This document shows positions 1-64,000 of a stretch of 64,000 nt of DNA, piece by piece. The stretch is taken from positions 124,001-188,000 of the forward strand of contig NZ_CP100128.1 of the NCBI RefSeq assembly GCF_024207115.1. Reading direction: 5' to 3'. Within the stretch, counting starts at the first letter, position 1. Every line of letters begins with the position of its first letter. A model generated the notes under the pieces. That model was not told where the DNA came from. It did no database searches and worked only from the letters and a program-made list of their open reading frames with translations. This DNA comes from Chromobacterium sp. IIBBL 290-4 (GTDB taxonomy: Bacteria; Pseudomonadota; Gammaproteobacteria; Burkholderiales; Chromobacteriaceae). The translations under genes were made by a program, and so were the position numbers.

Positions 1-1
1 G

Positions 2-298
2 CAGGCCGCCGCCATCCGCGCCGAAGCCGCCCGAGACGCCCGCATTCTGCGCGCCAACGCCGTGGCGGAAGCCGCCAAGATCGAGGCCGACGCGCAGACC
101 GAAGCCGCCAGGATTTACGGCAGCGCCTACCAAAGCGCGCCGGAACTGTATAAAACCCTGCGCGCGCTGGATACGCTGAACCACATCGTCAACGGCGACA
201 CCCGCTTGATTCTCCGCACCGACGCCGCCCCCTTCCGCTCCCTGGTGGAGGGCCCGCCCGGCCAGGGCGCGCCGGCGCGCAAGGCGGGCAGAAAATGA
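2..298 (+). CDS. HflC-like SPFH protein, C-terminal part (5' end outside window)
   Basis: The frame is open from the first bases and encodes the last 98 residues of a larger protein. An Ala/Glu/Arg-rich helical stretch (about 1-45) is followed by a segment containing ARIYGSAY, ELYKTLRALDTL and GDTRLILRTD. This is the usual C-terminal layout of HflC/stomatin-type SPFH proteins, where a coiled coil precedes the Y-SL-A and LVL-D elements. Family members are membrane-anchored scaffolds, and in E. coli HflC pairs with HflK to modulate FtsH. The stop overlaps the next gene's start (ATGA at 295), so the two are translationally coupled, consistent with a C/K pair. Its proline/glycine-rich tail is unremarkable. 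The N-terminus cannot be judged. Confidence 0.8.
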   Translation, partial: QAAAIRAEAARDARILRANAVAEAAKIEADAQTEAARIYGSAYQSAPELYKTLRALDTLNHIVNGDTRLILRTDAAPFRSLVEGPPGQGAPARKAGRK

Positions 299-1335
299 GC
301 GACACCGGCAGGCGCGCCCCTCCCTCGGCCCTGGAACAAACCCTGCGGCCGGCCTACTGGCTGCTGCTGGCCATCGCCGCGTTGAGCGGACTGGCCTGGC
401 TGTTCGGCAATGTCCGCCTGATCCCGGCCGACAGCCAGGCGGTGGTGCTGCGCTTCGGTGCCATCGACCGCGCGCAGCGGGCCGGCCTGCTGCTGGCCTG
501 GCCCAGTCCGCTGGAAGAGGTGCGGCTATTGCCCGCCGAAGAGCGGCTGCAACAAAGGCCGATCAAGCGCCTCGCCCGCGCGCCGGAAGCCGATCTATTG
601 GACCAGGCCGGCATCCCGCTGGCGCAGATGAACGACGCCCAGGCCGGCTCCGGCTATCTGTTGACCGGCGATCTGGGCGTGACCCAATTGCGCGCCGCCG
701 TCTACTACCGGATCACAGACCCCGCCGCCTACGTCCAGCAAGGCGATCTGGCGCTACCCATGCTGGACAAGGCGGTCGAGGCCGCCGCGATGCGGCTGTG
801 CGCCAGCCGCGGCCTGGAAACCATCATGGCCACGCGCGAGACGGGCGCCGGCGCCGCCATCGCGCGCGAACGGCTGCGCGCCGAACTGGCGCAGGAGAGC
901 AATGCCCGCCTGAACGCCTGGAAGAACCGCGGCGCGGGCATAGGCGTGCAAGTCTCGCGCATAGACTTGCAATCCACGCTGCCGCGCGCGGCGCAGGCCG
1001 CCTTCGACGCGGTCCTAAGCGCCGACCAGGCCGCGCAGCGCCAGCTCGCCCAGGCGCGCACCGAGGCCGCCCTGTCGAAACAGCAGGCCCAAGCCGCGGT
1101 CGCCGAAGCGATCAACGGCGCGCGGGCCCGCGCCGACGAACGCATCGCCCAGGCGCGCGCGGAAACCAGCGAAATCCAGGCGCTGGCAGGGCGCGCCGGC
1201 GGGACGGCAGGCGCCGAGGTGCTGCGCCAACTGTATCAGCAGCGCCTGCCCGCCATCCTGGCCAAGGCCGGCAAGGTCACCACCGTCGATCCCGCCGCCG
1301 CCAGCCATCTGATTCTGCCGGGAGAGTCGCCATGA
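295..1335 (+). CDS. HflK-like SPFH-domain protein
   Basis: The product has 346 residues. There is one N-terminal membrane segment (about 19-38), then the SPFH core with the typical opening IPADSQAVVLRFGAI (about 43-57) and the YYRITDPAAYV stretch of HflK/prohibitin-type proteins. A long Ala/Gln/Arg-rich coiled coil (about 225-305) and a short tail LPGESP follow. HflK-type proteins form membrane rings around proteases such as FtsH, with the SPFH domain on the periplasmic side. The start overlaps the upstream HflC-like stop, and the stop overlaps the ATPase start (ATGA at 1332), so the three genes form one tightly coupled unit. The protein is divergent from housekeeping HflK, and its order after the C-like partner is reversed from E. 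coli. A role tied to the metal ATPase is inferred from context only. Confidence 0.82.
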   Translation: MSDTGRRAPPSALEQTLRPAYWLLLAIAALSGLAWLFGNVRLIPADSQAVVLRFGAIDRAQRAGLLLAWPSPLEEVRLLPAEERLQQRPIKRLARAPEADLLDQAGIPLAQMNDAQAGSGYLLTGDLGVTQLRAAVYYRITDPAAYVQQGDLALPMLDKAVEAAAMRLCASRGLETIMATRETGAGAAIARERLRAELAQESNARLNAWKNRGAGIGVQVSRIDLQSTLPRAAQAAFDAVLSADQAAQRQLAQARTEAALSKQQAQAAVAEAINGARARADERIAQARAETSEIQALAGRAGGTAGAEVLRQLYQQRLPAILAKAGKVTTVDPAAASHLILPGESP

Positions 1336-3224
1336 ACGGTTGCGCCCACGCCTCGCCCGCCCTGCTGGAGCCCGCCGAACGCGCGCGGCAAAGCCGCCGC
1401 TTGCTGCTGGCCATGACCGCCATCGGCCTGCTGTTGCTCTCCGCGTTCTGGCAAGGCTTCGTCGCCAATGGCGCCGCGCTCGCCCAGGCGCTGGCCGCCG
1501 CCGCGTCGCTGCTGCTGGCCAGCCCGATGCTGCGCGCCGCCTGGCAAAGCCTGCGAGCGCCGGATCTGCACGGCCTGACCGACCTGTTGGCCGCGCTGGC
1601 CATCGTCGGCGCCTGGGCCGCCGGAGACTGGGTCAGCGCCGCGCTGCTGCCCATCCTCATCGTGCTGGGCCACGCGCTGGAAGAGCGCAGTCTGCTTGGC
1701 TCGCGCGAGGCCATCGCGGCGCTGGCCGAGCTGAGCCGCCATCGCAGCCGCCGGCTGCTGCCGCAGGGCGGCCATGAGGATGTGGACAATGATTTGCTGA
1801 CGACGGGCGACCAGATCGACATCCGTCCCGGCGACCGCATTCCCGCCGATGGCCGAGTGACAGAGGGCCACTCCAGCCTGGACGCATCCGCCGTGACCGG
1901 CGAAGCCGCGCCCGGCGACGTTTCGCCGGGCAGCCGGGTCTACGCCGGCTCCATCAATCTGCAAGGCCGCTTGCGAATGACCGTCGAGCGCGCCGCCGCC
2001 GATTCGGCCCTGGGCCGCATCATCGCCCTGATGCGCGAGGCGGAAAGCGCCAAGCCGCGCATCACCCGCTTTGTCGAACGCCATGCCTCGGCCTACCTGG
2101 CCATGGTGCTGGCCATCGCGGCGATCAGCTGGTTCGCCGGCCGCGATCCTCAGGCCGCGCTGGCGGTGCTGGTGGCCGCCTGCCCCTGCGCCCTGGTGAT
2201 CGCCGCGCCCTCGGTCGCCGTCGCCGGCGTGGCCGCCGCCGCCCGGCACCAGATACTGATCCGCGGCTCCGCGTTTCTGGAAGAGCTGGGCGAAGTGGAT
2301 TCGCTGGTGATAGACAAGACCGGCACGCTGACCCGGGGCCAGCTGTCCGTCGTGCATATCGACACTCAGGCGCAGGCTGGCGACACGCCCTCTGCCGCCC
2401 TGCTGGCCGCCAGCCTGGCCGCCGGCAGCAGCCATCCGGTCAGCCGCGCCTTGGCCGCGCTGATGGGAGCGTCGCCTCCAGAATCCTTGACTGATCAGCA
2501 GGAAACGCAAGGCATGGGTCTGTCGGCCAAGCATGCCGTAGGCAGGCTGGCCTTGGGCAAGCCAGACTGGCTGCGCCGAAATGGCTGGATCGGCGATGCT
2601 CCGCCGGCCCGCGGCGCCATCCTGGCCGGCCTGGCCTGCGATGGCCGGTTGCTGGCCTGGTTCCATCTGGCCGACACGCCGCGGCCTGAGGCGGCCGACA
2701 CCTTGCGCCAATTGCGCGCGCTGGGGCTGGAGCGGCAATGGCTGCTGACCGGCGACCAGGCCGCCGCCGCCGAGCCGCTGGCCGCCGAATTGGGCATAGC
2801 GCAAGTCGTCAGCCAGGCGCTGCCCGACGACAAGCTGGCCCACGTCAAAGCGGAAATCGCCGCCGGCCGCCATCCGCTGGTGGTCGGCGACGGCATCAAT
2901 GATTCCTTGGCGCTAAAAGCCGGCGCGGTGGGCGTGGCGCTGGGCGAACGCGGCGCCGACATCGCCGTCGCCGCCGCCGACGTGGTGATCACCGGCGACG
3001 ATCTGCGCCGGCTCGCCACCGCCGTTCGGCTGAGCCGCCGCTGCGGCGCGATTCTGCGCGCCAATGTCGCCATCGGCCTGGGCTGGACGCTGGCGCTGAC
3101 GCTGCTGGCGGCGGCGGGCGGCCTGGGCGCGAGCGGCGCCGTCATCGCCGCCATTTTGCACAACGGCAGCACGCTGGCAGTGATGATCAACTCTGGCCGC
3201 ATTCTGCGTTTCCATGAGGAGTAA
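1332..3224 (+). CDS. Heavy-metal translocating P1B-type ATPase
   Basis: This is a 630-residue P-type ATPase. It has the metal-binding CPC motif in a membrane helix (C284-P-C286), the phosphorylation loop DKTGTLTRG (Asp328), the TGE actuator loop (TGEAAPGD) and the hinge GDGINDSLAL. It should pump a soft or transition metal ion across the inner membrane using ATP. It lacks an N-terminal HMA domain, so it is shorter than CopA or ZntA; a short Cys/His stretch (NGCAHA) lies at the extreme N-terminus. The start at 1332 is chosen because it overlaps the previous stop. The frame is open far upstream, but that part runs inside the HflK-like gene. The metal cannot be assigned from the motifs alone. 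The fixed linkage to SPFH genes suggests that those proteins scaffold or protect the pump. Confidence 0.92.
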   Translation: MNGCAHASPALLEPAERARQSRRLLLAMTAIGLLLLSAFWQGFVANGAALAQALAAAASLLLASPMLRAAWQSLRAPDLHGLTDLLAALAIVGAWAAGDWVSAALLPILIVLGHALEERSLLGSREAIAALAELSRHRSRRLLPQGGHEDVDNDLLTTGDQIDIRPGDRIPADGRVTEGHSSLDASAVTGEAAPGDVSPGSRVYAGSINLQGRLRMTVERAAADSALGRIIALMREAESAKPRITRFVERHASAYLAMVLAIAAISWFAGRDPQAALAVLVAACPCALVIAAPSVAVAGVAAAARHQILIRGSAFLEELGEVDSLVIDKTGTLTRGQLSVVHIDTQAQAGDTPSAALLAASLAAGSSHPVSRALAALMGASPPESLTDQQETQGMGLSAKHAVGRLALGKPDWLRRNGWIGDAPPARGAILAGLACDGRLLAWFHLADTPRPEAADTLRQLRALGLERQWLLTGDQAAAAEPLAAELGIAQVVSQALPDDKLAHVKAEIAAGRHPLVVGDGINDSLALKAGAVGVALGERGADIAVAAADVVITGDDLRRLATAVRLSRRCGAILRANVAIGLGWTLALTLLAAAGGLGASGAVIAAILHNGSTLAVMINSGRILRFHEE

Positions 3225-3327
3225 ACAAGGAACGCGGCTATGCTGTATAAGCGATGACGCATGCGCGCAGCTTGATGTCCCTGCCTTGAACGCGGCCTTT
3301 CCTTCCACCCGCTACCATAGTCCGACC

Positions 3328-3957
3328 ATGGAAATCGAAATCGCAAAAATCTTCATCGCCCTGCTGGTGCTGGTCAATCCGCTCGGCGCCATCCCCATCT
3401 TCATCAGCCTCACGCCCAATTCCAGCCAGGAGGAAAGGCAGAAAGTCGCCAAGACCACCGCCATCGCGGTCGCCGTGGTGATGTGTTTGTTCGCCATCGT
3501 CGGCCAGACGCTGCTGCGCTTTCTCGGCATCAGCATAGGCTCCTTCCAGGTGGGCGGCGGCATCCTGCTGATGCTGATCGCCATCGCGCTGATGAACGCC
3601 AAGCCAGGCCCGACCAAGACCACCAAGCAAGAGCGGGAAGAAGCCGGCCTGAAAACCAATATCGCGGTGGTGCCGATGGCCATCCCGCTGATGACCGGCC
3701 CCGGCACCATCTCCACCGTGATCATCTACGCCACCACCGCCCACACCTGGGTGCAGGTGGTGTATCTGCTGATCAGCAGCCTGCTGGTGGCGCTGACCTG
3801 CTTCGGCGCGCTGACGCTGGCCACGCCGCTAACGCGGCTGCTGGGCCAGACCGGCATCAACATCGTCAACCGCGTCATGGGCATGCTGTTGGCCGCGGTA
3901 TCGGTGGAAATCATCGTAGACGGCCTGTATCGGCTATTCCCGCAACTCACCCGCTGA
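3328..3957 (+). CDS. MarC family integral membrane protein
   Basis: The product is 209 residues and strongly hydrophobic, with about six predicted membrane helices. Landmarks of the MarC/YchE/YhgN family are visible: LLVLVNPLGAIPIFISLT near the N-terminus, the central PMAIPLMTGPGTISTVI repeat and the closing NRVMGMLLAAVSVEIIVDGL. The NPLG and GPGTIS segments are the two half-repeats of the fold. Family function is poorly defined: these are transporter-like proteins, and the old link to multiple antibiotic resistance has not held up. ATG 3328 is preferred to an earlier in-frame start because it opens directly into the first helix. The gene stands alone between the P-type ATPase and a convergent hairpin. 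Confidence 0.88.
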   Translation: MEIEIAKIFIALLVLVNPLGAIPIFISLTPNSSQEERQKVAKTTAIAVAVVMCLFAIVGQTLLRFLGISIGSFQVGGGILLMLIAIALMNAKPGPTKTTKQEREEAGLKTNIAVVPMAIPLMTGPGTISTVIIYATTAHTWVQVVYLLISSLLVALTCFGALTLATPLTRLLGQTGINIVNRVMGMLLAAVSVEIIVDGLYRLFPQLTR

Positions 3958-4003
3958 ACGCTTGCCAGAAACAAGCCTGCGGCCCGCGCATGGCCTCTCC
4001 TAT

Positions 4004-4026
4004 CAGACCCCGCCAGCCGGGGTCTG
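4004..4026 (+). terminator. Hairpin after marC-like gene
   Basis: A perfect 9-bp inverted repeat (CAGACCCCG / CGGGGTCTG) with a 5-nt loop starts 46 nt after the MarC stop. No U-tract follows, so it may be a weak or Rho-assisted terminator. The rest of the gap 3958-4290 carries a 10-bp palindrome (GCGCATGCGC at 4028) and no gene that I can support. The chemoreceptor promoter probably lies in the more AT-rich part, about 4170-4280. Confidence 0.5.
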
Positions 4027-4290
4027 AGCGCATGCGCTAGGCCGTTCGTTTCCCCACGCTCCCGCAAGAAACGAGCATTTCCGCCCATCCGCCACCGCCG
4101 CCGCGCGCTTTCGCCCGGCGCTTGAAAAACCACTTGCCGGGAAAGGAATTTGCGCTGGCATCGCGCCGGCTTACGTGCCATATAAAAACAAGACGCCGCC
4201 AATAGTCCGTGGCGAATCATGCAGTTGGCAACTAGTTCGTCCGGCAATCCTGCGCCATAAAGATTAAGTAGTTCCACCTAAGAGGCTGCC

Positions 4291-5619
4291 ATGTTCAACA
4301 AGCATCTCAAGCAGAAGCTGAGCCAGCTGGAAAACGAAGCGCTGGAATCCCGCAGCGTACTGGACGCGCTTGATCGATCCATGGCCGTCATCGCCTTCTC
4401 TCCGGACGGCGTCATCCTTTCGGCCAACCGCAATTTCGAGTTGACCACGGGCTATGCCCAAACCGAACTCATCGGCAAGCATCATCGGATATTCTGCCCC
4501 AAGGAATACGCCGCCAGTCCCGAATATCAGGCTTTCTGGCAAAAGCTGCGCGCCGGGGAGTTCGTCCGCGATCGCTTCCGCCGCGTCGCCAAAGATGGCA
4601 GGACCATCTGGCTGGAAGCCAGTTACAACCCGATCCGCGATGCCTCCGGCCGGGTAAGCAAAATCATCAAATTCGCGCAGGATGTCAGCGAATCCGTCCA
4701 GGCTTCCGTGGAGGCCGCCAGTGCGATGCGCGCCATCGGCCAGTCCATGGCCATCATCGAGTTCGCCAATGACGGCGCGGTTTTGACCGCCAACAGCAAT
4801 TTTCTGCAAACCATGGGTTACCGGCTGGAGGAAATCAAGGGACAGCACCACAGAATGTTCTGTCCGCCCGAATTCACCCATAGCCCCGCTTATGTGGAGT
4901 TTTGGCGCAAACTCAACCAGGGCATCTTCACCACCGGCATTTTCGAGCGGCGCCACAAGAACGGCAAAGCGATTTGGCCGGAGGCGAGCTATTCGCCCAT
5001 TCAGGACGATGAGGGCAAGGTGGTGAAAGTGATCAAGTTCGCGCTAGACATCACCGACCAGGAAGAAGGACACCAACGGGATTTGGAGCTGGTGCGCGAA
5101 GCGCATCAGCTGTCGGCCGCGTCTGACCGGGCCTCCAGCGACAGCCAGCAAATCATCCGCGACACCATCCAGGCCATGTCCGTCATCGCCCATAGCGCGA
5201 GCCAGTCCGCCACCATCATCGAAGACCTGGATCAGAAAGCCAGCCGCATCACCTCCATCATCAACACCATCCATGAGATCGCCGATCAGACCAATCTGCT
5301 GGCCTTGAACGCCGCCATAGAAGCCGCGCGGGCCGGAGAGCTGGGCCGCGGCTTCGCCGTGGTGGCCGACGAGGTGCGCAAACTGGCGGAGCGCACCAAC
5401 GCCTCCACCAAGGAAGTCACCGAAATGGTCGAGGACATCAAGAACGGCACCGGCACGGCCACCGGCAGCATCCAGGAGATGCTGGTCAAGGCGCAAAGCG
5501 GCGAGGAGCATGCCGACAAAGTCAGCCGCTCAATCGAAGAAATCCGCTCCGGCACCACGCAGCTCGCCGCGGTGATCAACAACTTTTCCGTGATGAAGAA
5601 CGGCGGCGCCCACTCTTAG
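4291..5619 (+). CDS. Soluble chemoreceptor with two PAS domains (BdlA/Aer-like)
   Basis: The product has 442 residues and no membrane helix. Two successive PAS domains (about 25-130 and 145-250) share near-repeated motifs: [15 protein letters not shown] / [15 protein letters not shown] and the WLEASYNPI / WPEASYSPI strand. A methyl-accepting signalling domain follows, with the hairpin tip [21 protein letters not shown] around 330-350. This layout and length match P. aeruginosa BdlA (PAS-PAS-MCP), a cytoplasmic receptor that couples redox or c-di-GMP state to biofilm dispersal. Only the architecture can be read here; the ligand (heme or flavin) cannot. An AAGAGG ribosome site lies 8-13 nt before ATG 4291. 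No che genes adjoin it, so it presumably signals into a distant CheA system or the c-di-GMP network. Confidence 0.88.
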
Positions 5620-5641
5620 CCGCCGCCCTGCCGCGTCAAGC

Positions 5642-6289
5642 TCAAGCGAGGTTGCCGCGCCCAAACAGCATGCGCAGCCCGGCCCAGCCAAACGCTCCCG
5701 CCAGCACCGCCTGGAAAGGGCGGCGCAGTTTAAGGTAGCCATGGCGCGCGGCGGCCGTGGAAAACACCAGCGCATAGCCGCAGAACACCGCCACCGCGGC
5801 CGCGCCGCAAGCCCATACCGCATGGAAGGCCTGCTCGCCGCCCCCATCGCGCGGCAAGGCCAGGGTGACGATGGACAGCCACACCAGGATGGCTTTCGGG
5901 TTGGTCACATGCATGGCGGCGCCTTTGAGCAGCCAGCGCCAGGCGCCGTCCTTGCCTGGCTCGGCCGCGGCGGGCGGCGACCATTCGCGCCTTGCCGCCT
6001 GCCGGGCCGATTGAACCTCCAGGTAAAGCAGATACGCGCCGCCGGCCAGCTTCATCGCCGTCATCAGCCACAGAGCCTCGCGGATCACGCCGGCCAAGCC
6101 GCAGGCCGCCAGCAGCCCCCAGAATTGCGAACCCAGCACCACGCCGGCCGCCATCGCCAAAGCCCGCAGACGGCCATGGCTCATCGCCGCGCCCATGATG
6201 GCCAGATTGCTGGGGCCGGGGCTGGCCGCGCCCACCACATATAAAGAAACCGCCGCGATGATGCCGCTATCCCACGCCCATAAACTCAT
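5642..6289 (-). CDS. LysE/RhtB family amino-acid exporter
   Basis: The product has 215 residues and about six membrane segments. The family signature near the N-terminus reads VVGAASPGPSNLAIMGAAMSHGR, equivalent to the conserved PGP loop of LysE/RhtB. KLAGGAYLLYLEVQSAR and the central TNPKAILVWLSIV (the NPK motif) are also typical. These proteins export amino acids such as threonine, homoserine, lysine or quorum-signal lactones; the substrate is not readable. The start at 6289 was chosen because the N-terminus then fits the family, whereas an upstream ATG at 6337 would add 16 unusual residues. It is transcribed away from ccoG and shares the 408-bp divergent control region with it. Confidence 0.88.
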   Translation of the reverse strand: MSLWAWDSGIIAAVSLYVVGAASPGPSNLAIMGAAMSHGRLRALAMAAGVVLGSQFWGLLAACGLAGVIREALWLMTAMKLAGGAYLLYLEVQSARQAARREWSPPAAAEPGKDGAWRWLLKGAAMHVTNPKAILVWLSIVTLALPRDGGGEQAFHAVWACGAAAVAVFCGYALVFSTAAARHGYLKLRRPFQAVLAGAFGWAGLRMLFGRGNLA

Positions 6290-6529
6290 CGTCTTCGCCT
6301 CGCCAAGAAATGCAAACAACATGCCACATGAAGGCATGCGCCGACAACTATCTCAAGGCCTTCACCCCGCCAAAACAACAAGCGCGGATCCGGCCGGCAT
6401 TCAAGCCATACCGGCCGTGATGGGCTTAAACCATGCGCACAGTTTTGAATGTCGATCTCGCCGCTTGAAAATGCGCCCGCGCCAGATGGCCAAGACTCCG
6501 CGCCCCCGCAAAGCCCAGTCCGCTCTGAT

Positions 6530-6543
6530 TTGACGCGGATCAA
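6530..6543 (+). promoter_or_regulatory. Candidate ANR/FNR box upstream of ccoG
   Basis: TTGACGCGGATCAA matches the FNR/ANR consensus TTGAT-N4-ATCAA at nine of ten positions. It lies about 155 bp before the ccoG start. Genes for cbb3 oxidase assembly are commonly activated at low oxygen by this regulator family, which supports the call. The distance implies a long leader or a promoter well upstream of ccoG. Confidence 0.55.
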
Positions 6544-6596
6544 ACCTTGTTCGCCCTGTTTCTGTCCGATCTAGAACGCAAAGCCTTGCTGTAAGC

Positions 6597-6614
6597 ATAC
6601 AGACGCATCTGTAT
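6597..6614. promoter_or_regulatory. Inverted repeat ATACAGA-N4-TCTGTAT before ccoG
   Basis: A perfect 7-bp inverted repeat with a 4-bp spacer lies 84 bp before ccoG, in an AT-rich stretch between lysE and ccoG. It extends with further partial matches on both sides. It looks like a dimeric regulator site. The MocR/GntR gene downstream of ccoG is the obvious candidate binder, but that is an inference. Confidence 0.45.
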
Positions 6615-6642
6615 ACATATTTTCACCGCATTCTGTTCATTG

Positions 6643-6668
6643 TTTGTACTGATGGAGGGCAGTACAAA
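6643..6668. promoter_or_regulatory. Inverted repeat TTTGTACTG-N8-CAGTACAAA before ccoG
   Basis: A perfect 9-bp inverted repeat with an 8-bp spacer ends 29 bp before the ccoG ATG, where a repressor would overlap a promoter or leader. Together with the repeat at 6597 it makes a two-site control region. The remainder of 6290-6697 shows no gene. Confidence 0.55.
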
Positions 6669-6697
6669 TAGCCCATTTTCATAGCGCGGTGGCAGCC

Positions 6698-8044
6698 ATG
6701 TCCAAGCCAGAAATCAAGCCTGTTCCGATCAAGATCCATCCCCGCCTCACCAGCGGCCGCTTCAATAATCTGCGTGTCGGCATGGTGGCGCTGACGCAGC
6801 TGGTGTTCTTCGGCATGCCCTGGCTGCAATGGAACGGCCGCCAGGCCGTGCACTTCAACCTGGCCGAGCACCATTTCCTGATCTTCGGCATCAGCCTGTG
6901 GCCGCAGGACTTCATCTACCTGGCCGCGCTGCTGGTGGTGTCCGCGCTAGGTCTGTTCCTGTGGACCACGCTGGCCGGCCGGCTGTGGTGCGGCTACAGC
7001 TGCCCGCAGACGGTGTATACCCAGATCATGATCTGGATCGAACGGCTGGTGCTGGGCGATCATCTGGCGCGCCGCAAGCTGGACGCCGCGCCGATGAGCG
7101 CCGGCAAGCTCGCCAAGAAAGGGCTGGCCCAACTGCTGATGGGGGGCTTCTCCTTGTGGACCGGCCTGACCTTCGTCGGCTACTTCACGCCCATCCGCGA
7201 ACTGGCGGTGCTGCAAATGGGGCCCTGGGACTTGTTCTGGACGCTGTTCTACGCCGGCTTCACCTGGTTGCTGGCCGGTGTGCTGCGCGAGAAGGTCTGC
7301 CTGCACATGTGCCCTTACGCCCGCTTCCAGGGCGCGATGTTCGACGACCACACCCTGATCATTTCCTATGACACTCAACGCGGCGAGCCGCGCGGCAAGC
7401 TGCAGGCCAAGAGCGAAAATCCGGTCAAGGGCTGCGTCGACTGCGGCATCTGCGTACAGGTCTGCCCCACCGGCATCGACATCCGCAACGGCCTCCAGTA
7501 TGAGTGCATAGGCTGCGCCGCCTGCATCGACGCCTGCGACCAAGTGATGGACAAGCTGCATGCGCCGCGCGGCCTGATCCGCTACACCAGCGCCGAAGCG
7601 CTGCAGGGCAAGCCCGCGCCGGCCAAGTCGCTGCACCGGCCGCGCATCGCGGTGTATTCCTGTCTGCTCGCCGGCATCATCGTGGCATCCACCACGGCGC
7701 TGGTGCTGAAAAAGCCATTCAAGGTGGATGTGCTGCGCGACCGCGCCAGCCTGGTGGAACAGACTGACGACGGCCTGCTGCAGAACCGCTACAACCTCAG
7801 GCTGATCAACACCACCGAGCAGCCGCAGCGTTATACCGTGACGGTGGAAGGGCTGCCCGGCATCCGCATGGAAAGCCCCGGCCAGGTATTCGACGTCAAG
7901 CCATCGCGCACCGAAACGGTGGCGGTGCGGGTGCAGGCCGATCCCGAGCACGCCAGCCGCGGCGCCCACCCCATCCACTTCGTGATACGCTCGCTGAATG
8001 ACGATGTCACCATCAAGGAAAAATCCAGCTTCATCGGCGAATGA
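6698..8044 (+). CDS. ccoG: Cytochrome c oxidase accessory protein CcoG (RdxA/FixG)
   Basis: The product has 448 residues. It is a membrane ferredoxin with helices at about 30-50, 75-100 and 150-215, the CGYSCPQTVYTQIM and CPYARFQGAMFD signatures, and a double 4Fe-4S cluster region (CVDCGICVQVCPTGIDIRNG followed by CIGCAACIDACDQVM, about 247-285). A later helix (about 325-345) precedes a C-terminal periplasmic Ig-like domain. CcoG reduces copper during assembly of the cbb3-type terminal oxidase. ATG 6698 is taken because family members begin close to this point; an in-frame GTG three codons earlier is possible. The upstream ANR/FNR-type box fits microaerobic induction. No ccoNOP or ccoHIS genes lie nearby, so ccoG is separated from the oxidase operon here. 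Confidence 0.93.
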   Translation: MSKPEIKPVPIKIHPRLTSGRFNNLRVGMVALTQLVFFGMPWLQWNGRQAVHFNLAEHHFLIFGISLWPQDFIYLAALLVVSALGLFLWTTLAGRLWCGYSCPQTVYTQIMIWIERLVLGDHLARRKLDAAPMSAGKLAKKGLAQLLMGGFSLWTGLTFVGYFTPIRELAVLQMGPWDLFWTLFYAGFTWLLAGVLREKVCLHMCPYARFQGAMFDDHTLIISYDTQRGEPRGKLQAKSENPVKGCVDCGICVQVCPTGIDIRNGLQYECIGCAACIDACDQVMDKLHAPRGLIRYTSAEALQGKPAPAKSLHRPRIAVYSCLLAGIIVASTTALVLKKPFKVDVLRDRASLVEQTDDGLLQNRYNLRLINTTEQPQRYTVTVEGLPGIRMESPGQVFDVKPSRTETVAVRVQADPEHASRGAHPIHFVIRSLNDDVTIKEKSSFIGE

Positions 8045-8062
8045 GGCGGCAGGAAGGCATTC

Positions 8063-9439
8063 ATGAACAAAACCGGCCAACTGAGCCAACGCTTCCGCAA
8101 CGCGATCGAACAAGGGCATCTGCGCGCGGGCGACCGCATGCCCTCGCTGCGCAAGGTGTGCCAGGACCACAAGATCAGCATCACCACCGCGCAACGCGCC
8201 TATGCAGAACTGGAAAAGCTGGGGCTGATCGAGGCTTTGCCGCGCTCCGGCTTCCGGGTGCTGGCGCGCTCGCAGCCGCTGATAGGCGATGCGCCCTTGG
8301 GCGGCGACGGCAGCGCCATCCGCATCGAGCACCTGACCAGCGCCTTGCCCATGCCCTGGGGCTGTCCCTATATGAACCCGGCGCTGATCAACACCACGCC
8401 GCTGAACCGCGCCCTCACCCGCGCCCTGCGCGACTACCGCTACGCCCTGTGCGGCGACACCAGCATGGGCTTCGAGGGACTGCGCCGGGAGCTGAGCCTG
8501 CGCTATCTGGCGCAAGGCGTGGAATTGGACGGCGACGAGCTGATCGTCACCTGCGGCGGCATGGAGGCCTTGAACCTGGCCATCCGCGCCGTGACCAAGC
8601 TGTCCGGCAGCGCATCGGTCCTGGCGCTGACTCCGGCCTTCCCGGCTCTGTTCGATCAACTTGAGCAATTGGGCATCGCCGTCCACACCCTGACGGTGTC
8701 GCCCGGCCAAGCGCTGGACTTTTCCCGGCTTGAGCAAATGATTCTGCAGCATCAGCCGGCCGCCGTCCTGGCGATGGCCAATTTCCAGCATCCCACCGGC
8801 CTGGTGTGGAGCGATGCCGACAAGCAGGCGCTGGTGGCGCTGGCCGACAAGCACCGGCTGCCCATCATCGAGGACGACACCTACCGCGAGCTGCACTTCG
8901 GCGAAGGCGCGCCCTTGCCGCTCAAGGCCTTCGACCAGAAAGGCGGCGTGCTGCACTGCTCATCGTTCAGCAAATCGCTGGCGCCGGGCTACCGCGTGGG
9001 CTGGATCGCCGCCGGGCGCTTCCGCGACAGCATCGTCGGCCTGAAGCTGTGCAGCTCGCTGTCCACCCCGCTGCCGAGCCAGATGGCCTTGTCGCGGCTC
9101 TTGGCCGGCGGCCAGCATGAGGACATGCTCAGCCTGCTGCGCAGCCGCCTTCAGTCCAATTTGCTGGCGCTGCAGCAGCAACTGTCCACCCGCTTGCCGA
9201 CAGGCACGCGGCTGGTTACGCCGCAGGGCGGCTATTTCCTGTGGCTGGAGCTGCCGGAGGGCATGGACTGCCGCAGCCGCCTGCCGCAGGCTATGCAGCA
9301 GGGCATCCATTACGCGCCCGGATCGCTGTTCTTCCGCGACGCCCAAGCCAGGCTCAACGCCATGCGGCTCAATATCAGCTACTTCGACCCGCTGCAACAC
9401 CACAACGGCGTGGCGATGCTGGCCGAGCTGCTGTCCTGA
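8063..9439 (+). CDS. MocR-type transcriptional regulator (GntR HTH fused to PLP aminotransferase fold)
   Basis: The product has 458 residues. A winged-helix GntR domain occupies about 1-75 (LRAGDRMPSLRKVCQDHKISITTAQRAYAELEK, split here into family landmarks). The rest is a class I aminotransferase-like fold with FQHPTGLVWSD, the EDDTYRE strand and the PLP-lysine loop SSFSKSLAPGYRVGW. MocR proteins sense PLP-linked ligands or amines and usually act near their own locus. It starts 18 nt after ccoG, so the two may be cotranscribed. The two palindromes before ccoG are candidate targets for it. Its effector is unknown; an amino acid or amine exported by the LysE protein across the divergent region is one possibility. 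Confidence 0.9.
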   Translation: MNKTGQLSQRFRNAIEQGHLRAGDRMPSLRKVCQDHKISITTAQRAYAELEKLGLIEALPRSGFRVLARSQPLIGDAPLGGDGSAIRIEHLTSALPMPWGCPYMNPALINTTPLNRALTRALRDYRYALCGDTSMGFEGLRRELSLRYLAQGVELDGDELIVTCGGMEALNLAIRAVTKLSGSASVLALTPAFPALFDQLEQLGIAVHTLTVSPGQALDFSRLEQMILQHQPAAVLAMANFQHPTGLVWSDADKQALVALADKHRLPIIEDDTYRELHFGEGAPLPLKAFDQKGGVLHCSSFSKSLAPGYRVGWIAAGRFRDSIVGLKLCSSLSTPLPSQMALSRLLAGGQHEDMLSLLRSRLQSNLLALQQQLSTRLPTGTRLVTPQGGYFLWLELPEGMDCRSRLPQAMQQGIHYAPGSLFFRDAQARLNAMRLNISYFDPLQHHNGVAMLAELLS

Positions 9440-9523
9440 AGCCGCTTTAAACGCAAGGCGCGGCGGCGTCGGCTATCTCTAAAGCATGGGCGGCCTCGAA
9501 TCGCGGCGGCCCTGGAGCCGAAG

Positions 9524-10675
9524 ATGAACCGACGCCGCTTTCTGCAACACGCCGCCCTGCTCTCAGGCAGCGCCCTGCTGGGCGGCTGCCTGTCCGATGG
9601 CCACGCCGGCCAGGCCGAGGCGCCATCCAAACAGCCGATAGCGCGCGGACCGGGCAGCAAATTGCAGGCCGGCGGCTGGCGCATGCCGGATGAAGCCGCG
9701 CCGCATGCCGCCACCTGGATGGCCTTCGGCGCGCAAGCCGGCATCTGGGGCAAACGGCTGCTGGAACCGGCGCGGCGCAATCTGGCGGATATCGCCCGCG
9801 CCATCGCGCAATTCGAGCCGGTGCGGATGTTGGTCCCAAGCGATGATCTGGCGCTGGCGCGCCGGCTGTGCGGCGACGGCATGCAGTTGATCGCCCAGCC
9901 GCTGGACGATATCTGGATGCGCGACAGCGGGCCGGTATTCGTGCATGACGCCCAAGGCCAGCTTGCCGGGGCCGGCTTCAATTTCAACGGCTGGGGAAAA
10001 AAGCAGGAGTACGGCTGGGACCGCGCCGCAGCCACCGCGGTTTGCGAGCGCGCGGGCGTCTCGCTGCTGAAGAGCAGGCTGGTGCTGGAAGGCGGCGCGC
10101 TGGAGGTGGATGGCGACGGCGCCGCCATCATCACGGAAAGCTGCGTGCTCAATCCCAATCGCAATCCCGGGGTAAGCAAAGCCGCCTGCGAGGCGGAGCT
10201 GCAGCGCCTGCTCGGCGTGGCCAAGGTGATCTGGCTGCCCGGCATCGCCGGCCGCGACATCACCGACGGCCATACCGATTTCTACGCGCGCTTCATCCGC
10301 CCCGGCGTGGTGATCGCCAGCGTGGACAGCGACCCGTCCTCGTTTGACTACGCGGTGCAGCAGCGCCATCTGGCCATTCTGCGCCAGGCTACAGACGCCA
10401 AAGGCCGCCGGCTGCAGGTGGTCACCTTGCGCGGGCCGGACCAGGTCAGGCCCGACTACGACAGCAAGTCCTTCGCCGCCGGCTATGTCAATTTCTACGT
10501 CTGCAACGGCGCGGTGATCGCGCCGCAGTTCGGCGACGACGATGCCGACGGCAATTGCCGCGATATCCTGCGCGAACAGTTCCCGGAACGCGAAATCGTG
10601 CAGCTGAACATAGACGCGATCGCCGGCGGCGGCGGCGGCGGCATCCACTGCGTCACCCAGCAGCAGCCGGCGTGA
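9524..10675 (+). CDS. Agmatine deiminase / peptidylarginine deiminase family, predicted Tat-exported lipoprotein
   Basis: The product has 383 residues. The C-terminal catalytic motif GGGGIHCVTQQQP (Cys376) and the strands IWMRDSGPVFV and GGALEVDGDG identify the agmatine deiminase/PPAD family. These enzymes convert agmatine to N-carbamoylputrescine and ammonia. Unlike ordinary cytoplasmic AguA, the N-terminus carries a twin-arginine stretch (RRRFLQ) followed by a hydrophobic run and a lipobox LLGGC (Cys22). Export by Tat and lipid anchoring are therefore predicted. No aguB partner is adjacent. An exported enzyme would act on periplasmic or host-derived agmatine, or on another guanidino substrate. 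Substrate assignment rests on the family motif only. Confidence 0.85.
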   Translation: MNRRRFLQHAALLSGSALLGGCLSDGHAGQAEAPSKQPIARGPGSKLQAGGWRMPDEAAPHAATWMAFGAQAGIWGKRLLEPARRNLADIARAIAQFEPVRMLVPSDDLALARRLCGDGMQLIAQPLDDIWMRDSGPVFVHDAQGQLAGAGFNFNGWGKKQEYGWDRAAATAVCERAGVSLLKSRLVLEGGALEVDGDGAAIITESCVLNPNRNPGVSKAACEAELQRLLGVAKVIWLPGIAGRDITDGHTDFYARFIRPGVVIASVDSDPSSFDYAVQQRHLAILRQATDAKGRRLQVVTLRGPDQVRPDYDSKSFAAGYVNFYVCNGAVIAPQFGDDDADGNCRDILREQFPEREIVQLNIDAIAGGGGGGIHCVTQQQPA

Positions 10676-10768
10676 ATGCGCGCTCCATCATCATTGCACG
10701 GCCTCAATAACAGCCGACATTTCACATCCGCCCCGTTTTCGCGGCACTCCAAGGTGTGAATCAAATAG

Positions 10769-11224
10769 TCAGTCAACACCCGGATGCTGCAACACGGTGA
10801 CGGAAACGGGAAAACTCTCGTTGCCAGGCATGACGCCATGCTCGACCCCGATAATATCGAAACCCGCCTTGCGATAAAGGGCGACTGCGGCATCATTGCC
10901 ATTCAGCACCTCCGCTGTCATGGGCGCCCTCGCCTCGCCGAGCGCCGCATGGATGAGCGCAGTGCCAACGCCCCTGCCATAGGTAGCGGGATCGACGTAA
11001 AGCCAAGCAAGTTCGTCAGCGGTGAAAGCGACAAATCCAGAAACAACCCCGCCCACCTCCGCGACCCTTAGCGTGTAATCGTGGAAGCCCTCGTTATCTG
11101 CCGTTTCTTCAAGCGTCAGGTACGCCGCGTCTAACTTGGCCGCCGCGAGCTCATCGCGTCGCGCCGCATCATGGATCTGGCAAACCCGATCCCAGTCTTC
11201 GGGTCCGTAGGGACGAATGTTCAT
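10769..11224 (-). CDS. GNAT family N-acetyltransferase
   Basis: The product has 151 residues and a single GNAT fold. It opens with MNIRPYGPEDWDRVCQIHDAA and has the acetyl-CoA binding segment LAWLYVDPATYGRGVGTALIHAAL, where the Q/RxxGxG/A loop reads RGVGTA. The tail NDAAVALYRKAGFDIIG is typical of the family. It transfers an acetyl group from acetyl-CoA to an amine; the acceptor is not readable. ATG 11224 is preferred over an upstream TTG because the fold starts there. Base composition is lower in GC than the neighbours, and the upstream region shares a repeat with the next minus-strand gene, so this patch may have been acquired. Confidence 0.88.
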   Translation of the reverse strand: MNIRPYGPEDWDRVCQIHDAARRDELAAAKLDAAYLTLEETADNEGFHDYTLRVAEVGGVVSGFVAFTADELAWLYVDPATYGRGVGTALIHAALGEARAPMTAEVLNGNDAAVALYRKAGFDIIGVEHGVMPGNESFPVSVTVLQHPGVD

Positions 11225-11237
11225 ATGTATCCAGGCT

Positions 11238-11340
11238 AGCAATTATCCACCCGCATATCGGGCGAAAACCCTGATTGTGGCGCAGAAAAAATATGCCATC
11301 AATATACAAATATCAGAATAACTACGATACCGATCGAATC
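11238..11340 (-). repeat. Upstream repeat, copy 1 (before GNAT gene)
   Basis: The stretch beginning AATTATCCACCCG and ending near ATCAGAATAACTACGATACC resembles 11900-12003 in order and spacing of matches. It lies directly upstream of a minus-strand gene, as does the second copy. It may be a shared promoter segment or the trace of a duplication. The alignment was made by eye. Confidence 0.4.
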
Positions 11341-11454
11341 TTTTCTGGCGGGGGCTGAAAGTTGGGCGAAACGAATCATAGCCAAACAGTGGCCACATGG
11401 AGGGTTGCTGGCGTGTCTAGCTGCGTTTTCTTGATGTCGCTGTTTTGCCGCGTA

Positions 11455-11841
11455 CTAAAACCATACCGCACCAGCTTGAATAAGAGTGCCGACAACAATG
11501 AGCCAGAAACCTGTGGCGGGCTTGAAGAACGCTTTGTCTCGAAGCCATGTCCGAACAGGAGTATCAGGGTTATCGATGATCTCTCTTGTGATGTAAGAAG
11601 GTGGTCCATATGGATACCTCTCATCGTCCCCGTACTCGTCGAGAATTTTTGTGAAAAGCCCGGCAACCTCAAGTTGAACGACCCCTGTTAGAGTAGCCGA
11701 CAGTCCTGCCGTTGCTAATAGTTTTCCAGCGTTAGACCACTTAAAGGCTATGCAGTACAGCGCAAGCACCGCAACAGCAGTGGTGATGAACAGTAATACT
11801 AGGAACGCAACGCGCTCATTGCACTTGAAGTAATTTGCCAT
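11455..11841 (-). CDS. Small integral membrane protein, function unknown
   Basis: The product has 128 residues. Two hydrophobic helices near the N-terminus (about 11-32 and 38-62) are followed by a polar, charged loop rich in Asp, Tyr and Pro (about 65-105: DEYGDDERYPYG, IIDNPDTPVRTW). A final helix lies at about 108-127. A purine-rich GGAGTAGGGGGG ribosome site stands just before the ATG, which supports this strand over the overlapping plus-strand frame. I do not recognise the family. It sits alone in a lower-GC patch between the GNAT gene and puuA, which is compatible with horizontal gain. Confidence 0.65.
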   Translation of the reverse strand: MANYFKCNERVAFLVLLFITTAVAVLALYCIAFKWSNAGKLLATAGLSATLTGVVQLEVAGLFTKILDEYGDDERYPYGPPSYITREIIDNPDTPVRTWLRDKAFFKPATGFWLIVVGTLIQAGAVWF

Positions 11842-11899
11842 GCCCCCCCCTACTCCGTGCCCGCCGTCACTGGATTTAACTGGTTTGCAAAGCCTACTT

Positions 11900-12003
11900 A
11901 GTAATTAGCCACCCGAAATACCAGGTAAAAACAATCACATCCTGATGCGCAAAAATATTCCGAAGAATTATTCATTAAATTATCAAAATACTACCAGATC
12001 CCT
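11900..12003 (-). repeat. Upstream repeat, copy 2 (before small membrane protein)
   Basis: This is the counterpart of 11238-11340. AATTAGCCACCCG, then a GCGCAAAAATATTCC stretch and ATCAAAATACTACCAGATCC appear in the same order. The rest of the 521-bp gap 11842-12362 holds two hairpins (12067 and 12308) and no gene that I can support. Confidence 0.4.
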
Positions 12004-12066
12004 TTATATGAAAACCTAAAACTGGACAAAACACACCACTTACCTGCAGCAGCGGAAAAGTTACGC

Positions 12067-12100
12067 CTACTGGAGCGGGCTCGCGCCCGCATTCCAGTAG
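12067..12100. repeat. Long imperfect hairpin, REP-like
   Basis: CTACTGGA-GCGGGC pairs with GCCCGC-A-TTCCAGTAG around a TCGC loop, giving a stem of about 14 bp with one bulge. It has no T-tract and stands more than 200 bp from either gene. It could be a REP-type element or a transcript-end structure. Confidence 0.4.
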
Positions 12101-12307
12101 AACATTACAGTTTTCGCACATAGCAAGTGTATGCAAACTGGATCCACCGTTTCCTTCAGTTTCGTGGCAAGCGACACAAAACGACTATGGGCAAGATAAA
12201 TGTGGAGATAGGCATGTCTTTTCCGGTGTCGGCACGCTAGGTTTCCGCCTCCACGCAAAATCAAGCCAAGGCGGCTTTGCCGTTTTGGCATCGAGAGGTC
12301 GGCGCAA

Positions 12308-12350
12308 GCGCCAACGCCTTCCGGCCTATAAGGCGGGAAGGCGTTGGCGC
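12308..12350 (-). terminator. Hairpin downstream of puuA
   Basis: A perfect 15-bp inverted repeat (GCGCCAACGCCTTCC / GGAAGGCGTTGGCGC) with a 13-nt loop starts 12 bp after the puuA stop. The T-tract is missing on the minus strand, so termination may need Rho. The stem is very stable and may protect the 3' end. Confidence 0.55.
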
Positions 12351-12362
12351 AAGGTCGGCAGG

Positions 12363-13703
12363 CTAGACGTGCAACAGCAGAAACCGCCGCTCCCAGGGGC
12401 TGATCACGTCGAAGTACTCGCGGTACTCCGCTTCCTTGATCGCCGCATAGGTTTCAATGAAATGCTCGCCGAAGATTTCCGCCAGCGGCTCGCAACGCAG
12501 CAGCATGTCGATGGCGTCGTCCAGGTGGCGCGGCAGCTGGTGCGGCTGCTCGTAGGCGCTGCCGGACAGGGGGGCGGAAGGCTGCACCTGTTCGCTCATG
12601 CCGATGAAGCCGCAAGCCAGGCTGGCCGCCATCGCCAGATAAGGATTGACGTCCACGCCGGCCAGACGGTTTTCCACCCGCCGCGCCTGCGGGCCGGAGT
12701 GCGGCACCCTCAGGCCGCAGGTGCGGTTGTCGTAGCCCCAGCTCAGATTGATAGGCGCCGAGGTGTAGCGGCTCAAGCGCCGGTAGGAGTTCACATACGG
12801 CGCGAAGAAGGGCATCGCCGCCGGCAGGTATTTCTGCAGCCCGCCGATGAAGTGCAGAAATTGCGGCGAGGGGTTGCCGTCGTCCAGGCTGAAGATATTG
12901 CGGCCGCTGGCGATGTCCACCACGCTCTGGTGCATATGCATGGCGCTGCCCGGCTGGCCCTGCATGGGCTTGGCCATGAAGGTGGCGTACATATTGTTGC
13001 GGATCGCCACCTCGCGCACGGTGCGCTTGAACAGAAACACCTGGTCGGCCAGCTCCAGCGGATCGCCGTGGTCCAGGTTGATCTCCATCTGCGCCGTGCC
13101 CATCTCGTGGATCAGCGTGTCCAGCGCCAGGCCCTGCGCCTCGCACCAGTCGTACATCACGTCGAAGATGTCGTCGTACTCGTTCACCGCGTCGATGGAA
13201 AAGCTTTGCATCCCCGCCTCGGTGCGGCGGGTGCGGCCGACGGGCGGGCGCAGCGGCAGGTCTTCGTCCGGCTGGATTTCCACCAGGTAGAACTCCATCT
13301 CCGGCGCGATGACCGCATTCCAGCCATTGTCCTGATACAGTTTGAGGATGCGCTTGAGCACATTGCGCGGCGACAGATCCACCGGCAGCCCTTCGAAGGT
13401 GCAACAGTCGTGGATGATCTGGGCGGTGGGTTCCTTGTTCCACGGCACCGGCCGGATGGTGCTGGCGTCCGGCAGCAGCTTCATGTCCGGATCGGCCACC
13501 GAGGTGAAATCGCGCTCGGGGTAGTCGCCGGTCACCGTCATGGTGAGCACGGCCTCCGGCAGCCGCAGCCCTTCGGCGGGGTTGTATTTGTGGCGCGGCA
13601 CGATCTTGCCGCGGGCCAGGCCGGTCATGTCCGGGATCAGGCACTCCACTTCGGTGATATGGTGCTCGTCGAGCCATTGATTGATGGTACTGGCACTGTC
13701 CAT
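12363..13703 (-). CDS. puuA: Gamma-glutamylputrescine synthetase PuuA
   Basis: The product has 446 residues and belongs to the glutamine-synthetase fold family. The segments AKPMQGQPGSAMHMHQSV, FAPYVNSYRRL, SAPINLSWGYDNRTCGLRVP and the terminal SPWERRFLLLHV follow E. coli PuuA closely. That enzyme condenses glutamate and putrescine with ATP to start the Puu catabolic route. Metal and ATP residues are present in EMEFYLVE and NPYLAMAASLACG. The start at 13703 has an AGAGG site and gives the family length; an earlier start would add a Cys-rich, atypical leader. No other puu genes adjoin. Together with the agmatine deiminase it suggests that this neighbourhood handles polyamines. Confidence 0.9.
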   Translation of the reverse strand: MDSASTINQWLDEHHITEVECLIPDMTGLARGKIVPRHKYNPAEGLRLPEAVLTMTVTGDYPERDFTSVADPDMKLLPDASTIRPVPWNKEPTAQIIHDCCTFEGLPVDLSPRNVLKRILKLYQDNGWNAVIAPEMEFYLVEIQPDEDLPLRPPVGRTRRTEAGMQSFSIDAVNEYDDIFDVMYDWCEAQGLALDTLIHEMGTAQMEINLDHGDPLELADQVFLFKRTVREVAIRNNMYATFMAKPMQGQPGSAMHMHQSVVDIASGRNIFSLDDGNPSPQFLHFIGGLQKYLPAAMPFFAPYVNSYRRLSRYTSAPINLSWGYDNRTCGLRVPHSGPQARRVENRLAGVDVNPYLAMAASLACGFIGMSEQVQPSAPLSGSAYEQPHQLPRHLDDAIDMLLRCEPLAEIFGEHFIETYAAIKEAEYREYFDVISPWERRFLLLHV

Positions 13704-14009
13704 AAAGCCTCTGGTCGCATTATTGGTTGCCCGGCAACAGCGCCGGGCGGCACAAGACAAGCGGCGGCGGGAACCGAAACCGGCGCGCCGCCGTCAAAGA
13801 CAACCGGAAACACCGGCCGCTTCAGCGGCGAGATCATCTCCCTTTCGAGATAAAGATTTGGCAAATTCGCGCAGCGCGCGCCAAACCATCCTAGTCATGC
13901 CTGCTGCCGGCAGGCAATGGCCGGCGCGTCCGAAACCGTCAAACTGCCCGCCAGTAGGACAAAGCATGCAACAAGACGGCACCCGCAAAGTGTATTAGAA
14001 TTAAGCGAT
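13704..14009. other. Divergent intergenic region puuA / DUF748 gene
   Basis: These 306 bp separate puuA (minus) from the AsmA-like gene (plus). The half next to the plus-strand gene is more AT-rich, with a possible -10 (TAGAAT, 13996-14001). No convincing regulator palindrome or gene was seen. Confidence 0.35.
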
Positions 14010-17000
14010 ATGAATACCTCCTCTCCAGCCGAAACCCAACCCGTCTCCCCCGCTCCGCGACCAAGCCGCCGCTGGCTGCGCTGGATTCTGATTCCGCTCG
14101 TCCTGCTGCTGGCCAGTTGGGCCGCGCTGGGCCTGATCGCGCCCAAACTGCTCCAGCAAGCCGCCGCCGATTGGGCGCGCAAGCATGGCCGGCAGCTCAG
14201 CATCGCCGAGGTGAAAATCCTGCCGTGGAGCATGGAACTCACGCTCAATGACGTCGCCTTGCGCGAGGGCGATGGCCGGCCGCTGTTCCAGGCCCGCCGC
14301 CTGTATCTGAACGCCGATCTGTACGCCTTGCTGCTGGGCCGCTGGCAAGCCAGCGAGTTCTCGCTGGACAGCCCGCAGATGTGGCTGGCGCGCGACGCCA
14401 AGGGCCAATGGAATTGGGAAAAGCTGGCGGCCGACCTGTCCGGCCCGCCCAAGCTGGAAAGCGGCTCCACGCCGGAAAAGCTGCCCCGGCTGAAACTGGC
14501 CGCGCTCAATCTGCGCAATGGCCAGATCCGCGTCATCGACCGCGCCGACGGCCTGCGCGAGCGCTTCCATCTGGCGCCGATCAATCTCAGCCTGGCCGAT
14601 CTGTCCACGCTGGAGGAAAACGGCCGCTACGCCCTGCACGCCGAGCTGGAAGGCGGCGGCCGCTTCGACTGGCGCGGCAGCATGCGCCTGCAGCCCATGC
14701 AATCGATGGGCGAGGCGAAGATCAGCGATCTGCCGCTGGCCTCGGTCTGGGACTATGTCCATCCGCATTTCGCCGTCAATCGCCCCGAGGGCGAGATCAG
14801 CGTCCAGGCGCGCTATCAGTTTGAAATGAACGGCGCCGCGCCTGACCTGACCATCTCCTCCTTGAACGCGGAGCTGGACAAGCTCAAGCTGCGCTCGCCC
14901 GATGGCGGCAGCGAGCTGGAGCTGCCGCAGCTGAAGGTGGAAGACGGCGCGCTGGATCTGTCCCGCTCGCTGCTGACGGTGGGCCGCATCGAGTTCAACA
15001 ACGGCAAGCTCAGCGCCCGGCGCGACGCGCAAGGGCGGCTGGACTGGCTGCGCGCCCTGCCCGCGCCCCAGGCCGCGCCCCCCGCGCCGGCCAAACCCTC
15101 TCCCTGGATCGTCAAGCTGGACAGCATCCGCTTCAACGGCTGGCATGCGGATTGGCGGGACGACAGCTTCATCCGCCCGCTGCGGGTAGAGGCCAATCTG
15201 CCGCATCTGCAACTGAAGCTGAACCAAACGCCGGAACAAGGCGCGCAGCTGCGCGACATCGGCCTGACGCTCAACGACATCGCCGTCTCCAGCGGCGGCG
15301 CTCAGCCCTGGGCCAAGCTGGCTCGCGCCGAGCTCGCGCCCAGCCTGCTAGACCTGAAGCTGCGCGAATTCAAGCCCGGCGAGCTGATCCTGGGAGGACT
15401 GGACCTCTCCCTGGTCCGCCAGCGCAATGGCCAGCTGGAGTTGGCGCAACTGTTGGCGCAGCGCCCGGGAGCCGCGCCCAAAGCCTCGGCAAAACCCGCT
15501 GCGCCCGCCTGGAACTGGGGCTATCCCGCCACGCAATTGCTGAACGGCGGCCTGCATTGGCGCGACCAGTCGATGTCCAAGCCCCTGGCCTTGGATGTCA
15601 GCGGACTGGACGCCAAGCTGGAGCCTTCCGCTTCCGGCAAGATGGCGCTGAACCTCTCCGCCCGCGCCGGCGCCGGACAACTGGCGGCCAAACTGGATAT
15701 CGACCCGGCCGCGCCCGCCGCGCAAGGCGGCATCCAGCTCAAAACGCTGCCCGTCGCGCCGCTGGCGCCCTATGCCCTGAGCGGCACGCCCTTGAAACTG
15801 ACCGGCGGCGCGCTGAGCGCCGACCTGAAGCTCAACGCCGCCTCCGCCAAGCAATGGCAGCTGGCCGGCCAAGTGCAAGTGGCGAAGATGAGCCTGCAAG
15901 AGCCGGGCGAGCCGCTGCCCTTGCTGGGCTGGAATGCGCTCAGCCTGAGCCAGCTGCAGGTGCAGGGCATGCCGCTGAAGGTTTCCATCAACGATGTGAA
16001 GCTGGAGCAGCCGCGCGCGCGGCTCATCCTGGACCCGCAGCGCCATCTGAACTGGCAGCAGATCTTCGCTGGCAACAGCGCGCCCGCGAAACCGGCCAGC
16101 GGCAAACCGGCCGCGCTGCCGCAAGTGGACGTGCACAGCATCCACGTGCAAAACGGCGCGGTGGAGTTCGCCGACCACGGCATGACCCCGGACTTCGCCA
16201 CCCGCATGCATCATCTGCGCGGCAGCATCCAGAACCTGTCCACCCGCGGCGGCAACCGCGGCCGCATCACGCTGGACGGCGCGGTGGACCAGTACGGAGA
16301 AGTGAAGGTCCGCGGCGCGCTGTCGCCGCTGTCGCCTACCGACAGCACCGACATCCACCTGGACTTCCATAATCTGGCGTTGAACAACCTCAACCCGTAC
16401 TCGATGAACTTCGCCGGCTGGCAGGTCAAGGACGGCAAGTTGTCGCTGGAGCTGCGCTATCTGCTGGACCATAGGCAGCTGAAAGGCGAAAACCGCATCG
16501 TGATCGATTCCATCCAGCTGGGCGACGAGCTGAAGGGCGACAAGGGGCCGCATTTGCCGCTGCGCCTGGCCATCGCCTTGCTGGAAGACAGCAATGGCCG
16601 CATCGACCTGGACCTGCCGGTAGCCGGCAGCCTGGACGACCCGCAGTTCAGCTATGGCCAGGTGATCTGGAAAGCCATCGTCAACGTGGTCACCAAGGTC
16701 GCCACCGCGCCATTCCGCGCCTTGGGCGCGCTGCTCGGCGGCGAGGGCTTCGACGATATACGGTTTGTCGCCGGCGAGGCCCATGTCAGCCCGCCCGAGC
16801 GCGAAAAACTGGACAAGGTGGCCGCCCTGATGGCCAAGCGGCCCAAGATGCAGATCGCCATCGCCGGCGGCTACGCGCCGGATGCGGACAGCAAGCAGCT
16901 GGCGCGCGCGCGCGTCGACTCGGCGGTGCTGGCCGCCGCCGGCCATCCGCCGCTGGACGACGAGCCGCTGCCTACGCTGGACCTGAAAGACCCGCAGACG

Positions 17001-17306
17001 CAATCGGCGATCAAGACCGTCTACGGCCGCCTGATCGGCCGGATCAAACTGCTGGGCCATGTGCTGAAGCCAGGCGGCCCGTCCGGCGAGGCGCTGGCCA
17101 AGCAGCTGCGCGACGAGATGCTGGCCGACCAGCAGGTAAGCCAGGCTGACCTTCAGAAGCTGGCCCAGCAGCGCGCGGCCAACGCCCGCAAGACCATGCT
17201 GCGCCATCAGCCGACGCTGGCCGAGCGCGTTACGCTGGACGCGCCGCAGAAAACCTCGGCCAACCGCGACGGCGTCGAGCTGGCTGTCAAAATCACCGCC
17301 AAGTAG
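14010..17306 (+). CDS. DUF748 / AsmA-like envelope protein
   Basis: The product has 1098 residues. A Pro/Arg-rich cytoplasmic start (about 1-24) precedes one membrane helix (WILIPLVLLLASWAALGLIA, about 25-46). A very long periplasmic part of repeated beta-strand segments follows, including LNLRNGQIRVIDR, LRLNDIAVSS-type strands and IRFVAGEAHVSPPEREKLDKVAALM. The last is an OmpA-like alpha/beta segment seen at the C-terminus of DUF748 proteins. AsmA-type proteins are proposed to bridge inner and outer membranes and move phospholipids. The extended periplasmic region fits that, but the role here is an inference. ATG 14010 opens directly before the helix. The gene is monocistronic as far as can be seen. 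Confidence 0.8.
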   Translation: MNTSSPAETQPVSPAPRPSRRWLRWILIPLVLLLASWAALGLIAPKLLQQAAADWARKHGRQLSIAEVKILPWSMELTLNDVALREGDGRPLFQARRLYLNADLYALLLGRWQASEFSLDSPQMWLARDAKGQWNWEKLAADLSGPPKLESGSTPEKLPRLKLAALNLRNGQIRVIDRADGLRERFHLAPINLSLADLSTLEENGRYALHAELEGGGRFDWRGSMRLQPMQSMGEAKISDLPLASVWDYVHPHFAVNRPEGEISVQARYQFEMNGAAPDLTISSLNAELDKLKLRSPDGGSELELPQLKVEDGALDLSRSLLTVGRIEFNNGKLSARRDAQGRLDWLRALPAPQAAPPAPAKPSPWIVKLDSIRFNGWHADWRDDSFIRPLRVEANLPHLQLKLNQTPEQGAQLRDIGLTLNDIAVSSGGAQPWAKLARAELAPSLLDLKLREFKPGELILGGLDLSLVRQRNGQLELAQLLAQRPGAAPKASAKPAAPAWNWGYPATQLLNGGLHWRDQSMSKPLALDVSGLDAKLEPSASGKMALNLSARAGAGQLAAKLDIDPAAPAAQGGIQLKTLPVAPLAPYALSGTPLKLTGGALSADLKLNAASAKQWQLAGQVQVAKMSLQEPGEPLPLLGWNALSLSQLQVQGMPLKVSINDVKLEQPRARLILDPQRHLNWQQIFAGNSAPAKPASGKPAALPQVDVHSIHVQNGAVEFADHGMTPDFATRMHHLRGSIQNLSTRGGNRGRITLDGAVDQYGEVKVRGALSPLSPTDSTDIHLDFHNLALNNLNPYSMNFAGWQVKDGKLSLELRYLLDHRQLKGENRIVIDSIQLGDELKGDKGPHLPLRLAIALLEDSNGRIDLDLPVAGSLDDPQFSYGQVIWKAIVNVVTKVATAPFRALGALLGGEGFDDIRFVAGEAHVSPPEREKLDKVAALMAKRPKMQIAIAGGYAPDADSKQLARARVDSAVLAAAGHPPLDDEPLPTLDLKDPQTQSAIKTVYGRLIGRIKLLGHVLKPGGPSGEALAKQLRDEMLADQQVSQADLQKLAQQRAANARKTMLRHQPTLAERVTLDAPQKTSANRDGVELAVKITAK

Positions 17307-17443
17307 CGCCCCATCTCCATCGTCCTTGTGACGATTTCGCGACACGGCGGGCAAGCCACATGGTTTGCCCGCCAGCCGCGGCCCAAGCCGCATCCGCCCC
17401 GTCCATTCGGCAAATCCGCGCGCCGCGCCTCCCCGCTACGGGT

Positions 17444-17449
17444 TATAAT
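17444..17449 (+). promoter_or_regulatory. Possible -10 element of nrdJ promoter
   Basis: A perfect TATAAT stands 14 bp before the first NrdR box. No good -35 is seen at the expected distance. If it is used, both NrdR boxes lie at or just after the transcription start, where NrdR binding would block transcription. Confidence 0.4.
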
Positions 17450-17463
17450 CCCGCCCACACCCA

Positions 17464-17479
17464 ACACAATACCTTGCGT
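17464..17479. promoter_or_regulatory. NrdR box 1 upstream of nrdJ
   Basis: ACACAATACCTTGCGT matches the 16-bp NrdR consensus (ACACWATATATWGTGT) at 13 positions. It pairs with a second box 33 bp downstream, start to start, about three helical turns. This paired geometry is typical of NrdR-controlled ribonucleotide reductase genes. Confidence 0.6.
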
Positions 17480-17496
17480 TTAGAGCACACACGTCG

Positions 17497-17512
17497 TAAC
17501 AACATATAGTGT
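17497..17512. promoter_or_regulatory. NrdR box 2 upstream of nrdJ
   Basis: TAACAACATATAGTGT matches the NrdR consensus at 12-13 of 16 positions, with the right half (ATATAGTGT) perfect. Its phase relative to box 1 supports cooperative binding. Confidence 0.6.
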
Positions 17513-17584
17513 GTACGTCGTTTTTTCATGCTCACGCATTCATGCCGTCGTCGTTGAACACCGTTTCAGAAGGATGAGCGCTCC

Positions 17585-20443
17585 ATGCAGCAGGAAAACA
17601 TCGCCGCCATGGCGGAACAAGACATCTCGCGCGAGGTGTTGCTGGAAAAATACGCCAAGAACGGCGAGCAAAGCGTCAGCGAAGTGCGCCGCCGCGTGGC
17701 CCGCGCGCTGGCCGAGCTGGAAAAAGACCCGGCCCGTTTCGAGCCGCTGTTTTTCGAGGCGCTGGACCATGGCTTCATCCCCGGCGGCCGCATCAATTCC
17801 GCCGCCGGCACCGAGCTGTCCGCCACGCTGATCAACTGCTTTGTGCAGCCGGTGGGCGACTCGGTTTCCGAGACCGAACACGGCAAGGCCGGCATCTACC
17901 AGGCGCTGCTGCAGGCGGCCGAAACCATGCGCCGCGGCGGCGGCGTCGGCTACAACTTCTCGCGCATCCGCCCCAAGGGCGCGCATGTGAAAGGCACCAA
18001 CAGCCGGGCCTCCGGCCCGGTGTCGTATATGCGGGTGTTCGACCGCAGCTGCGAAACGGTGGAGTCGGCCGGCGCTCGCCGCGGCGCGCAGATGGGCGTG
18101 CTGGACATCAGCCACCCGGACGTGGAGGACTTCATCCACGCCAAGGACCAGGGCGATCTGCGCAACTTCAATATCTCGGTCGGCGTCTCCGACGACTTCA
18201 TGCGCGCAGTGGAAGCCGACGGCGACTGGCAACTCACCCACGCGGTGGCGCCTAACTCGGACGCCTTCCCCGGCAGCTTCCAGCGTGAAGACGGCCTGTG
18301 GGTGTACCGCGCCGTGCGCGCCCGCGAGCTGTGGCGGCAGATCATGGCCTCCACTTACGACCACGCCGAACCGGGCGTGCTGTTCATGACCCGCATCAAT
18401 CAGGACAACAACCTGTCCTACTGCGAAGTCATCGAATCCACCAACCCCTGCGGCGAACAACCGCTGCCGGACTACGGCTGCTGCGACCTGGGCTCGATCA
18501 ACCTCACACGCCACGTGCGCGCGCCGTTTGGCGACAAGGCCAGCTTCGACTTCAAGTCTTTCGAGAAGGTGGTGCGGATGTCCATCCGCATGCTGGACAA
18601 TGTGCTGGACCTGACCGTGTGGCCGCTGCAAGAGCAAGCGCGCGAAGCCCAGAACAAACGCCGCGTCGGCCTGGGTTTCACCGGTCTGGGCGACGCGCTG
18701 ATCATGCTGAAAATACGCTACGACAGCGAGGAAGGCCGCCGCTTCGCCGCCCGCATCGCCGAAAGCATGCGCGACGCCGCCTATGACGCCTCGGTGGACT
18801 TGGCCATCGAAAAAGGCGCTTTCCCGCTGTTCGACGCCGATAAATACTTGGCCGCGCCGCACTGCGCCAGCCGCCTGCCGGAGAAAATCCAGGCGCGCAT
18901 CCGCAAGCACGGCATCCGCAACTCCCACCTGTTGTCCATCGCCCCCACCGGCACCATCTCGCTGGCCTTCGCCGACAACGCGTCCAACGGCATCGAGCCT
19001 CCGTTCTCGTGGTTCTACACCCGCAAAAAGCGGATGGCCGACAACAGCCAGCAGGAATACCTGGTGGAAGACCACGCCTACCGCGTGTGGCGCATGCAGG
19101 GCGGCGACACCTCCAGGCTGCCGGACTACTTTGTCTCGGCGCTGGAAATGAGCGCTCTCGACCATATGCGCATGGTGGCGGCCGTCGCGCCTTTTGTGGA
19201 CACCGCCATCTCCAAAACCGTCAACGTGCCGGCCGATTATCCCTTCGCCGACTTCGAGAGCCTGTACCTGGAAGCCTGGCGCAATGGCTTGAAAGGCATC
19301 ACCACCTACCGGCCCAATAATGTGCTCGGCTCGGTATTGTCGGTGGAGCCCTCCCCCAGCGCCGCGGCCGCCGCGCCGGAAGACCTGTCCGGCGCCGCCA
19401 GCGATCCTGACCGCCGAGTCACATTGAACACCGCGCCCACCCCGGCGCTGTCCAGCCTGAAATGGCCCAACCGCCCCAAGCTGAAGGAAGGCAATCCGTC
19501 CTGGACCTTCATGGTGGAAGGCGATGCCGGCGATTTCGCCGTGGTGGTCGGCCATATGGAAAACGGCCGCGCCCAGCCTTTCGAATGCTGGGTCAACGCC
19601 ACCGATGAGCAACGCGGCCTGTCCGCCATCGCCAAAACCTTGTCGATGGACATGCGCTGCCGCGACCGCGCCTGGCTGGCGGCCAAGCTGGACGCGCTGT
19701 CGCGCGCCAACGGCGACAAGCGCTACCGCTTCACGCTGGGCGACAAGACCATACACGCCACCTCGGCCGCCGCCGCGCTGGGCCAGGTGGTGCGCCACCG
19801 CGTCGAGCAACTGGGCGCGCTGCAGCTGGATGCCGGCGAAGCCACGCCGGTAATGGATGCGCTGTTCGCCCGCAAAGAGCCGAAATCCGGCAGCGACGGC
19901 ACCATGAGCTGGTCGGTGGACGTGGTCAACCCGCAAACCGGCGACGACTTCGTGCTGTTCGTCAAAGAGCTGGTGCTGCCCAACGGCAAGCGCCGCCCCT
20001 ACTCGGTGTGGCTGGCCGGCGCCTACCCGCGCGAGCTGGACGGGCTGTGCAAAATGCTGAGTCTGGACATGCGGGTGATAGACCCGGCCTGGATAGGCTT
20101 GAAGCTGCGCAAGCTGTTGAACTACGCCGAGCCGCAAGGCGACTTCTTCGCCCGCATCCCCGGCCTGGAAAAATCGCAAAGCTGGCCATCCACCGTGGCT
20201 TATCTCGCCCGCCTGATCATCCACCGCTACGCCATGCTGGGCGTGCTGACCGAGGAAGGCGTGCCGGTGGAGGACATGGGCGTGATGGCGCCGGAGCAAA
20301 GCGATCTGTTCGCCCAGGAGGCCCCGGTCGCGCTCAAACCGCTGGCCGGCAAGGCCTGCCCGGAGTGCGGCAACCACGCGCTGATCAAGAAGGACGGCTG
20401 CGAGTTCTGCACCGCCTGCGGCCACGTGGGGACGTGCGGCTGA
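17585..20443 (+). CDS. nrdJ: Adenosylcobalamin-dependent (class II) ribonucleoside-diphosphate reductase
   Basis: The product has 952 residues. It makes deoxyribonucleotides using a radical generated from adenosylcobalamin, so it works with or without oxygen. The ten-stranded barrel shows [12 protein letters not shown] (radical-site Cys289 and Glu291), [14 protein letters not shown] and the N-terminal substrate loop [20 protein letters not shown]. After the core (to about 590) comes an extended region of roughly 330 residues with repeated [17 protein letters not shown] segments. The C-terminal Cys-rich tail (C925, C928, C939, C942, C945, C951) serves as the redox or zinc tail. The length matches the long class II type of beta-proteobacteria. 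An AGAAGG site precedes ATG 17585, and two NrdR boxes lie upstream. No nrdAB or nrdDG partner is adjacent. Confidence 0.95.
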
Positions 20444-20485
20444 GCCAATAATTTACAATCCAAGTACATTATGTGTGAGTGACAG

Positions 20486-20542
20486 CATAAGCTGCGACTT
20501 TGCCACCATAAGCTGCGACTTTTGCCACCATAAGCTGCGACT
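20486..20542 (+). repeat. Three tandem copies of a 21-22 bp repeat after nrdJ
   Basis: The unit CATAAGCTGCGACTTTTGCCAC occurs at 20486-20506 (one T shorter) and 20507-20528. The first 14 bases occur again at 20529-20542. It begins 43 bp after the nrdJ stop and precedes a terminator. Multiple short repeats at a boundary are reminiscent of IS21-type insertion-sequence ends, preceded here by TGTGTGAGTGACAG. No matching opposite end or IS21 gene is seen, so it may be a solo remnant. Confidence 0.6.
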
Positions 20543-20577
20543 AAACATAGTTTCGCTTCCGCTGTAACTTTATAACA

Positions 20578-20610
20578 ATGCCCTACGATTTTTTGATCGT
20601 GGGGCATTTT
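20578..20610 (+). terminator. Rho-independent terminator after nrdJ
   Basis: A 12-bp stem (ATGCCCTACGAT / ATCGTGGGGCAT, with one G-U type pair) closes a T-rich loop and is followed by TTT. It sits 134 bp after the nrdJ stop, beyond the tandem repeats. It would be the proper end of the nrdJ transcript if the repeats were inserted between gene and terminator. Confidence 0.7.
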
Positions 20611-20612
20611 CT

Positions 20613-20948
20613 TGTTGGCGATGGATTTCCCGCATGAAAAAACTCGGCAACCGGGCCTGCCTGCAATTCTGTGTAAACCAGCTGTTCTCCGCTCATCTGT
20701 CGAAAGACAGCGTTCGTAGACAAGCTGCTGATGCCTGGTTTTCGGCCAAAGCAGCTAGTCATGCCTTTGTGCTAGCATGACTGCTATCGGCCATTACCGG
20801 ACGGTCAATGTTCCGCACTGAAAGCTGACCTTTACCATATACGTGATAAGTATATTGTTGGTGCTATGCGGGCTCACCACAGGCATTTTATCCAAAGGCC
20901 ATAACCAGTAGTGGGGTGTTAGTGTACATCCCTACCTAGCGGTTCCAT
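20613..20948. other. Gene-free stretch between nrdJ terminator and IS fragment
   Basis: About 336 bp of lower-GC sequence with no supported gene. A stretch around 20670-20690 (AATTCTGTGTAAACCAG) resembles sequence often found at transposase gene edges, and GCTAGTCATGC / GCTAGCATGAC form a short inverted repeat near 20754-20780. I cannot assign it; it probably consists of mobile-element debris. Confidence 0.3.
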
Positions 20949-21350
20949 TTAGTCATAAGCCTTGAAAGGCTTGCTGGTTTTGCTGGGCGCGGCGGGTTCC
21001 AGGTCACACAGGCTTCCCACGCTATGACGGCGCAGGCAACGGTCCAACCCGGATCGCGACACGGCAGGATTCAGAAACTCGCGAATCACCACCAGCAAGT
21101 CATCCAGCCTCAGCTTGAGGACTTTGCGCAGCTCAACGGCAATGCGCTCTTGGACCGGCGTCAGCGTGGTTTGCAGCCGATGAGCCGTGTGGGAGCGATC
21201 CTCGACGCTGTCCCGGTTCTTCCATTTGCGAATGGTGTCGATGGTGACGTTGTAGCGAGCGGCCAGCTCGGCCTGAGTGCCGGTGGCTTGCTGAATCTCT
21301 TTGCGAATGGCCGGCGTAGTGCGGGCTTGCTTACGCAGTTTGACGATCAT
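20949..21350 (-). pseudogene. IS481-family transposase, truncated after the DNA-binding part
   Basis: The product has 133 residues against roughly 300-350 in intact members. The start MIVKLRKQARTTPAIRKEI, the HTH (AELAARYNVTIDTIRKWKNRD), RSHTAHRLQTTLTP and VSRSGLDRCLRRH match the N-terminal half of IS481-type transposases. The frame ends at FKAYD, exactly where intact proteins continue into the DDE catalytic domain, and nothing downstream restores it. The element cannot move by itself. The sequence just upstream (about 21360-21430, with GTTTCCAGAGGCGTTTACTC) may be its terminal repeat. It marks the left part of the AT-rich accessory island. Confidence 0.88.
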
Positions 21351-22032
21351 GTTGTCTGGACCATGAGCGGTTCCAGAAGCCTACCCAAACCCTCGCGAGC
21401 CAGAGTAAGTTTCCAGAGGCGTTTACTCAGATGAGTATCCGGGGTGCGGAAATAGACATATATTATTTTGGACAAAAATATGAATTTTCAGCACCGCCTC
21501 GGCAATAAATATCAAAATTCAGTACTTACCATTGCATAAATCCTGTATTTATCGAGAGTTTAGATTACTTTATGAGTTTAAAATAAAACCAATCATCAGC
21601 AAGTACATATCTAAAGGCGTCACCAACAAAATCAATATCTTGCACTCGATCTTTGCTGCCTTTCCTGAGAGGGAGATATCATGACTGATAGCAGCTGATA
21701 AATTTTCAACACTAATGCCATTGACATTTCAATGAATTACAACTACTATCCCCTTGCAAAATCGGAGATTGATTTTCTTCACGATAGGAATTGGTCTATT
21801 TTCTGATCTTGCAAATCAATGCAACAAATGATGGCATAATTTGCTATCAAGCTTTCTCTGTGAACAGCCATTTGATGTTAAATATCATTTGCGATACATT
21901 TTGCATACGGCATTTCCAATTGCCGTCCATGCAAAATAAACCATGCTTTGCATGGCCGTGTGCTGAATTATTTATTTCCATAAATTTTGATTATATCGAG
22001 CAGCGCGAATCAGCTGCATTAAGGAGCATAGA
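21351..22032. other. AT-rich stretch before the bacteriocin-like gene
   Basis: These 682 bp have GC content far below the chromosome. Apart from probable IS-end sequence near 21360-21430 they hold no supported gene. A small plus-strand frame (21791-22045) has no clear ribosome site or family and is not called. The promoter of the bacteriocin-like gene is expected within the last 150 bp. Confidence 0.4.
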
Positions 22033-22428
22033 ATGCATGTTTTGAATCTTGAAGATCTTCATGTGATTACCGGTGGCAATGCAGTTGAATGCACGATGGA
22101 AGAATATGAAAGAGATAACGATGGCTCTAGCGGATTTGGTAGCTATGGCAATTCTGGTGACCTTAGTAATTCTAGTGCAGATGGTACTGTCGGCGCCAGT
22201 TATGGTGCTGGATCGAACGTTAACACTGGCGTCAGCCAGGGTGCTGCCGAATGCGCGCTCGGCGTAGCCGGAAACACGATTGCTACAGGAATTTCCGGGG
22301 CCGGTCTGGGCATGAAGGTCGGGGCGCTTGTTGACGGTGTTGGAGCGCTACCTGGCGCCGCTCTAGGCGGACTTGTTGGAGCGATCGGCGGGGCAATGAA
22401 TGGCGCTGCTAATCATTGCCGGATGTAA
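22033..22428 (+). CDS. Candidate class II bacteriocin/microcin precursor with double-glycine leader
   Basis: The product has 131 residues. The first 15, MHVLNLEDLHVITGG, form a classic double-glycine leader: Leu at -12, Leu at -7, Ile at -4 and Gly-Gly at -2/-1 relative to the cut. Such leaders are removed by peptidase-containing ABC exporters. The predicted 116-residue mature part begins with an acidic stretch (ECTMEEYERDNDG), continues with a Ser/Gly-rich region and ends with a hydrophobic Gly/Ala segment rich in GxxxG-like spacing (VGALPGAALGGLVGAIGG), as in pore-forming class II bacteriocins. Three cysteines are at about 20, 73 and 129. AAGGAG lies 6 nt before the ATG. Low GC and a neighbouring IS fragment suggest transfer. 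No exporter gene is present in the window. Confidence 0.72.
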   Translation: MHVLNLEDLHVITGGNAVECTMEEYERDNDGSSGFGSYGNSGDLSNSSADGTVGASYGAGSNVNTGVSQGAAECALGVAGNTIATGISGAGLGMKVGALVDGVGALPGAALGGLVGAIGGAMNGAANHCRM

Positions 22429-22441
22429 TTGATATATAGTA

Positions 22442-22471
22442 CGAGAGGGGAACACCCCTCTCGACTTTATT
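22442..22471 (+). terminator. Hairpin after bacteriocin-like gene
   Basis: A perfect 9-bp stem (CGAGAGGGG / CCCCTCTCG) with an AACA loop starts 14 nt after the stop and is followed by ACTTTATTT. It should end or strongly reduce transcription before the small membrane protein gene, allowing unequal expression of the two. Confidence 0.7.
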
Positions 22472-22509
22472 TACAAATGCTTGCCGGGCCTGTTTACGGG
22501 ACAACTAAC

Positions 22510-22752
22510 ATGAATGTTCTTCTTACTTTTATCCACGCGCTGATGCCTGATATAAAATGGTGCATCAGATTTATCGGGAAAACCTTTTTTTTACTACCAG
22601 CCATCCTTATGTCTGGCTCTAGTTTTTTTAATGGCATCGAAACTGGAGAGTTGTGGAGAAGTGCACTATCCATTTTTGCATTTTTTATCTTCATTATGAT
22701 TTTACTTGTTTCCGTCAGAAGATTATCGCTCGGAAAAAAAACGGGCGCTTAA
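22510..22752 (+). CDS. Small membrane protein, possible bacteriocin immunity protein
   Basis: The product has 80 residues with two predicted membrane helices (about 25-45 and 53-73), a short polar loop (NGIETGELWR) and a basic tail (RRLSLGKKTGA). It begins 81 nt after the bacteriocin-like gene, beyond a hairpin. Immunity proteins of class II bacteriocins and microcins are often small two-to-four-helix membrane proteins encoded immediately downstream, so that role is proposed from position and topology. ATG 22510 (MNVLLTFIHAL) is chosen because the longer frame would run through the hairpin. No family is recognised and no strong ribosome site is seen. Confidence 0.5.
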   Translation: MNVLLTFIHALMPDIKWCIRFIGKTFFLLPAILMSGSSFFNGIETGELWRSALSIFAFFIFIMILLVSVRRLSLGKKTGA

Positions 22753-22974
22753 TTCATCACCCACCAATGACCACCGCGCATAGCCATTTATTGATTCTTA
22801 TAACAATAAAATCAAAACCACACCAAGAGCTTTTATCATAGAAATCTTAAATCCAATCCGCACCCTCTAAAATCAAACAGCATGACTTGGTAGCTAATTT
22901 CGCCCCCAACTAATTGCTTTGCTGATGCGCCTTTTGAAGAAACTTTCCCTCATCGTCCAGCAGCGACTCACGAC

Positions 22975-23070
22975 ACCTCCGCCGCCAGTTTCATCAGCCC
23001 GCGCAACCGGCGTTGCGCAGGATTGTTGTCGCGCGCCGCATGCCAGAACAGCGCAAGGCTGATGAGAGCG
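22975..23070 (-). pseudogene. Remnant of a lysR gene (3' end), first copy of duplicated unit
   Basis: This segment matches the 3' end of the intact lysR gene at about 26174-26260. Shared stretches include ATCAGCCCGCGCAACC versus ACCAGCCCGCGCAGCC and GTTGTCGCGCGCCGCATGCC versus GTTGTCGCGCGTCGCATGCC. Only the part encoding the last 30 or so residues survives, with changes that destroy the frame. Its position and strand relative to the lipoprotein gene mirror the intact unit. The gap 22753-22974 holds only AT-rich sequence and no gene I can support. Confidence 0.75.
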
Positions 23071-23115
23071 ACGCCTGCTATAGGCATTAAAAAATTTACT
23101 CGGCGCAGCTGTGAC

Positions 23116-23400
23116 ATGGACCTCAGGACCACTCCAGCGGCCTAACCGCAACCGGCAAAGCGGTCGATGTCTATCTGAATCCGAGCGATAAATTCCGTTT
23201 TAAACTCCGCCTCACTCCTCCAACACCACCAACACCACCAACACCTCCAACAGGCTTTCGCCAACACCACGGAGAACAGCTACGGGGTCGTTGTCGCCTA
23301 CCTTTATTCCCCAGCATCGACGATGCCTAGGCCTGGATTCCGGCCAACCACAACGAACGCCTTGGGAACTGAACGCCAAACCTGCCTCACCCAGTGCGGG
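23116..23400 (+). pseudogene. Remnant of a metallo-beta-lactamase-fold gene, first copy of duplicated unit
   Basis: Scattered matches to the intact gene at 27177-28175 appear in the right order. GACCACTCCAGCGGCC corresponds to the HLDHSGG region, GTCTATCTGAATC to the VYLNQ region, CAGGCTTTCGCCAACACC to QAFADA, and GCCTGGATTCCGGCCAAC to AWIPAN. Internal deletions and a small CCAACACCA tandem array (about 23219-23250) replace the rest. No coding capacity remains. It precedes the intact lipoprotein gene exactly as the full gene does in the second unit. Confidence 0.75.
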
Positions 23401-23432
23401 GGGTTTTAATTCGGCCCGATATTGCCCTAAGC

Positions 23433-23605
23433 TGTAATTCGCCATATCCACGCCCATTCATGCCAAACCGCATCTAGCCTAGCCATAGGTCAAGCATCGA
23501 ATACGGGCAAAGACGTGCCATGAAAGCCGCCCGGAGGAGTTGGACTACCCTTTGCGCGCCGTCGCCCTCAAGAGCAGCGGAAAGTCGCGGTCAGAAGGAG
23601 CCATC
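23433..23605 (+). promoter_or_regulatory. Leader/promoter region of lipoprotein gene 1
   Basis: From about 23475 this leader is nearly identical to that of the second lipoprotein (28280-28403), including GGTCAAGCATCGAATACGGG, GCCATGAAAGCCG and the GAAGGAG ribosome site. The -10 (TGTAAT, 23433-23438) is kept, but the -35 position reads TTCGGC instead of TTGACT, so this copy should be weaker. Confidence 0.5.
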
Positions 23606-26038
23606 ATGCGGAACCTTGCCCTGAACATCCTGATCAGCCTGTTCATCGCCTTATTGCTGGCCGCTTGCGGCGGGGGCGGGGGCGGGGGCGCGGCCATCAG
23701 TGCCAGCGGCAATGGATCTGGCAGTAGTTCTGGCAGTAGTTCTGGCAGCCGTTCTGGAAGCAGTTCTGGAAGCAGTTCTGGAAGCAGTTCTGGAAGCAAT
23801 TCTGGAAGCAATTCTGGAAGCAGCTCCGGAAGCAGCTCTTCCGGGGGGCAGACCAATCAGGCCGCCGCTCAGCTGACCGCTGTCTACACGCCCAGCAGCG
23901 GATTGGTCACTTTGTCCTGGAACGACACTTTTCCCGCTGGCACCAGCTACGAAATACAAACCGCAGACTCCAACAACAACTTCAGCACCATTGCCACGGT
24001 CACGGGAAGCAATAGCGCCGCCACGCTCAATCAGCAAAAAATCGCCCTGCCGCCCAGCCGCCTCAAGGTCTCCACGCCGACGCTCAGCTGGCAAGGCTCC
24101 GCCTCCGCCAGCACCATTTACCGGATTGTTGCCGTATATGGCGGCGTCAGCCTGCCGCTGCTAAGTCCGCAATCGCAAACCAGCCTGCAGGTCTCGATTC
24201 CCAGCACGCCCTTGTCGATTTCCATCAATCAGCTGGAGCCGATAGATGGAACCATCACGCTCGCCATCGCCGGCAGCTCCACCTATCCAACCGTGGATTG
24301 GTATGTCGAGCAAACCAAGCTCGGCACCAAGACATCCGGCGTCGGCAATGCCATTGACTGGGTCACCGACAGCTTCGCCAGCGGCAGTTACGGCATTACC
24401 GCCTGGGTGCAAACCAGCACCGATGTTTACATCCAAGTGACCCGCAGCCTGCAAGTGCTGCACAACAACTTGGGATTCGGCACCAATGTCATCGGCACAA
24501 CCGGCAGCATTTATGTAGACGTGACAGCTTACTCGCCCGCCAGCGTCACCCAAATTGCAACCTGGCTAGATGGCGCCCCCTACAACACGCTTACCGCTCC
24601 CAACAATGGCCAGCTTTATCGTTTCACCATCAACGCGCTGGCGGTAGGCTCCGGCTCCCACTCCATGCTGATTGTGATCACCGACTCCTTGGGACGCAGC
24701 AAAAGCGCGACGATCGCCATTCCCATCGTCAATGCGCCTACGCTCAGCGTGACCACCCCTATCAATGGCGGCAGCGGCGCCAATACACTGTCTATTGCCG
24801 GCACCGTATCCAGCGATAGGGTCACGACGTACTCAGTCAAGGCGCTAGTGGATCAGGGCTATTCGACCGCGCTGACTGTTGCGCAAAACAGCTTCAGCGG
24901 CAGCATCAGCCTGGCAGGCATAAGGGCAGGCATTCATACGCTCAGCGTGATCGCCTCCGGCGCAGATGGCCCAACGACCACAGTCAGTCTCAATATATTC
25001 GTGGTATCGACCACCTTGCGCCAACCCGTCATGCAGTTGCCGGCCGGTGGGCAATTGCTGGCAGTCGAAGGCAGCCAGGTGCTCTACTCCAAGCAAGACG
25101 GTTCCGCCGGCCTTCACGACCTATCCAACAGCAGCGATGTCGCGCTGGCCGGCTCCAGCAGCAGCCTGTCCGGTTGGCAGTTAGCCAACGGCCGGGCTTA
25201 CAGCCGCGGCAAGCTGTCAGACTGCACGCCGGCATTGTCTTGTGTGTATACCTGGAAGGCGGATGGCTCCATAGTCAATCTAACGCAGAGCAATCCGGCC
25301 ATCGGGCTTACCACTCAAACTCACCCCGTCGCGCATGGCGATTACGCGCTATGGGCTAACTACCCCAGCAGCTACACGCTCTACAACGCCGCCACCCAAA
25401 CCTATACTCAGATTCCCCTGCCATCCGGCGTCACTGCTGGCAATGCCGATAATGACTTCGCTTTAGTCGGCGGCGTCATAAAGTTCGTCTACTCGGGACA
25501 AACAGGCAGCATAGGCCTCTCCCCGCGCTACGATGTTTTTCTTTGGTCGTCCGACACCGCCAGTTCCACCCAGCTGAGCAGCAGCAACAGCAATTACGCT
25601 CCGGGAACCGACGGCGTCAGGGTGGCCTGGAATCAAAACAGCGGAGGGAACGGCAACATTGCAACCTTGCTTGCCCAGAACATTGCAGGCGGGCCGCCTA
25701 CGACGCTGTCCTCCACGATGACCACCTTTGTTCTGCAAGACGGCGTATTAGCCTGGCTTGAAAACAGCACGCCTAACACTTATCTCAAGGCGTCCACCGC
25801 GACTCCAGGCAGCACGCTGCTGATAGCCAGCAGCTCCACATCCTTGTCGGTGTACGGCGCGGGAGATGGCGCCGTCATTTACCTGCAAGGCTATGCCGCA
25901 ACCGGCCAGGTCTACCGCTGGGATAGCGTCAGCCAGACCTCCACCTTGATGATAGATGCGCCGCCCGACCAACTGCTGGTCAATGGCAATCAGGTTTATT
26001 ACCGGGTGAGCCAGGCGGTTTACAACTTTGCCAACTGA
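23606..26038 (+). CDS. Large surface lipoprotein with Ser/Gly spacer (paralogue 1)
   Basis: The product has 810 residues. A lipoprotein signal ends in LLLAAC (Cys21), followed by a run of glycines and a low-complexity SGSS spacer (about 35-80) made of 12-bp DNA repeats. Next come several beta-rich, Ig/fibronectin-like segments (LVTLSWNDTFPAGTSYEIQ, ITLAIAGSSTYPTVDWYVEQ, HSMLIVITDSLGRSKSATIAIPI). The C-terminal third has propeller-like repeats (LLAVEGSQVLYSK, YTLYNAATQTYTQI, LVNGNQVYYRV). It is probably anchored in the outer membrane and exposed. No enzymatic motif is seen. It is clearly a paralogue of 28404-30749 and starts with the same 16 or so residues. Strong GAAGGAG site. Function unknown. 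Confidence 0.8.
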   Translation: MRNLALNILISLFIALLLAACGGGGGGGAAISASGNGSGSSSGSSSGSRSGSSSGSSSGSSSGSNSGSNSGSSSGSSSSGGQTNQAAAQLTAVYTPSSGLVTLSWNDTFPAGTSYEIQTADSNNNFSTIATVTGSNSAATLNQQKIALPPSRLKVSTPTLSWQGSASASTIYRIVAVYGGVSLPLLSPQSQTSLQVSIPSTPLSISINQLEPIDGTITLAIAGSSTYPTVDWYVEQTKLGTKTSGVGNAIDWVTDSFASGSYGITAWVQTSTDVYIQVTRSLQVLHNNLGFGTNVIGTTGSIYVDVTAYSPASVTQIATWLDGAPYNTLTAPNNGQLYRFTINALAVGSGSHSMLIVITDSLGRSKSATIAIPIVNAPTLSVTTPINGGSGANTLSIAGTVSSDRVTTYSVKALVDQGYSTALTVAQNSFSGSISLAGIRAGIHTLSVIASGADGPTTTVSLNIFVVSTTLRQPVMQLPAGGQLLAVEGSQVLYSKQDGSAGLHDLSNSSDVALAGSSSSLSGWQLANGRAYSRGKLSDCTPALSCVYTWKADGSIVNLTQSNPAIGLTTQTHPVAHGDYALWANYPSSYTLYNAATQTYTQIPLPSGVTAGNADNDFALVGGVIKFVYSGQTGSIGLSPRYDVFLWSSDTASSTQLSSSNSNYAPGTDGVRVAWNQNSGGNGNIATLLAQNIAGGPPTTLSSTMTTFVLQDGVLAWLENSTPNTYLKASTATPGSTLLIASSSTSLSVYGAGDGAVIYLQGYAATGQVYRWDSVSQTSTLMIDAPPDQLLVNGNQVYYRVSQAVYNFAN
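23714..23838 (+). repeat. 12-bp tandem repeat encoding the SGSS spacer
   Basis: About ten units of GGAAGCAGTTCT and close variants (GGCAGTAGTTCT, GGAAGCAATTCT) encode Ser-Gly-Ser-Ser. The paralogous gene has only about three units at 28507-28545. The array is prone to slippage and would change spacer length in frame. Confidence 0.85.
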
Positions 26039-26165
26039 TGGCCATCGCTCAGGGCAAACGACACGCCCCGGCATCACCGTCGCTTCGGCAGACCGGGCCG
26101 CTCAAAAACCGCGCCGCCCTGAATCAGCCAGTCGCGCAGCACACCCGCAGGCAGGCGGTTTCCCA

Positions 26166-27080
26166 TCAAGCCGCCGCCCGCTCCACCAGCCCGCGCAGCC
26201 AGCGTTGCGCGGGATCGTTGTCGCGCGTCGCATGCCAGAACAACGCCAGCTGGATGCGAGGCGCCGCCAGCGGCACCGGACAAGCGCGCAGGCCCAGCGT
26301 GTCGCGCCAGTGCTCAGCCAGGACGCCCGGCACCGTCGCCAGCGCGGGCAAGCGGCCCAATAGCGAAGGCAAGGCGCCGAAAGCCTGGGTGGAATAGCGC
26401 ACGCGCCGCCTCAGGCCCTGCTCCGCCAGCAGACCGTCGATGGCGCTCTGGAACGCCCCGCGGTAGCTGACCAGCAAATGCGGATGAGCGATATAGGCAT
26501 CCAGACTCAAGGCCCCGTCCAGCCGCAAGCTCTCGGGATGATGCGCGCACTGAAAGTCCATCTCGATCAAGGTCCGGCTGCGCAGCCAACTCGGCTCGGC
26601 CGGCAAGGTGGCGATTCCCACATCCATCTCCAGCCCTTCCAGCATATCGACCGCGGCGAATGGGTCCGTCGGTTTCGCCACGATGTCTACGCCGGGAGCC
26701 TCCGCCATCAGCATGCGGAGCAGCCGCGGCATCAGCCAGATTTCCACCCAGTCCGGCATCGCCAACGTGAACACCCGCTCCGCCTTGACCGGATCGAAAG
26801 CCGCAGGCTGAAACAAGGCCGACTGCATCCCCTCCAGCAGCGGCAACAGCTCACGCTCCAATTGCAAGGCGCGCGCGCTCGGCTCCATGCCGCGCGGCGT
26901 GCGCACCAGCAAAGCATCGTCAAACAACACTCGCAGCCTGGCCAGCGCGCCGCTGACGGCCGGCTGGCCGATAAACAGGCATTCGGCCGCGCGCGAGACG
27001 CTGCGCTCGCGCATCAACACCAAAAACGTCACCAGCAAATTCAAGTCGATGTACCGAAAATCGTTTTCGCTGATAGCCAT
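26166..27080 (-). CDS. LysR family transcriptional regulator
   Basis: The product has 304 residues. The N-terminal winged helix (about 10-70) contains DLNLLVTFLVLMRERSVSRAAECLFIGQPAVSGALARLR. The C-terminal periplasmic-binding-like effector domain covers about 95-295. It is of the NodD/PnbR/LinR-like branch judging by the DLNLL-type opening, though this is only an impression. It is divergent from the metallo-hydrolase gene with 96 bp between starts, the usual arrangement for a LysR protein that controls its neighbour. The intergenic AATCGATTTGAATGATATT stretch may hold its site. A decayed copy of its 3' end lies at 22975-23070. It converges with lipoprotein gene 1. Confidence 0.9.
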   Translation of the reverse strand: MAISENDFRYIDLNLLVTFLVLMRERSVSRAAECLFIGQPAVSGALARLRVLFDDALLVRTPRGMEPSARALQLERELLPLLEGMQSALFQPAAFDPVKAERVFTLAMPDWVEIWLMPRLLRMLMAEAPGVDIVAKPTDPFAAVDMLEGLEMDVGIATLPAEPSWLRSRTLIEMDFQCAHHPESLRLDGALSLDAYIAHPHLLVSYRGAFQSAIDGLLAEQGLRRRVRYSTQAFGALPSLLGRLPALATVPGVLAEHWRDTLGLRACPVPLAAPRIQLALFWHATRDNDPAQRWLRGLVERAAA

Positions 27081-27176
27081 TATCTTTTTAATCGATTTGA
27101 ATGATATTGGCGGCTATTGGAACATGATCAGGCCACGCGAGCAAACCGCCCGCGACACCGCCTCAAAGGAACCGAT

Positions 27177-28175
27177 ATGCACCTGACCCGCCAACTGAAA
27201 GCCATCGCCGCCGCCCTTGCCATCGGCGCGTCCGCCCTGCTCCCCGCCGTGCCCAGCCTGGCCGCAGCGCCGCAGATCCATGCCCAGGCGCCTGGCTACT
27301 ATCGGATGATGATCGGCGATTTCGAAATCACCGCGCTGTCCGACGGCACGGTCAAGATTCCCTTGGACAAGCTGCTGCACGGCGAATCGCCGGAACAGAT
27401 CCGGCAGCTGCTGGAACGAGGCTTTCAGACGCCGAGCAAGGCCGAAACCTCGATCAACGCCTTTCTGATCAATACCGGCTCAAAATTGCTGCTGGTGGAC
27501 AGCGGCTCCGGCGAGCTGTTCGGCCCGGGATCGGGCAAGCTGCCCGCCAATATCCGCGCCGCCGGCTATAAGCTGGAAGACATAGACGCGGTGCTGCTGA
27601 CCCATGTGCACCTGGACCACTCCGGCGGACTCACCGTGGCCGGCAAGGCGGTCTTCCCCAACGCCGACGTATATCTGAATCAAAAGGAAGAGGATTTCTG
27701 GCTGAACCCGGCCAACCGGGCCAAAGTGGCGCCGGCGCAACCATCCGGCTTCGACCAGCGCAAGGGCTTCGCTCAGGCCCAGGCATCGCTGGCGCCGTAC
27801 CTGGCGGCCGGACGGGTGAAAACCTTCGCCGCCGGCGCCGAAATCTTCCCTGGCATCCGCGCCATCGCCGCGCCGGGCCACACGCCCGGCCATACTTTCT
27901 ACGAGGCGCAGAGCCAGGGCCAGCGCATCCAGTTCTGGGGCGATGCCGTCCATGCCCAGCAAGTGCAGTTCGCCCGGCCTAATGTGGCGATAGATTTCGA
28001 CGTGGACTCCGCCTCCGCCGTCAAACGCCGCTGGCAGGCTTTCGCCGACGCCGCGCAGAACGGCTACTGGGTCGCCGCCGCCCACATTTCCTTCCCTGGC
28101 ATCGGCCATGTCGGTCGCGACGCCAAAGCCTACGCCTGGATTCCGGCCAACTATAGCGAGCACCTTGGGAACTGA
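27177..28175 (+). CDS. Exported MBL-fold metallo-hydrolase
   Basis: The product has 332 residues with a signal peptide (cleavage near SLAAAPQ, about 30). The zinc-site motif THVHLDHSGGL is complete, and further metal ligands are likely in APGHTPGHTFY and GDAVHAQQV; AAHISFPGIGHV completes the fold. Members of this branch include lactonases and quorum-quenching type hydrolases, and the substrate cannot be told here. AAAGGA lies 6 nt before ATG 27177. It is divergent from the lysR gene and lies 228 bp before a lipoprotein gene, with a GC-rich hairpin and T-run (28190-28214) between them. A second, destroyed copy lies at 23116-23400. Confidence 0.9.
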   Translation: MHLTRQLKAIAAALAIGASALLPAVPSLAAAPQIHAQAPGYYRMMIGDFEITALSDGTVKIPLDKLLHGESPEQIRQLLERGFQTPSKAETSINAFLINTGSKLLLVDSGSGELFGPGSGKLPANIRAAGYKLEDIDAVLLTHVHLDHSGGLTVAGKAVFPNADVYLNQKEEDFWLNPANRAKVAPAQPSGFDQRKGFAQAQASLAPYLAAGRVKTFAAGAEIFPGIRAIAAPGHTPGHTFYEAQSQGQRIQFWGDAVHAQQVQFARPNVAIDFDVDSASAVKRRWQAFADAAQNGYWVAAAHISFPGIGHVGRDAKAYAWIPANYSEHLGN

Positions 28176-28213
28176 ACGCCAAACTTGCCCTGCCCAGCGC
28201 GGGGCGTTTTCAT

Positions 28214-28403
28214 TTGACTTGATATTGTCCTAAGCTGTAATTCGTCCTGCCCGCGCTCACTCATGCCAAACCGCATCCCGCCATAGGTCAAGCATCGAAT
28301 ACGGGCAAAGACGCGCCATGAAAGCCGCCGAGAGGAGTTGGTTTACCCTTTGCGCGCCATCGCCCTCAAGAGCAGCGGAAAGTCGCGGTCAGAAGGAGCC
28401 ATC
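28214..28403 (+). promoter_or_regulatory. Promoter and conserved leader of lipoprotein gene 2
   Basis: TTGACT (28214-28219) and TGTAAT (28236-28241) are separated by 16 bp and form a good sigma70 promoter. The predicted leader of about 155 nt is nearly the same as in the first copy, and GCAAAG (in ACGGGCAAAG) can pair with CTTTGC (in ACCCTTTGC), suggesting a folded leader. A GAAGGAG site ends it. Confidence 0.5.
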
Positions 28404-30749
28404 ATGCGGAACCTTGCCCGAAACATCCTGATCAGCCTGTTCATCGCCTTATGTCTGGCCGCCTGCGGCGGCGGGGGCGGAGGCGCGGCGATCAGCTCCA
28501 GCGGATCAAGCAGCAGCTCTGGGAGCAATTCTGGGAGCCAGACGAATCTGGCGGCCGCGCAACTGACCGCCGCCTACGACCCGGCCAGCGGCATGGTTAC
28601 GCTATCCTGGAACGACACCTACCCCGCCGGCGCCTATTACAATGTGCAAGTCGCCGATTCCAGCGGCGCGTTCAGCACCATCGCCACCCTGGCCGGCACC
28701 AATAGCGCCACCGCGCAATTCGCTCGACAATCCCTCGCGCCCAGAGCGTTGGCCAGCAGTCCAACCATGCTCAGCTGGCAAGGCGTCATCACCGCCAATG
28801 CCACGTATCGAGTAGTAGCGGTCTATGCAGGCGTCTCCACGCCGCTGCAAAGCCCGCAATCGCAAACCAGCCTGCAAGTCTCGGTGCCCAGCTCGACGCC
28901 GACCATTACTTTCAATCAGGTCTCGCCGCTTTCCGAATCGGTCGCCATGTCCATTTCCGGCTCCACAAGCTATCCTTCAGTCGATTGGTATATAGATCAG
29001 AGCAAGCTCGGCACAGAAACCAGCGGCGCGGGCAATCCGATAGAATGGGATACCACCGGCGTCGCCAATGGCAGCCATGTCATCACCGCCTGGATACAAA
29101 ACAATACCGACTCCTACCTTAAAATCAGCTCGACCCAGCAGGTCAGCAACAGCTCGCTGGGCGTCAGCGCCAGCGTCAGCGGCACCTCCGGCCCCATCCA
29201 GGTCACCATCAATGCCACGTCACCCAATGGCATCGCCACGGTTTCCGCCTATTTCGACGGCAATGCCTTAGGCACGCTGTCTGCGCCCAACTCCTGCCCC
29301 TGCGTCAATACTTCGCCCACTCAATACGGTTTCACCGTATCCGGGGCCTCAGGCGCCCACTCCATGTTGATCGTCGTCGCGGACGTCAAAGGTCTTTCCA
29401 AGAGCAAGACCATCGCCATTCCGATCAGCAATCTGCCCACGCTGACCGTGAGCGCGCCCACCATAGACGGCGCTACCTTTTACGGCGCCCTGCCTATCTC
29501 CGGCTCCGCCAGCACTGACAAACCCAAGCCCTTGACGCTCACTGCGATGCTGGGCACCAACACCTTGCTCAACACCACAGCGAATGGCAGCTTCTCCACC
29601 AGCCTGGATCTGAGCGCAGTAGCGCCGGGAGGCTATACGCTGGAGATTGTCGCAACCGACAGCGACGGACTGACCTCGGTCGTTCAACACAGCGTGGTAG
29701 TCGCCTCCAGCGCCGCCAATGCCCGCCAGGCAGTGCTGCAGCTAGCCAGCGGCACTCAGTTGCTCGCCGTCGAAGGCAGCCAAGTGGTGTACACCAAGTC
29801 GGATGGCTCCATCTATCTGCGAAACGTCGTCAACAACACCGAGGTCAAACTGGATCAAGCATCCTCCGTCATTTCGGGATGGCAACTCGCCAATGGCCGC
29901 GTCTTCGGCTCCGGCAAGGGTCCGGATTGCGGCTTGCCGGCAGCCTGCGATTACGTATGGAGCGCGACAGGCGCCTACATCAATCTGACCCTGTCCAATA
30001 ACGTCACCGCGCCGCAAATCCTTCCCATCGCCCATGGCGATTACGTGATGTGGGCCGACTCGCCATCGGGCTACACGCTCTATAACGCGGCCACCCATGT
30101 CAGCACCCAAATAGCGGCGCCCGGCAGCATCAGCACCCAGAGTTACCAGAACTACGACTTCGCCCTGGTCGGCGGCGTGGTCAAAGCGTTCATCTGGGGA
30201 CAGACCGGCGGCTCAGGCGCATCCCGCTTGTATGATATTTTCGAGTGGTCTTCCGATACCACGCTTTCCACCCTGCTCAGCAACGGCACCGCTTGCAACG
30301 CCAGCCCGGCGACGGATGGCACCCGGGTAGCCTGGAGCCTGTCCGCCGCAGGCTGCGCCAGCCCTTACTCGCTGCAGGCCCAGAATCTGTCAGGCGGAGG
30401 AGCGACTACGCTGTCCTCTCAGGCAAGCAGTTTCATGATTCAAGGCGGCTTGCTGGCCTGGGTGGAATCCAGCGCGTCCAATCAATACATCAAGGCCTCG
30501 ACATCCAATATCTCTCCCACTTTGACCGTAGCCACCTATAGCAACGCCCAGGCGCAACTGTATGGCGTCGGAGATGGTTCGGTGTTTTATGGGATGGGTG
30601 GGCTAGGCAACGCCGGCATGATCTACAGCTGGAACAGCACGAACCAGCAGTCCACGCTGCAGATTGAAACCATCCCGGATCAGATATTCGTGAACGGAAG
30701 CGCGGTGTATTACCGGGTGGGACAATCCGTTTACAGCATCGCCAACTGA
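28404..30749 (+). CDS. Large surface lipoprotein (paralogue 2)
   Basis: The product has 781 residues and the same plan as the protein at 23606. The signal peptide and lipobox end in LCLAAC (Cys21), then glycines, a short Ser/Gly spacer, Ig-like beta segments (MVTLSWNDTYPAGAYYNVQ, VAMSISGSTSYPSVDWYIDQ, HSMLIVVADVKGLSKSKTIAIPI) and propeller-like C-terminal repeats (LLAVEGSQVVYTK, YTLYNAATHVSTQI, FVNGSAVYYRV). It carries a CPCVN insertion at about 312-316 that is absent from paralogue 1. It is predicted to be lipid-anchored and exposed. It probably represents the founder copy, since its lysR and metallo-hydrolase neighbours are intact and its promoter is stronger. Function unknown. Confidence 0.8.
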   Translation: MRNLARNILISLFIALCLAACGGGGGGAAISSSGSSSSSGSNSGSQTNLAAAQLTAAYDPASGMVTLSWNDTYPAGAYYNVQVADSSGAFSTIATLAGTNSATAQFARQSLAPRALASSPTMLSWQGVITANATYRVVAVYAGVSTPLQSPQSQTSLQVSVPSSTPTITFNQVSPLSESVAMSISGSTSYPSVDWYIDQSKLGTETSGAGNPIEWDTTGVANGSHVITAWIQNNTDSYLKISSTQQVSNSSLGVSASVSGTSGPIQVTINATSPNGIATVSAYFDGNALGTLSAPNSCPCVNTSPTQYGFTVSGASGAHSMLIVVADVKGLSKSKTIAIPISNLPTLTVSAPTIDGATFYGALPISGSASTDKPKPLTLTAMLGTNTLLNTTANGSFSTSLDLSAVAPGGYTLEIVATDSDGLTSVVQHSVVVASSAANARQAVLQLASGTQLLAVEGSQVVYTKSDGSIYLRNVVNNTEVKLDQASSVISGWQLANGRVFGSGKGPDCGLPAACDYVWSATGAYINLTLSNNVTAPQILPIAHGDYVMWADSPSGYTLYNAATHVSTQIAAPGSISTQSYQNYDFALVGGVVKAFIWGQTGGSGASRLYDIFEWSSDTTLSTLLSNGTACNASPATDGTRVAWSLSAAGCASPYSLQAQNLSGGGATTLSSQASSFMIQGGLLAWVESSASNQYIKASTSNISPTLTVATYSNAQAQLYGVGDGSVFYGMGGLGNAGMIYSWNSTNQQSTLQIETIPDQIFVNGSAVYYRVGQSVYSIAN

Positions 30750-30772
30750 CGCCTGCAGCAATGGCAAGGCGC

Positions 30773-30801
30773 GCCGCCAGCGGCGGCTTTCCGCTGGCGG
30801 C
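30773..30801 (+). terminator. Hairpin after lipoprotein gene 2
   Basis: A perfect 11-bp inverted repeat (GCCGCCAGCGG / CCGCTGGCGGC) with a 7-nt loop lies 23 bp after the stop. No T-tract follows. Confidence 0.45.
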
Positions 30802-30936
30802 CATGCGCGGCGCGGACAAGTTCAAGCGCAAACGCCAGCGCGTCCTATAGTGAATTCAGACTGTCCGCGGCCGGCGCGCGCAAGCGCCTTGCCGCGTGCG
30901 CAGCACTCTGCCGCCAACCGGAACGCGCCTATCGCC

Positions 30937-31839
30937 ATGCAGGATTTCGATCGCTTTTTGCTGACTGTCGTCTACGACATTCCCAACCTGATTTTCGTGG
31001 TCGACCCCGAAAGCGGGCGCATCGTTTACGCCAACCCCTCCATGCATGAACGGCTGGGAGACGACTGCGTCGGCCGCGCCTTCGGCGACCAATTTCCCGG
31101 CGCGGGCGGCAGCCACTGCTTCATCGGCTACAAGCAGCACGCTGTCGAACAGGAGCAGGGGCCTCCGCAGCAAACCGAGTATTACGACGACGAGTCGGAA
31201 AACTGGTATCACGTGCAGCAGCGGCAAATCCGCTGGATAGACGGCACGGCCAAAATCGTCTGCGTGCTCAGCGAGATCAACGCGCTCAAACGCCTGCAAA
31301 AAGACCTGACCGAGGCGCACGCCACCCTGGCGTTCAAGAACCGCGAGCTGGAAATCTCGGCCAAGACCGACCGGCTGACCAGCCTGTACAACCGCTACCA
31401 TCTGGACCAGGCGCTGCAGACCGAATACCAGCGCTTCCGCCGCTATGGCAAACCCTTCGCCATGCTGCTGGCCGATTGCGACCATTTCAAAGAAGTGAAC
31501 GACACCTTCGGCCACCAGACCGGCGACATCGTCCTGATCGAGCTCGCCCGCCTGCTGCAGGCCAATTTGCGCGCCACCGATACGCTGGGCCGCTGGGGGG
31601 GCGAAGAGTTTCTGGCCATTCTGCCGGAGACCGGCCTGGCCAATGCCGCGCAGCTGGCCGACAAGCTGCGCGACAAGATCGCCAGCCATGACTTTCCCGT
31701 CGTGGGGCGGAAAACCGCCAGCTTCGGCGTGGCGGAAGCCCGCCCCGGAGAAGACATCAAGGAGCTGATCGCCCGGGTGGACCAGGCCCTGTACCTCGCC
31801 AAGAACCAAGGACGCAACCGAGTGGAAGTCAACTCGTGA
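30937..31839 (+). CDS. Diguanylate cyclase with N-terminal PAS domain
   Basis: The product has 300 residues. A PAS-like domain (about 5-115: IPNLIFVVDPESGRIVYANPSM) is joined by a helical linker to a GGDEF domain with the active-site motif GGEEF (221-225) and an intact product-inhibition site RATD five residues earlier. It should make c-di-GMP. It has no membrane segment, so it is a cytosolic sensor enzyme. ATG 30937 is chosen because a longer frame from a GTG at 30850 only adds an Arg/Ala-rich, non-conserved stretch; that choice is uncertain. It opens a run of five plus-strand genes ending with the HPt/CheX kinase, and is probably part of that operon. Confidence 0.9.
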   Translation: MQDFDRFLLTVVYDIPNLIFVVDPESGRIVYANPSMHERLGDDCVGRAFGDQFPGAGGSHCFIGYKQHAVEQEQGPPQQTEYYDDESENWYHVQQRQIRWIDGTAKIVCVLSEINALKRLQKDLTEAHATLAFKNRELEISAKTDRLTSLYNRYHLDQALQTEYQRFRRYGKPFAMLLADCDHFKEVNDTFGHQTGDIVLIELARLLQANLRATDTLGRWGGEEFLAILPETGLANAAQLADKLRDKIASHDFPVVGRKTASFGVAEARPGEDIKELIARVDQALYLAKNQGRNRVEVNS

Positions 31840-31888
31840 AGCCAGAGCCGCGAAACGGCCCCAAACCGTTTTCGACCGAGGAGCCCGC

Positions 31889-32260
31889 ATGCGAAGCAAG
31901 CGATTTCTTGTGGTAGACGACTCTCCCGCCGTGATCAAACGGCTATCGCTGATCCTGGAGGCGCTGGGACACGAGGTGATAGGCTCGGCCTGCAATGGCC
32001 TGGACGCCATCGCCAAAGCCGGCCAGCTGCAGCCTGACGCCATCACCATGGACATCCAGATGCCGGAGCTGGACGGGCTGGAAGCCACCCGGCGCATCTT
32101 GCAAGACCATCCGGACAAACCCGTCATCATCATCACCGCCCATGGCCAGGAAAGCACCGTCGTGGACGCCATCGGCGCCGGCGCCAAATACTTCATCTGC
32201 AAGCCGATAGAAAAAGACAAGGTGGACGAAGTGCTGCGCAAGGTGTTCCGAGATGAATAG
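31889..32260 (+). CDS. CheY-like single-domain response regulator
   Basis: The product has 123 residues, a bare receiver domain. FLVVDDSPAVIKRL carries the acidic pair, MDIQMPELDG the phosphoacceptor (Asp55), and IITAHGQ and CKPIEKDKV the conserved Thr and Lys. It has no output domain, so it acts as a phosphate shuttle or by protein contact. It lies 49 nt after the diguanylate cyclase and 54 nt before the first binding protein. The kinase three genes downstream has a CheX-like phosphatase domain, which makes this receiver its likely partner. A GAGGAG site precedes the start. Confidence 0.92.
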   Translation: MRSKRFLVVDDSPAVIKRLSLILEALGHEVIGSACNGLDAIAKAGQLQPDAITMDIQMPELDGLEATRRILQDHPDKPVIIITAHGQESTVVDAIGAGAKYFICKPIEKDKVDEVLRKVFRDE

Positions 32261-32314
32261 GGCGCGGCCCGCCGCGGCCTGACGCGCCAGCGCCGCTTAG
32301 GAAAGACCACGGCC

Positions 32315-33217
32315 ATGACTCCACGCCTAGCCGCCGCCCGCAGCCTAGCGGCATGGTTTGCCATGCTGCCGCTCTGTCTGAGCGGCCACGCCGATGCCCG
32401 CTCCCTGGCCGACATCCTGAAAACCCGCCAGCTGCGCGTCTGCATTGCGCCCATACACAGCGCCATCGCCATCGCCACGCCCAAAGACTGCCGCGAGCAA
32501 TGCACCTTCTCCGGCCTGGTCTGGGAGGAAGTGCAAGCCTTCGCCCGCAATCTGGGCGATGTCAAAATCAAGGCGCTGCGCATAGGCTGGGACGAGCAGT
32601 TCTTCGACAAAAACGGCAAAACCGACCGCGACGGCAGCTATACCCCGCAGTTGCTGGCCAGCGGCGCTTGCGACCTCTACCCCAGCCGGCTGACCAAGAC
32701 CGCGTGGCGGCTGAAGAAAATGGACTTCGTCACCTTGTTTCCCAGCCGCATGATGGTCATCGCCGGCCATGACTGGCACGACAGGCTGAAAAGCAGCGCC
32801 CAGTTGGCCGGGCTCAGCGCGGCGGCGGAGCGGGACACCTCCTATCACACCTGGCTGCTGGAGCAGAATCGCACCGTTTACGCGGCCAATCCGGTCCGCA
32901 TCGAGCTAATGCCGACCGACGACGGCCTGGCCGCCGTGGACAACGGCAAGGTGGATTTCACCATGCTGGATTCGGACATCGCCATCTGGAGCGCCCATCA
33001 TCAGCTGAAGCATGCCTTCGTCGCCTTCCCGGTGGGCCCCAAGGATGAGATCGGCTGGGCCTTCCGCAAAGAGGATAAAGACCTGCAAGAAGCGGTGAGC
33101 CGTTTTTTCGATGATCAACGAAGCCATCCAGACTCCGAATTCAACCGGATCTGGAAACGCTATCACGGCCGCACCCTGACCGAATTCATTTCGCTGGTGG
33201 CGGCGGTAAACGGATGA
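32315..33217 (+). CDS. Periplasmic solute-binding protein, family 3 type (paralogue A)
   Basis: The product has 300 residues with a signal peptide ending near GHADARS (about 29). The two-lobed binding fold shows VCIAPIHSA, YTPQLLASGACDLYPSRLT, the MDFVTLFPSRMMVIAG hinge and DFTMLDSDIAIW. Three cysteines (RVCIAP, DCREQC) are shared with the next protein. No permease or ATPase gene is near, so it probably presents its ligand to a sensor, as in BvgS-type and other binding-protein-fed kinases. The following paralogue starts 14 nt later and the kinase follows at once, supporting a sensory role. Confidence 0.85.
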   Translation: MTPRLAAARSLAAWFAMLPLCLSGHADARSLADILKTRQLRVCIAPIHSAIAIATPKDCREQCTFSGLVWEEVQAFARNLGDVKIKALRIGWDEQFFDKNGKTDRDGSYTPQLLASGACDLYPSRLTKTAWRLKKMDFVTLFPSRMMVIAGHDWHDRLKSSAQLAGLSAAAERDTSYHTWLLEQNRTVYAANPVRIELMPTDDGLAAVDNGKVDFTMLDSDIAIWSAHHQLKHAFVAFPVGPKDEIGWAFRKEDKDLQEAVSRFFDDQRSHPDSEFNRIWKRYHGRTLTEFISLVAAVNG

Positions 33218-33231
33218 GCGGGAGGCATGCC

Positions 33232-34134
33232 ATGAAAGCCCATGCGCGCGGACGCGCAATTTTGCAGGCCGTCTTGACGATCGCGCTCTCGGGCGTGTTG
33301 GCGCCGGCGTCGGCGCGCTCCTTGAAAGAGGTGCTGCAATCCCGGCAGCTGCGCGTCTGCATCGTGCCGGTCAATTCCGCGTCCGTCATCGTCAAGCCCA
33401 AAGACTGCCGCGAACAGTGCGAATTCTCCGGTCCGGTATACGAGGAAGTGCAAGCCTTCGTCCGCAATCTGGGGCCAGGCATCCGCCTCAAAAGCATCCG
33501 GATAGAATGGGACGAGCAGTTTTACGACAAGACCGGCCGCACCGATATAGAAGGCAGCTACACGCCGCAGTTGCTGGCCAGCGGCGCTTGCGACATCTAC
33601 CCCAGCCGCATCACCAAAAACGCCTGGCGGCTGAAGAAAATGGACTTCGTCACCCTGTTTCCCAACCGGATGATGGTCGTCGCCAATGTGTCGCGCAAGG
33701 CGCAATTGAAATCGCCGGCCGACCTCGCCGGCCTGAGCGCGGCGGTGGACCGCAACACCTCGTACCACTCCTGGCTACTTGAGCAAAACCACGGCCCGTA
33801 CGCCGCCAAGCCCGTCAAGATCACGGTCTTGAAAACAGAAGACAGCTTGAGGGCGGTGGACGGCGGCAAGGTCGACTTCACCATCCTGGACTCGGACATC
33901 GCCATCTGGGATACCCGCTACCTGCTCAAGCATACCTATGTGGCGTTTCCGATCGGCGCCATGGACGAGATAGGCTGGGCCTTCCGCAAGGACGACAAGG
34001 ACCTTCAAGCGGCCGCCGCCCGCTTTTTCGCCCAGCAAAAGCAAGACGAGCGCTCGGAGCTGAATCAGATCTGGGTCCGCCACCACGGGCTCAGCCTGAA
34101 CCGCTTCATCACGCTGGTGAACTCCACGCAATAG
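33232..34134 (+). CDS. Periplasmic solute-binding protein, family 3 type (paralogue B)
   Basis: The product has 300 residues and is similar to its neighbour along the whole length (KDCREQCEFSGPVYEEVQAFVRNLG, SGACDIYPSRIT, KKMDFVTLFPNRMM, VDFTILDSDIAIWDT). A signal peptide ends around PASARS. ATG 33232 has a GGAGG site 6 nt upstream; an earlier ATG (33214) overlaps the previous stop. Its stop is 3 nt before the kinase start, implying coupled translation. Two tandem paralogues suggest two related ligands or a heterodimeric input. The ligand is not readable. Confidence 0.85.
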   Translation: MKAHARGRAILQAVLTIALSGVLAPASARSLKEVLQSRQLRVCIVPVNSASVIVKPKDCREQCEFSGPVYEEVQAFVRNLGPGIRLKSIRIEWDEQFYDKTGRTDIEGSYTPQLLASGACDIYPSRITKNAWRLKKMDFVTLFPNRMMVVANVSRKAQLKSPADLAGLSAAVDRNTSYHSWLLEQNHGPYAAKPVKITVLKTEDSLRAVDGGKVDFTILDSDIAIWDTRYLLKHTYVAFPIGAMDEIGWAFRKDDKDLQAAAARFFAQQKQDERSELNQIWVRHHGLSLNRFITLVNSTQ

Positions 34135-34137
34135 GCG

Positions 34138-37100
34138 ATGATCCTCTTCCACGCGCTGCGCGCCCGGCTGCGCCACTCCATCCGCGACAGGCTGATCGCG
34201 ATGACCTCCATCATCGTGATGGGCATGGCCTGCGCGCTGACGCTGGTCATCGCGCTGGGCGCCGCGGCCATGCTCAGGCAGGCGGCGGAGCGGCAGCTCA
34301 GCCAGAGCCTGGATCAAAGCGCCGCGCTGTTGAGCAATTTTCTGTCTGCGCGGGAATCCAATCTCAATTTGTGGGCGGCCAATCCGCTGGTCGAAGCCAT
34401 GTTCAGCGACCCGGCGCTGGCCGAAGTGTTCGCCCCCAGCCTGGACAGCTACTTCGCCAAGGCCAAAGCCCGCGAGCCCTGGATCGCCCGCATCCTCCTG
34501 CTGCAAAACGATGCCGTCATTTACGACGACAGCGGCAAAATCCCCCCCGGCGCGCTGCGTCTGGCCGAGCTGTCCCGCTTGCCCGACAACAACGTCGCCG
34601 CGATCGCCCCCCGGCAATTCCAGCTGGACATGGAGCAGCCCGCCTTGCTGCTCAAACGGCCGCTATTGAAAGAAGGCGCGGCGCTGCCGGGCGCCTATAT
34701 CGTATTGGCGCTGGACATGGCCCAGATCCAGCAAAGCCTGCTCGCCCGCATCCGCATCGGCGACAATGGCTTTGTCGCGCTGGCCGCCGGCTCTCCGTCC
34801 GCCGGCTTGCTGCTGCCATCCCGCCTCGCCATCAGCGCGGCGTCGCTGGCGGACTTCCGCGATGCCTCGCGCCGCTGGCGCGCGCAGGCGGACATTCCCG
34901 ACCATTACCGCTCCCTGGCGCTGCGCAAGCAGGCGCTGGCCGGCACGCCGCTGGCCTTGATCGGCGCCGCTTCGCAGCAGGATATCCGCGAACCGATAGG
35001 CCAGCTCCTGTTCTATTGCGCCGCCTTCGGCCTGCTGGCCCTGGCCGCCGGCGTGCTGTGCGCCATCTTTTTCGCCAAGCGGCTGACCCACCCGGTGCAG
35101 GATCTGGCGCGGGCGGCGGTGGCGCTGAAAGATGGCAATCTGACCGACCCCATCGCTTGCGCCAGCGAGGACGAGATCGGCCAGCTGGCGGTCAGCCTGG
35201 AGACCACCCGGCACGCGCTGGCGGAACTGGTGGCGGATCTAGAGTCCCGGGTCAGCCAGCGGACTCGGGACTTGTCGCTCAAGAGCGAGGAAGTCGCCCG
35301 CCTGCTGGACAACTCCGGACAGGGGTTTCTGTCCATGGACCCGGCGCTGCGGGTCAACCCCGGCTTCAGCAAAGAATGCCTGCGCATCTTCGGCCAGGAC
35401 ATCCGCGGCCTCGCGCTGCCGGACCTGCTGGCACCGGATCAGATCCGACAACGCGATTTTTTAGCCAAGACCCTGGGCCTGGCCATCTCCAGCGAGGACG
35501 ACCCGCTGCGGCGCGAGGCCTACCTCGACCTGCTGCCCGCCGAATATCGGCTGGGCGGGCACTACTACCGCGCCGAATACAAGCCGCTGGCCGAGGGCGG
35601 CATGATGCTGATCCTCACCGACGTGACCGCCCAGAAGAAACTGCAGGACAAGCTGGCCGACGAGCGCTTGCGGCTGAGTTTCATCGTCCACGCGCTGGAA
35701 TTCCGCGACGACCTGCTGGAGGCGCTGCGCGACTACGACGACTTCCGCCGCCGCAAACTGCCCAGCCTGCTCAGTTTCGAGCCCGACCCGCTCGCCCTGC
35801 TGGCCGACTTGCTGCGCGAACTGCATACCTTCAAGGGCTTGTTCGCCCAAGCCAGCCTGCCCTCCCTGCCCAACGCCTTGCATGAGCTGGAAACGCGCAT
35901 CGCCCGCCTGCGCGACAAAGACGCACTGGAAATCAACGATATCAAGCGCGAGCTGGGCTTGAGCGATCTTGGCAGAGACCTGGAGGCCGATCTGGCCATC
36001 CTGCGGGAAAAGCTCGGCCCCGCCTACCTGAGCTCGGAGCGCGCCGTGCATATTCCCGTCTCCGTTCTGGACGCGCTGGAAGGCGAGGCGAAAAAGCTCT
36101 ATGGCGACGATTCCAGGATGGCGGCGCTGATCCGCCGCTTGCGCTATGAGCCCTTCCGGCAATTGATCGCGCCGCATTTCAAGGCCGCCATGCTGCTGGC
36201 CCAGCGGCAGAACAAGCCGCTCGCGCCCATTGCCTGCGTCGGCGACGAGGCGCTGGTCGATCCCGCCCGCTACGGCCCATTCTGCAAATCGCTGGTCCAT
36301 GTGTTCCGCAACGCGGTGGATCACGGCATCGAGGATGCCGACACCCGCTTGCTGGCAGACAAAAGCGAAGTCGCCGCCATCCATTGCGAATTGACCCGCC
36401 TGCCCGGCGTGCTGCGGCTGACCATCGCCGACGACGGCCGCGGCCTGGACGCGGCGCAGCTGCGGGCCAGCGCCGCTCGCAAAAAGCTTCTGCCCGCGGA
36501 AGCGGCCGCCGCGCTGGACGACGCAGCCGCGTATCGATTGATCCTGCTGGATGGCTTCACCACCCGCCAGACAGCGGACGCGGTTTCCGGGCAGGGCGTG
36601 GGCCTGGCCGCGACGCATAAGGAGCTGCTCCGCCTGGGAGGCGAGCTGCGCATCGAATCCACCCCCGGCCAGGGCGCCGCCTTCGTCTTCACCCTGCCTT
36701 ACTCTCCGCCTGAGCCCCTGGCCGAGCCCCCCGCGCCCAAGGCCGACGCCGCCTTGCTCACGCCGCTGGCGCAAGTCACCCAGGCCTTCTGCCGCGACCA
36801 TCTCAAGCTGGAATTGGATCTGGAAGAGCGGGACGCCTCGCTGCAGACCGCCGAACTGCTGGACTTCACCGCCGTCGTGCCCCTGGGCAGCGGCATAAAC
36901 GCCTTATTGGGCCTGTCCATGGAGCGGCCCTTGCTGCTGGACATGGCGCGGCGTTTCGAGCCCGATTGCCAGGAGGCCGACATCGCGCAGCTAGCCGACA
37001 GCGTCGGCGCGGAAATCGCCAATACCGTGGTCGGCAAAACCACGGTCTATCTCACCCACCTCTCCCGCCATGTGGCGATGGGCACGCCCGAGATCCTCAT

Positions 37101-37221
37101 GCCGGACATGCGCGGCGAATGGCTGCGCCGGCACGCTTGCGTCGGCATTGCCGGCCGCGCGGACGCGGGCCGCTTCATCGTGCTGTGCGCGCACCCCCGC
37201 CCGGTTCCGGCAGCGGAATGA
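34138..37221 (+). CDS. Membrane sensor kinase fusing HPt, CheA-like ATPase and CheX-like phosphatase domains
   Basis: The product has 1027 residues. A membrane helix (about 20-45), a periplasmic sensor (about 46-290), a second helix (about 292-315) and a HAMP segment (about 316-370) are followed by a PAS-like part (about 390-500). An HPt domain has LRELHTFKGLF with phosphoacceptor His563. A CheA-type ATPase shows HVFRNAVDHGIED (Asn725), DDGRGLD (765-771) and GQGVGLAA (about 819-826). The last 145 residues resemble CheX/CheC phosphatases, with the E-x-x-N motif EIAN (Glu959, Asn962). No HisKA domain is present. It would autophosphorylate on the HPt histidine, pass phosphate to the CheY-like receiver in the operon, and perhaps remove it. 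Domain limits are estimates. Confidence 0.85.
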   Translation: MILFHALRARLRHSIRDRLIAMTSIIVMGMACALTLVIALGAAAMLRQAAERQLSQSLDQSAALLSNFLSARESNLNLWAANPLVEAMFSDPALAEVFAPSLDSYFAKAKAREPWIARILLLQNDAVIYDDSGKIPPGALRLAELSRLPDNNVAAIAPRQFQLDMEQPALLLKRPLLKEGAALPGAYIVLALDMAQIQQSLLARIRIGDNGFVALAAGSPSAGLLLPSRLAISAASLADFRDASRRWRAQADIPDHYRSLALRKQALAGTPLALIGAASQQDIREPIGQLLFYCAAFGLLALAAGVLCAIFFAKRLTHPVQDLARAAVALKDGNLTDPIACASEDEIGQLAVSLETTRHALAELVADLESRVSQRTRDLSLKSEEVARLLDNSGQGFLSMDPALRVNPGFSKECLRIFGQDIRGLALPDLLAPDQIRQRDFLAKTLGLAISSEDDPLRREAYLDLLPAEYRLGGHYYRAEYKPLAEGGMMLILTDVTAQKKLQDKLADERLRLSFIVHALEFRDDLLEALRDYDDFRRRKLPSLLSFEPDPLALLADLLRELHTFKGLFAQASLPSLPNALHELETRIARLRDKDALEINDIKRELGLSDLGRDLEADLAILREKLGPAYLSSERAVHIPVSVLDALEGEAKKLYGDDSRMAALIRRLRYEPFRQLIAPHFKAAMLLAQRQNKPLAPIACVGDEALVDPARYGPFCKSLVHVFRNAVDHGIEDADTRLLADKSEVAAIHCELTRLPGVLRLTIADDGRGLDAAQLRASAARKKLLPAEAAAALDDAAAYRLILLDGFTTRQTADAVSGQGVGLAATHKELLRLGGELRIESTPGQGAAFVFTLPYSPPEPLAEPPAPKADAALLTPLAQVTQAFCRDHLKLELDLEERDASLQTAELLDFTAVVPLGSGINALLGLSMERPLLLDMARRFEPDCQEADIAQLADSVGAEIANTVVGKTTVYLTHLSRHVAMGTPEILMPDMRGEWLRRHACVGIAGRADAGRFIVLCAHPRPVPAAE

Positions 37222-37248
37222 ACGGGACAAGCGTAGGCAAGAAAAGAA

Positions 37249-39393
37249 TCAGAAGTATTCCACGCCGGCCAAAGGCACGCCGTTGAGGCGCTGGCGGATG
37301 AACTCCCCGGCTTCCGCGGCCGGCACCGGGCGGCTGAGCAGATAGCCTTGCACCACATCGACATGGATGCTGGCCAGGAAAGTCAGCTGCTGCTCGGTCT
37401 CCACCCCCTCGGCCACCACGCGCAGGCCCATGCGGTGGGCAAGATAGGCGATGGTGTCGCATAAGGCGTTGTCGCGCTCGTCGCTGGAGATATTGCGGAT
37501 GAAAGACTGGTCTATCTTCAGCGTGTCCACCGGGAAACGGGTGAGATAAGCCAAGGAGGAATGGCCAGTGCCGAAGTCGTCGATCGCGCAGTGGATGCCC
37601 ATGTCGCGGAATTGGCGCAGCATCTGGATGGACTGCGGCGGCGACAGCATGGTGAAGGATTCGGTGATTTCCAGCTCAAGCGCCTCCGGCGCCACCCCGG
37701 TCTTGGCCAAGGTGTCGGCGATGAACTGGGTCAAGTCCACATCGGTGAACTGCGCCACGCTGAGGTTCACCGACATCCGGATATCGCCCAAACCCTGCTG
37801 CTGCCAACTTTTCAGCTGCCGGCAAGCCTCCTGCAGCACCCAGCGGCCCAGCGGCAGGATCAGGCCGGACTGCTCCGCCACCGGGATGAAGCTGGCCGGC
37901 GAAATCATGCCGCGCTCGGGGTGCGGCCAGCGCGCCAGCGCCTCCACCCCCACCACCCGGCCGGTGTTCAGCTCCACCTGCGGCTGGTAGTAAAGCACCA
38001 GTTGGCTATGGTCTATGGCTTGGCGCAAGGCCTTTTCCAGCTCGATCCGCTCCCGCATCCGCTCCACCAGGCCGGTCTCGAAAGCGTAATAGCGATGCAC
38101 CACTTGCTGCTTGGCATGGTAAAGCGCCATATCGGCGTTGCGCAGCAATTCGCTGCCGCTCTTCCCATGCTGCGGGCACAAGCTCACCCCCACGCTGGCC
38201 GAGATATGCAAGGTCATCTCGTCGATATTGTAGGGCGCGGCCACCACTTCCAGCATGCGCTCGGCCATGGCTTCGGCATGGGCGGTGTCAGCCACGTCAT
38301 TGAGCAGCAGCACGAACTCCACGCCGCCATGCCGCGCCACCATACCGTTGCCGTTCACCAGCCGCTGCAGCCGGGCCGCCAGCTCCCGCAGCAGCAAGTC
38401 GCCCACCCGATTGCCATAGACATCGTTGATGAATTTGAAATCCTCCAGCTCCAGCAGCAACACGGCGAAGGCATGGTTGCCCACCTTTTGGCAAACCTGC
38501 GACAGCGTGTCCAGCTTTTCCATCAAGCCGCTCTGGTTGACCAGCCCGGTCAGGGAATCGAAATACGCCAGCCGGTTGATGCGCTCCTGCGCCGCCACCC
38601 GCGAAGAGATGTCGATATAGCTGACTCGCAGCAAATGGCTGGTTTCGCTCGGCAAGCGGCTCAAGCGCACCTCGCAGGGCACCCGGCGGCCATCGGGCCG
38701 GATGATCACGCGCTCAAACAGCTGCACCTCGCCCTGCATCGCCCTATCGGCATGCATGCGCACGCTCTCGGTGGTGGGCAGGCCGTCCGGCTGTTGCTCG
38801 TCGTACAGGGAAATGGGGGAAAGACCCGTCAATTCGGCTATCGTGCGCCCGGTCAACAGCTCGGCTTGTTGATTGGCGTCGACGAAAACGCCGCGATCGC
38901 GGTCGAACACCATGATGGCTTCCGGCGCTTGCTCGATCAGGGCGCGGAAACGCTGCTCGCTGACGCGCAGGGATTCGGTCTTCTCCTCCACCAGCTTGCT
39001 CAGCCGCTTCTTCAGCCGCGCCAGATCCAGATGGGTATTGACGCGCGCCAGCAGTTCGCTGCGTTCGAAAGGCTTGCCGATGAAATCCACCGCGCCGGCG
39101 GCAAAGCCCTCCACCTTGGTGTCGGTATCGGCGATGGAGCTGAGAAACAGAATGGGGATATCGCGGGTGCGCGGGTTCATTTTCAGCTCGCGGCATACCG
39201 CCAGCCCATCCATGTCCGGCAGGCTGAAGTCCAGCAAAATCAAATCTGGCGACTTTTGAGAGACGAGCGACAGCGCCTCGGCGCCGCTCTGCGCCGAGCT
39301 GACTTGATAGCCCTCGGTTGACAGCAAGGCCAGCAGCATCATCAGCGTGGTCAGGGTGTCATCCACCACCAATATGTCGCCCGGCATCGGCAT
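37249..39393 (-). CDS. Response regulator REC-PAS-GGDEF-EAL (c-di-GMP phosphodiesterase likely)
   Basis: The product has 714 residues. A receiver (1-125; LILLDFSLPDMDG, Asp55, Lys in IGKPF) is followed by a helical linker, a PAS domain (about 150-265), a GGDEF domain whose signature is degenerate (GGVEF) and an EAL domain with the catalytic motifs VGVEALARW, EITES, IDDFGTGHSSLAYL, KIDQSFI and VAEGVET. The GGDEF part is therefore probably inactive or only binds GTP, and the EAL part should degrade c-di-GMP. It is convergent with the HPt/CheX kinase and shares the signalling block with a diguanylate cyclase. Its receiver could be served by any of the three kinases around it. Confidence 0.92.
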   Translation of the reverse strand: MPMPGDILVVDDTLTTLMMLLALLSTEGYQVSSAQSGAEALSLVSQKSPDLILLDFSLPDMDGLAVCRELKMNPRTRDIPILFLSSIADTDTKVEGFAAGAVDFIGKPFERSELLARVNTHLDLARLKKRLSKLVEEKTESLRVSEQRFRALIEQAPEAIMVFDRDRGVFVDANQQAELLTGRTIAELTGLSPISLYDEQQPDGLPTTESVRMHADRAMQGEVQLFERVIIRPDGRRVPCEVRLSRLPSETSHLLRVSYIDISSRVAAQERINRLAYFDSLTGLVNQSGLMEKLDTLSQVCQKVGNHAFAVLLLELEDFKFINDVYGNRVGDLLLRELAARLQRLVNGNGMVARHGGVEFVLLLNDVADTAHAEAMAERMLEVVAAPYNIDEMTLHISASVGVSLCPQHGKSGSELLRNADMALYHAKQQVVHRYYAFETGLVERMRERIELEKALRQAIDHSQLVLYYQPQVELNTGRVVGVEALARWPHPERGMISPASFIPVAEQSGLILPLGRWVLQEACRQLKSWQQQGLGDIRMSVNLSVAQFTDVDLTQFIADTLAKTGVAPEALELEITESFTMLSPPQSIQMLRQFRDMGIHCAIDDFGTGHSSLAYLTRFPVDTLKIDQSFIRNISSDERDNALCDTIAYLAHRMGLRVVAEGVETEQQLTFLASIHVDVVQGYLLSRPVPAAEAGEFIRQRLNGVPLAGVEYF

Positions 39394-39508
39394 GCACTCG
39401 CCCCCATCGGCATTGCGGCTATCTCCAGTCTAGCCGGTTTTAATCGCTTCGCGAAAACACTGATTGTCTACACTGCAACATAAATCGAGACAGGATCGGG
39501 GCGGGTCT

Positions 39509-42500
39509 ATGAAACTGACTGTGGGCAAGAACATGGCCTTGCTGGTGGCCACCGCGCTGCTGGGTCTCTCCATGCTGACGGCGCTGGAACAGTATCTGTT
39601 GGAGAAGGTTTACGACGGCGCCAATTACGCCAATATCAATGCCGTTCCCAGCCTCAAGGCGCTCGGCGATCTGCGCCGCGCCTTCCAGGAAGTCAGCATC
39701 CAGACCAGCCGGCTGGTTTACGCCGGCGACAAGAGCGAGCAGAACAAGGTAGAAACCAAGCTGGAGCGCGCCCGCGCCGACGTCAGCCAAGCGATACGCG
39801 CCTATGAAGTCGACGGCTGCGCCGGCGTCAGCTGCTTTGCCGATGAGACCGACCGCGCCGACCTGGAAAGGGAAAAACCGGTTTGGGCTCAATACCAGTC
39901 CAAGCTGGATCTGATGCTGGCCGTCATAGAAGACAAGGAGTCCAACCAAGCCAAGAGCCGGGACCTGGTGCTGGCCATGGATCCCATCTCGGATCAACTG
40001 CAAAAGCTGATCGACGAGCACGTCGATTACAATATGGTGATCGCCCGAAAGTTCTCCGACGAGGCGGCGCTCACCAAGCGCGGCGCCATCCAGCTGACGC
40101 TGATCATCAGCGCGGCCATGCTGCTGGCCATCGGCCTGCTGGGCTGGCTGACCAGCCGCTCCATACTCAGCCGGCTGGGCGGCGAGCCGACCGAGGCCGC
40201 CGACATCGCCTCCCGTCTGGCCGAAGGCGACCTCGACGTCAACATCCAACTGCGCGCCGGCGACGACAGCAGCCTGATGGCCCGCTTGCAGGAGTTGGTC
40301 GGCGCGCTGGACACGCTGGCCAGCCGCGCCTACGCCATAGGCCAGGGCGACCTGAGCCAGGAAGTGCGGCTGGCGTCGAACAAGGACAAGCTCGGCATCG
40401 CCATCAACGACATGATCAGAATGCTGCGCGGCGCCCGCGTCGAAGACGAGCGCCGCAATTGGCTGAAAGACGGTTACGGCCAGATTTCGGCGGCGCTGAC
40501 CGGCGACCTCACCACCGAACAGCTGGCCGACGCCGCCATCGGCATGATAGGCCGCTACCTGGAAGCCGGCCGCGGCGTGTTCTATCTGTATCAAGACGCC
40601 GACAAATCGCTGCAGTTGATAGGCAGCTATATGTACACCGAACGCCAGCACATCGGCGCCCGCTTTTCGCTGGGCGAGGGCGCGGTGGGCCAGGTGGCGC
40701 GCGAGCGCAAACCCATCATTCTCGAAATCGGCAGCGGCGGCGGAGAGGAAGCCGCCCCCATCGTCACCGGCACCGCGCTGACCCTGCCGCGCTACACCTA
40801 TACCTATCCCTTGCTGCACGAAAAGGAAATGGTGGGCGTGATCGAGCTGTCCAGCATGCAGCGCTTCGACGAGCGCAAACTGGAATTCCTGGCCAGCGTC
40901 AGCGGCATGCTGGCCTCCTTCCTGTTCGTGGCCGAGCAGCGCGTGCACATCCGCAAGCTGCTGTCGGCCAGCGAGGCGGCGGAAAAGGAAATGCGCCAGC
41001 AAAGCGAGCAGCTGCGCGAAAGCAATGCCCGCATGGAAGAGCAGCAGCAGCAATTGCAGCAACAATCGGAAGAACTGCAGCAAAGCAATGCCCAAATGGA
41101 AGAAGTGCAGCAGCAGCTGCGCCAGCAAACCGAGGAGCTGCAGCAGACCAACGCGCAGATGGAAGAATCGCAGCAGCAGCTGGAACAGCAGAACCAGGAA
41201 TTGCAGGAGTCCCGCAAGCAGCAGGAAAACAAGGCGCAGGAACTGGAGCAGGCCAGCAAATACAAGTCGGAATTCCTGGCCAATATGTCGCACGAGCTGC
41301 GCACGCCGCTCAACTCCATCATTCTGCTGTCCAAGATGATGGTCAACGACGACCAGGGCAAGGTAGACGGCGAAGCGCTGAAATGGGCGCAGGTGATCCA
41401 CCGTTCCGGCGAGGACCTGCTGCGGCTGATCAACGACGTGCTCGACCTGTCCAAAGTGGAGGCCGGCCGCATGGACGTGCACCTGGCCACCTTGAACAGC
41501 GCCGAACTCTGCACCGAGCTGCAAGGCATGTTCGAACATCTGGCAAGCGACAAGGGGCTGGACTTCATCATCGATGACCAGTTGCGCGCCGACTTTGTGA
41601 CCGACCCGGACAAACTGTCGCAAATTTTGCGCAATCTGCTCACCAACGCCATCAAATTCACCCGCCAGGGCAGCGTCACGCTCTGCCTGGCGCGCCACGA
41701 AGACACGCCGCTGCCTATCAGCCTAACGGTGAAGGACACCGGCATCGGCATTCCCGAAGAAAAGCGCGGCATGATCTTCGAAGCCTTCCAGCAAGCCGAC
41801 GGCTCCACCTCGCGCGAATTCGGCGGCACCGGCCTCGGCCTCACCATCAGCCAGCGCTTCGCCGAAATGCTGGGCGGGCTGATCGAACTGCGCAGCGCGC
41901 CCGGCCAGGGCAGCGAATTCATACTCTGGCTGCCCGACGCCCACGCCGCCGCCAACGGCGTCGAGCCGGCCAAGCATCACGCGCTGCCCGCCGCGCCGGC
42001 CGACGACCGCAACCAGCTGCATGCCGGCGACCGCATCATTCTGCTGATAGACGACGATCCGGTGTTCAGCCGCATGCTGCTGACGATGAACCGCCGGCTC
42101 GGCTATAAAACGCTGCTGGCGGCCAGCGGCGGCGAAGGCCTGGCCCTGGCCGGCCGCCACCGGCTGAGCGGCATTCTGCTAGACCTGAGCCTGCCCGATA
42201 TGGACGGCACCCAGGTGCTGCACGAGATCAAGACCCGCCCCGAACTGGCGGGCATCCCGGTGTATATCGTTTCGGCGCGCGACCGCGACGAGGCCTTGCT
42301 GCATCAGGGTGCCATCGGCTTCCTGACCAAACCGGCCAGCGACCAGCGGCTGGCGGCGGCCGAAGCCGAGCTGATACGCGCGGTTGGCGGCAGCAGCGAC
42401 GGCATCCTGGTGGTGGAGCGCGGCGGCATCCGCCACGAGGAGGTTTCCGAGCTGGTCGGCGCCGCCGGCGGCGCGGTGCAAGCCGCGCCTGCCGACGCCG

Positions 42501-43195
42501 ACTGGCCCGCATGGCTGCAACAGCACCCCGCGCGGCTGGCCATCATCGATCTGGGCGAATCGCCCGCCGCCGACAGCCTGGCCACCGCCGCCGCGCTGCG
42601 CGCCGCCGCACCCGCCATCGCCCTGGTGTTCTTCGCCACGCAAACGCCCAGCGATGAAGACGAGGCGGCCTTGCGCGCCTACACCGACTGCGTGATCGTC
42701 AAAACGCCGCAGGCCGGCCAACGGCTGCTGGAAAATGTGGAGCGCTTCCTGCAAGACGTGCCCAGGCAGCAGGCGACGCAGCAGAACCCGCCGCCCGCCG
42801 CCGGCAGCAAGCTGCTGGAGGGCAAGCGCATCCTGGTGGTGGACGACGATCCGCGCAATCTGTTCGTGATCACGGCGGCCCTGGAGCGGCATGGGGCCGC
42901 CATCAGCAATGCGGTGAACGGCAAGCGGGCGCTGGAATACCTCGCCCGCGAGCGTCCCGACCTGGTGCTGATGGACATCATGATGCCGGAAATGGATGGC
43001 TATCAGACCATCGCCGAAATCCGCGCCCATCCCGACTGGGCCAGCCTGCCGGTGGTGGCCATCACTGCCAAGGCGCTGCCGACCGAGCGCGAGAAAATCC
43101 TCAACGCCGGCGCCGACGACTATCTGTCCAAGCCGGTGGATTACGACCTGCTGGTGGCCAAAGCCTCGCAATGGAGCGGAGGCCGCGGCCGATGA
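39509..43195 (+). CDS. Hybrid sensor histidine kinase with GAF, Gln-rich coiled coil and three receiver domains
   Basis: The product has 1228 residues. An N-terminal helix, a periplasmic four-helix-type sensor (about 25-185), a second helix (about 195-220) and HAMP are followed by a GAF domain (about 330-480). A glutamine-rich coiled coil (about 495-580) has repeated EELQQSNAQMEE heptads. HisKA (MSHELRTPLN, His595) and the ATPase domain come next. Three receivers end the protein: REC1 (Asp892 in LLDLSLPDMDG), a degenerate middle one (IDLGESPAADS) and REC3 (Asp1156 in LMDIMMPEMDG). The stop overlaps the CheB-CheR start (ATGA at 43192). ATG 39509 is preferred to an upstream TTG. The architecture is typical of large phosphorelay hubs. 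Confidence 0.92.
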   Translation: MKLTVGKNMALLVATALLGLSMLTALEQYLLEKVYDGANYANINAVPSLKALGDLRRAFQEVSIQTSRLVYAGDKSEQNKVETKLERARADVSQAIRAYEVDGCAGVSCFADETDRADLEREKPVWAQYQSKLDLMLAVIEDKESNQAKSRDLVLAMDPISDQLQKLIDEHVDYNMVIARKFSDEAALTKRGAIQLTLIISAAMLLAIGLLGWLTSRSILSRLGGEPTEAADIASRLAEGDLDVNIQLRAGDDSSLMARLQELVGALDTLASRAYAIGQGDLSQEVRLASNKDKLGIAINDMIRMLRGARVEDERRNWLKDGYGQISAALTGDLTTEQLADAAIGMIGRYLEAGRGVFYLYQDADKSLQLIGSYMYTERQHIGARFSLGEGAVGQVARERKPIILEIGSGGGEEAAPIVTGTALTLPRYTYTYPLLHEKEMVGVIELSSMQRFDERKLEFLASVSGMLASFLFVAEQRVHIRKLLSASEAAEKEMRQQSEQLRESNARMEEQQQQLQQQSEELQQSNAQMEEVQQQLRQQTEELQQTNAQMEESQQQLEQQNQELQESRKQQENKAQELEQASKYKSEFLANMSHELRTPLNSIILLSKMMVNDDQGKVDGEALKWAQVIHRSGEDLLRLINDVLDLSKVEAGRMDVHLATLNSAELCTELQGMFEHLASDKGLDFIIDDQLRADFVTDPDKLSQILRNLLTNAIKFTRQGSVTLCLARHEDTPLPISLTVKDTGIGIPEEKRGMIFEAFQQADGSTSREFGGTGLGLTISQRFAEMLGGLIELRSAPGQGSEFILWLPDAHAAANGVEPAKHHALPAAPADDRNQLHAGDRIILLIDDDPVFSRMLLTMNRRLGYKTLLAASGGEGLALAGRHRLSGILLDLSLPDMDGTQVLHEIKTRPELAGIPVYIVSARDRDEALLHQGAIGFLTKPASDQRLAAAEAELIRAVGGSSDGILVVERGGIRHEEVSELVGAAGGAVQAAPADADWPAWLQQHPARLAIIDLGESPAADSLATAAALRAAAPAIALVFFATQTPSDEDEAALRAYTDCVIVKTPQAGQRLLENVERFLQDVPRQQATQQNPPPAAGSKLLEGKRILVVDDDPRNLFVITAALERHGAAISNAVNGKRALEYLARERPDLVLMDIMMPEMDGYQTIAEIRAHPDWASLPVVAITAKALPTEREKILNAGADDYLSKPVDYDLLVAKASQWSGGRGR

Positions 43196-44892
43196 ATGTT
43201 TCGGTGCAAAAGAAGGACGACATCCGCCGCGCCGTGATCCTGGGCGCCATGGACAAGCAGGAAGACCATGACGCCTTGCTGGCGCTGCTGGAGCAGACGC
43301 CGGAACAGGCGCTGGAGCTGTGTTTCTACGACGCCGACGCTTTGCCCGCCGACCTCCTGGCCGCGCTTTCCGCCAGGCTGGACCGCGGCGGCCGCCTGAA
43401 GATCCTGGCCTATCGTGCATTGCTGGCCCACACCCTGTCCCGGCTCGGCCTGCCGGCCCGGCAGGTCAGCCAGCAAGCCGCGCCGGCCGAGCCCCGCGCG
43501 CCGCTCCAGGCCATCGCGCTGGCCGGTTCGGCGCAAAGCCTGGAAAGCATACTGCGCATTGTGGAAAGCCTGCCGCTGGCCGACATCGCGGTCTTCGTCG
43601 CCCAGCATGTGCAGGAAAACCAGATCAATCTGCTGGATCAGCTGCTGCAGACTCGCACCGATTACCGGGTGGAAATGCCGCAGCATATGACGCGAATCGA
43701 AGCCGGCCGCCTGTATGTGGCGCCGCCAGGCCACCACATGAAGGCGGCGCACGGCTATGTCTACCTGACGCGCGACCGGCAAATCCAGTTCGCCCGCCCC
43801 TCCATCGACGCCCTGTTCCAATCCTTGGCCGGAGAATACGGCCCCAGCCTGCTGGCGGCGCTGCTATGCGGCTTCGGCAGCGACGGCGTGGACGGCTGCG
43901 CCGCCATCCGCGCCGCCGGCGGCTGCGTCATCGTGCAGGACGGCAGCGAATGCGCTCCGGCGCGGGTGATGCCGGACGCGGCCCGCGACGCCGGCCATTA
44001 CTCGCTGGCGCTGAAACTGCCCGCCATCTGCAGCTTCGCCGCCGCCATGGCCGCAGGACCGGCCGCCAAGCCCGAGGGCGACTTGCTGGAGCTGTTTTTG
44101 TCCGCCCTGGCCAGCCACTACGGCTGGGACTTCCGGCATTATCAGCGCGACAGCCTGCAGCGCCGCGTCGTCAATCTGATGGGGCAATTCAATCTGCGCG
44201 TGTTCGCCGACTTCCAGCGCGCGGTGCTGACCGACACCTCCCAGTTCGAGAGGCTGGCCGCGGAACTGCCGGTTGGCGTGACCAGCTTTTTCCGCCACCC
44301 CCCTCAACTCAAGCTATTGCGCGAAGAGGTGCTGCCCTATCTGTCCAGCTTTCCGCTGATCAAGCTGTGGTCGGCCGGCTGCTCCAGCGGCGAGGAACCC
44401 TACTCCCTGGCCATCATGCTGGAAGAGCTGGCGCTGCTGGATCGCAGCCATGTATTCGCCACCGACCTCAACCCCTACCTGCTGGAACTGGGCGCCAGCA
44501 GCCTGTTCCCGCGCGACGCGCTGGCGCTCAATCGGCAAAACTATCTGGCCAGCGGCGGCGAGAGGCTGTTCGACGCCTATCTGACCGACAATGGCCGCTT
44601 TTTGCGGCTGGCCGACGCGCTGCGGCAGCGCATTCTGTTCTACCGCCACTCGCTGACCGACGAAGGCGTGTTCAATGAATTTCAGCTGATCGTCTGCCGC
44701 AATGTGCTGATCTATTTCGACGCCGAGCTGCAGCGCCAGGTGCTGCGCCGCTTCGCCCGCTCGCTGCACGCCGACGGCTTCCTGGTGCTGGGCCCGCAGG
44801 ACGGCCTGCACCGGCAGGCGCTGGACTCGGGCTTCGAGCCCTATCGCCGCGGCAGCAGCGTCTATCGACTGGCCAGGAGCGCCGCGGCATGA
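43192..44892 (+). CDS. CheB-CheR fusion (methylesterase-methyltransferase)
   Basis: The product has 566 residues. After an unclear N-terminal 105 residues comes a CheB-like methylesterase domain with the catalytic triad visible: Ser113 in LAGSAQS, His139 in AQHVQEN and Asp231 in [10 protein letters not shown] CheR methyltransferase domain follows (about 300-566; [43 protein letters not shown]). In standard chemotaxis these activities set receptor methylation; in fused form they are common near hybrid kinases without receptors. Starts and stops overlap both neighbours, so the three genes are translated as one unit. The target of methylation is unknown; the coiled coil of the upstream kinase is a possible substrate. 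Confidence 0.9.
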
Positions 44893-47267
44893 GCGAGCTT
44901 TTTTCCATCTTGGTGGTGGACGACAACATCAATAACCGCGTCACGCTGCGCGCGCTGCTGTCGCGGCTGCCGGACTGCGAGGTCATCGAGGCCGCCTCCG
45001 GCGAGGACGCGCTGATGTCGACGCTGGAAAACGATATCCACCTGATTCTGCTGGATGTGCAGATGCCCGGCATGGACGGTTTTGAAACCGCCGGCCATCT
45101 GCAGATGACGGAGCGGACCCGCAACATTCCCATCGTCTTCGTCACCGCCATTTTCAAGGCCGAAGAATTTTTCAGCCGCGGCTATGGCCTGGGCGCGGTG
45201 GACTATCTGACCAAACCGCTGGACGACAGCCTCTTGCTCAACCGCGTGCGGCTGTACCAGAAGCTGCACCAGCGCGAACAGGCGCTGCGGCTGCGCGGCC
45301 AGGAATTGGAAAGCGCCAATAAACAGCTGAGCGCCCAAACCGAGCATCTGCTGGCCGCGCGCGACGCCGCCGAAGCGGCCAACCGCGCCAAGAGCGAGTT
45401 CCTGGCGGTGATGAGCCATGAAATCCGCACGCCGCTCAACGGCGTGATCGGCATGACCGACCTGCTGCTGAAAACCCGGCTGGACGAGCAGCAGCGTCAT
45501 TACGTCAATGTGGTGCGCCGTTCCGGCGAGAACCTGCTGGCCATCATCAGCGACATCCTGGACTTTTCCAAGATCGAAGCCGGCAAGTTCGAACTCGACA
45601 AGCACCCCTTCTGCCTGAACACGCTGATCGAGGAAGTCGTGGAGAGGCTGTCCCCGGTGGCTTTCGGCAAGGGGCTGGAAATCCTGTGCGCCCTGCCGGC
45701 AAGGCTGATCGAGGTCGTCGGCGACGGCAAGCGCCTGGGGCAAGTCATCACCAATCTGATAGGCAATGCGGTCAAGTTCACCGAGCGCGGGCAGGTGTTG
45801 ATCCGCCTGCGCCTGGAAAACGAGTCGGAGGCGGAGCTCGCCTTCCACGTCAGCGTCCGCGATACCGGGATCGGCATCACGCCGGAGCAGCAGGCGCGCC
45901 TGTTTCGGCCCTTTAGCCAGGCCGACAGCTCCACTACCCGGCGCTTTGGCGGCACCGGACTGGGCCTGGCCATCTCGCAGCGGCTGCTGGGCATGATGAA
46001 CGGCCGGATAGAGCTGCACAGCGAGGCCGACAAGGGCTCGGAATTCCACTTCACGCTGAGCCTGCCCCGCGCGCCTCGCCAGTCCCCGCCGCCCGCGGCC
46101 GCCGACCTCAGCCATATCCGCGCGCTGGTCGTGGACGACAACCCCACCAATCTGGAAATCCTGCAGCACCAGCTGGCCTCCTGGCATTGCCAGGTGCGCG
46201 CGGCGAATGACGCGGCCCAGGCGCTGAAATTGCTGGACGAGCAAAGCGGCGACCCATTCAATCTGATCCTCACCGACATGATGATGCCGGACACCGATGG
46301 GCTGATGCTGCTTCAGCAAGTCCATGAACGCCTGGGAGAGCGCGCGCCGCCGGCCATACTGCTCAGCTCCGCCGCCGATGACTTCCTGCAGGTCAACCGC
46401 GCCATGCAGCTGGCCAAGCAAGTGCTGTCCAAGCCGGTGCGCCGCTCAGAATTGCTCAATGCGCTGCTCAGGCTGGAGGCGGAAGGGCCGGCGGCATCCG
46501 AGGAAGCTACGCCCCGATGCGTCCGGCTGCGCGGCCACGTGCTGCTGGTTGAGGACAATATGGTCAATCAGGAGCTGGCCGGCGCCATGCTGACCAATCT
46601 GGGCTGCACCTTCACGCTGGCGCGCAATGGCGAGCTGGCGCTGGCGGCGCTGGCGGAAAGCCCTTACGACCTGGCGCTGATGGATTGCGAAATGCCGGTG
46701 CTGGACGGCTGGCAGACCACGGCCGCCATCCGGGCCGGCGAAAACGGCCAAACCAGCCGCCTGACCATCGTCGCGCTGACGGCCAACGCCGGCGTGGGCG
46801 AAAGGGAGCGCTGCCTGGATGCCGGCATGGACGACTATTTGAGCAAACCGTTCAACCAGCAGCAGTTAGCCGAAGCGCTGTCGCGCTGGTTGCCGCTGGA
46901 TCTGGAATGCATCCATCAAGAGGAAGCGGAAACGCTCTGGCTGGACCCGGCCACCCACAACGCCATTCATGCCATCCGCTCCGACCTGCTTGAAAAGATG
47001 CTGGCCGCCTGGCTGCAGGAGAGCCCGGCCATGCTGGCCGGCATCCGCCAGGCTATCGCCGCCGACGACGGCCCGGCCTTGTTCCGGCAGGCCCACGCGC
47101 TAAAGAACAGCTCGGCCAGCATAGGCGCGCTGCCGCTGTCCTCGCTATGCCAGACCTTGGAAAAACTGGGCAAGAACGCCGACATCGCCGACGCCGCCAA
47201 ATTGCAGGACCAATTGGACCACGCCTTCTACCACACCATGGAAGCGTTGAAGCAGCTGAGTCCCTGA
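44889..47267 (+). CDS. Hybrid histidine kinase REC-HisKA-HATPase-REC-REC-HPt
   Basis: The product has 792 residues and is cytosolic, with no membrane segment. An N-terminal receiver (Asp56 in [11 protein letters not shown]) is followed by a coiled coil, HisKA ([10 protein letters not shown], His177) and the ATPase ([19 protein letters not shown]). Two more receivers (Asp463 in [11 protein letters not shown]; Asp599 in [11 protein letters not shown]) and a C-terminal HPt domain ([10 protein letters not shown], His736) complete it. All four phosphorelay modules are in one chain. The N-terminal receiver can accept phosphate from the upstream hybrid kinase, giving a two-kinase cascade. The start overlaps the CheB-CheR stop. 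It converges with a minus-strand gene one base beyond its stop. Confidence 0.93.
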
Positions 47268-47268
47268 C

Positions 47269-47832
47269 TCAGGCGCGCTTGGCGATGCAATGCAAGTAGG
47301 AGCCGCCATGCAGCATATTGATCAGTCCGCGCGCGAACTGCGGGTCCACCGCCAAGCTGCCGTCCGAGCGGCCCAGGATGCCGTTGTCGTTCAAAAAGGT
47401 CCGCGAAGCGAATGCCGCGCCATGCATCACCAGATTGCGCGCGCGCATATTCGCGTTGCCGGGCTGCAAGCCATCCAGCCGCAATGACACGCCCTCCGGC
47501 CCGTCGAACATCTCCGCCGCCCGGCATACCCCCAGGCAGGAGGCATTGGACGCAGGATCGTTGGAAAAGTCCGAGGCCATGGCCAGGTTGGCGTTCCGCT
47601 CCCGTCCCGCGCCATGCGCCACCAGGAAGCGCTGCACGCCGCACTCCAGGGTATCGAAGACGAATAAGCGCTCCTCGCTGGACGGCAGGCTGAAATCGAC
47701 CACCGCCCAGTAAAGCAGACTGGCGCGGGGGTGCAGGGCTCTTTGCACCGCGACCATGTCCCGCACCGAGAAAGCCGGCAAGCCGGCCTGTTCCGCCAAG
47801 CTCAGCAAGACTTCTTCCACATCCTGGTCCAT
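47269..47832 (-). CDS. Murein L,D-transpeptidase-like protein (YkuD_2 fold) lacking the family cysteine
   Basis: The product has 187 residues. The order YWAVVDFSLPSSEERLFVFD, FLVAHGAG, DFSNDPASNASCLGV, GVSLRLDGLQPGN, VMHGAAFAS and GILGRSDGSLA follows the YkuD_2 family of putative L,D-transpeptidases. Catalytically active members read HG (here His137) and GRSxGCPA, but here the cysteine is replaced by Ser159. Two cysteines (99 and 103) lie in another segment. No signal peptide is visible, so it would be cytosolic, unlike its periplasmic relatives. A GAGGAGG site precedes ATG 47832, which supports the start and the gene. The family call was made from memory of the motif pattern. Function is uncertain and may be non-enzymatic. 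Confidence 0.68.
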   Translation of the reverse strand: MDQDVEEVLLSLAEQAGLPAFSVRDMVAVQRALHPRASLLYWAVVDFSLPSSEERLFVFDTLECGVQRFLVAHGAGRERNANLAMASDFSNDPASNASCLGVCRAAEMFDGPEGVSLRLDGLQPGNANMRARNLVMHGAAFASRTFLNDNGILGRSDGSLAVDPQFARGLINMLHGGSYLHCIAKRA

Positions 47833-47965
47833 GCGCCCTCCTCGCATCCGGTTTCGCCCAAACACGACATCCAAACAGTATAGGCAATGCGCGCTCGTCC
47901 ATTCCGGCTCGACACTCCGGCCGGCGCTGGCTACATTGGCAGCTAAAGCGGCCGAGGAGGCGAAG

Positions 47966-49087
47966 ATGAAGGCATTGGGCAAGAAATCGAAGGGCATCCG
48001 CTTGGAGCGGATGCAAAACTCGCCGCGCTGGAACGGCAGCGGCTTCGCCAACACCCAGCCCACCGGCCCCGGCCGCCGCGATCCCGGCGCGGCCATGCCC
48101 TCGCTGCGCGACTTCCTGTGCGGCGGCGAGCGGCGCGTTCCCGCCGGCCCCCTCCCCACGCATGACCCGCGCCACGACTGGCGCAAACCGCCGGAGTCCG
48201 GCCTGCGCGCCACCTGGCTGGGCCACTCCAGCGTATTGATCGAGATCGACGGCCTGCGGCTGCTGACCGATCCGGTCTGGGGCAGCCGCGCCTCGCCCAC
48301 CCGCCTGGCCGGCCCCAAGCGCTTCCAGCCGTCTCCGGTCAAGCTGAAGGAGCTGCCGCCGCTGGATGCGATCCTGGTCTCGCACGACCATTACGACCAT
48401 CTGGACTACCCCACCATCCGCGTTCTGGCCCAGACCGGCGCGCCCTTCGTCACCTCGCTGGGCGTCGGCGCGCATCTGGAAGCCTTCGGCGTGCCGCCCG
48501 AGCGCATCATCGAACTGGACTGGTGGGAGAGCTACCGGCATCCCGGCTCGGAACTCACCGTCACCGCCACGCCCTCGCAGCATTTCTCCGGCCGCGGCCT
48601 GAAAGACCGCAACGCCACGCTGTGGTCCTCGCTATCCATCCGCACGCCCAGGCATTCGGTGTTCTTCAGCGGCGATACCGGCCTGACCCGCCAATTCGAG
48701 GAGATACGCGAGCGGATGGGCCCATTCGATCTGGTGATGCTGGAAATAGGCGCTTACCACCCGGCCTGGGGCGACATCCACCTGGGGCCGGCCAATGCGC
48801 TGGAAGCGCTGGACATGCTGGGCGGCGGCGCGTTTCTACCGGTGCACTGGGGCACGTTCAACCTGGCGATGCACGCCTGGGACGAGCCGGCGGAAACGCT
48901 GCTGGCGCTGTCCGAACGGCGCGATGTCCGGCTGCTGATGCCGCGCCAAGGCCAGCCGCAGGAGCCCGCGCGCGCAGACAAGACCGAAACCTGGTGGCGC
49001 GCCGTCGATACCCTGAACCAGCCGGCCCCGCTGGAACCCGAGGCGTTGGAAACCCAAGCCAAAACCCTGCCCTGGCCGCTGGATTGA
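47966..49087 (+). CDS. MBL-fold hydrolase, NAPE-PLD-like
   Basis: The product has 373 residues. The opening LGKKSKGIRLERMQNSPRWNG is followed by ATWLGHSSVLIEIDGLRLLTDPVWG, the zinc motif SHDHYDHLD, FFSGDTGLTRQFEEI, the LEIGAYHPAWGDIHLGPANA segment and PVHWGTFNLAMHAWDEP. This order is typical of the NAPE-PLD / UlaG-like branch, whose members hydrolyse phosphodiester or lactone bonds. No signal peptide, so it is cytosolic or peripherally bound. GAGGAGG lies about 5 nt before ATG 47966. It is divergent from the transpeptidase-like gene with 133 bp between starts. A strong hairpin follows it. Confidence 0.88.
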   Translation: MKALGKKSKGIRLERMQNSPRWNGSGFANTQPTGPGRRDPGAAMPSLRDFLCGGERRVPAGPLPTHDPRHDWRKPPESGLRATWLGHSSVLIEIDGLRLLTDPVWGSRASPTRLAGPKRFQPSPVKLKELPPLDAILVSHDHYDHLDYPTIRVLAQTGAPFVTSLGVGAHLEAFGVPPERIIELDWWESYRHPGSELTVTATPSQHFSGRGLKDRNATLWSSLSIRTPRHSVFFSGDTGLTRQFEEIRERMGPFDLVMLEIGAYHPAWGDIHLGPANALEALDMLGGGAFLPVHWGTFNLAMHAWDEPAETLLALSERRDVRLLMPRQGQPQEPARADKTETWWRAVDTLNQPAPLEPEALETQAKTLPWPLD

Positions 49088-49106
49088 CATGCCGCGCCCT
49101 CGCCCC

Positions 49107-49135
49107 CAAACGCGCCTCGCACCGAGGCGCGTTTG
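49107..49135 (+). terminator. Hairpin after NAPE-PLD-like gene
   Basis: A perfect 13-bp stem (CAAACGCGCCTCG / CGAGGCGCGTTTG) with a 3-nt loop starts 20 bp after the stop. No T-run follows, but the stem is very stable. Confidence 0.65.
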
Positions 49136-49147
49136 TCATTACCGTCA

Positions 49148-49175
49148 TTGAGTTTTCACTCCAAGCGAGTATATT
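49148..49175 (+). promoter_or_regulatory. Candidate sigma70 promoter of chitinase gene
   Basis: TTGAGT (49148-49153) and TATATT (49170-49175) are separated by 16 bp. The predicted leader of about 80 nt is AT-rich except for a 16-bp perfect GC palindrome at 49225-49240. Confidence 0.45.
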
Positions 49176-49224
49176 AAGCAAGGCTGAAAAATATCAGCAG
49201 TTTTATAAACAAAATAAAACATAT

Positions 49225-49240
49225 CGCCGCCGCGGCGGCG
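49225..49240. promoter_or_regulatory. 16-bp perfect palindrome in chitinase leader
   Basis: CGCCGCCGCGGCGGCG is a perfect palindrome inside otherwise AT-rich DNA, 23 bp before the chitinase start. It may be a regulator site or an mRNA hairpin that covers the region before the weak ribosome site. Confidence 0.4.
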
Positions 49241-49262
49241 TATTGCTTAAGGTATCGATCAG

Positions 49263-50612
49263 ATGAAACCCTTCATCGCCCTCTCCGCGCTGGCTGCCGC
49301 ATTGACCGGCCTCGCCAGCCCCATCGCCCATGCCGGCGTGTTCGCCCCCTATGTGGATGTCACGCTGTGGCCGACGCCGCAGATCGACAAGATAGGCGTC
49401 AACCAGGGCATCCAGCAGTTCACCCTGGCCTTCGTCACCGCCCAGAACGGTTGCAACCCGTCTTGGGGCGGCGTGATGCCGATTCCCGGCAACGCCGCCG
49501 ACACCCAGATGGCGGCCATCGCCTCCGGCATAGCCAATTTCCGCGCCAAAGGCGGCGAGGTGATGGTGTCCTTCGGCGGCGCCAACGGCCTGCCGCTGCA
49601 GCAGGCCTGCTCCACTCCCGCCGCGCTGCAGGCGGCTTACCAAAAGGTGCTGGACGCCTACCAGCTCAACCGCATCGACTTCGACATCGAAGGCACCGCC
49701 CAGACCGACGCCGCGGCCAATCAGCGCAACTTCGCCGCCGTGGCGGCGCTGCAGAAAAGCTACCAGGCCAAGGGCAAGACGCTGCATGTATCGCTGACCC
49801 TGCCGGTGATGCCCTACGGCCTGACCCAGGACGGGCTCAATGTGCTGAACGCGGCGCTGAAAAGCGGAACCACGCTCGACACCGTCAATGTGATGGCGAT
49901 GGACTACGGCCAGCGCAACAGCGATATGGGCGCGGCGGCCAAGCAGGCGGCCCAGGCTCTGTACGGCCAGCTGGATGCGGCTTACAAGGCCCGCGGCCAG
50001 ACGCTCTCCGCCGCCCAGCTGTGGACCAAGATAGGCGTCACGCCCATGGTCGGCCTCAACGACACTCGGCCGGAAACCTTCACCCTGGCCAATGCCGCCA
50101 GCCTGTCCGCCTTCGCCTCCGGCAACGGCCTGGGCACGCTGTCCATGTGGTCCATCAGCCGCGATCAGGCCTGCCCCGGCAATGCCGCCACCGTCGGCCC
50201 CGCTTGCTCCGGCATCAGCCAAACCGCCTACGCCTTCAGCAATGCCTTCAAGACCGCCGCCAAAAACCATTGGGGCAGCGGCGTGACCCAAGATCCGAGC
50301 TACGGCGGCGGTAGTTCCGGCAATGGCGGCCCGGTCAATGGCCAAGCCTGGTCGGCCAGCCAGATCTACCTGTCCGGCAACCTGGTCAGCTACGCCGGCG
50401 CGACATGGAAAGCGCAATGGTGGACCCAGGGCGACACGCCGGGCCAGGCCGCGGTCTGGCAGCAGCAAGGCGGCGCGCAGCAGAACTGGTCCGCCGGCAC
50501 CGTCTACAACGGCGGCGCCTGCGCGCTGTACCAGGGCAAGAAGTACTGCGCCAAATGGTGGAGCCAGGGCAATGTGCCCAGCGCCGGCGACCCTTGGGCG
50601 CCAGCCAACTAA
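49263..50612 (+). CDS. Secreted GH18 chitinase with two CBM5/12 chitin-binding modules
   Basis: The product has 449 residues. A Sec signal ends near SPIAHAG (about 24). The GH18 barrel (about 25-335) contains VMVSFGGANG (the SxGG strand) and the catalytic segment RIDFDIEG with Asp139, Asp141 and the acid Glu143. VMAMDYG is the other conserved strand. A Gly/Ser-rich linker leads to two small aromatic-rich modules (WSASQIYLSGNLVSYAGATW / WWTQGD, then WSAGTVYNGGACALYQGKKY / WWSQGN) of the CBM5/12 type. It hydrolyses beta-1,4 linkages of chitin outside the cell. Chitin use is a hallmark of Chromobacterium-like bacteria, where chitinases are often under quorum sensing; no lux-type box was identified here. 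A strong terminator follows. Confidence 0.94.
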   Translation: MKPFIALSALAAALTGLASPIAHAGVFAPYVDVTLWPTPQIDKIGVNQGIQQFTLAFVTAQNGCNPSWGGVMPIPGNAADTQMAAIASGIANFRAKGGEVMVSFGGANGLPLQQACSTPAALQAAYQKVLDAYQLNRIDFDIEGTAQTDAAANQRNFAAVAALQKSYQAKGKTLHVSLTLPVMPYGLTQDGLNVLNAALKSGTTLDTVNVMAMDYGQRNSDMGAAAKQAAQALYGQLDAAYKARGQTLSAAQLWTKIGVTPMVGLNDTRPETFTLANAASLSAFASGNGLGTLSMWSISRDQACPGNAATVGPACSGISQTAYAFSNAFKTAAKNHWGSGVTQDPSYGGGSSGNGGPVNGQAWSASQIYLSGNLVSYAGATWKAQWWTQGDTPGQAAVWQQQGGAQQNWSAGTVYNGGACALYQGKKYCAKWWSQGNVPSAGDPWAPAN

Positions 50613-50633
50613 GGGAATGCCTGACTAAACGCC

Positions 50634-50661
50634 AAGGCCGGGTTGCCCCGGCCTTTTGCTT
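50634..50661 (+). terminator. Rho-independent terminator after chitinase
   Basis: A 9-bp stem (AAGGCCGGG / CCCGGCCTT) with a TTGC loop is followed by TTGCTTTT. It starts 22 bp after the chitinase stop. Confidence 0.85.
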
Positions 50662-50677
50662 TTCAACAGCCCTTGGA

Positions 50678-51121
50678 TCACGCGCCGGCATCGGCCTCCA
50701 CCAGCCTGGCCAGCTGGTTCAGCGATTGCTGCCAGCCTAGATAACAGTTTTCCGGCGGAATCGCGTCGGGAATGCCTTCCTGAGTAATCGACACATCCAC
50801 GCCGCAGTCCAGCGCCTGCAAGACAATGGTAGTCATCATCTCGCCCGGCAAGCCGGCGTCTTCAAAACGGTCGCTGTAGCGAATGCGCGCAGCCGTTTCC
50901 AGCTCCAGGTATCGCCCGCCAAAAGCATGGACCTGCCCGCTGGCGAAAGCGAGAAACTCCATTTTATAGCCGCCGCCGACGCGGGCATCATGCTCCAGCA
51001 CCCGGCAGACGAAACCTTCGGGCGGCAGCCATTTGGCCAGCGCCAGCGGATCGAGAAAGGCGCGGTAGACGCGCTCCGGCTGCGCGCGCAGCACGCGGTG
51101 CAGGCGTATCGTATTCGGCAT
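50678..51121 (-). CDS. SRPBCC / AHSA1-type domain protein
   Basis: The product has 147 residues. The features IRLHRVLRAQPERVYRAFLDPLALAKWLPPEGF, GGGYKMEF and the C-terminal helix GWQQSLNQLARLVEA match the AHSA1 branch of the START/SRPBCC superfamily, which forms a deep ligand pocket. Some relatives activate Hsp90-type ATPases, and bacterial members are usually uncharacterised ligand binders. ATG 51121 has GGAG 8 nt before it; a longer frame would run into a repeat element and is rejected. The gene converges with the chitinase. Confidence 0.88.
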   Translation of the reverse strand: MPNTIRLHRVLRAQPERVYRAFLDPLALAKWLPPEGFVCRVLEHDARVGGGYKMEFLAFASGQVHAFGGRYLELETAARIRYSDRFEDAGLPGEMMTTIVLQALDCGVDVSITQEGIPDAIPPENCYLGWQQSLNQLARLVEADAGA

Positions 51122-51177
51122 GGCGGCTCCTAAATCATGACATTGGGAATTGCAGCATAGCGCATGCTCGGCAAACC

Positions 51178-51222
51178 GCCCCCTCTCCCCCGGCCCCTCT
51201 CCCACAAGGGGAGAGGGGGGAA
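51178..51222 (+). repeat. REP-like palindromic repeat, copy 1
   Basis: CCCCTCTCCC and GGGAGAGGGG form a 10-bp stem (51194-51203 / 51209-51218), preceded by a further CCCCCTCTCCCC. A second copy in opposite orientation lies at 51471-51513. Between them, AGCCCCGTAGCGCGG (51317) and CCGTGCTACGGGGTT (51401) form another inverted pair. The whole 406-bp gap 51122-51527 is thus a mosaic of repeats with no gene. Confidence 0.7.
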
Positions 51223-51470
51223 TGTCGACAGGGTTGCCCACCGATCCCGAACCGACTCATCGCCAAAACCATATCCCCGCAAACGCTAGGCCATGGCGCG
51301 GATTACGCCAACCGCCAGCCCCGTAGCGCGGCTTGGCCGAAGGTCATACCCGCTAGCGATGCCGGTGCGATTAAACGGGCCGCGGTATGGCCATGGCCAC
51401 CCGTGCTACGGGGTTGAAACAAGGCTTGCGCCCAGCCCAGGTCGGTTTGCGCCATGTTTTTGCCGCAGGG

Positions 51471-51513
51471 AAGCCCCTCTCCCCTGGCGGGAGAGGGGTT
51501 GGGGAGAGGGGAA
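51471..51513 (-). repeat. REP-like palindromic repeat, copy 2 (inverted)
   Basis: CCCCTCTCCCC (51474-51484) pairs with GGGAGAGGGG (51489-51498), followed by TT and GGGGAGAGGGG. This is the reverse-oriented counterpart of 51178-51222. It ends 15 bp after the mmsA-like stop on the other strand and could also act as a transcript-end structure there. Confidence 0.7.
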
Positions 51514-51527
51514 AAGCCTAGGCCATG

Positions 51528-53021
51528 CTACAAGCTGGGGAAGGCGAACTGCGAGGCCTCGTGGCTGGCGCGCTGCGGCCAGCGCTGGGTTATCGCCTTG
51601 CGCCGGGTGTAGAAACGCACGCCGTCCGGGCCGTAGGCGTGCAAGTCGCCGAACAAGGACCGCTTCCAGCCGCCGAAGCTGTGGTAGGCCACCGGCACCG
51701 GCAGCGGCACGTTGATGCCCACCATGCCCACTTCCACCGTGTCGGCGAACAGACGCGCCGCCTCGCCATCGCGAGTGAAGATGCAGGTGCCGTTGCCGTA
51801 TTCGTGGGCGTTGATCAGCGCGATGGCCTCTTCCAGGCTGTTCACGCGCACCACGCACAACACCGGGCCGAAGATTTCTTCCTGGTAGATGCGCATCTGC
51901 GGCGTCACCCGGTCGAACAGGCAGCCGCCGAGGAAGAAGCCGCCCTCATGGCCCGGCACCTGGATGCCGCGGCCATCGACCACCAGCGCCGCGCCGGCCG
52001 CCACGCCGTCGGCGATGTAGCCGCTCACCTTGTCCAGATGGGCGCGCGTCACCAGCGGGCCCATGTCCAGGCCCGGCGAGGTGCCCGGCCCCACTTTCAA
52101 GGCTTGGATCTGCGGCGTGAGCTTGGCGATCAGCGCGTCGGCGGCTTGGTCGCCGACGCAGACAGCAACCGATATCGCCATGCAGCGTTCGCCGCAGGAG
52201 CCGTAGGCCGCGCCCATCAGGGCGCTGACGGTGTTGTCGAGATCGGCGTCCGGCAGCACCACCGCGTGGTTCTTGGCGCCGCCCAGGGCCTGCACCCGTT
52301 TGCCGCGGCGGCTGCCCTCGGCGTAGATGTATTCGGCGATCGGCGTGGAGCCGACGAAGCTGACGGCCTTGACCTCCGGCGCGGCCAACAGCGCGTCCAC
52401 CGCTTCCTTGTCGCCATGCACCACATTGAGCACGCCCTTGGGCAAGCCGGCCTCGTGCAGCAGGCGGGCGATCAGCAGCGTGGAGCAGGGATCGCGCTCC
52501 GACGGCTTCAGCACAAAGGTATTGCCGCAGGCGATGGCCAGCGGATACATCCACAGCGGCACCATGGCCGGGAAGTTGAACGGGGTGATGCCGGCCACCA
52601 CGCCCAGCGGCTGGAAATCGCTCCAGGCGTCGATATTGGGGCCGGCGTTGCGGCTGTACTCGCCCTTCAGCAGCTCCGGCGCGGCGCAGGCGTATTCGAC
52701 GTTCTCGATGCCGCGCTTCAGCTCGCCGGCGGCGTCTTCCAGGGTCTTGCCGTGCTCGCGGCTGATCAGCGGCACGATCTCGGTCTCATGCTGCTCCAGC
52801 AGCTGCTTGAAGCGGAACAGCACCTGCGCCCGCTTGGCTGGCGGCGTGTCGCGCCAGGCCGGAAACGCCGCCTGGGCGGCCGCCACCGCCTGCGCCACGG
52901 TGGTGGCGTCGGCCAGTTGCACCTCGGCGATGGCTACGCCAGTGGAGGGGTTGAATACCAGCGCGCGGCGGCTGCCGCCGTCGCAGGCTTCGCCGTGGAT
53001 CAGGTGTTGCACAATCGTCAT
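51528..53021 (-). CDS. mmsA: CoA-acylating (methyl)malonate-semialdehyde dehydrogenase
   Basis: The product has 497 residues. The aldehyde dehydrogenase fold has the [14 protein letters not shown] segment, [27 protein letters not shown] and the catalytic loop [11 protein letters not shown], which is the MMSDH version of the active site. It oxidises malonate semialdehyde or methylmalonate semialdehyde to acetyl- or propionyl-CoA using CoA and NAD. It lies 33 nt downstream of the omega-aminotransferase in the same operon, the order seen for beta-alanine catabolism (BauA then BauC-like). With the divergent LysR gene this makes a compact catabolic module. Valine or inositol breakdown is less likely, given the aminotransferase partner. 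Confidence 0.92.
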
Positions 53022-53054
53022 TTCAGCTTCTCTTTATCTCAATGGGAAATCGCT

Positions 53055-54392
<1,338 letters not shown>

Positions 54393-54460
54393 GTCGGGCG
54401 CCTGTGTGCGGAGATATGGACACAGCATGCCGCGGACATTGCGTGAGTTAAATGCTATCT

Positions 54461-54484
54461 TTCTTATGTTCAGATAAATAAGAA
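54461..54484. promoter_or_regulatory. Candidate LysR operator TTCTTAT-N10-ATAAGAA
   Basis: A perfect 7-bp inverted repeat with a 10-bp spacer lies immediately before the lysR start and 69 bp before the aminotransferase start. The AT-rich symmetric form suits a LysR-type site for the divergent pair. Confidence 0.5.
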
Positions 54485-54492
54485 CTCAACTT

Positions 54493-55401
54493 ATGAAACC
54501 CGCGCTGGGACAAGTCAGCGATTTCGATATCCGGCTGCTGCGGCTGTTCCGCGCGGTGGCCGAGTGCGGCGGCTTTTCCGCCGCCGAGGGCGTGCTGGGC
54601 ATCAGCCGCTCCGCCATCAGCCTGCAGATGGGCGATCTGGAAAAGCGCCTCGGCATCCGGCTGTGCCAGCGCGGCCGCGCCGGCTTCGCGCTGACAGACG
54701 AAGGCCGCGAGGTGCTGCGCGCCAGCCACACGCTGCTGGCGGCGCTGGAAGATTTCCGCGGCGAGGTGAACCTGCTGCACCGCCAGCTGCGCGGCGAGTT
54801 GAACATCGGCATCGTCAACAATCTGGTCACGCTGCCCAGGATGCGCGTCACCGGCGCGCTCAAAGCGTTGAGCGAGCAAGGCCCGGAAGTGAAGATCTCC
54901 ATCGGCATGATGACGCCCAGCGACATCGAAACCGGCCTGCTGGACGGCCAGCTGCACGCCGGCGTGGTGCCGCTGATCCAGCCTTTGTCCGGGCTGGATT
55001 ACCTGCCGCTATACGACGAGCGCTCGCAGCTGTATTGCAGCCGCGAGCATCCGCTGTTCAGCCGCCCGGACCACGCCCTGAGCGAAGTGGACCTCGCCGC
55101 CGCCAACGCCGTTGCGCCCGGCTACCGGCTGCCGCCGCAAGCTCAGGCCTTGCAGCAGCGGCTTAGCCCCGCCGCCACCGCCTCCGACCGCGAAGGCATC
55201 GCCTTTCTGATTCTCAGCGGCCGCTACATCGGCTACCTGCCGGACCACTTCGCCGCCGCCTGGGTAGCCCAGGGCCAGATGCGGCCGCTGCTGCCGGATG
55301 TCTGCTTCTACGACGCGCCGCTGGCGATGGCGGTGCGCAAGGGGCGGCGCGCCAATCTGGTGCTGGAAAGATTTTTGCAGGAGCTGGAGCGGACTAACTG
55401 A
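54493..55401 (+). CDS. LysR family transcriptional regulator (next to omega-aminotransferase operon)
   Basis: The product has 302 residues. The HTH (about 10-65) includes DIRLLRLFRAVAECGGFSAAEGVLGISRSAISLQMGDLEKRLG. The effector-binding part runs from about 90 to 295. It is divergent from the aminotransferase with 100 bp between starts, so it probably activates that operon in response to beta-alanine or a related amine, as BauR-type regulators do. Its stop overlaps the convergent minus-strand gene by 8 bp (55394-55401). Confidence 0.9.
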   Translation: MKPALGQVSDFDIRLLRLFRAVAECGGFSAAEGVLGISRSAISLQMGDLEKRLGIRLCQRGRAGFALTDEGREVLRASHTLLAALEDFRGEVNLLHRQLRGELNIGIVNNLVTLPRMRVTGALKALSEQGPEVKISIGMMTPSDIETGLLDGQLHAGVVPLIQPLSGLDYLPLYDERSQLYCSREHPLFSRPDHALSEVDLAAANAVAPGYRLPPQAQALQQRLSPAATASDREGIAFLILSGRYIGYLPDHFAAAWVAQGQMRPLLPDVCFYDAPLAMAVRKGRRANLVLERFLQELERTN

Positions 55402-55714
55402 GCCAGCCTCGCGCAGAGAGGGTGTCGTTGATCCGCTCCACCAAGAGCGCGAGATCGCCTTTATCGAACTCCACGCCAGATAGCGCATGGCATTCGCCAC
55501 CTCGGCTTTCCACCACCAGCCACCACCCCAATGGAAACAGGCCAAACAGGCGGCGCCCCCTGATCATGCGCACCGACGCGATCTCTTCCAGCCGCACGCG
55601 CCACAAGTAGACATCGTTTCGCCGCGCCGATAAGCCCTGGGCATTGAACACAATCAGCACAGGCTGGATCTTGCGATCCAGCACCCTGCCCCGGAGGCTT
55701 ATTTCGGGAATCAT
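55394..55714 (-). CDS. Small conserved-looking protein of unknown function
   Basis: The product has 106 residues. It begins IPEISLRGRVLDRKIQPVLIVFNAQGL and continues as alternating strands (NDVYLWRVRLEEIASVRMIRG, LGWWLVVESRGGE) with a C-terminal helix (KGDLALLVERINDTL). The beta-rich pattern resembles PH-like or YdbT-type small domains, but I do not recognise a family. A GGAGGG site 5-10 nt before ATG 55714 supports the start. A longer frame would start with a Cys/Trp/Arg-rich leader and is rejected. The end overlaps the LysR stop by 8 bp. It may be cotranscribed with the DUF1304 gene 28 nt upstream. Confidence 0.6.
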   Translation of the reverse strand: MIPEISLRGRVLDRKIQPVLIVFNAQGLSARRNDVYLWRVRLEEIASVRMIRGRRLFGLFPLGWWLVVESRGGECHALSGVEFDKGDLALLVERINDTLSARGWLS

Positions 55715-55742
55715 ACGCGCCCTCCGCAGCCAGCTGAGCCGC

Positions 55743-56099
55743 TCAACCCAGCCACAGCAAAACCATGCCCAACGCCGCCGGCAGCCCCTGCACAAACAAG
55801 ATGCGCCGGTTGACCGTCAGCGCGCCGAACACGCCTGCCACGAGCACGCAGCCCAGGAAGAACAGCTTGATCTGGAAACCGGCCGCGCCCAGCCACAGCC
55901 CCCATAGCAGGCCGGCGGCGAGGAAACCGTTGTACAGCCCCTGGTTGGCGGCCAGGGCCTTGGTGTCGCGCGCCCGCTGCGACGTCAGCCGGAAAGTCTT
56001 CATGCCCAGCGGCTTGTCCCACAGAAACATTTCCAGCACCAGAAAATAGACGTGCAGCAACGCCACCAGCGCGACGACTCCGTTCGCGATCCCATGCAT
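55743..56099 (-). CDS. DUF1304 family membrane protein
   Basis: The product has 118 residues and about four membrane helices. The family pattern is clear: VVALVALLHVYFLVLEMFLWDKPLG, RDTKALAANQGLYNGFLAAGLLWGL and a C-terminal helix ending LLWLG. The function of DUF1304 proteins is unknown. The start at 56099 follows an AAGGGGGC ribosome site. It precedes the small unknown gene at 55394-55714 on the same strand and may form a two-gene unit with it. It lies downstream of the MFS gene, 105 bp apart. Confidence 0.85.
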   Translation of the reverse strand: MHGIANGVVALVALLHVYFLVLEMFLWDKPLGMKTFRLTSQRARDTKALAANQGLYNGFLAAGLLWGLWLGAAGFQIKLFFLGCVLVAGVFGALTVNRRILFVQGLPAALGMVLLWLG

Positions 56100-56204
56100 T
56101 TTGCCCCCTTGCCGCGCTTGGCCGCGGCGCCGATTCACCCATGCCCCGCGGCACGGACCTACTGCCAAAACATGCTAGGCGGAAGCGGCAGCGGCGGCAA
56201 GCGG

Positions 56205-57626
56205 CTAACGCGCGTCCCGCCTGGCCTCCCGCCCCACGGCGGCGCTCAGCGCGGGCAAGATGCTGCCCAGCGCGATCAGCACGGCCAAGGCGATCAAACC
56301 GGCCGAGACGGCGAAGGCCGCATGCATGCCGCGGGCGATGGCTTCCGGCGCGGCCGTCGCCAGCTTGTCCGTTCCGGCCGCGGCGGCGAACACCGTGCCC
56401 ATCGCCCCGGCTCCGGTCAACAGGCCGAGATTGCGCGCCAGATTGAGCAGGCCGGACACCAGGCCGCGCCCGTTAGCGCCGCTGCTCGCCATCACCTGGG
56501 TATTGTTGGCCGCCTGGAACTGGGCATAGCCCGCCGTCAGCATCAGCAGCGCCGCGAGATAACCCGGCACGCCCCAGCCGGCCGGCGTCAGGCTCAAGGC
56601 GACGGCGCCGCCCAGCATGGCAAGCAAGCCGGCCAAGGCCATGCCCCGCGCGCCAAAGCGGTCCACCGCCATGCCCGCCGGCAGACCGGACAGGGCAGAC
56701 AGCGCCGGTCCGGCCGACATCACCAGCCCCACTTCGGCCATATTCAGCCCAAGGCCGCGCGCCAGGTAAAACGGGCCGACCACCAGCGTAGCCATCATCA
56801 CCGCCGCCACCAGGCCGCTCATCGCCATGCCGCCGCTCAGGCCCGGATCGCGCAGCATGTCCAGCCGCAATAGCGGCGATGCGGCCCGCCGTTGCCGCCA
56901 GACGAAGGCCGCGCCCCCGGCCAGCGCCGCCGCCAGCCAGGCGGCGTTCTGCGCGCCGAAATGGCCGCGGCCCGTGGTCATGGCCAGCGCGTAGCTCGCC
57001 GTGGCCAGCGCCAGCAAGGCGGTGCCGGCCTGATCGAAACCGGCCTTGCCGCGCGGCCTAGAACCTTCATCTTCCGGCAGGCTATGGCAGGCAAGCGCCC
57101 AGGCCGCCGCGGCCAAGGCGGCCAGCAAGAAGAAAATGCTGCGCCAACCCCAGGCCGCGATCATCGCGCCGCCCAGCGAGGGGCCGAGCGCGGTGCCCAC
57201 CGCCGACATGGTGCCCAGCCAGCCCATGGCGCGGCCAATGCGCTCCTGGGGCAGGATGTCGGCGACGAAGGCCATGCTCAGCGCCATCATCACGGCCGCG
57301 CCCAGCCCTTGCGCGGCGCGCGTGGCGACCAGCAGCGGAAACGCGGCCAGGCCGGCGGCCAGCGAGGCCGCCGCGAACAGCAGCAGGCCGCCCAGCAACA
57401 AGCGCCGCCGGCCCATCAGATCGCCCAGCCGCCCCGCGCCGACGATCAAGGCGGTGCTGGCCAGCAGATAGGCCAACACCACCCATTGCACCTGCTGGAA
57501 GGACACGCTGAATCGCAAGGACAGCGCAGGCAGCGCCACATTGGCGATGCTGGTTCCAAGCGAGGCCAGCAGCATCGCCAGCGACAGGGCGGCCATGCCG
57601 CCGCGCGGCGTGGTTCGTTGTTTCAT
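56205..57626 (-). CDS. MFS transporter, EmrB/QacA-like (DHA2) drug exporter
   Basis: The product has 473 residues and many membrane helices, probably 14. ALPALSLRFSVSFQQVQWVVLAYLL, the GRLGDLMGRRRLLLGG loop (motif A) and MGWLGTMSAVGTALGPSLGGAM (motif C) place it in the drug:H+ antiporter-2 family. It should export amphipathic drugs or metabolites with proton uptake. No EmrA-type adaptor is encoded nearby. A GGGAGAG site precedes the start at 57626. It is divergent from a LysR gene with a 17-bp palindrome between them, so expression is probably induced by the substrate through that regulator. Confidence 0.9.
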   Translation of the reverse strand: MKQRTTPRGGMAALSLAMLLASLGTSIANVALPALSLRFSVSFQQVQWVVLAYLLASTALIVGAGRLGDLMGRRRLLLGGLLLFAAASLAAGLAAFPLLVATRAAQGLGAAVMMALSMAFVADILPQERIGRAMGWLGTMSAVGTALGPSLGGAMIAAWGWRSIFFLLAALAAAAWALACHSLPEDEGSRPRGKAGFDQAGTALLALATASYALAMTTGRGHFGAQNAAWLAAALAGGAAFVWRQRRAASPLLRLDMLRDPGLSGGMAMSGLVAAVMMATLVVGPFYLARGLGLNMAEVGLVMSAGPALSALSGLPAGMAVDRFGARGMALAGLLAMLGGAVALSLTPAGWGVPGYLAALLMLTAGYAQFQAANNTQVMASSGANGRGLVSGLLNLARNLGLLTGAGAMGTVFAAAAGTDKLATAAPEAIARGMHAAFAVSAGLIALAVLIALGSILPALSAAVGREARRDAR

Positions 57627-57697
57627 CTTGCTCTCCCGTTTGCCTTATCTGCCTCACAGCGTAAGCCGCGCGCCATGCAGGCGGAAGACGCATCAAT

Positions 57698-57714
57698 TGC
57701 ACTTTATAAGTGCA
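57698..57714. promoter_or_regulatory. Palindromic operator TGCACTT-TAT-AAGTGCA
   Basis: A perfect 7-bp inverted repeat with a 3-bp spacer lies 72 bp before the MFS start and 36 bp before the LysR start. The symmetric AT-centred form between divergent genes is typical of a LysR autoregulatory site. Confidence 0.6.
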
Positions 57715-57749
57715 TGCCACGCCATATCAGGATGTGGTACGGTGAGGCC

Positions 57750-58664
<915 letters not shown>

Positions 58665-58678
58665 ACCGGAAAAAACCT

Positions 58679-59197
58679 ATGCCCCATGCTCCCCGCTCCA
58701 CTGTCCATGGCCTGATCGATACCCGCTTCGGCCCCGTCGCCGCCTGGCTGAACCGCGACGGCGCGCTGACGCGGCTGATCTTCAACCCCTCGCCCAAGCA
58801 ATTGGCCGAACACGCCTGCCCGCGCGACGACGCGGCGCTGGCAGAGGCGGCGTGCCAGCTGGCCGAATATGAAGCCGGCCAGCGCCGCGATTTCGACCTG
58901 CCCCTGGCCGCAGACGGCACGCCCTTCCAGCAGCAGGTATGGGCGGCGTTGCGGCGCATTCCTTACGGCAGCACGATGAGCTACGGCGAACTGGCGCGCG
59001 CCTTGGCGCACCCCGACGGCGCGCGCGCCATCGGCCGCGCCAACGCCACCAACCCGATCGCGCTGATCGTGCCCTGCCATAGGGTGCTGGGCGCGGACGG
59101 CAGCCTCACCGGCTATGCGGGCGGCTTGCCGCTGAAGGCGGCGCTGCTGCGCTTCGAACTGGAGCGCAGCGAGCCGCCGGGCCTGTTCGGCGGCTAA
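58679..59197 (+). CDS. ogt: Methylated-DNA--protein-cysteine methyltransferase
   Basis: The product has 172 residues. The DNA-binding and active-site part is complete: FQQQVWAALRRIPYGSTMSYGELARALAHPDGARAIGRANATNPIALIVPCHRVLGADGSLTGYAGG, given here by landmarks (YGSTMSYGELA, ARAIGRAN, PCHRV with the acceptor Cys). It repairs O6-alkylguanine by transferring the alkyl group to its own cysteine. Ogt-type length without an Ada domain. It lies 14 nt after the LysR gene and 65 nt before the DUF1176 gene. A role with the exporter in alkylating-agent defence would be speculation. Confidence 0.93.
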   Translation: MPHAPRSTVHGLIDTRFGPVAAWLNRDGALTRLIFNPSPKQLAEHACPRDDAALAEAACQLAEYEAGQRRDFDLPLAADGTPFQQQVWAALRRIPYGSTMSYGELARALAHPDGARAIGRANATNPIALIVPCHRVLGADGSLTGYAGGLPLKAALLRFELERSEPPGLFGG

Positions 59198-59262
59198 TGC
59201 TGGAGCGCTTCGCCGCAAAGACCTATACTCGCCATGCCTACAGCATCCTTCAAAGGACGATC

Positions 59263-60261
59263 ATGACGCGTTTCGCGCTGGTGCCCCTGCTGCTAGCCCT
59301 GTCGCCGGCCGCCATGGCCAAGGTTTACGAATTCCAGGACTGGGCAATCGCCTGCGACAATACCCGCCATTGCGAAGCCAACGGCACCCAGAGCCAGGAC
59401 AGCGACAACCCCGTCAGCCTGCTGCTGAGCCGCGACGCCGGCCCAGGCGCGGCGCTGACCGGGCTCTTGCAAGTGGCAGACCCGGACGACGGCAAAGTAG
59501 GCAAGCTGACCCTGAAAGCCGGCAAGCTGAACTGGCGCGGCCTGGCCCCGGAACAGGCGCTTTCCGCGGCGCAAATGAAGCAATTGCTGCCGGAGATGCT
59601 CAATGCCGACAGCGCCGTGCTCAACGACGGCCGCCACCAATGGACCCTGTCGCTGGCCGGCCTGAAAGCGGCGCTGCTGAAAATGGACGACGCCCAAGGC
59701 CGCGTCGGCACGGCCGGCGCGTTGGTGAAAAAAGGCGGCAAACCCGACGCCGCGGCGCTCCCCGCCCTGCCCGCGCCCCTGCTGCGCCCCGCCGAAACGC
59801 CGCCTGCGCAAGCCGCAGACAAAACGCTGCTGCCCGCCCTATTGCGCGAGGCGCGCAAAACGGCCGCCGATTGCTGGAGCGATCTGCCGGACTCGGAAAA
59901 CCCCGACAGCGGCCTGTACCGGCTGGGCGGCGCTCAAGTGCTGCTGTTGCGAGAGTGCTCGCGCGGCGCCTATCAAGGCGGATTCCAGGCCTGGCTCGCC
60001 AATGACAAGCCGCCCTACCGCCCGCGTCCGCTCAAGCTGAAAGATGAGGACGGCCAGCCGGCCGAGCTGATGAACGCCAGTTTCGACAAGGGCGTGCTGT
60101 CCAGCTACGGCAAGCTGCGCGGCATAGGGGATTGCGGCGACAGCTACAGCTGGGCCTGGACCGGCCGCGAACTCAAGCTGATGTCGGCCGACAAGGCGCC
60201 GCAATGCCGCGGCATTGCCGGCGGCGTGCCGCTGCGCACTTGGGCAACTCGGCAGAAATGA
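59263..60261 (+). CDS. Exported DUF1176 domain protein
   Basis: The product has 332 residues. A short signal peptide ends near SPAAMAKV (about 19). The opening YEFQDWAIACDNTRHCEANG and the later LLRECSRGAYQGGFQAWL, DKGVLSSYGKLRGIGDCGDSYSWAWTGRELKLMSADKAPQCRG pattern, read by landmarks, is that of DUF1176 proteins, which are periplasmic and of unknown function. Paired cysteines (CDNTRHC; GDCGD with QCRG) are probably disulphides. ATG 59263 opens directly on the signal peptide; a longer frame from 59197 would overlap the ogt stop. Confidence 0.85.
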   Translation: MTRFALVPLLLALSPAAMAKVYEFQDWAIACDNTRHCEANGTQSQDSDNPVSLLLSRDAGPGAALTGLLQVADPDDGKVGKLTLKAGKLNWRGLAPEQALSAAQMKQLLPEMLNADSAVLNDGRHQWTLSLAGLKAALLKMDDAQGRVGTAGALVKKGGKPDAAALPALPAPLLRPAETPPAQAADKTLLPALLREARKTAADCWSDLPDSENPDSGLYRLGGAQVLLLRECSRGAYQGGFQAWLANDKPPYRPRPLKLKDEDGQPAELMNASFDKGVLSSYGKLRGIGDCGDSYSWAWTGRELKLMSADKAPQCRGIAGGVPLRTWATRQK

Positions 60262-60265
60262 ATTA

Positions 60266-60296
60266 TTGGCATAAACTGTCTGGATAGAATTAGAAT
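60266..60296 (+). promoter_or_regulatory. Possible promoter for leader and ABC-F gene
   Basis: TTGGCA (60266-60271) and TAGAAT (60291-60296) are 19 bp apart, a little long for sigma70; another TAGAAT lies at 60285. Either would give a leader of about 240 nt before the ABC-F start, containing a short open frame and several hairpins. Confidence 0.35.
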
Positions 60297-60342
60297 CACC
60301 CAATTCCAACCCCTTGATCAAGAAAGGAGGTAAATATAGTTG

Positions 60343-60378
60343 ATGATGCGCGCCTGGAAATTCTGGCTCGCGTGTTAA
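60343..60378 (+). CDS. Possible 11-residue leader peptide upstream of ABC-F gene
   Basis: A strong AAAGGAGGT (60323-60331) is followed by tandem ATGs and a short frame encoding MMRAWKFWLAC, then TAA. The site-to-ATG distance is 11-12 nt; an in-frame TTG at 60340 would give a closer spacing. A Shine-Dalgarno this strong, 195-215 nt before a translation-linked ABC-F gene and not attached to any longer gene, suggests a ribosome-sensing leader. Downstream hairpins include ATCGC-GTT-GCGAT (60408-60420), GAGTC / GACTC (about 60459-60474) and GGGACG-CCTA-CGTCCC (60504-60519), the last just before the ABC-F ribosome site. Expression is unproven. Confidence 0.4.
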   Translation: MMRAWKFWLAC

Positions 60379-60538
60379 GCGCATTTGAAAGCTCTTGCCT
60401 GCCATCCATCGCGTTGCGATAAGCGGGTTCGAGCCAAGCCACTCTTTATTTCCCCAGAGTCTTTCTCGACTCATCCCCGTTGTCGCCAGCGCGCCTGTTG
60501 ACAGGGACGCCTACGTCCCGAGCAAGCGAGAGCCAAGC

Positions 60539-62278
60539 ATGACAACCCTGATTTCCGCGCAATCCCTGCGCCTGAACGCCGACCACGGCGCATTGTTCCA
60601 AGACCTGTCCTTTACCGTCGGCCAAGGCGAACGCATCGGCCTGCTCGGCCATAACGGCTGCGGCAAAAGCACTTTATTGAAACTGCTGTCCGGCCAGATC
60701 GAGCCCGATGGCGGCGAAACGCAATACGCGGCGGCCTGCCGGCTGCAATTCGTCGAACAACACCTGCCCGAACGGCTGCGCGCCTTGAGCGCCCGCCAGG
60801 CGCTGCTGGAAGCGCTGGAGCATGACGCCAGCCAGGCCTGGCGCGCGGACAGCCTGCTCGCCGAGCTGGAGCTCGCCAGCCAAGCCAACACGCGGGTGTC
60901 CGACCTGAGCGGCGGCCAGCACACCCGGCTGTTGCTGGGGCGCGCCGCATTGCGCCAGCCCAATCTGCTGCTATTGGACGAGCCCAGCAACCACCTCGAC
61001 CTGCCCTCCTTGCTTTGGCTGGAGGATTTTCTCTCCCGCTGGCGCGGCGGCTTCATCCTGGTATCGCACGACGCCCGGCTGCTGGACCGCGTCACCCAAT
61101 GCAGCTGGATACTGCGCGACGCCAGGCTGTACCGCTTCGCTCTGCCTTGCAGCCAAGCGCGCGCGGCGCTGGCGGAGGCGGACCTGGCCGCCCAAGCCCG
61201 CCGCGACGGCGAGCAGAAAGAAATAGACCGGCTGACCGCCAGCAGCAAGCGCCTCGCCATCTGGGGACGCGAGCACGACAACGAAAAACTGGTGCGCAAA
61301 GCCAAGTCTATGGAAAAACGCATCGACAAGCTGCAGGACGAACAAACCTTCGTCAGCCACGGCAGCCCATGGCGGCTGGCCTTGCGCGGCCAGGCGCTGT
61401 CCGCGGACAGCCTGATGGCGCTGGAAGCGCTGCCGGTCTTAGCCGCGCCCGGCCTGCCGCCGCTATTCCATGCCCAAGGGCTGTGGCTGCGCCCCGGCGA
61501 CAAAATCGCGCTATTGGGCGCCAACGGCGCGGGCAAGTCGTCCTTGCTGCGGCAGTGCTGGCGCGACATCCAATCCGGGGAGGCGAATCCCGGCTGGCGC
61601 TGGCATCCCGCCGCCAGCATCGCCTATTACGACCAGAACCTGCGCCAGCTGGATGGCCAGTCCAGTTTGCTGGACGCGCTCTACCCATTGGCGCCGCTGC
61701 CGGAAACCGCGCGCAAACAGGCCTTGATCGCGGCGGGCTTCGCCTATGCCCGCCATGGCCAGCGGGTGGACACGCTCAGCGGCGGCGAGCGGGCGCGGCT
61801 GCTGTTCCTCGGCCTGTCGCTGGCCAGCCACCACTTGCTGTGGCTGGACGAGCCGACCAACCATCTGGACCTGGACGGCAAAAAGGAGCTGGCCGACGCG
61901 CTGGCGGCCTTCCCCGGCGGCGCGCTGCTGGTGTCGCACGACCGCGAGCTCATCGAAGCCGCCTGCAACCGCTTCTGGGTGTTGAAAGACGGCAGGCTGC
62001 AAGACTGGCCCGACGCCGCCAGCGCCTACGCCAGCCTGTTCGAGCCCGCCGCACGGCCTGCCTCGGCCTCCGCGCCGCTAGCCAGCGCGCCCGCCGACAG
62101 TCTCGCCGACAGTCTCGCCGCAGCCTCCGCCCAAGCGGACGAGCAATGGCGGCGCTGGTGCGAGCTGGAAGCGCTGCTGGAGGCCGATCTGAGCCGCAAG
62201 CCCAAGCATCAGAAGCCGCAAGCGCAGCAGGCCTGGCGCAGCGAGATGCGGATGCTGGAACGCGCCTTGGGGCTGTAA
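60539..62278 (+). CDS. ABC-F family ATPase (ribosome-associated type)
   Basis: The product has 579 residues with two ATPase modules and no membrane segment. First module: Walker A GHNGCGKST (about 40), signature LSGGQ, Walker B LLLLDEPSNHLD. Second: GANGAGKSS, LSGGE, LLWLDEPTNHLD. Between them lies a charged linker (about 205-280) with the basic coiled coil KRLAIWGREHDNEKLVRKAKSMEKRI, read by landmarks. A C-terminal Ala/Ser-rich tail ends in a second coiled coil. ABC-F proteins act in translation, either as factors or as antibiotic-resistance proteins. The linker is short, nearer to Uup/YheS-like factors. ATG 60539 matches the family start. A 277-bp leader region with a possible uORF precedes it. 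Confidence 0.92.
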   Translation: MTTLISAQSLRLNADHGALFQDLSFTVGQGERIGLLGHNGCGKSTLLKLLSGQIEPDGGETQYAAACRLQFVEQHLPERLRALSARQALLEALEHDASQAWRADSLLAELELASQANTRVSDLSGGQHTRLLLGRAALRQPNLLLLDEPSNHLDLPSLLWLEDFLSRWRGGFILVSHDARLLDRVTQCSWILRDARLYRFALPCSQARAALAEADLAAQARRDGEQKEIDRLTASSKRLAIWGREHDNEKLVRKAKSMEKRIDKLQDEQTFVSHGSPWRLALRGQALSADSLMALEALPVLAAPGLPPLFHAQGLWLRPGDKIALLGANGAGKSSLLRQCWRDIQSGEANPGWRWHPAASIAYYDQNLRQLDGQSSLLDALYPLAPLPETARKQALIAAGFAYARHGQRVDTLSGGERARLLFLGLSLASHHLLWLDEPTNHLDLDGKKELADALAAFPGGALLVSHDRELIEAACNRFWVLKDGRLQDWPDAASAYASLFEPAARPASASAPLASAPADSLADSLAAASAQADEQWRRWCELEALLEADLSRKPKHQKPQAQQAWRSEMRMLERALGL

Positions 62279-62388
62279 GCGCGCCTTTGCCGGGCGCGGC
62301 CGGGATTGATTCTGGCCGCGCCCGCGGCGCATGGCGCGAGCGCTTCTCCGGCTGAATCGCGGATCTGGCGCTTGGCGCCGGCCGCCGC

Positions 62389-62440
62389 CGCATTTCATCC
62401 ACGCCAAACGCATTTCATCCCATGCATTGCGCATCTCGTC
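62389..62440 (+). promoter_or_regulatory. Three direct repeats upstream of LytS/LytTR operon
   Basis: CGCATTTCATCC occurs at 62389-62400 and 62409-62420, with a related CGCATCTCGTC at 62430-62440, giving a 20-21 bp period. LytTR-type regulators bind direct repeats on one face of the helix with about this spacing, and the CATTTCATC core is loosely similar to AlgR-type sites. It lies 68-119 bp before the first gene of the operon, suggesting autoregulation. Confidence 0.45.
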
Positions 62441-62507
62441 GCATGCCCATGTCGACCTCCCCCGCTCTCCCCTACAGTCACATCACACACCAACCAGGAG
62501 CACAGAC

Positions 62508-62780
62508 ATGAATACCTTCGACATCGCCGCTTTGTTGGACGCTCTGATCCAGCTCTGCCATCATATGCCTACGTACTGGACACAATGGATGAACGCGCTC
62601 GGCGGCGTTAACTGGGGCCATCTTGTTTCATCGGCGCTATTGACCATCCTCGCCGTCAATGCGGTCATCGTGCCCGTCACGCTGATCTGGCTGTCGCTGG
62701 ACTTTTCCCTGCCCAAGCGACTGAGCCGCCGCCCCCATTTCAAACTGCCCGCGCCGCGCAAAGAGGTCAAACTTGGATAA
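62508..62780 (+). CDS. Small membrane protein preceding LytS-type kinase
   Basis: The product has 90 residues. A His/Trp-containing N-terminal part (LCHHMPTYWTQWMNALGG) precedes one clear membrane helix (about 40-66: LVSSALLTILAVNAVIVPVTLIWLSL, by landmarks) and a basic, Pro-rich tail (KRLSRRPHFKLPAPRKEVKLG). No family is recognised. ATG 62508 follows an AGGAG site. The last codons overlap the kinase start (TTG at 62773), so the two are translationally coupled and a role as accessory sensor or kinase partner is likely. Confidence 0.7.
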   Translation: MNTFDIAALLDALIQLCHHMPTYWTQWMNALGGVNWGHLVSSALLTILAVNAVIVPVTLIWLSLDFSLPKRLSRRPHFKLPAPRKEVKLG

Positions 62781-63681
62781 TCAAAACAATGCCAAACCAT
62801 GGCGGGACGATTTCAGCATGATTCTGGATACGATAGAAAAGGGGTGGTGGGGCTTCGTCGATATGGTGGCGCGGCTGGGCTGGGGCCGTTTGATGCTGAC
62901 CATTCTGCTCTCGCTGATGCTGGGCGGCATTCTCAATATCGAACACCTGATGCTGGTGCTGAGCCTGGTCGCCATCCTGGTGAAAGTTTTGGCGCTGGGC
63001 AAGCATCAGGCGGAGCAAGAGGCCGACCGCGCCATCGCCCGCAGCGAAAAAGCGGAGCAGCAGGCCGAGCTGGAAGCCCTGAAGCGGCAGCTGGCGGAAA
63101 CGCGGATGAGCGCGCTGCAAGCGCAGATCGAGCCCCACTTTCTGTTCAACACCCTGTCTTCGGTGTGCCAGCTGACCGAAACCGCGCCGGCCAAGGCCGT
63201 GGTGATGCAAAAGGCGCTGATCCGCTACCTGCGCGCCTCGCTGCCGGAATGGCGCGACTCGCCCGGCGAAACCAGCCTGGGCCAGCAGCTGGAGTTGTCG
63301 CGCGCTTATCTGGAAATCATGCAATTGCGGATGGAAGAGCGGCTGCAAGTGCGCCTGCTGGTGCCGGCCTCGCTGCAAAATGCCCGCTTCCCGGTGATGA
63401 TGCTGCAAACCTTGGTGGAAAACGCCATCAAGCACGGCCTGGAGCCTAAGGCCGAAGGCGGCGCCATCGAAGTGGACGCCAAGGTGCTGGACGGCAAGCT
63501 GCGCGTCGCGGTGCGCGACGACGGGGTGGGCTTCCCCGAGCAACCCGGCCAAGGCATGGGCCTGGCCAATATCCGCGAACGGCTGGCCATGCTATACGGC
63601 GCCGAGGCCGAGCTGAGCCTGGAAGCGCCGGAAACCGGCGGCACGCTCGCTGTCATCGCCCTGCCCTTCACCCTGATTTGA
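62773..63681 (+). CDS. LytS/YehU-type sensor histidine kinase
   Basis: The product has 302 residues. Two hydrophobic segments (about 25-50 and 52-72) are followed by a coiled coil and the His_kinase domain with IEPHFLFNTLSSV (phosphoacceptor His122). The ATPase domain has NAIKHGLEP, DDGVGFPEQPG and GMGLANIRERL. This is the short class of kinase that pairs with LytTR regulators. The start is a TTG with GAGGT 5 nt upstream, overlapping the previous stop. The first ATG (62818) would remove 15 residues. The response regulator begins 8 nt after the stop. Confidence 0.92.
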   Translation: MDNQNNAKPWRDDFSMILDTIEKGWWGFVDMVARLGWGRLMLTILLSLMLGGILNIEHLMLVLSLVAILVKVLALGKHQAEQEADRAIARSEKAEQQAELEALKRQLAETRMSALQAQIEPHFLFNTLSSVCQLTETAPAKAVVMQKALIRYLRASLPEWRDSPGETSLGQQLELSRAYLEIMQLRMEERLQVRLLVPASLQNARFPVMMLQTLVENAIKHGLEPKAEGGAIEVDAKVLDGKLRVAVRDDGVGFPEQPGQGMGLANIRERLAMLYGAEAELSLEAPETGGTLAVIALPFTLI

Positions 63682-63689
63682 GGAACGCC

Positions 63690-64000
63690 ATGAACACGCT
63701 CACTGCCCTGATCGCCGACGACGAACGGCTGATGCGAGAACAGCTGCGCATGGCGCTGGAACGGGTCTGGCCGGAAATCGACGTCGTCGCCGAGGCGCAG
63801 GACGGCGGCCAGGCGGTGGAGCTGGCGCGCGAGCATCGCCCGGACCTGGTGTTCCTGGACATCACCATGCCGGTGAAAACCGGCATCGCGGCGGCGATGG
63901 AGCTGGGCGGCGAGTTTCCGGTGGTTTTCGTCACCGCTTACGACCAATACGCCATCCGCGCCTTCGAAGAGGGCGCCATCGACTACCTGCTCAAGCCGGT
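63690..64000 (+). CDS. LytTR-family response regulator, N-terminal part (3' end outside window)
   Basis: Only the first 103 residues are present, a receiver domain with [12 protein letters not shown], the phosphoacceptor Asp57 in [37 protein letters not shown] and the Lys near the end. The [18 protein letters not shown] pattern is characteristic of LytTR-type regulators (AlgR, LytT/YehT). A GAGGAACGCC ribosome site precedes ATG 63690. The usual MPGMDG after the aspartate reads MPVKTG here. The DNA-binding half lies beyond the window. Confidence 0.88.
   Translation, partial: [103 protein letters not shown]

Follow-up and report, generated by a model that had tools for sequence, protein, structure and literature searches.

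A five-gene Chromobacterium operon that may couple a binding-protein-fed, CheX-bearing CheA-like kinase to c-di-GMP synthesis

Background

Several described signalling systems share part of the design considered here. The closest are the CheA-CheC/CheX fusions of Leptospirae, for which a dual kinase/phosphatase role has been suggested (PMC10542144). These fusions, CheA and the kinase that we describe are alike in their HPt phosphoacceptor, P4-type ATPase and CheY-like target, and a CheC/CheX domain sits on the kinase (PMC10542144). The Leptospirae fusions are F1 CheAs, and CheA has no sensor domain of its own (PMC10542144). Our kinase differs from CheA in having a periplasmic domain, two transmembrane segments and a HAMP domain, in having only a short P3, and in that no CheW-like P5 was found. 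The CheX phosphatases of PDB entries 3hm4, 3h2d and 6vpw are separate proteins, whereas the CheX studied here forms the kinase's C-terminus.

Other systems resemble the input or the output. The NspS-MbaA pair of Vibrio cholerae itself makes and degrades c-di-GMP, and is not known to involve a kinase, CheX or receiver. It is similar to our system in that a polyamine receptor pair governs c-di-GMP (PMC8967002), NspS being a periplasmic binding protein (PMC5646818). In V. cholerae CdgH, two tandem PBPb domains, one of them arginine-binding, feed a diguanylate cyclase; these domains lie within the cyclase protein, however, and act without phosphotransfer (PMC5431781). In the SiaABCD system of Pseudomonas aeruginosa, a small partner activates a GGDEF protein by binding its stalk (PMC8457831). 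Our operon, in contrast, contains no SiaC, and control would be exerted by histidine-aspartate phosphotransfer. A SiaC search gave no match in the organism's own genome, and none in any control genome either. Caulobacter DivK docks on the kinase core of DivL, not on a PAS-GGDEF protein, and this system is not known to involve CheX. It is nonetheless a case in which a PAS-bearing kinase homolog reads a receiver protein, the DivL PAS domains conferring selectivity for phosphorylated DivK (PMC4211667).

The first-pass annotation knew of no described system with the layout of our operon. No title or abstract opening in a publication search that most subscription journals lie outside describes this layout; the novelty does not extend to the fusion of CheA with CheC/CheX, which is published (PMC10542144).

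Results

The operon and its conservation

All coordinates are positions in the window, i.e., the whole 64,000-nt stretch of DNA that was analysed (Chromobacterium sp. IIBBL 290-4, GCF_024207115.1, NZ_CP100128.1, 124,001-188,000). The operon consists of five genes:

30937..31839, + strand: PAS-GGDEF diguanylate cyclase (Pfam GGDEF 157.8 bits, PAS_8 30.9 bits)
31889..32260, + strand: single-domain CheY-like receiver (Pfam Response_reg 103.3 bits; Asp55, Thr83, Lys105)
32315..33217, + strand: binding protein 1, SBP_bac_3 fold (start resembling a signal peptide by eye)
33214..34134, + strand: binding protein 2, paralog of binding protein 1 (Pfam SBP_bac_3 27.8 bits; alignment A5)
34138..37221, + strand: membrane kinase of 1027 aa (two transmembrane segments, periplasmic domain, HAMP, PAS-like linker, HPt, CheA-type ATPase, CheX)

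Pfam profiles, the predicted fold and motifs bear out the parts list and domain calls first proposed for these genes. The PAS-GGDEF protein is 300 aa long from its ATG (329 aa if the start is GTG 30850) and has, in a motif check, the GGEEF active site of a diguanylate cyclase and an RxxD I-site. The two binding proteins, which are 65% identical, have the two-lobe amino-acid-binding fold of solute-binding protein family 3. Among the five genes there is no chemoreceptor and no CheW, so the operon does not qualify as an MCP/CheW chemotaxis system.

The order GGDEF-receiver-SBP-SBP-kinase is complete in three other Chromobacterium genomes (G003, G004 and G017). In G008 the gene of the first binding protein is cut off by the contig end, and a separate contig carries PAS-GGDEF. 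The C-terminal part of the kinase is present in 5 of 19 genomes of the genus. None of seven genes flanking the operon in the window is conserved with the cassette at E 1e-10, save for domain cross-hits to the cassette's GGDEF and receiver genes. We reject a chance grouping of neighbours because of this recurrence with other flanks. The convergent RR-PAS-GGDEF-EAL gene (37249-39393) was rejected as an operon member, being absent from the cassettes at the loci compared. Regarding plasmid carriage, tblastn gave 0 matches at E 1e-20 among 72,556 records.

The kinase, CheX and receiver also recur together at greater distance, in some cases with a PAS output, which further upholds the earlier proposal that the five genes form one unit. 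In six distant loci, CheX is fused to the kinase or lies in the same small cluster, along with a related receiver. The order is kinase-CheX-receiver in L130, L133 and L134, and CheX-receiver-kinase in L131. L154 has a fused kinase-CheX, two receivers and a GGDEF protein, adjoined by genes for SiaC (PF09345), DUF6272 and SpoIIE, while L024 has a fused kinase-CheX whose frame stops just past the motif, followed by a receiver. More distantly, L057 and L007 have receivers of approximately 30% identity, and tblastn found no match there to the CheX part of the kinase. (From a set of 40 loci, those examined were the two from Chromobacterium as well as L024 and L057.) The G128 kinase has, by eye, an arginine at the HPt histidine position, and no CheX or receiver was seen in its 9 kb locus.

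Scans of the class, order and phylum with alignment A2 gave, at E < 1e-100, at least 5 of 369, at least 3 of 399 and at least 2 of 398 genomes, respectively, numbers that do not establish scarcity because at most two candidates were scored per genome and because the scans missed the family kinase of G278, which was found only via CheX. A scan for the CheX family with alignment A4 gave 12 of 339 in the class (5 at E < 1e-20) and 3 of 398 in the order. In all seven distinct genomes with strong A4 matches, CheX lies within or near a family kinase, in G253 as judged from coordinates only.

The kinase is CheA-like

The following regions were distinguished in the kinase:

34273..34782, + strand: periplasmic domain, weakly dCache-like (residues 46-215; Pfam dCache_1 22.8 bits, cut-off 45)
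35068..35223, + strand: HAMP (residues 311-362; Pfam 44.9 bits)
35680..35913, + strand: HPt region (residues 515-592; Pfam HPt 20.8 bits, below cut-off; helical in the model)
36289..36702, + strand: CheA P4-type ATPase (residues 718-855)
36748..37197, + strand: CheX domain (residues 871-1020)

The PAS-like linker has no Pfam match. The candidate phosphoacceptor, His563 (codon 35824-35826), lies within HTFKG and does not vary in alignment A1, where all 24 of 24 rows have it. With its P4-type ATPase and its HPt (P1), albeit sub-cut-off in Pfam, the protein has two hallmarks of CheA, and it can be aligned to P3P4 of T. maritima over a short stretch resembling P3. However, neither the Pfam family of the CheW-like P5 nor that of the dedicated dimerisation domain was found in it at E <= 0.1, and we therefore class it as CheA-like rather than as a CheA. 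A tree separates the kinase family from five CheAs with full SH-aLRT support; this tree was built by a quick method from 73 of 104 kinases, 31 rows without CheX having been thinned out. On it, the CheX fusion requires six changes, at least four of which are forced.

A proposed phospho-switch

The explanation that we favour, with confidence moderately above even, is that a binding protein sets the balance between the CheA-like kinase and the CheX phosphatase acting on one receiver, and that this receiver, via the PAS domain, sets c-di-GMP synthesis. Our confidence is lowered by genomes in which the PAS was not found and by a second single-domain receiver gene in L130 (7102-7509) that has no match to the window receiver. 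The operon would thus be a self-contained ligand-to-c-di-GMP phospho-switch made from chemotaxis enzymes, without a chemoreceptor or CheW. A ligand-loaded binding protein, the ligand probably being amino-acid-like, would dock onto the kinase's periplasmic domain, and the HAMP domain and PAS-like linker would shift the balance within the cytoplasmic part. His563 would, in one state, receive phosphate from the CheA-type ATPase and hand it on to Asp55 of the receiver; the CheX domain, at the opposite end of the same kinase, would strip it off again using Glu959 and Asn962. The receiver, in its phosphorylated or its unphosphorylated form, would then bind the PAS-coil of the PAS-GGDEF protein and alter c-di-GMP output. 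Sequence and predicted fold show the domains, key residues, gene order and conservation on which this scheme draws, though the periplasmic domain and PAS-like linker only weakly; we infer every biochemical step, phosphotransfer and the receiver's dephosphorylation included, along with its sign, the nature of the ligand and the contact between receiver and PAS.

The CheX domain

It had been proposed that residues 880-1027 fold like CheX, and the predicted structure passed a test for this set beforehand. Structure comparison of the model places a CheX fold in the kinase tail, CheX being found in the VIA-align structure list; the best 50 Foldseek matches are all kinases, and a direct sequence search of the tail against the PDB gave no match up to E 10. 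The E-x-x-N motif is the catalytic pair of the CheC/CheX/FliY phosphatase superfamily, and is present here as Glu959 (codon 37012-37014) and Asn962 (codon 37021-37023). This domain of the kinase is the genome's sole CheX match. Since the genome also encodes CheZ, it is unlikely that this CheX serves flagellar chemotaxis.

Rather than being a phosphatase, CheX might serve for docking or dimerisation, keeping the receiver or the kinase dimer in position and standing in for the P2/P5 domains of CheA that are missing here. Its location at the P5 position, in a kinase in which no CheW-like domain was found, fits this idea, as do related kinases: the E/D-x-x-N-xxx-G pattern is absent from four full-length tails of a related group (P0043, P0047, P0062 and P0063) that do match a CheX profile. 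Two of these tails were aligned, and Glu is lost in both and Asn in one. Therefore, CheX is not necessarily a phosphatase across the whole family. Against a purely structural role, 23 of 25 aligned rows keep Glu959 and 24 keep Asn962 (one row has Asp and one lacks the region), and all four separate CheX genes that were read keep D/E-x-x-N, with Asp in place of Glu in three. We accordingly find the docking role improbable, and retain a phosphatase in the proposed switch.

The receiver and the PAS-GGDEF output

In comparison with the window receiver, seven receivers that adjoin family kinases elsewhere reach 88-129 bits, while the nine best paralog loci in its own genome (of 73 other matches) reach at most 74 bits. 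The window receiver thus resembles kinase-linked receivers of other loci more than it does the own-genome paralog loci compared.

Being bare, the receiver carries no fixed output, and its main target could lie elsewhere, in motility or another kinase, with the cyclase answering a ligand of its own PAS domain. Among 30 matches to this PAS, its own protein included (candidates of about 181-575 aa), 21 have GGDEF and 9 have HATPase as output, and none has a fused receiver. A PAS relative is present in 6 of 11 genomes searched and was not found in G067, G584 and G703, which like the HATPase outputs favours another target, nor in G278 and G128; the PAS output is therefore not universal. However, PAS-GGDEF and receiver are neighbours in all three Chromobacterium cassettes that are complete. 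Furthermore, using contigs of identical size as a stand-in for the same contig, a PAS match accompanies 8 of 21 CheX-kinases (7 of 20 without the window kinase) and 0 of 99 other kinases (71, P0022-P0092, and 28 of CheA type). We doubt that the receiver acts mainly elsewhere, and keep the PAS-GGDEF protein as its target in the switch.

The binding proteins

The third alternative is that the kinase senses directly by its Cache-like domain, the two binding proteins being unrelated passengers or scavengers. The weak dCache_1 match of the window kinase recurs, also weakly, in P0002 but is absent for P0003, P0007 and P0020. This patchiness leaves the kinase's periplasmic domain ill-defined, and it could bind a ligand itself. 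In addition, the binding-protein family (177 matches) is far broader than the kinase, often occurring on contigs without a family kinase, and so looks recruited rather than exclusive. Against PDB sequences, binding protein 1 has weak matches only (best E 0.0069).

Yet the binding-protein genes overlap one another, the second abuts the kinase gene, and they persist in the cassettes read. SBP_bac_3 is in fact fused to the kinase, according to Pfam, in 12 of 21 close relatives (P0001-P0021, window kinase included, from the best 120 of 261 matches). Five HAMP-type kinases have no fused SBP, and four of these share a contig size with free binding proteins, compared to 0 of the 12 fused ones (119 of the 177 matches were usable for this comparison). 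Mere passenger status thus seems to us unlikely, and we assume binding-protein input in the proposed switch.

Discussion

We propose tentatively, with confidence a little short of even, that the operon belongs to an undescribed modular class of signalling systems derived from chemotaxis. Its members would have CheA-type kinases with sensors of their own and no chemoreceptor or CheW, a fused or clustered CheX, one family-specific single-domain receiver, and a dedicated receiver-reading PAS domain on interchangeable effectors (GGDEF or HisKA-HATPase).

If this is true, bacteria have turned chemotaxis enzymes into stand-alone sensors that physically join the two enzymes, kinase and phosphatase, of a single receiver, and output would be swapped by changing what comes after the PAS domain. 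The operon would then be a compact system for studying the way in which a PAS effector is governed by a bare receiver, and a compact model of two opposed activities balanced by one input. Partners would also be predicted for many kinases now named merely ATP-binding protein. In the organism itself, the receiver probably controls an enzyme that makes c-di-GMP, a biofilm signal.

Organization of the cassette

The first-pass annotation had described a membrane kinase without HisKA that combines an HPt (His563), a CheA-type ATPase and a CheX domain, and a domain search bore out each of these points; neither HisKA nor a CheW-like domain was among the domain matches of this kinase. The other parts proposed for the operon are equally real, and in the window sequence the five genes are tightly packed on a common strand:

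30937-31839, PAS-GGDEF gene (alternative GTG start at 30850)
31889-32260, receiver gene
32315-33217, binding protein 1 gene
33214-34134, binding protein 2 gene, overlapping the preceding gene by 4 bases
34138-37221, kinase gene, after a 3-base gap
Kinase residues 25-43 and 294-312, two hydrophobic segments
Between these segments, dCache (weak match)
Kinase residues 311-362, HAMP
Kinase HPt region, containing His563
Kinase residues 718-855, CheA-type ATPase
Kinase CheX, domain match

Orthologs are present in further Chromobacterium genomes. The complete order GGDEF-receiver-SBP-SBP-kinase (SBP, binding protein) occurs in three more of them (G003, G004 and G017); in G008 the contig stops within the first binding-protein gene, and the PAS-GGDEF gene sits on a different contig. 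Across these relatives the proteins are approximately 58-81% identical. Domain cross-hits aside, none of the seven flanking genes travels with the cassette at the Chromobacterium loci compared. The C-terminal part of the kinase was found in 5 of 19 genus genomes, and the cassette is therefore patchy.

Other signalling genes lie nearby; in the other species compared, the cassette comes without the first of those below:

37249-39393, minus strand, receiver-PAS-GGDEF-EAL protein, convergent and directly behind the kinase
39464-47267, signalling set of a hybrid kinase with two receivers and the two genes below
43171-44892, CheB-CheR fusion
44889-47267, HisKA kinase with three receivers and HPt

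Homologues of the binding proteins often occur in at least two copies on contigs of one size where the CheX-kinase is absent, e.g., four on a contig size of 7879 bases.

Kinase, CheX and receiver in distant lineages

A quick tree that included 73 of 104 kinases split the family from five CheAs with full support. CheX fusion takes 6 changes on this tree, at least 4 of them forced, and most kinase homologues among the matches listed are missing the CheX tail. We read four genomes in which tail-less kinases have the same PAS-like/HPt/ATPase core. In all four loci, the kinase is adjoined by CheX as a gene of its own (162-176 aa, 39-42 bits) and by a receiver, in the order kinase-CheX-receiver (L130, L133, L134) or CheX-receiver-kinase (L131). 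At L024, from an Arcobacter MAG, the kinase and CheX are fused, the frame stops shortly past the motif, and a receiver is next. A link that takes the form of fusion in certain lineages and of gene adjacency elsewhere argues for joint function of kinase, CheX and receiver.

When compared with the window receiver, seven receivers from the six distant loci, L154 included, reach scores of 88-129 bits; the nine receiver paralog loci compared in the window's own genome reach at most 74 bits. A further receiver gene at L130 (7102-7509) gave no match to the window receiver.

At another locus, L154, HPt, ATPase and CheX are fused in one kinase, which is accompanied by two receivers and by a GGDEF protein that shares 30% identity with the window PAS-GGDEF protein over 304 residues. 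SpoIIE-, DUF6272- and SiaC-family genes directly adjoin these (L154:4860-11751), as if a Sia-type partner switch had been joined to a kinase-CheX/receiver/GGDEF system. At L134 (9291-14969, minus strand), a second kinase of the same core family, with 1892 residues and, judged by eye, propeller-like and GAF-like parts, converges on the same receiver gene.

The family also includes departures from this pattern. A seventh kinase (G128; L132:6388-8442, minus strand) apparently has Arg in place of the HPt His, and neither CheX nor a receiver was seen in its locus; it is probably a decayed or repurposed member. In a pattern search, four kinases of a related group (P0043, P0047, P0062 and P0063; two seen aligned) had full-length CheX-like tails that did not match the usual E-x-x-N pattern, and therefore the CheX domain can outlive its chemistry. 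Two of the four carry names from Negativicutes/Sporomusa. Asp replaces Glu in 3 of the 4 separate CheX genes.

The PAS domain and the output

Using residues 25-175 of the PAS-GGDEF protein, we searched 5.8 billion proteins, with candidates limited to approximately 181-575 aa. The 30 matches, own protein counted, comprise 21 PAS-GGDEF proteins (one partial) and 9 PAS-HATPase proteins, and none of them has a receiver among its listed domains. GGEEF and the I-site are kept in all 20 complete PAS-GGDEF matches. With equal contig size as a proxy for the same contig, 8 of the 21 close CheX-kinases among the matches listed (P0001-P0021; 7 without the window) lie on a contig exactly equal in size to that of one of these PAS proteins. 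Neither the 71 kinases P0022-P0092 (CheX is listed for three of them) nor 28 CheA-type kinases include any such case. At L130 a PAS-HisKA-HATPase gene follows the receiver, and its PAS is related to that of the window (33%, 140 residues).

Most simply, the PAS would serve as a reading head for the receiver, with an interchangeable enzyme behind it. We infer the receiver-PAS contact, for which a DivK-DivL study (PMC4211667) offers a precedent, in that PAS domains help to select the receiver's phospho-form. Genome searches found no PAS relative in 5 of 11 genomes having the kinase or cassette, and the system must therefore have further outputs. Among these five genomes, G278 retains the L154 GGDEF protein.

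Relation to known systems

The first-pass annotation knew of no described system with this exact layout. This stands for the layout, in that searches for it or its parts listed no description of the layout in the literature covered, which excludes most subscription journals. A passage cited alongside the Leptospirae CheA-CheC/CheX fusions reportedly concerns R. sphaeroides CheA3. The fusion itself is not new: PMC10542144 already describes Leptospirae F1 CheAs that carry CheC/CheX as a fusion, and it proposes a dual function for these proteins.

In Vibrio cholerae, binding proteins are tied to c-di-GMP without phosphotransfer in CdgH, according to PMC5431781, and PMC8967002 ties a binding protein to c-di-GMP in NspS-MbaA. 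The cassette is a genuine variant of CheA/CheX/CheY signalling, conserved and well formed, and it probably serves c-di-GMP. NspS-MbaA is not known to involve phosphotransfer. In the cassette, phosphotransfer is a predicted step, and the response may run in either direction. The interest of the system comes chiefly from its parts recurring as a class.
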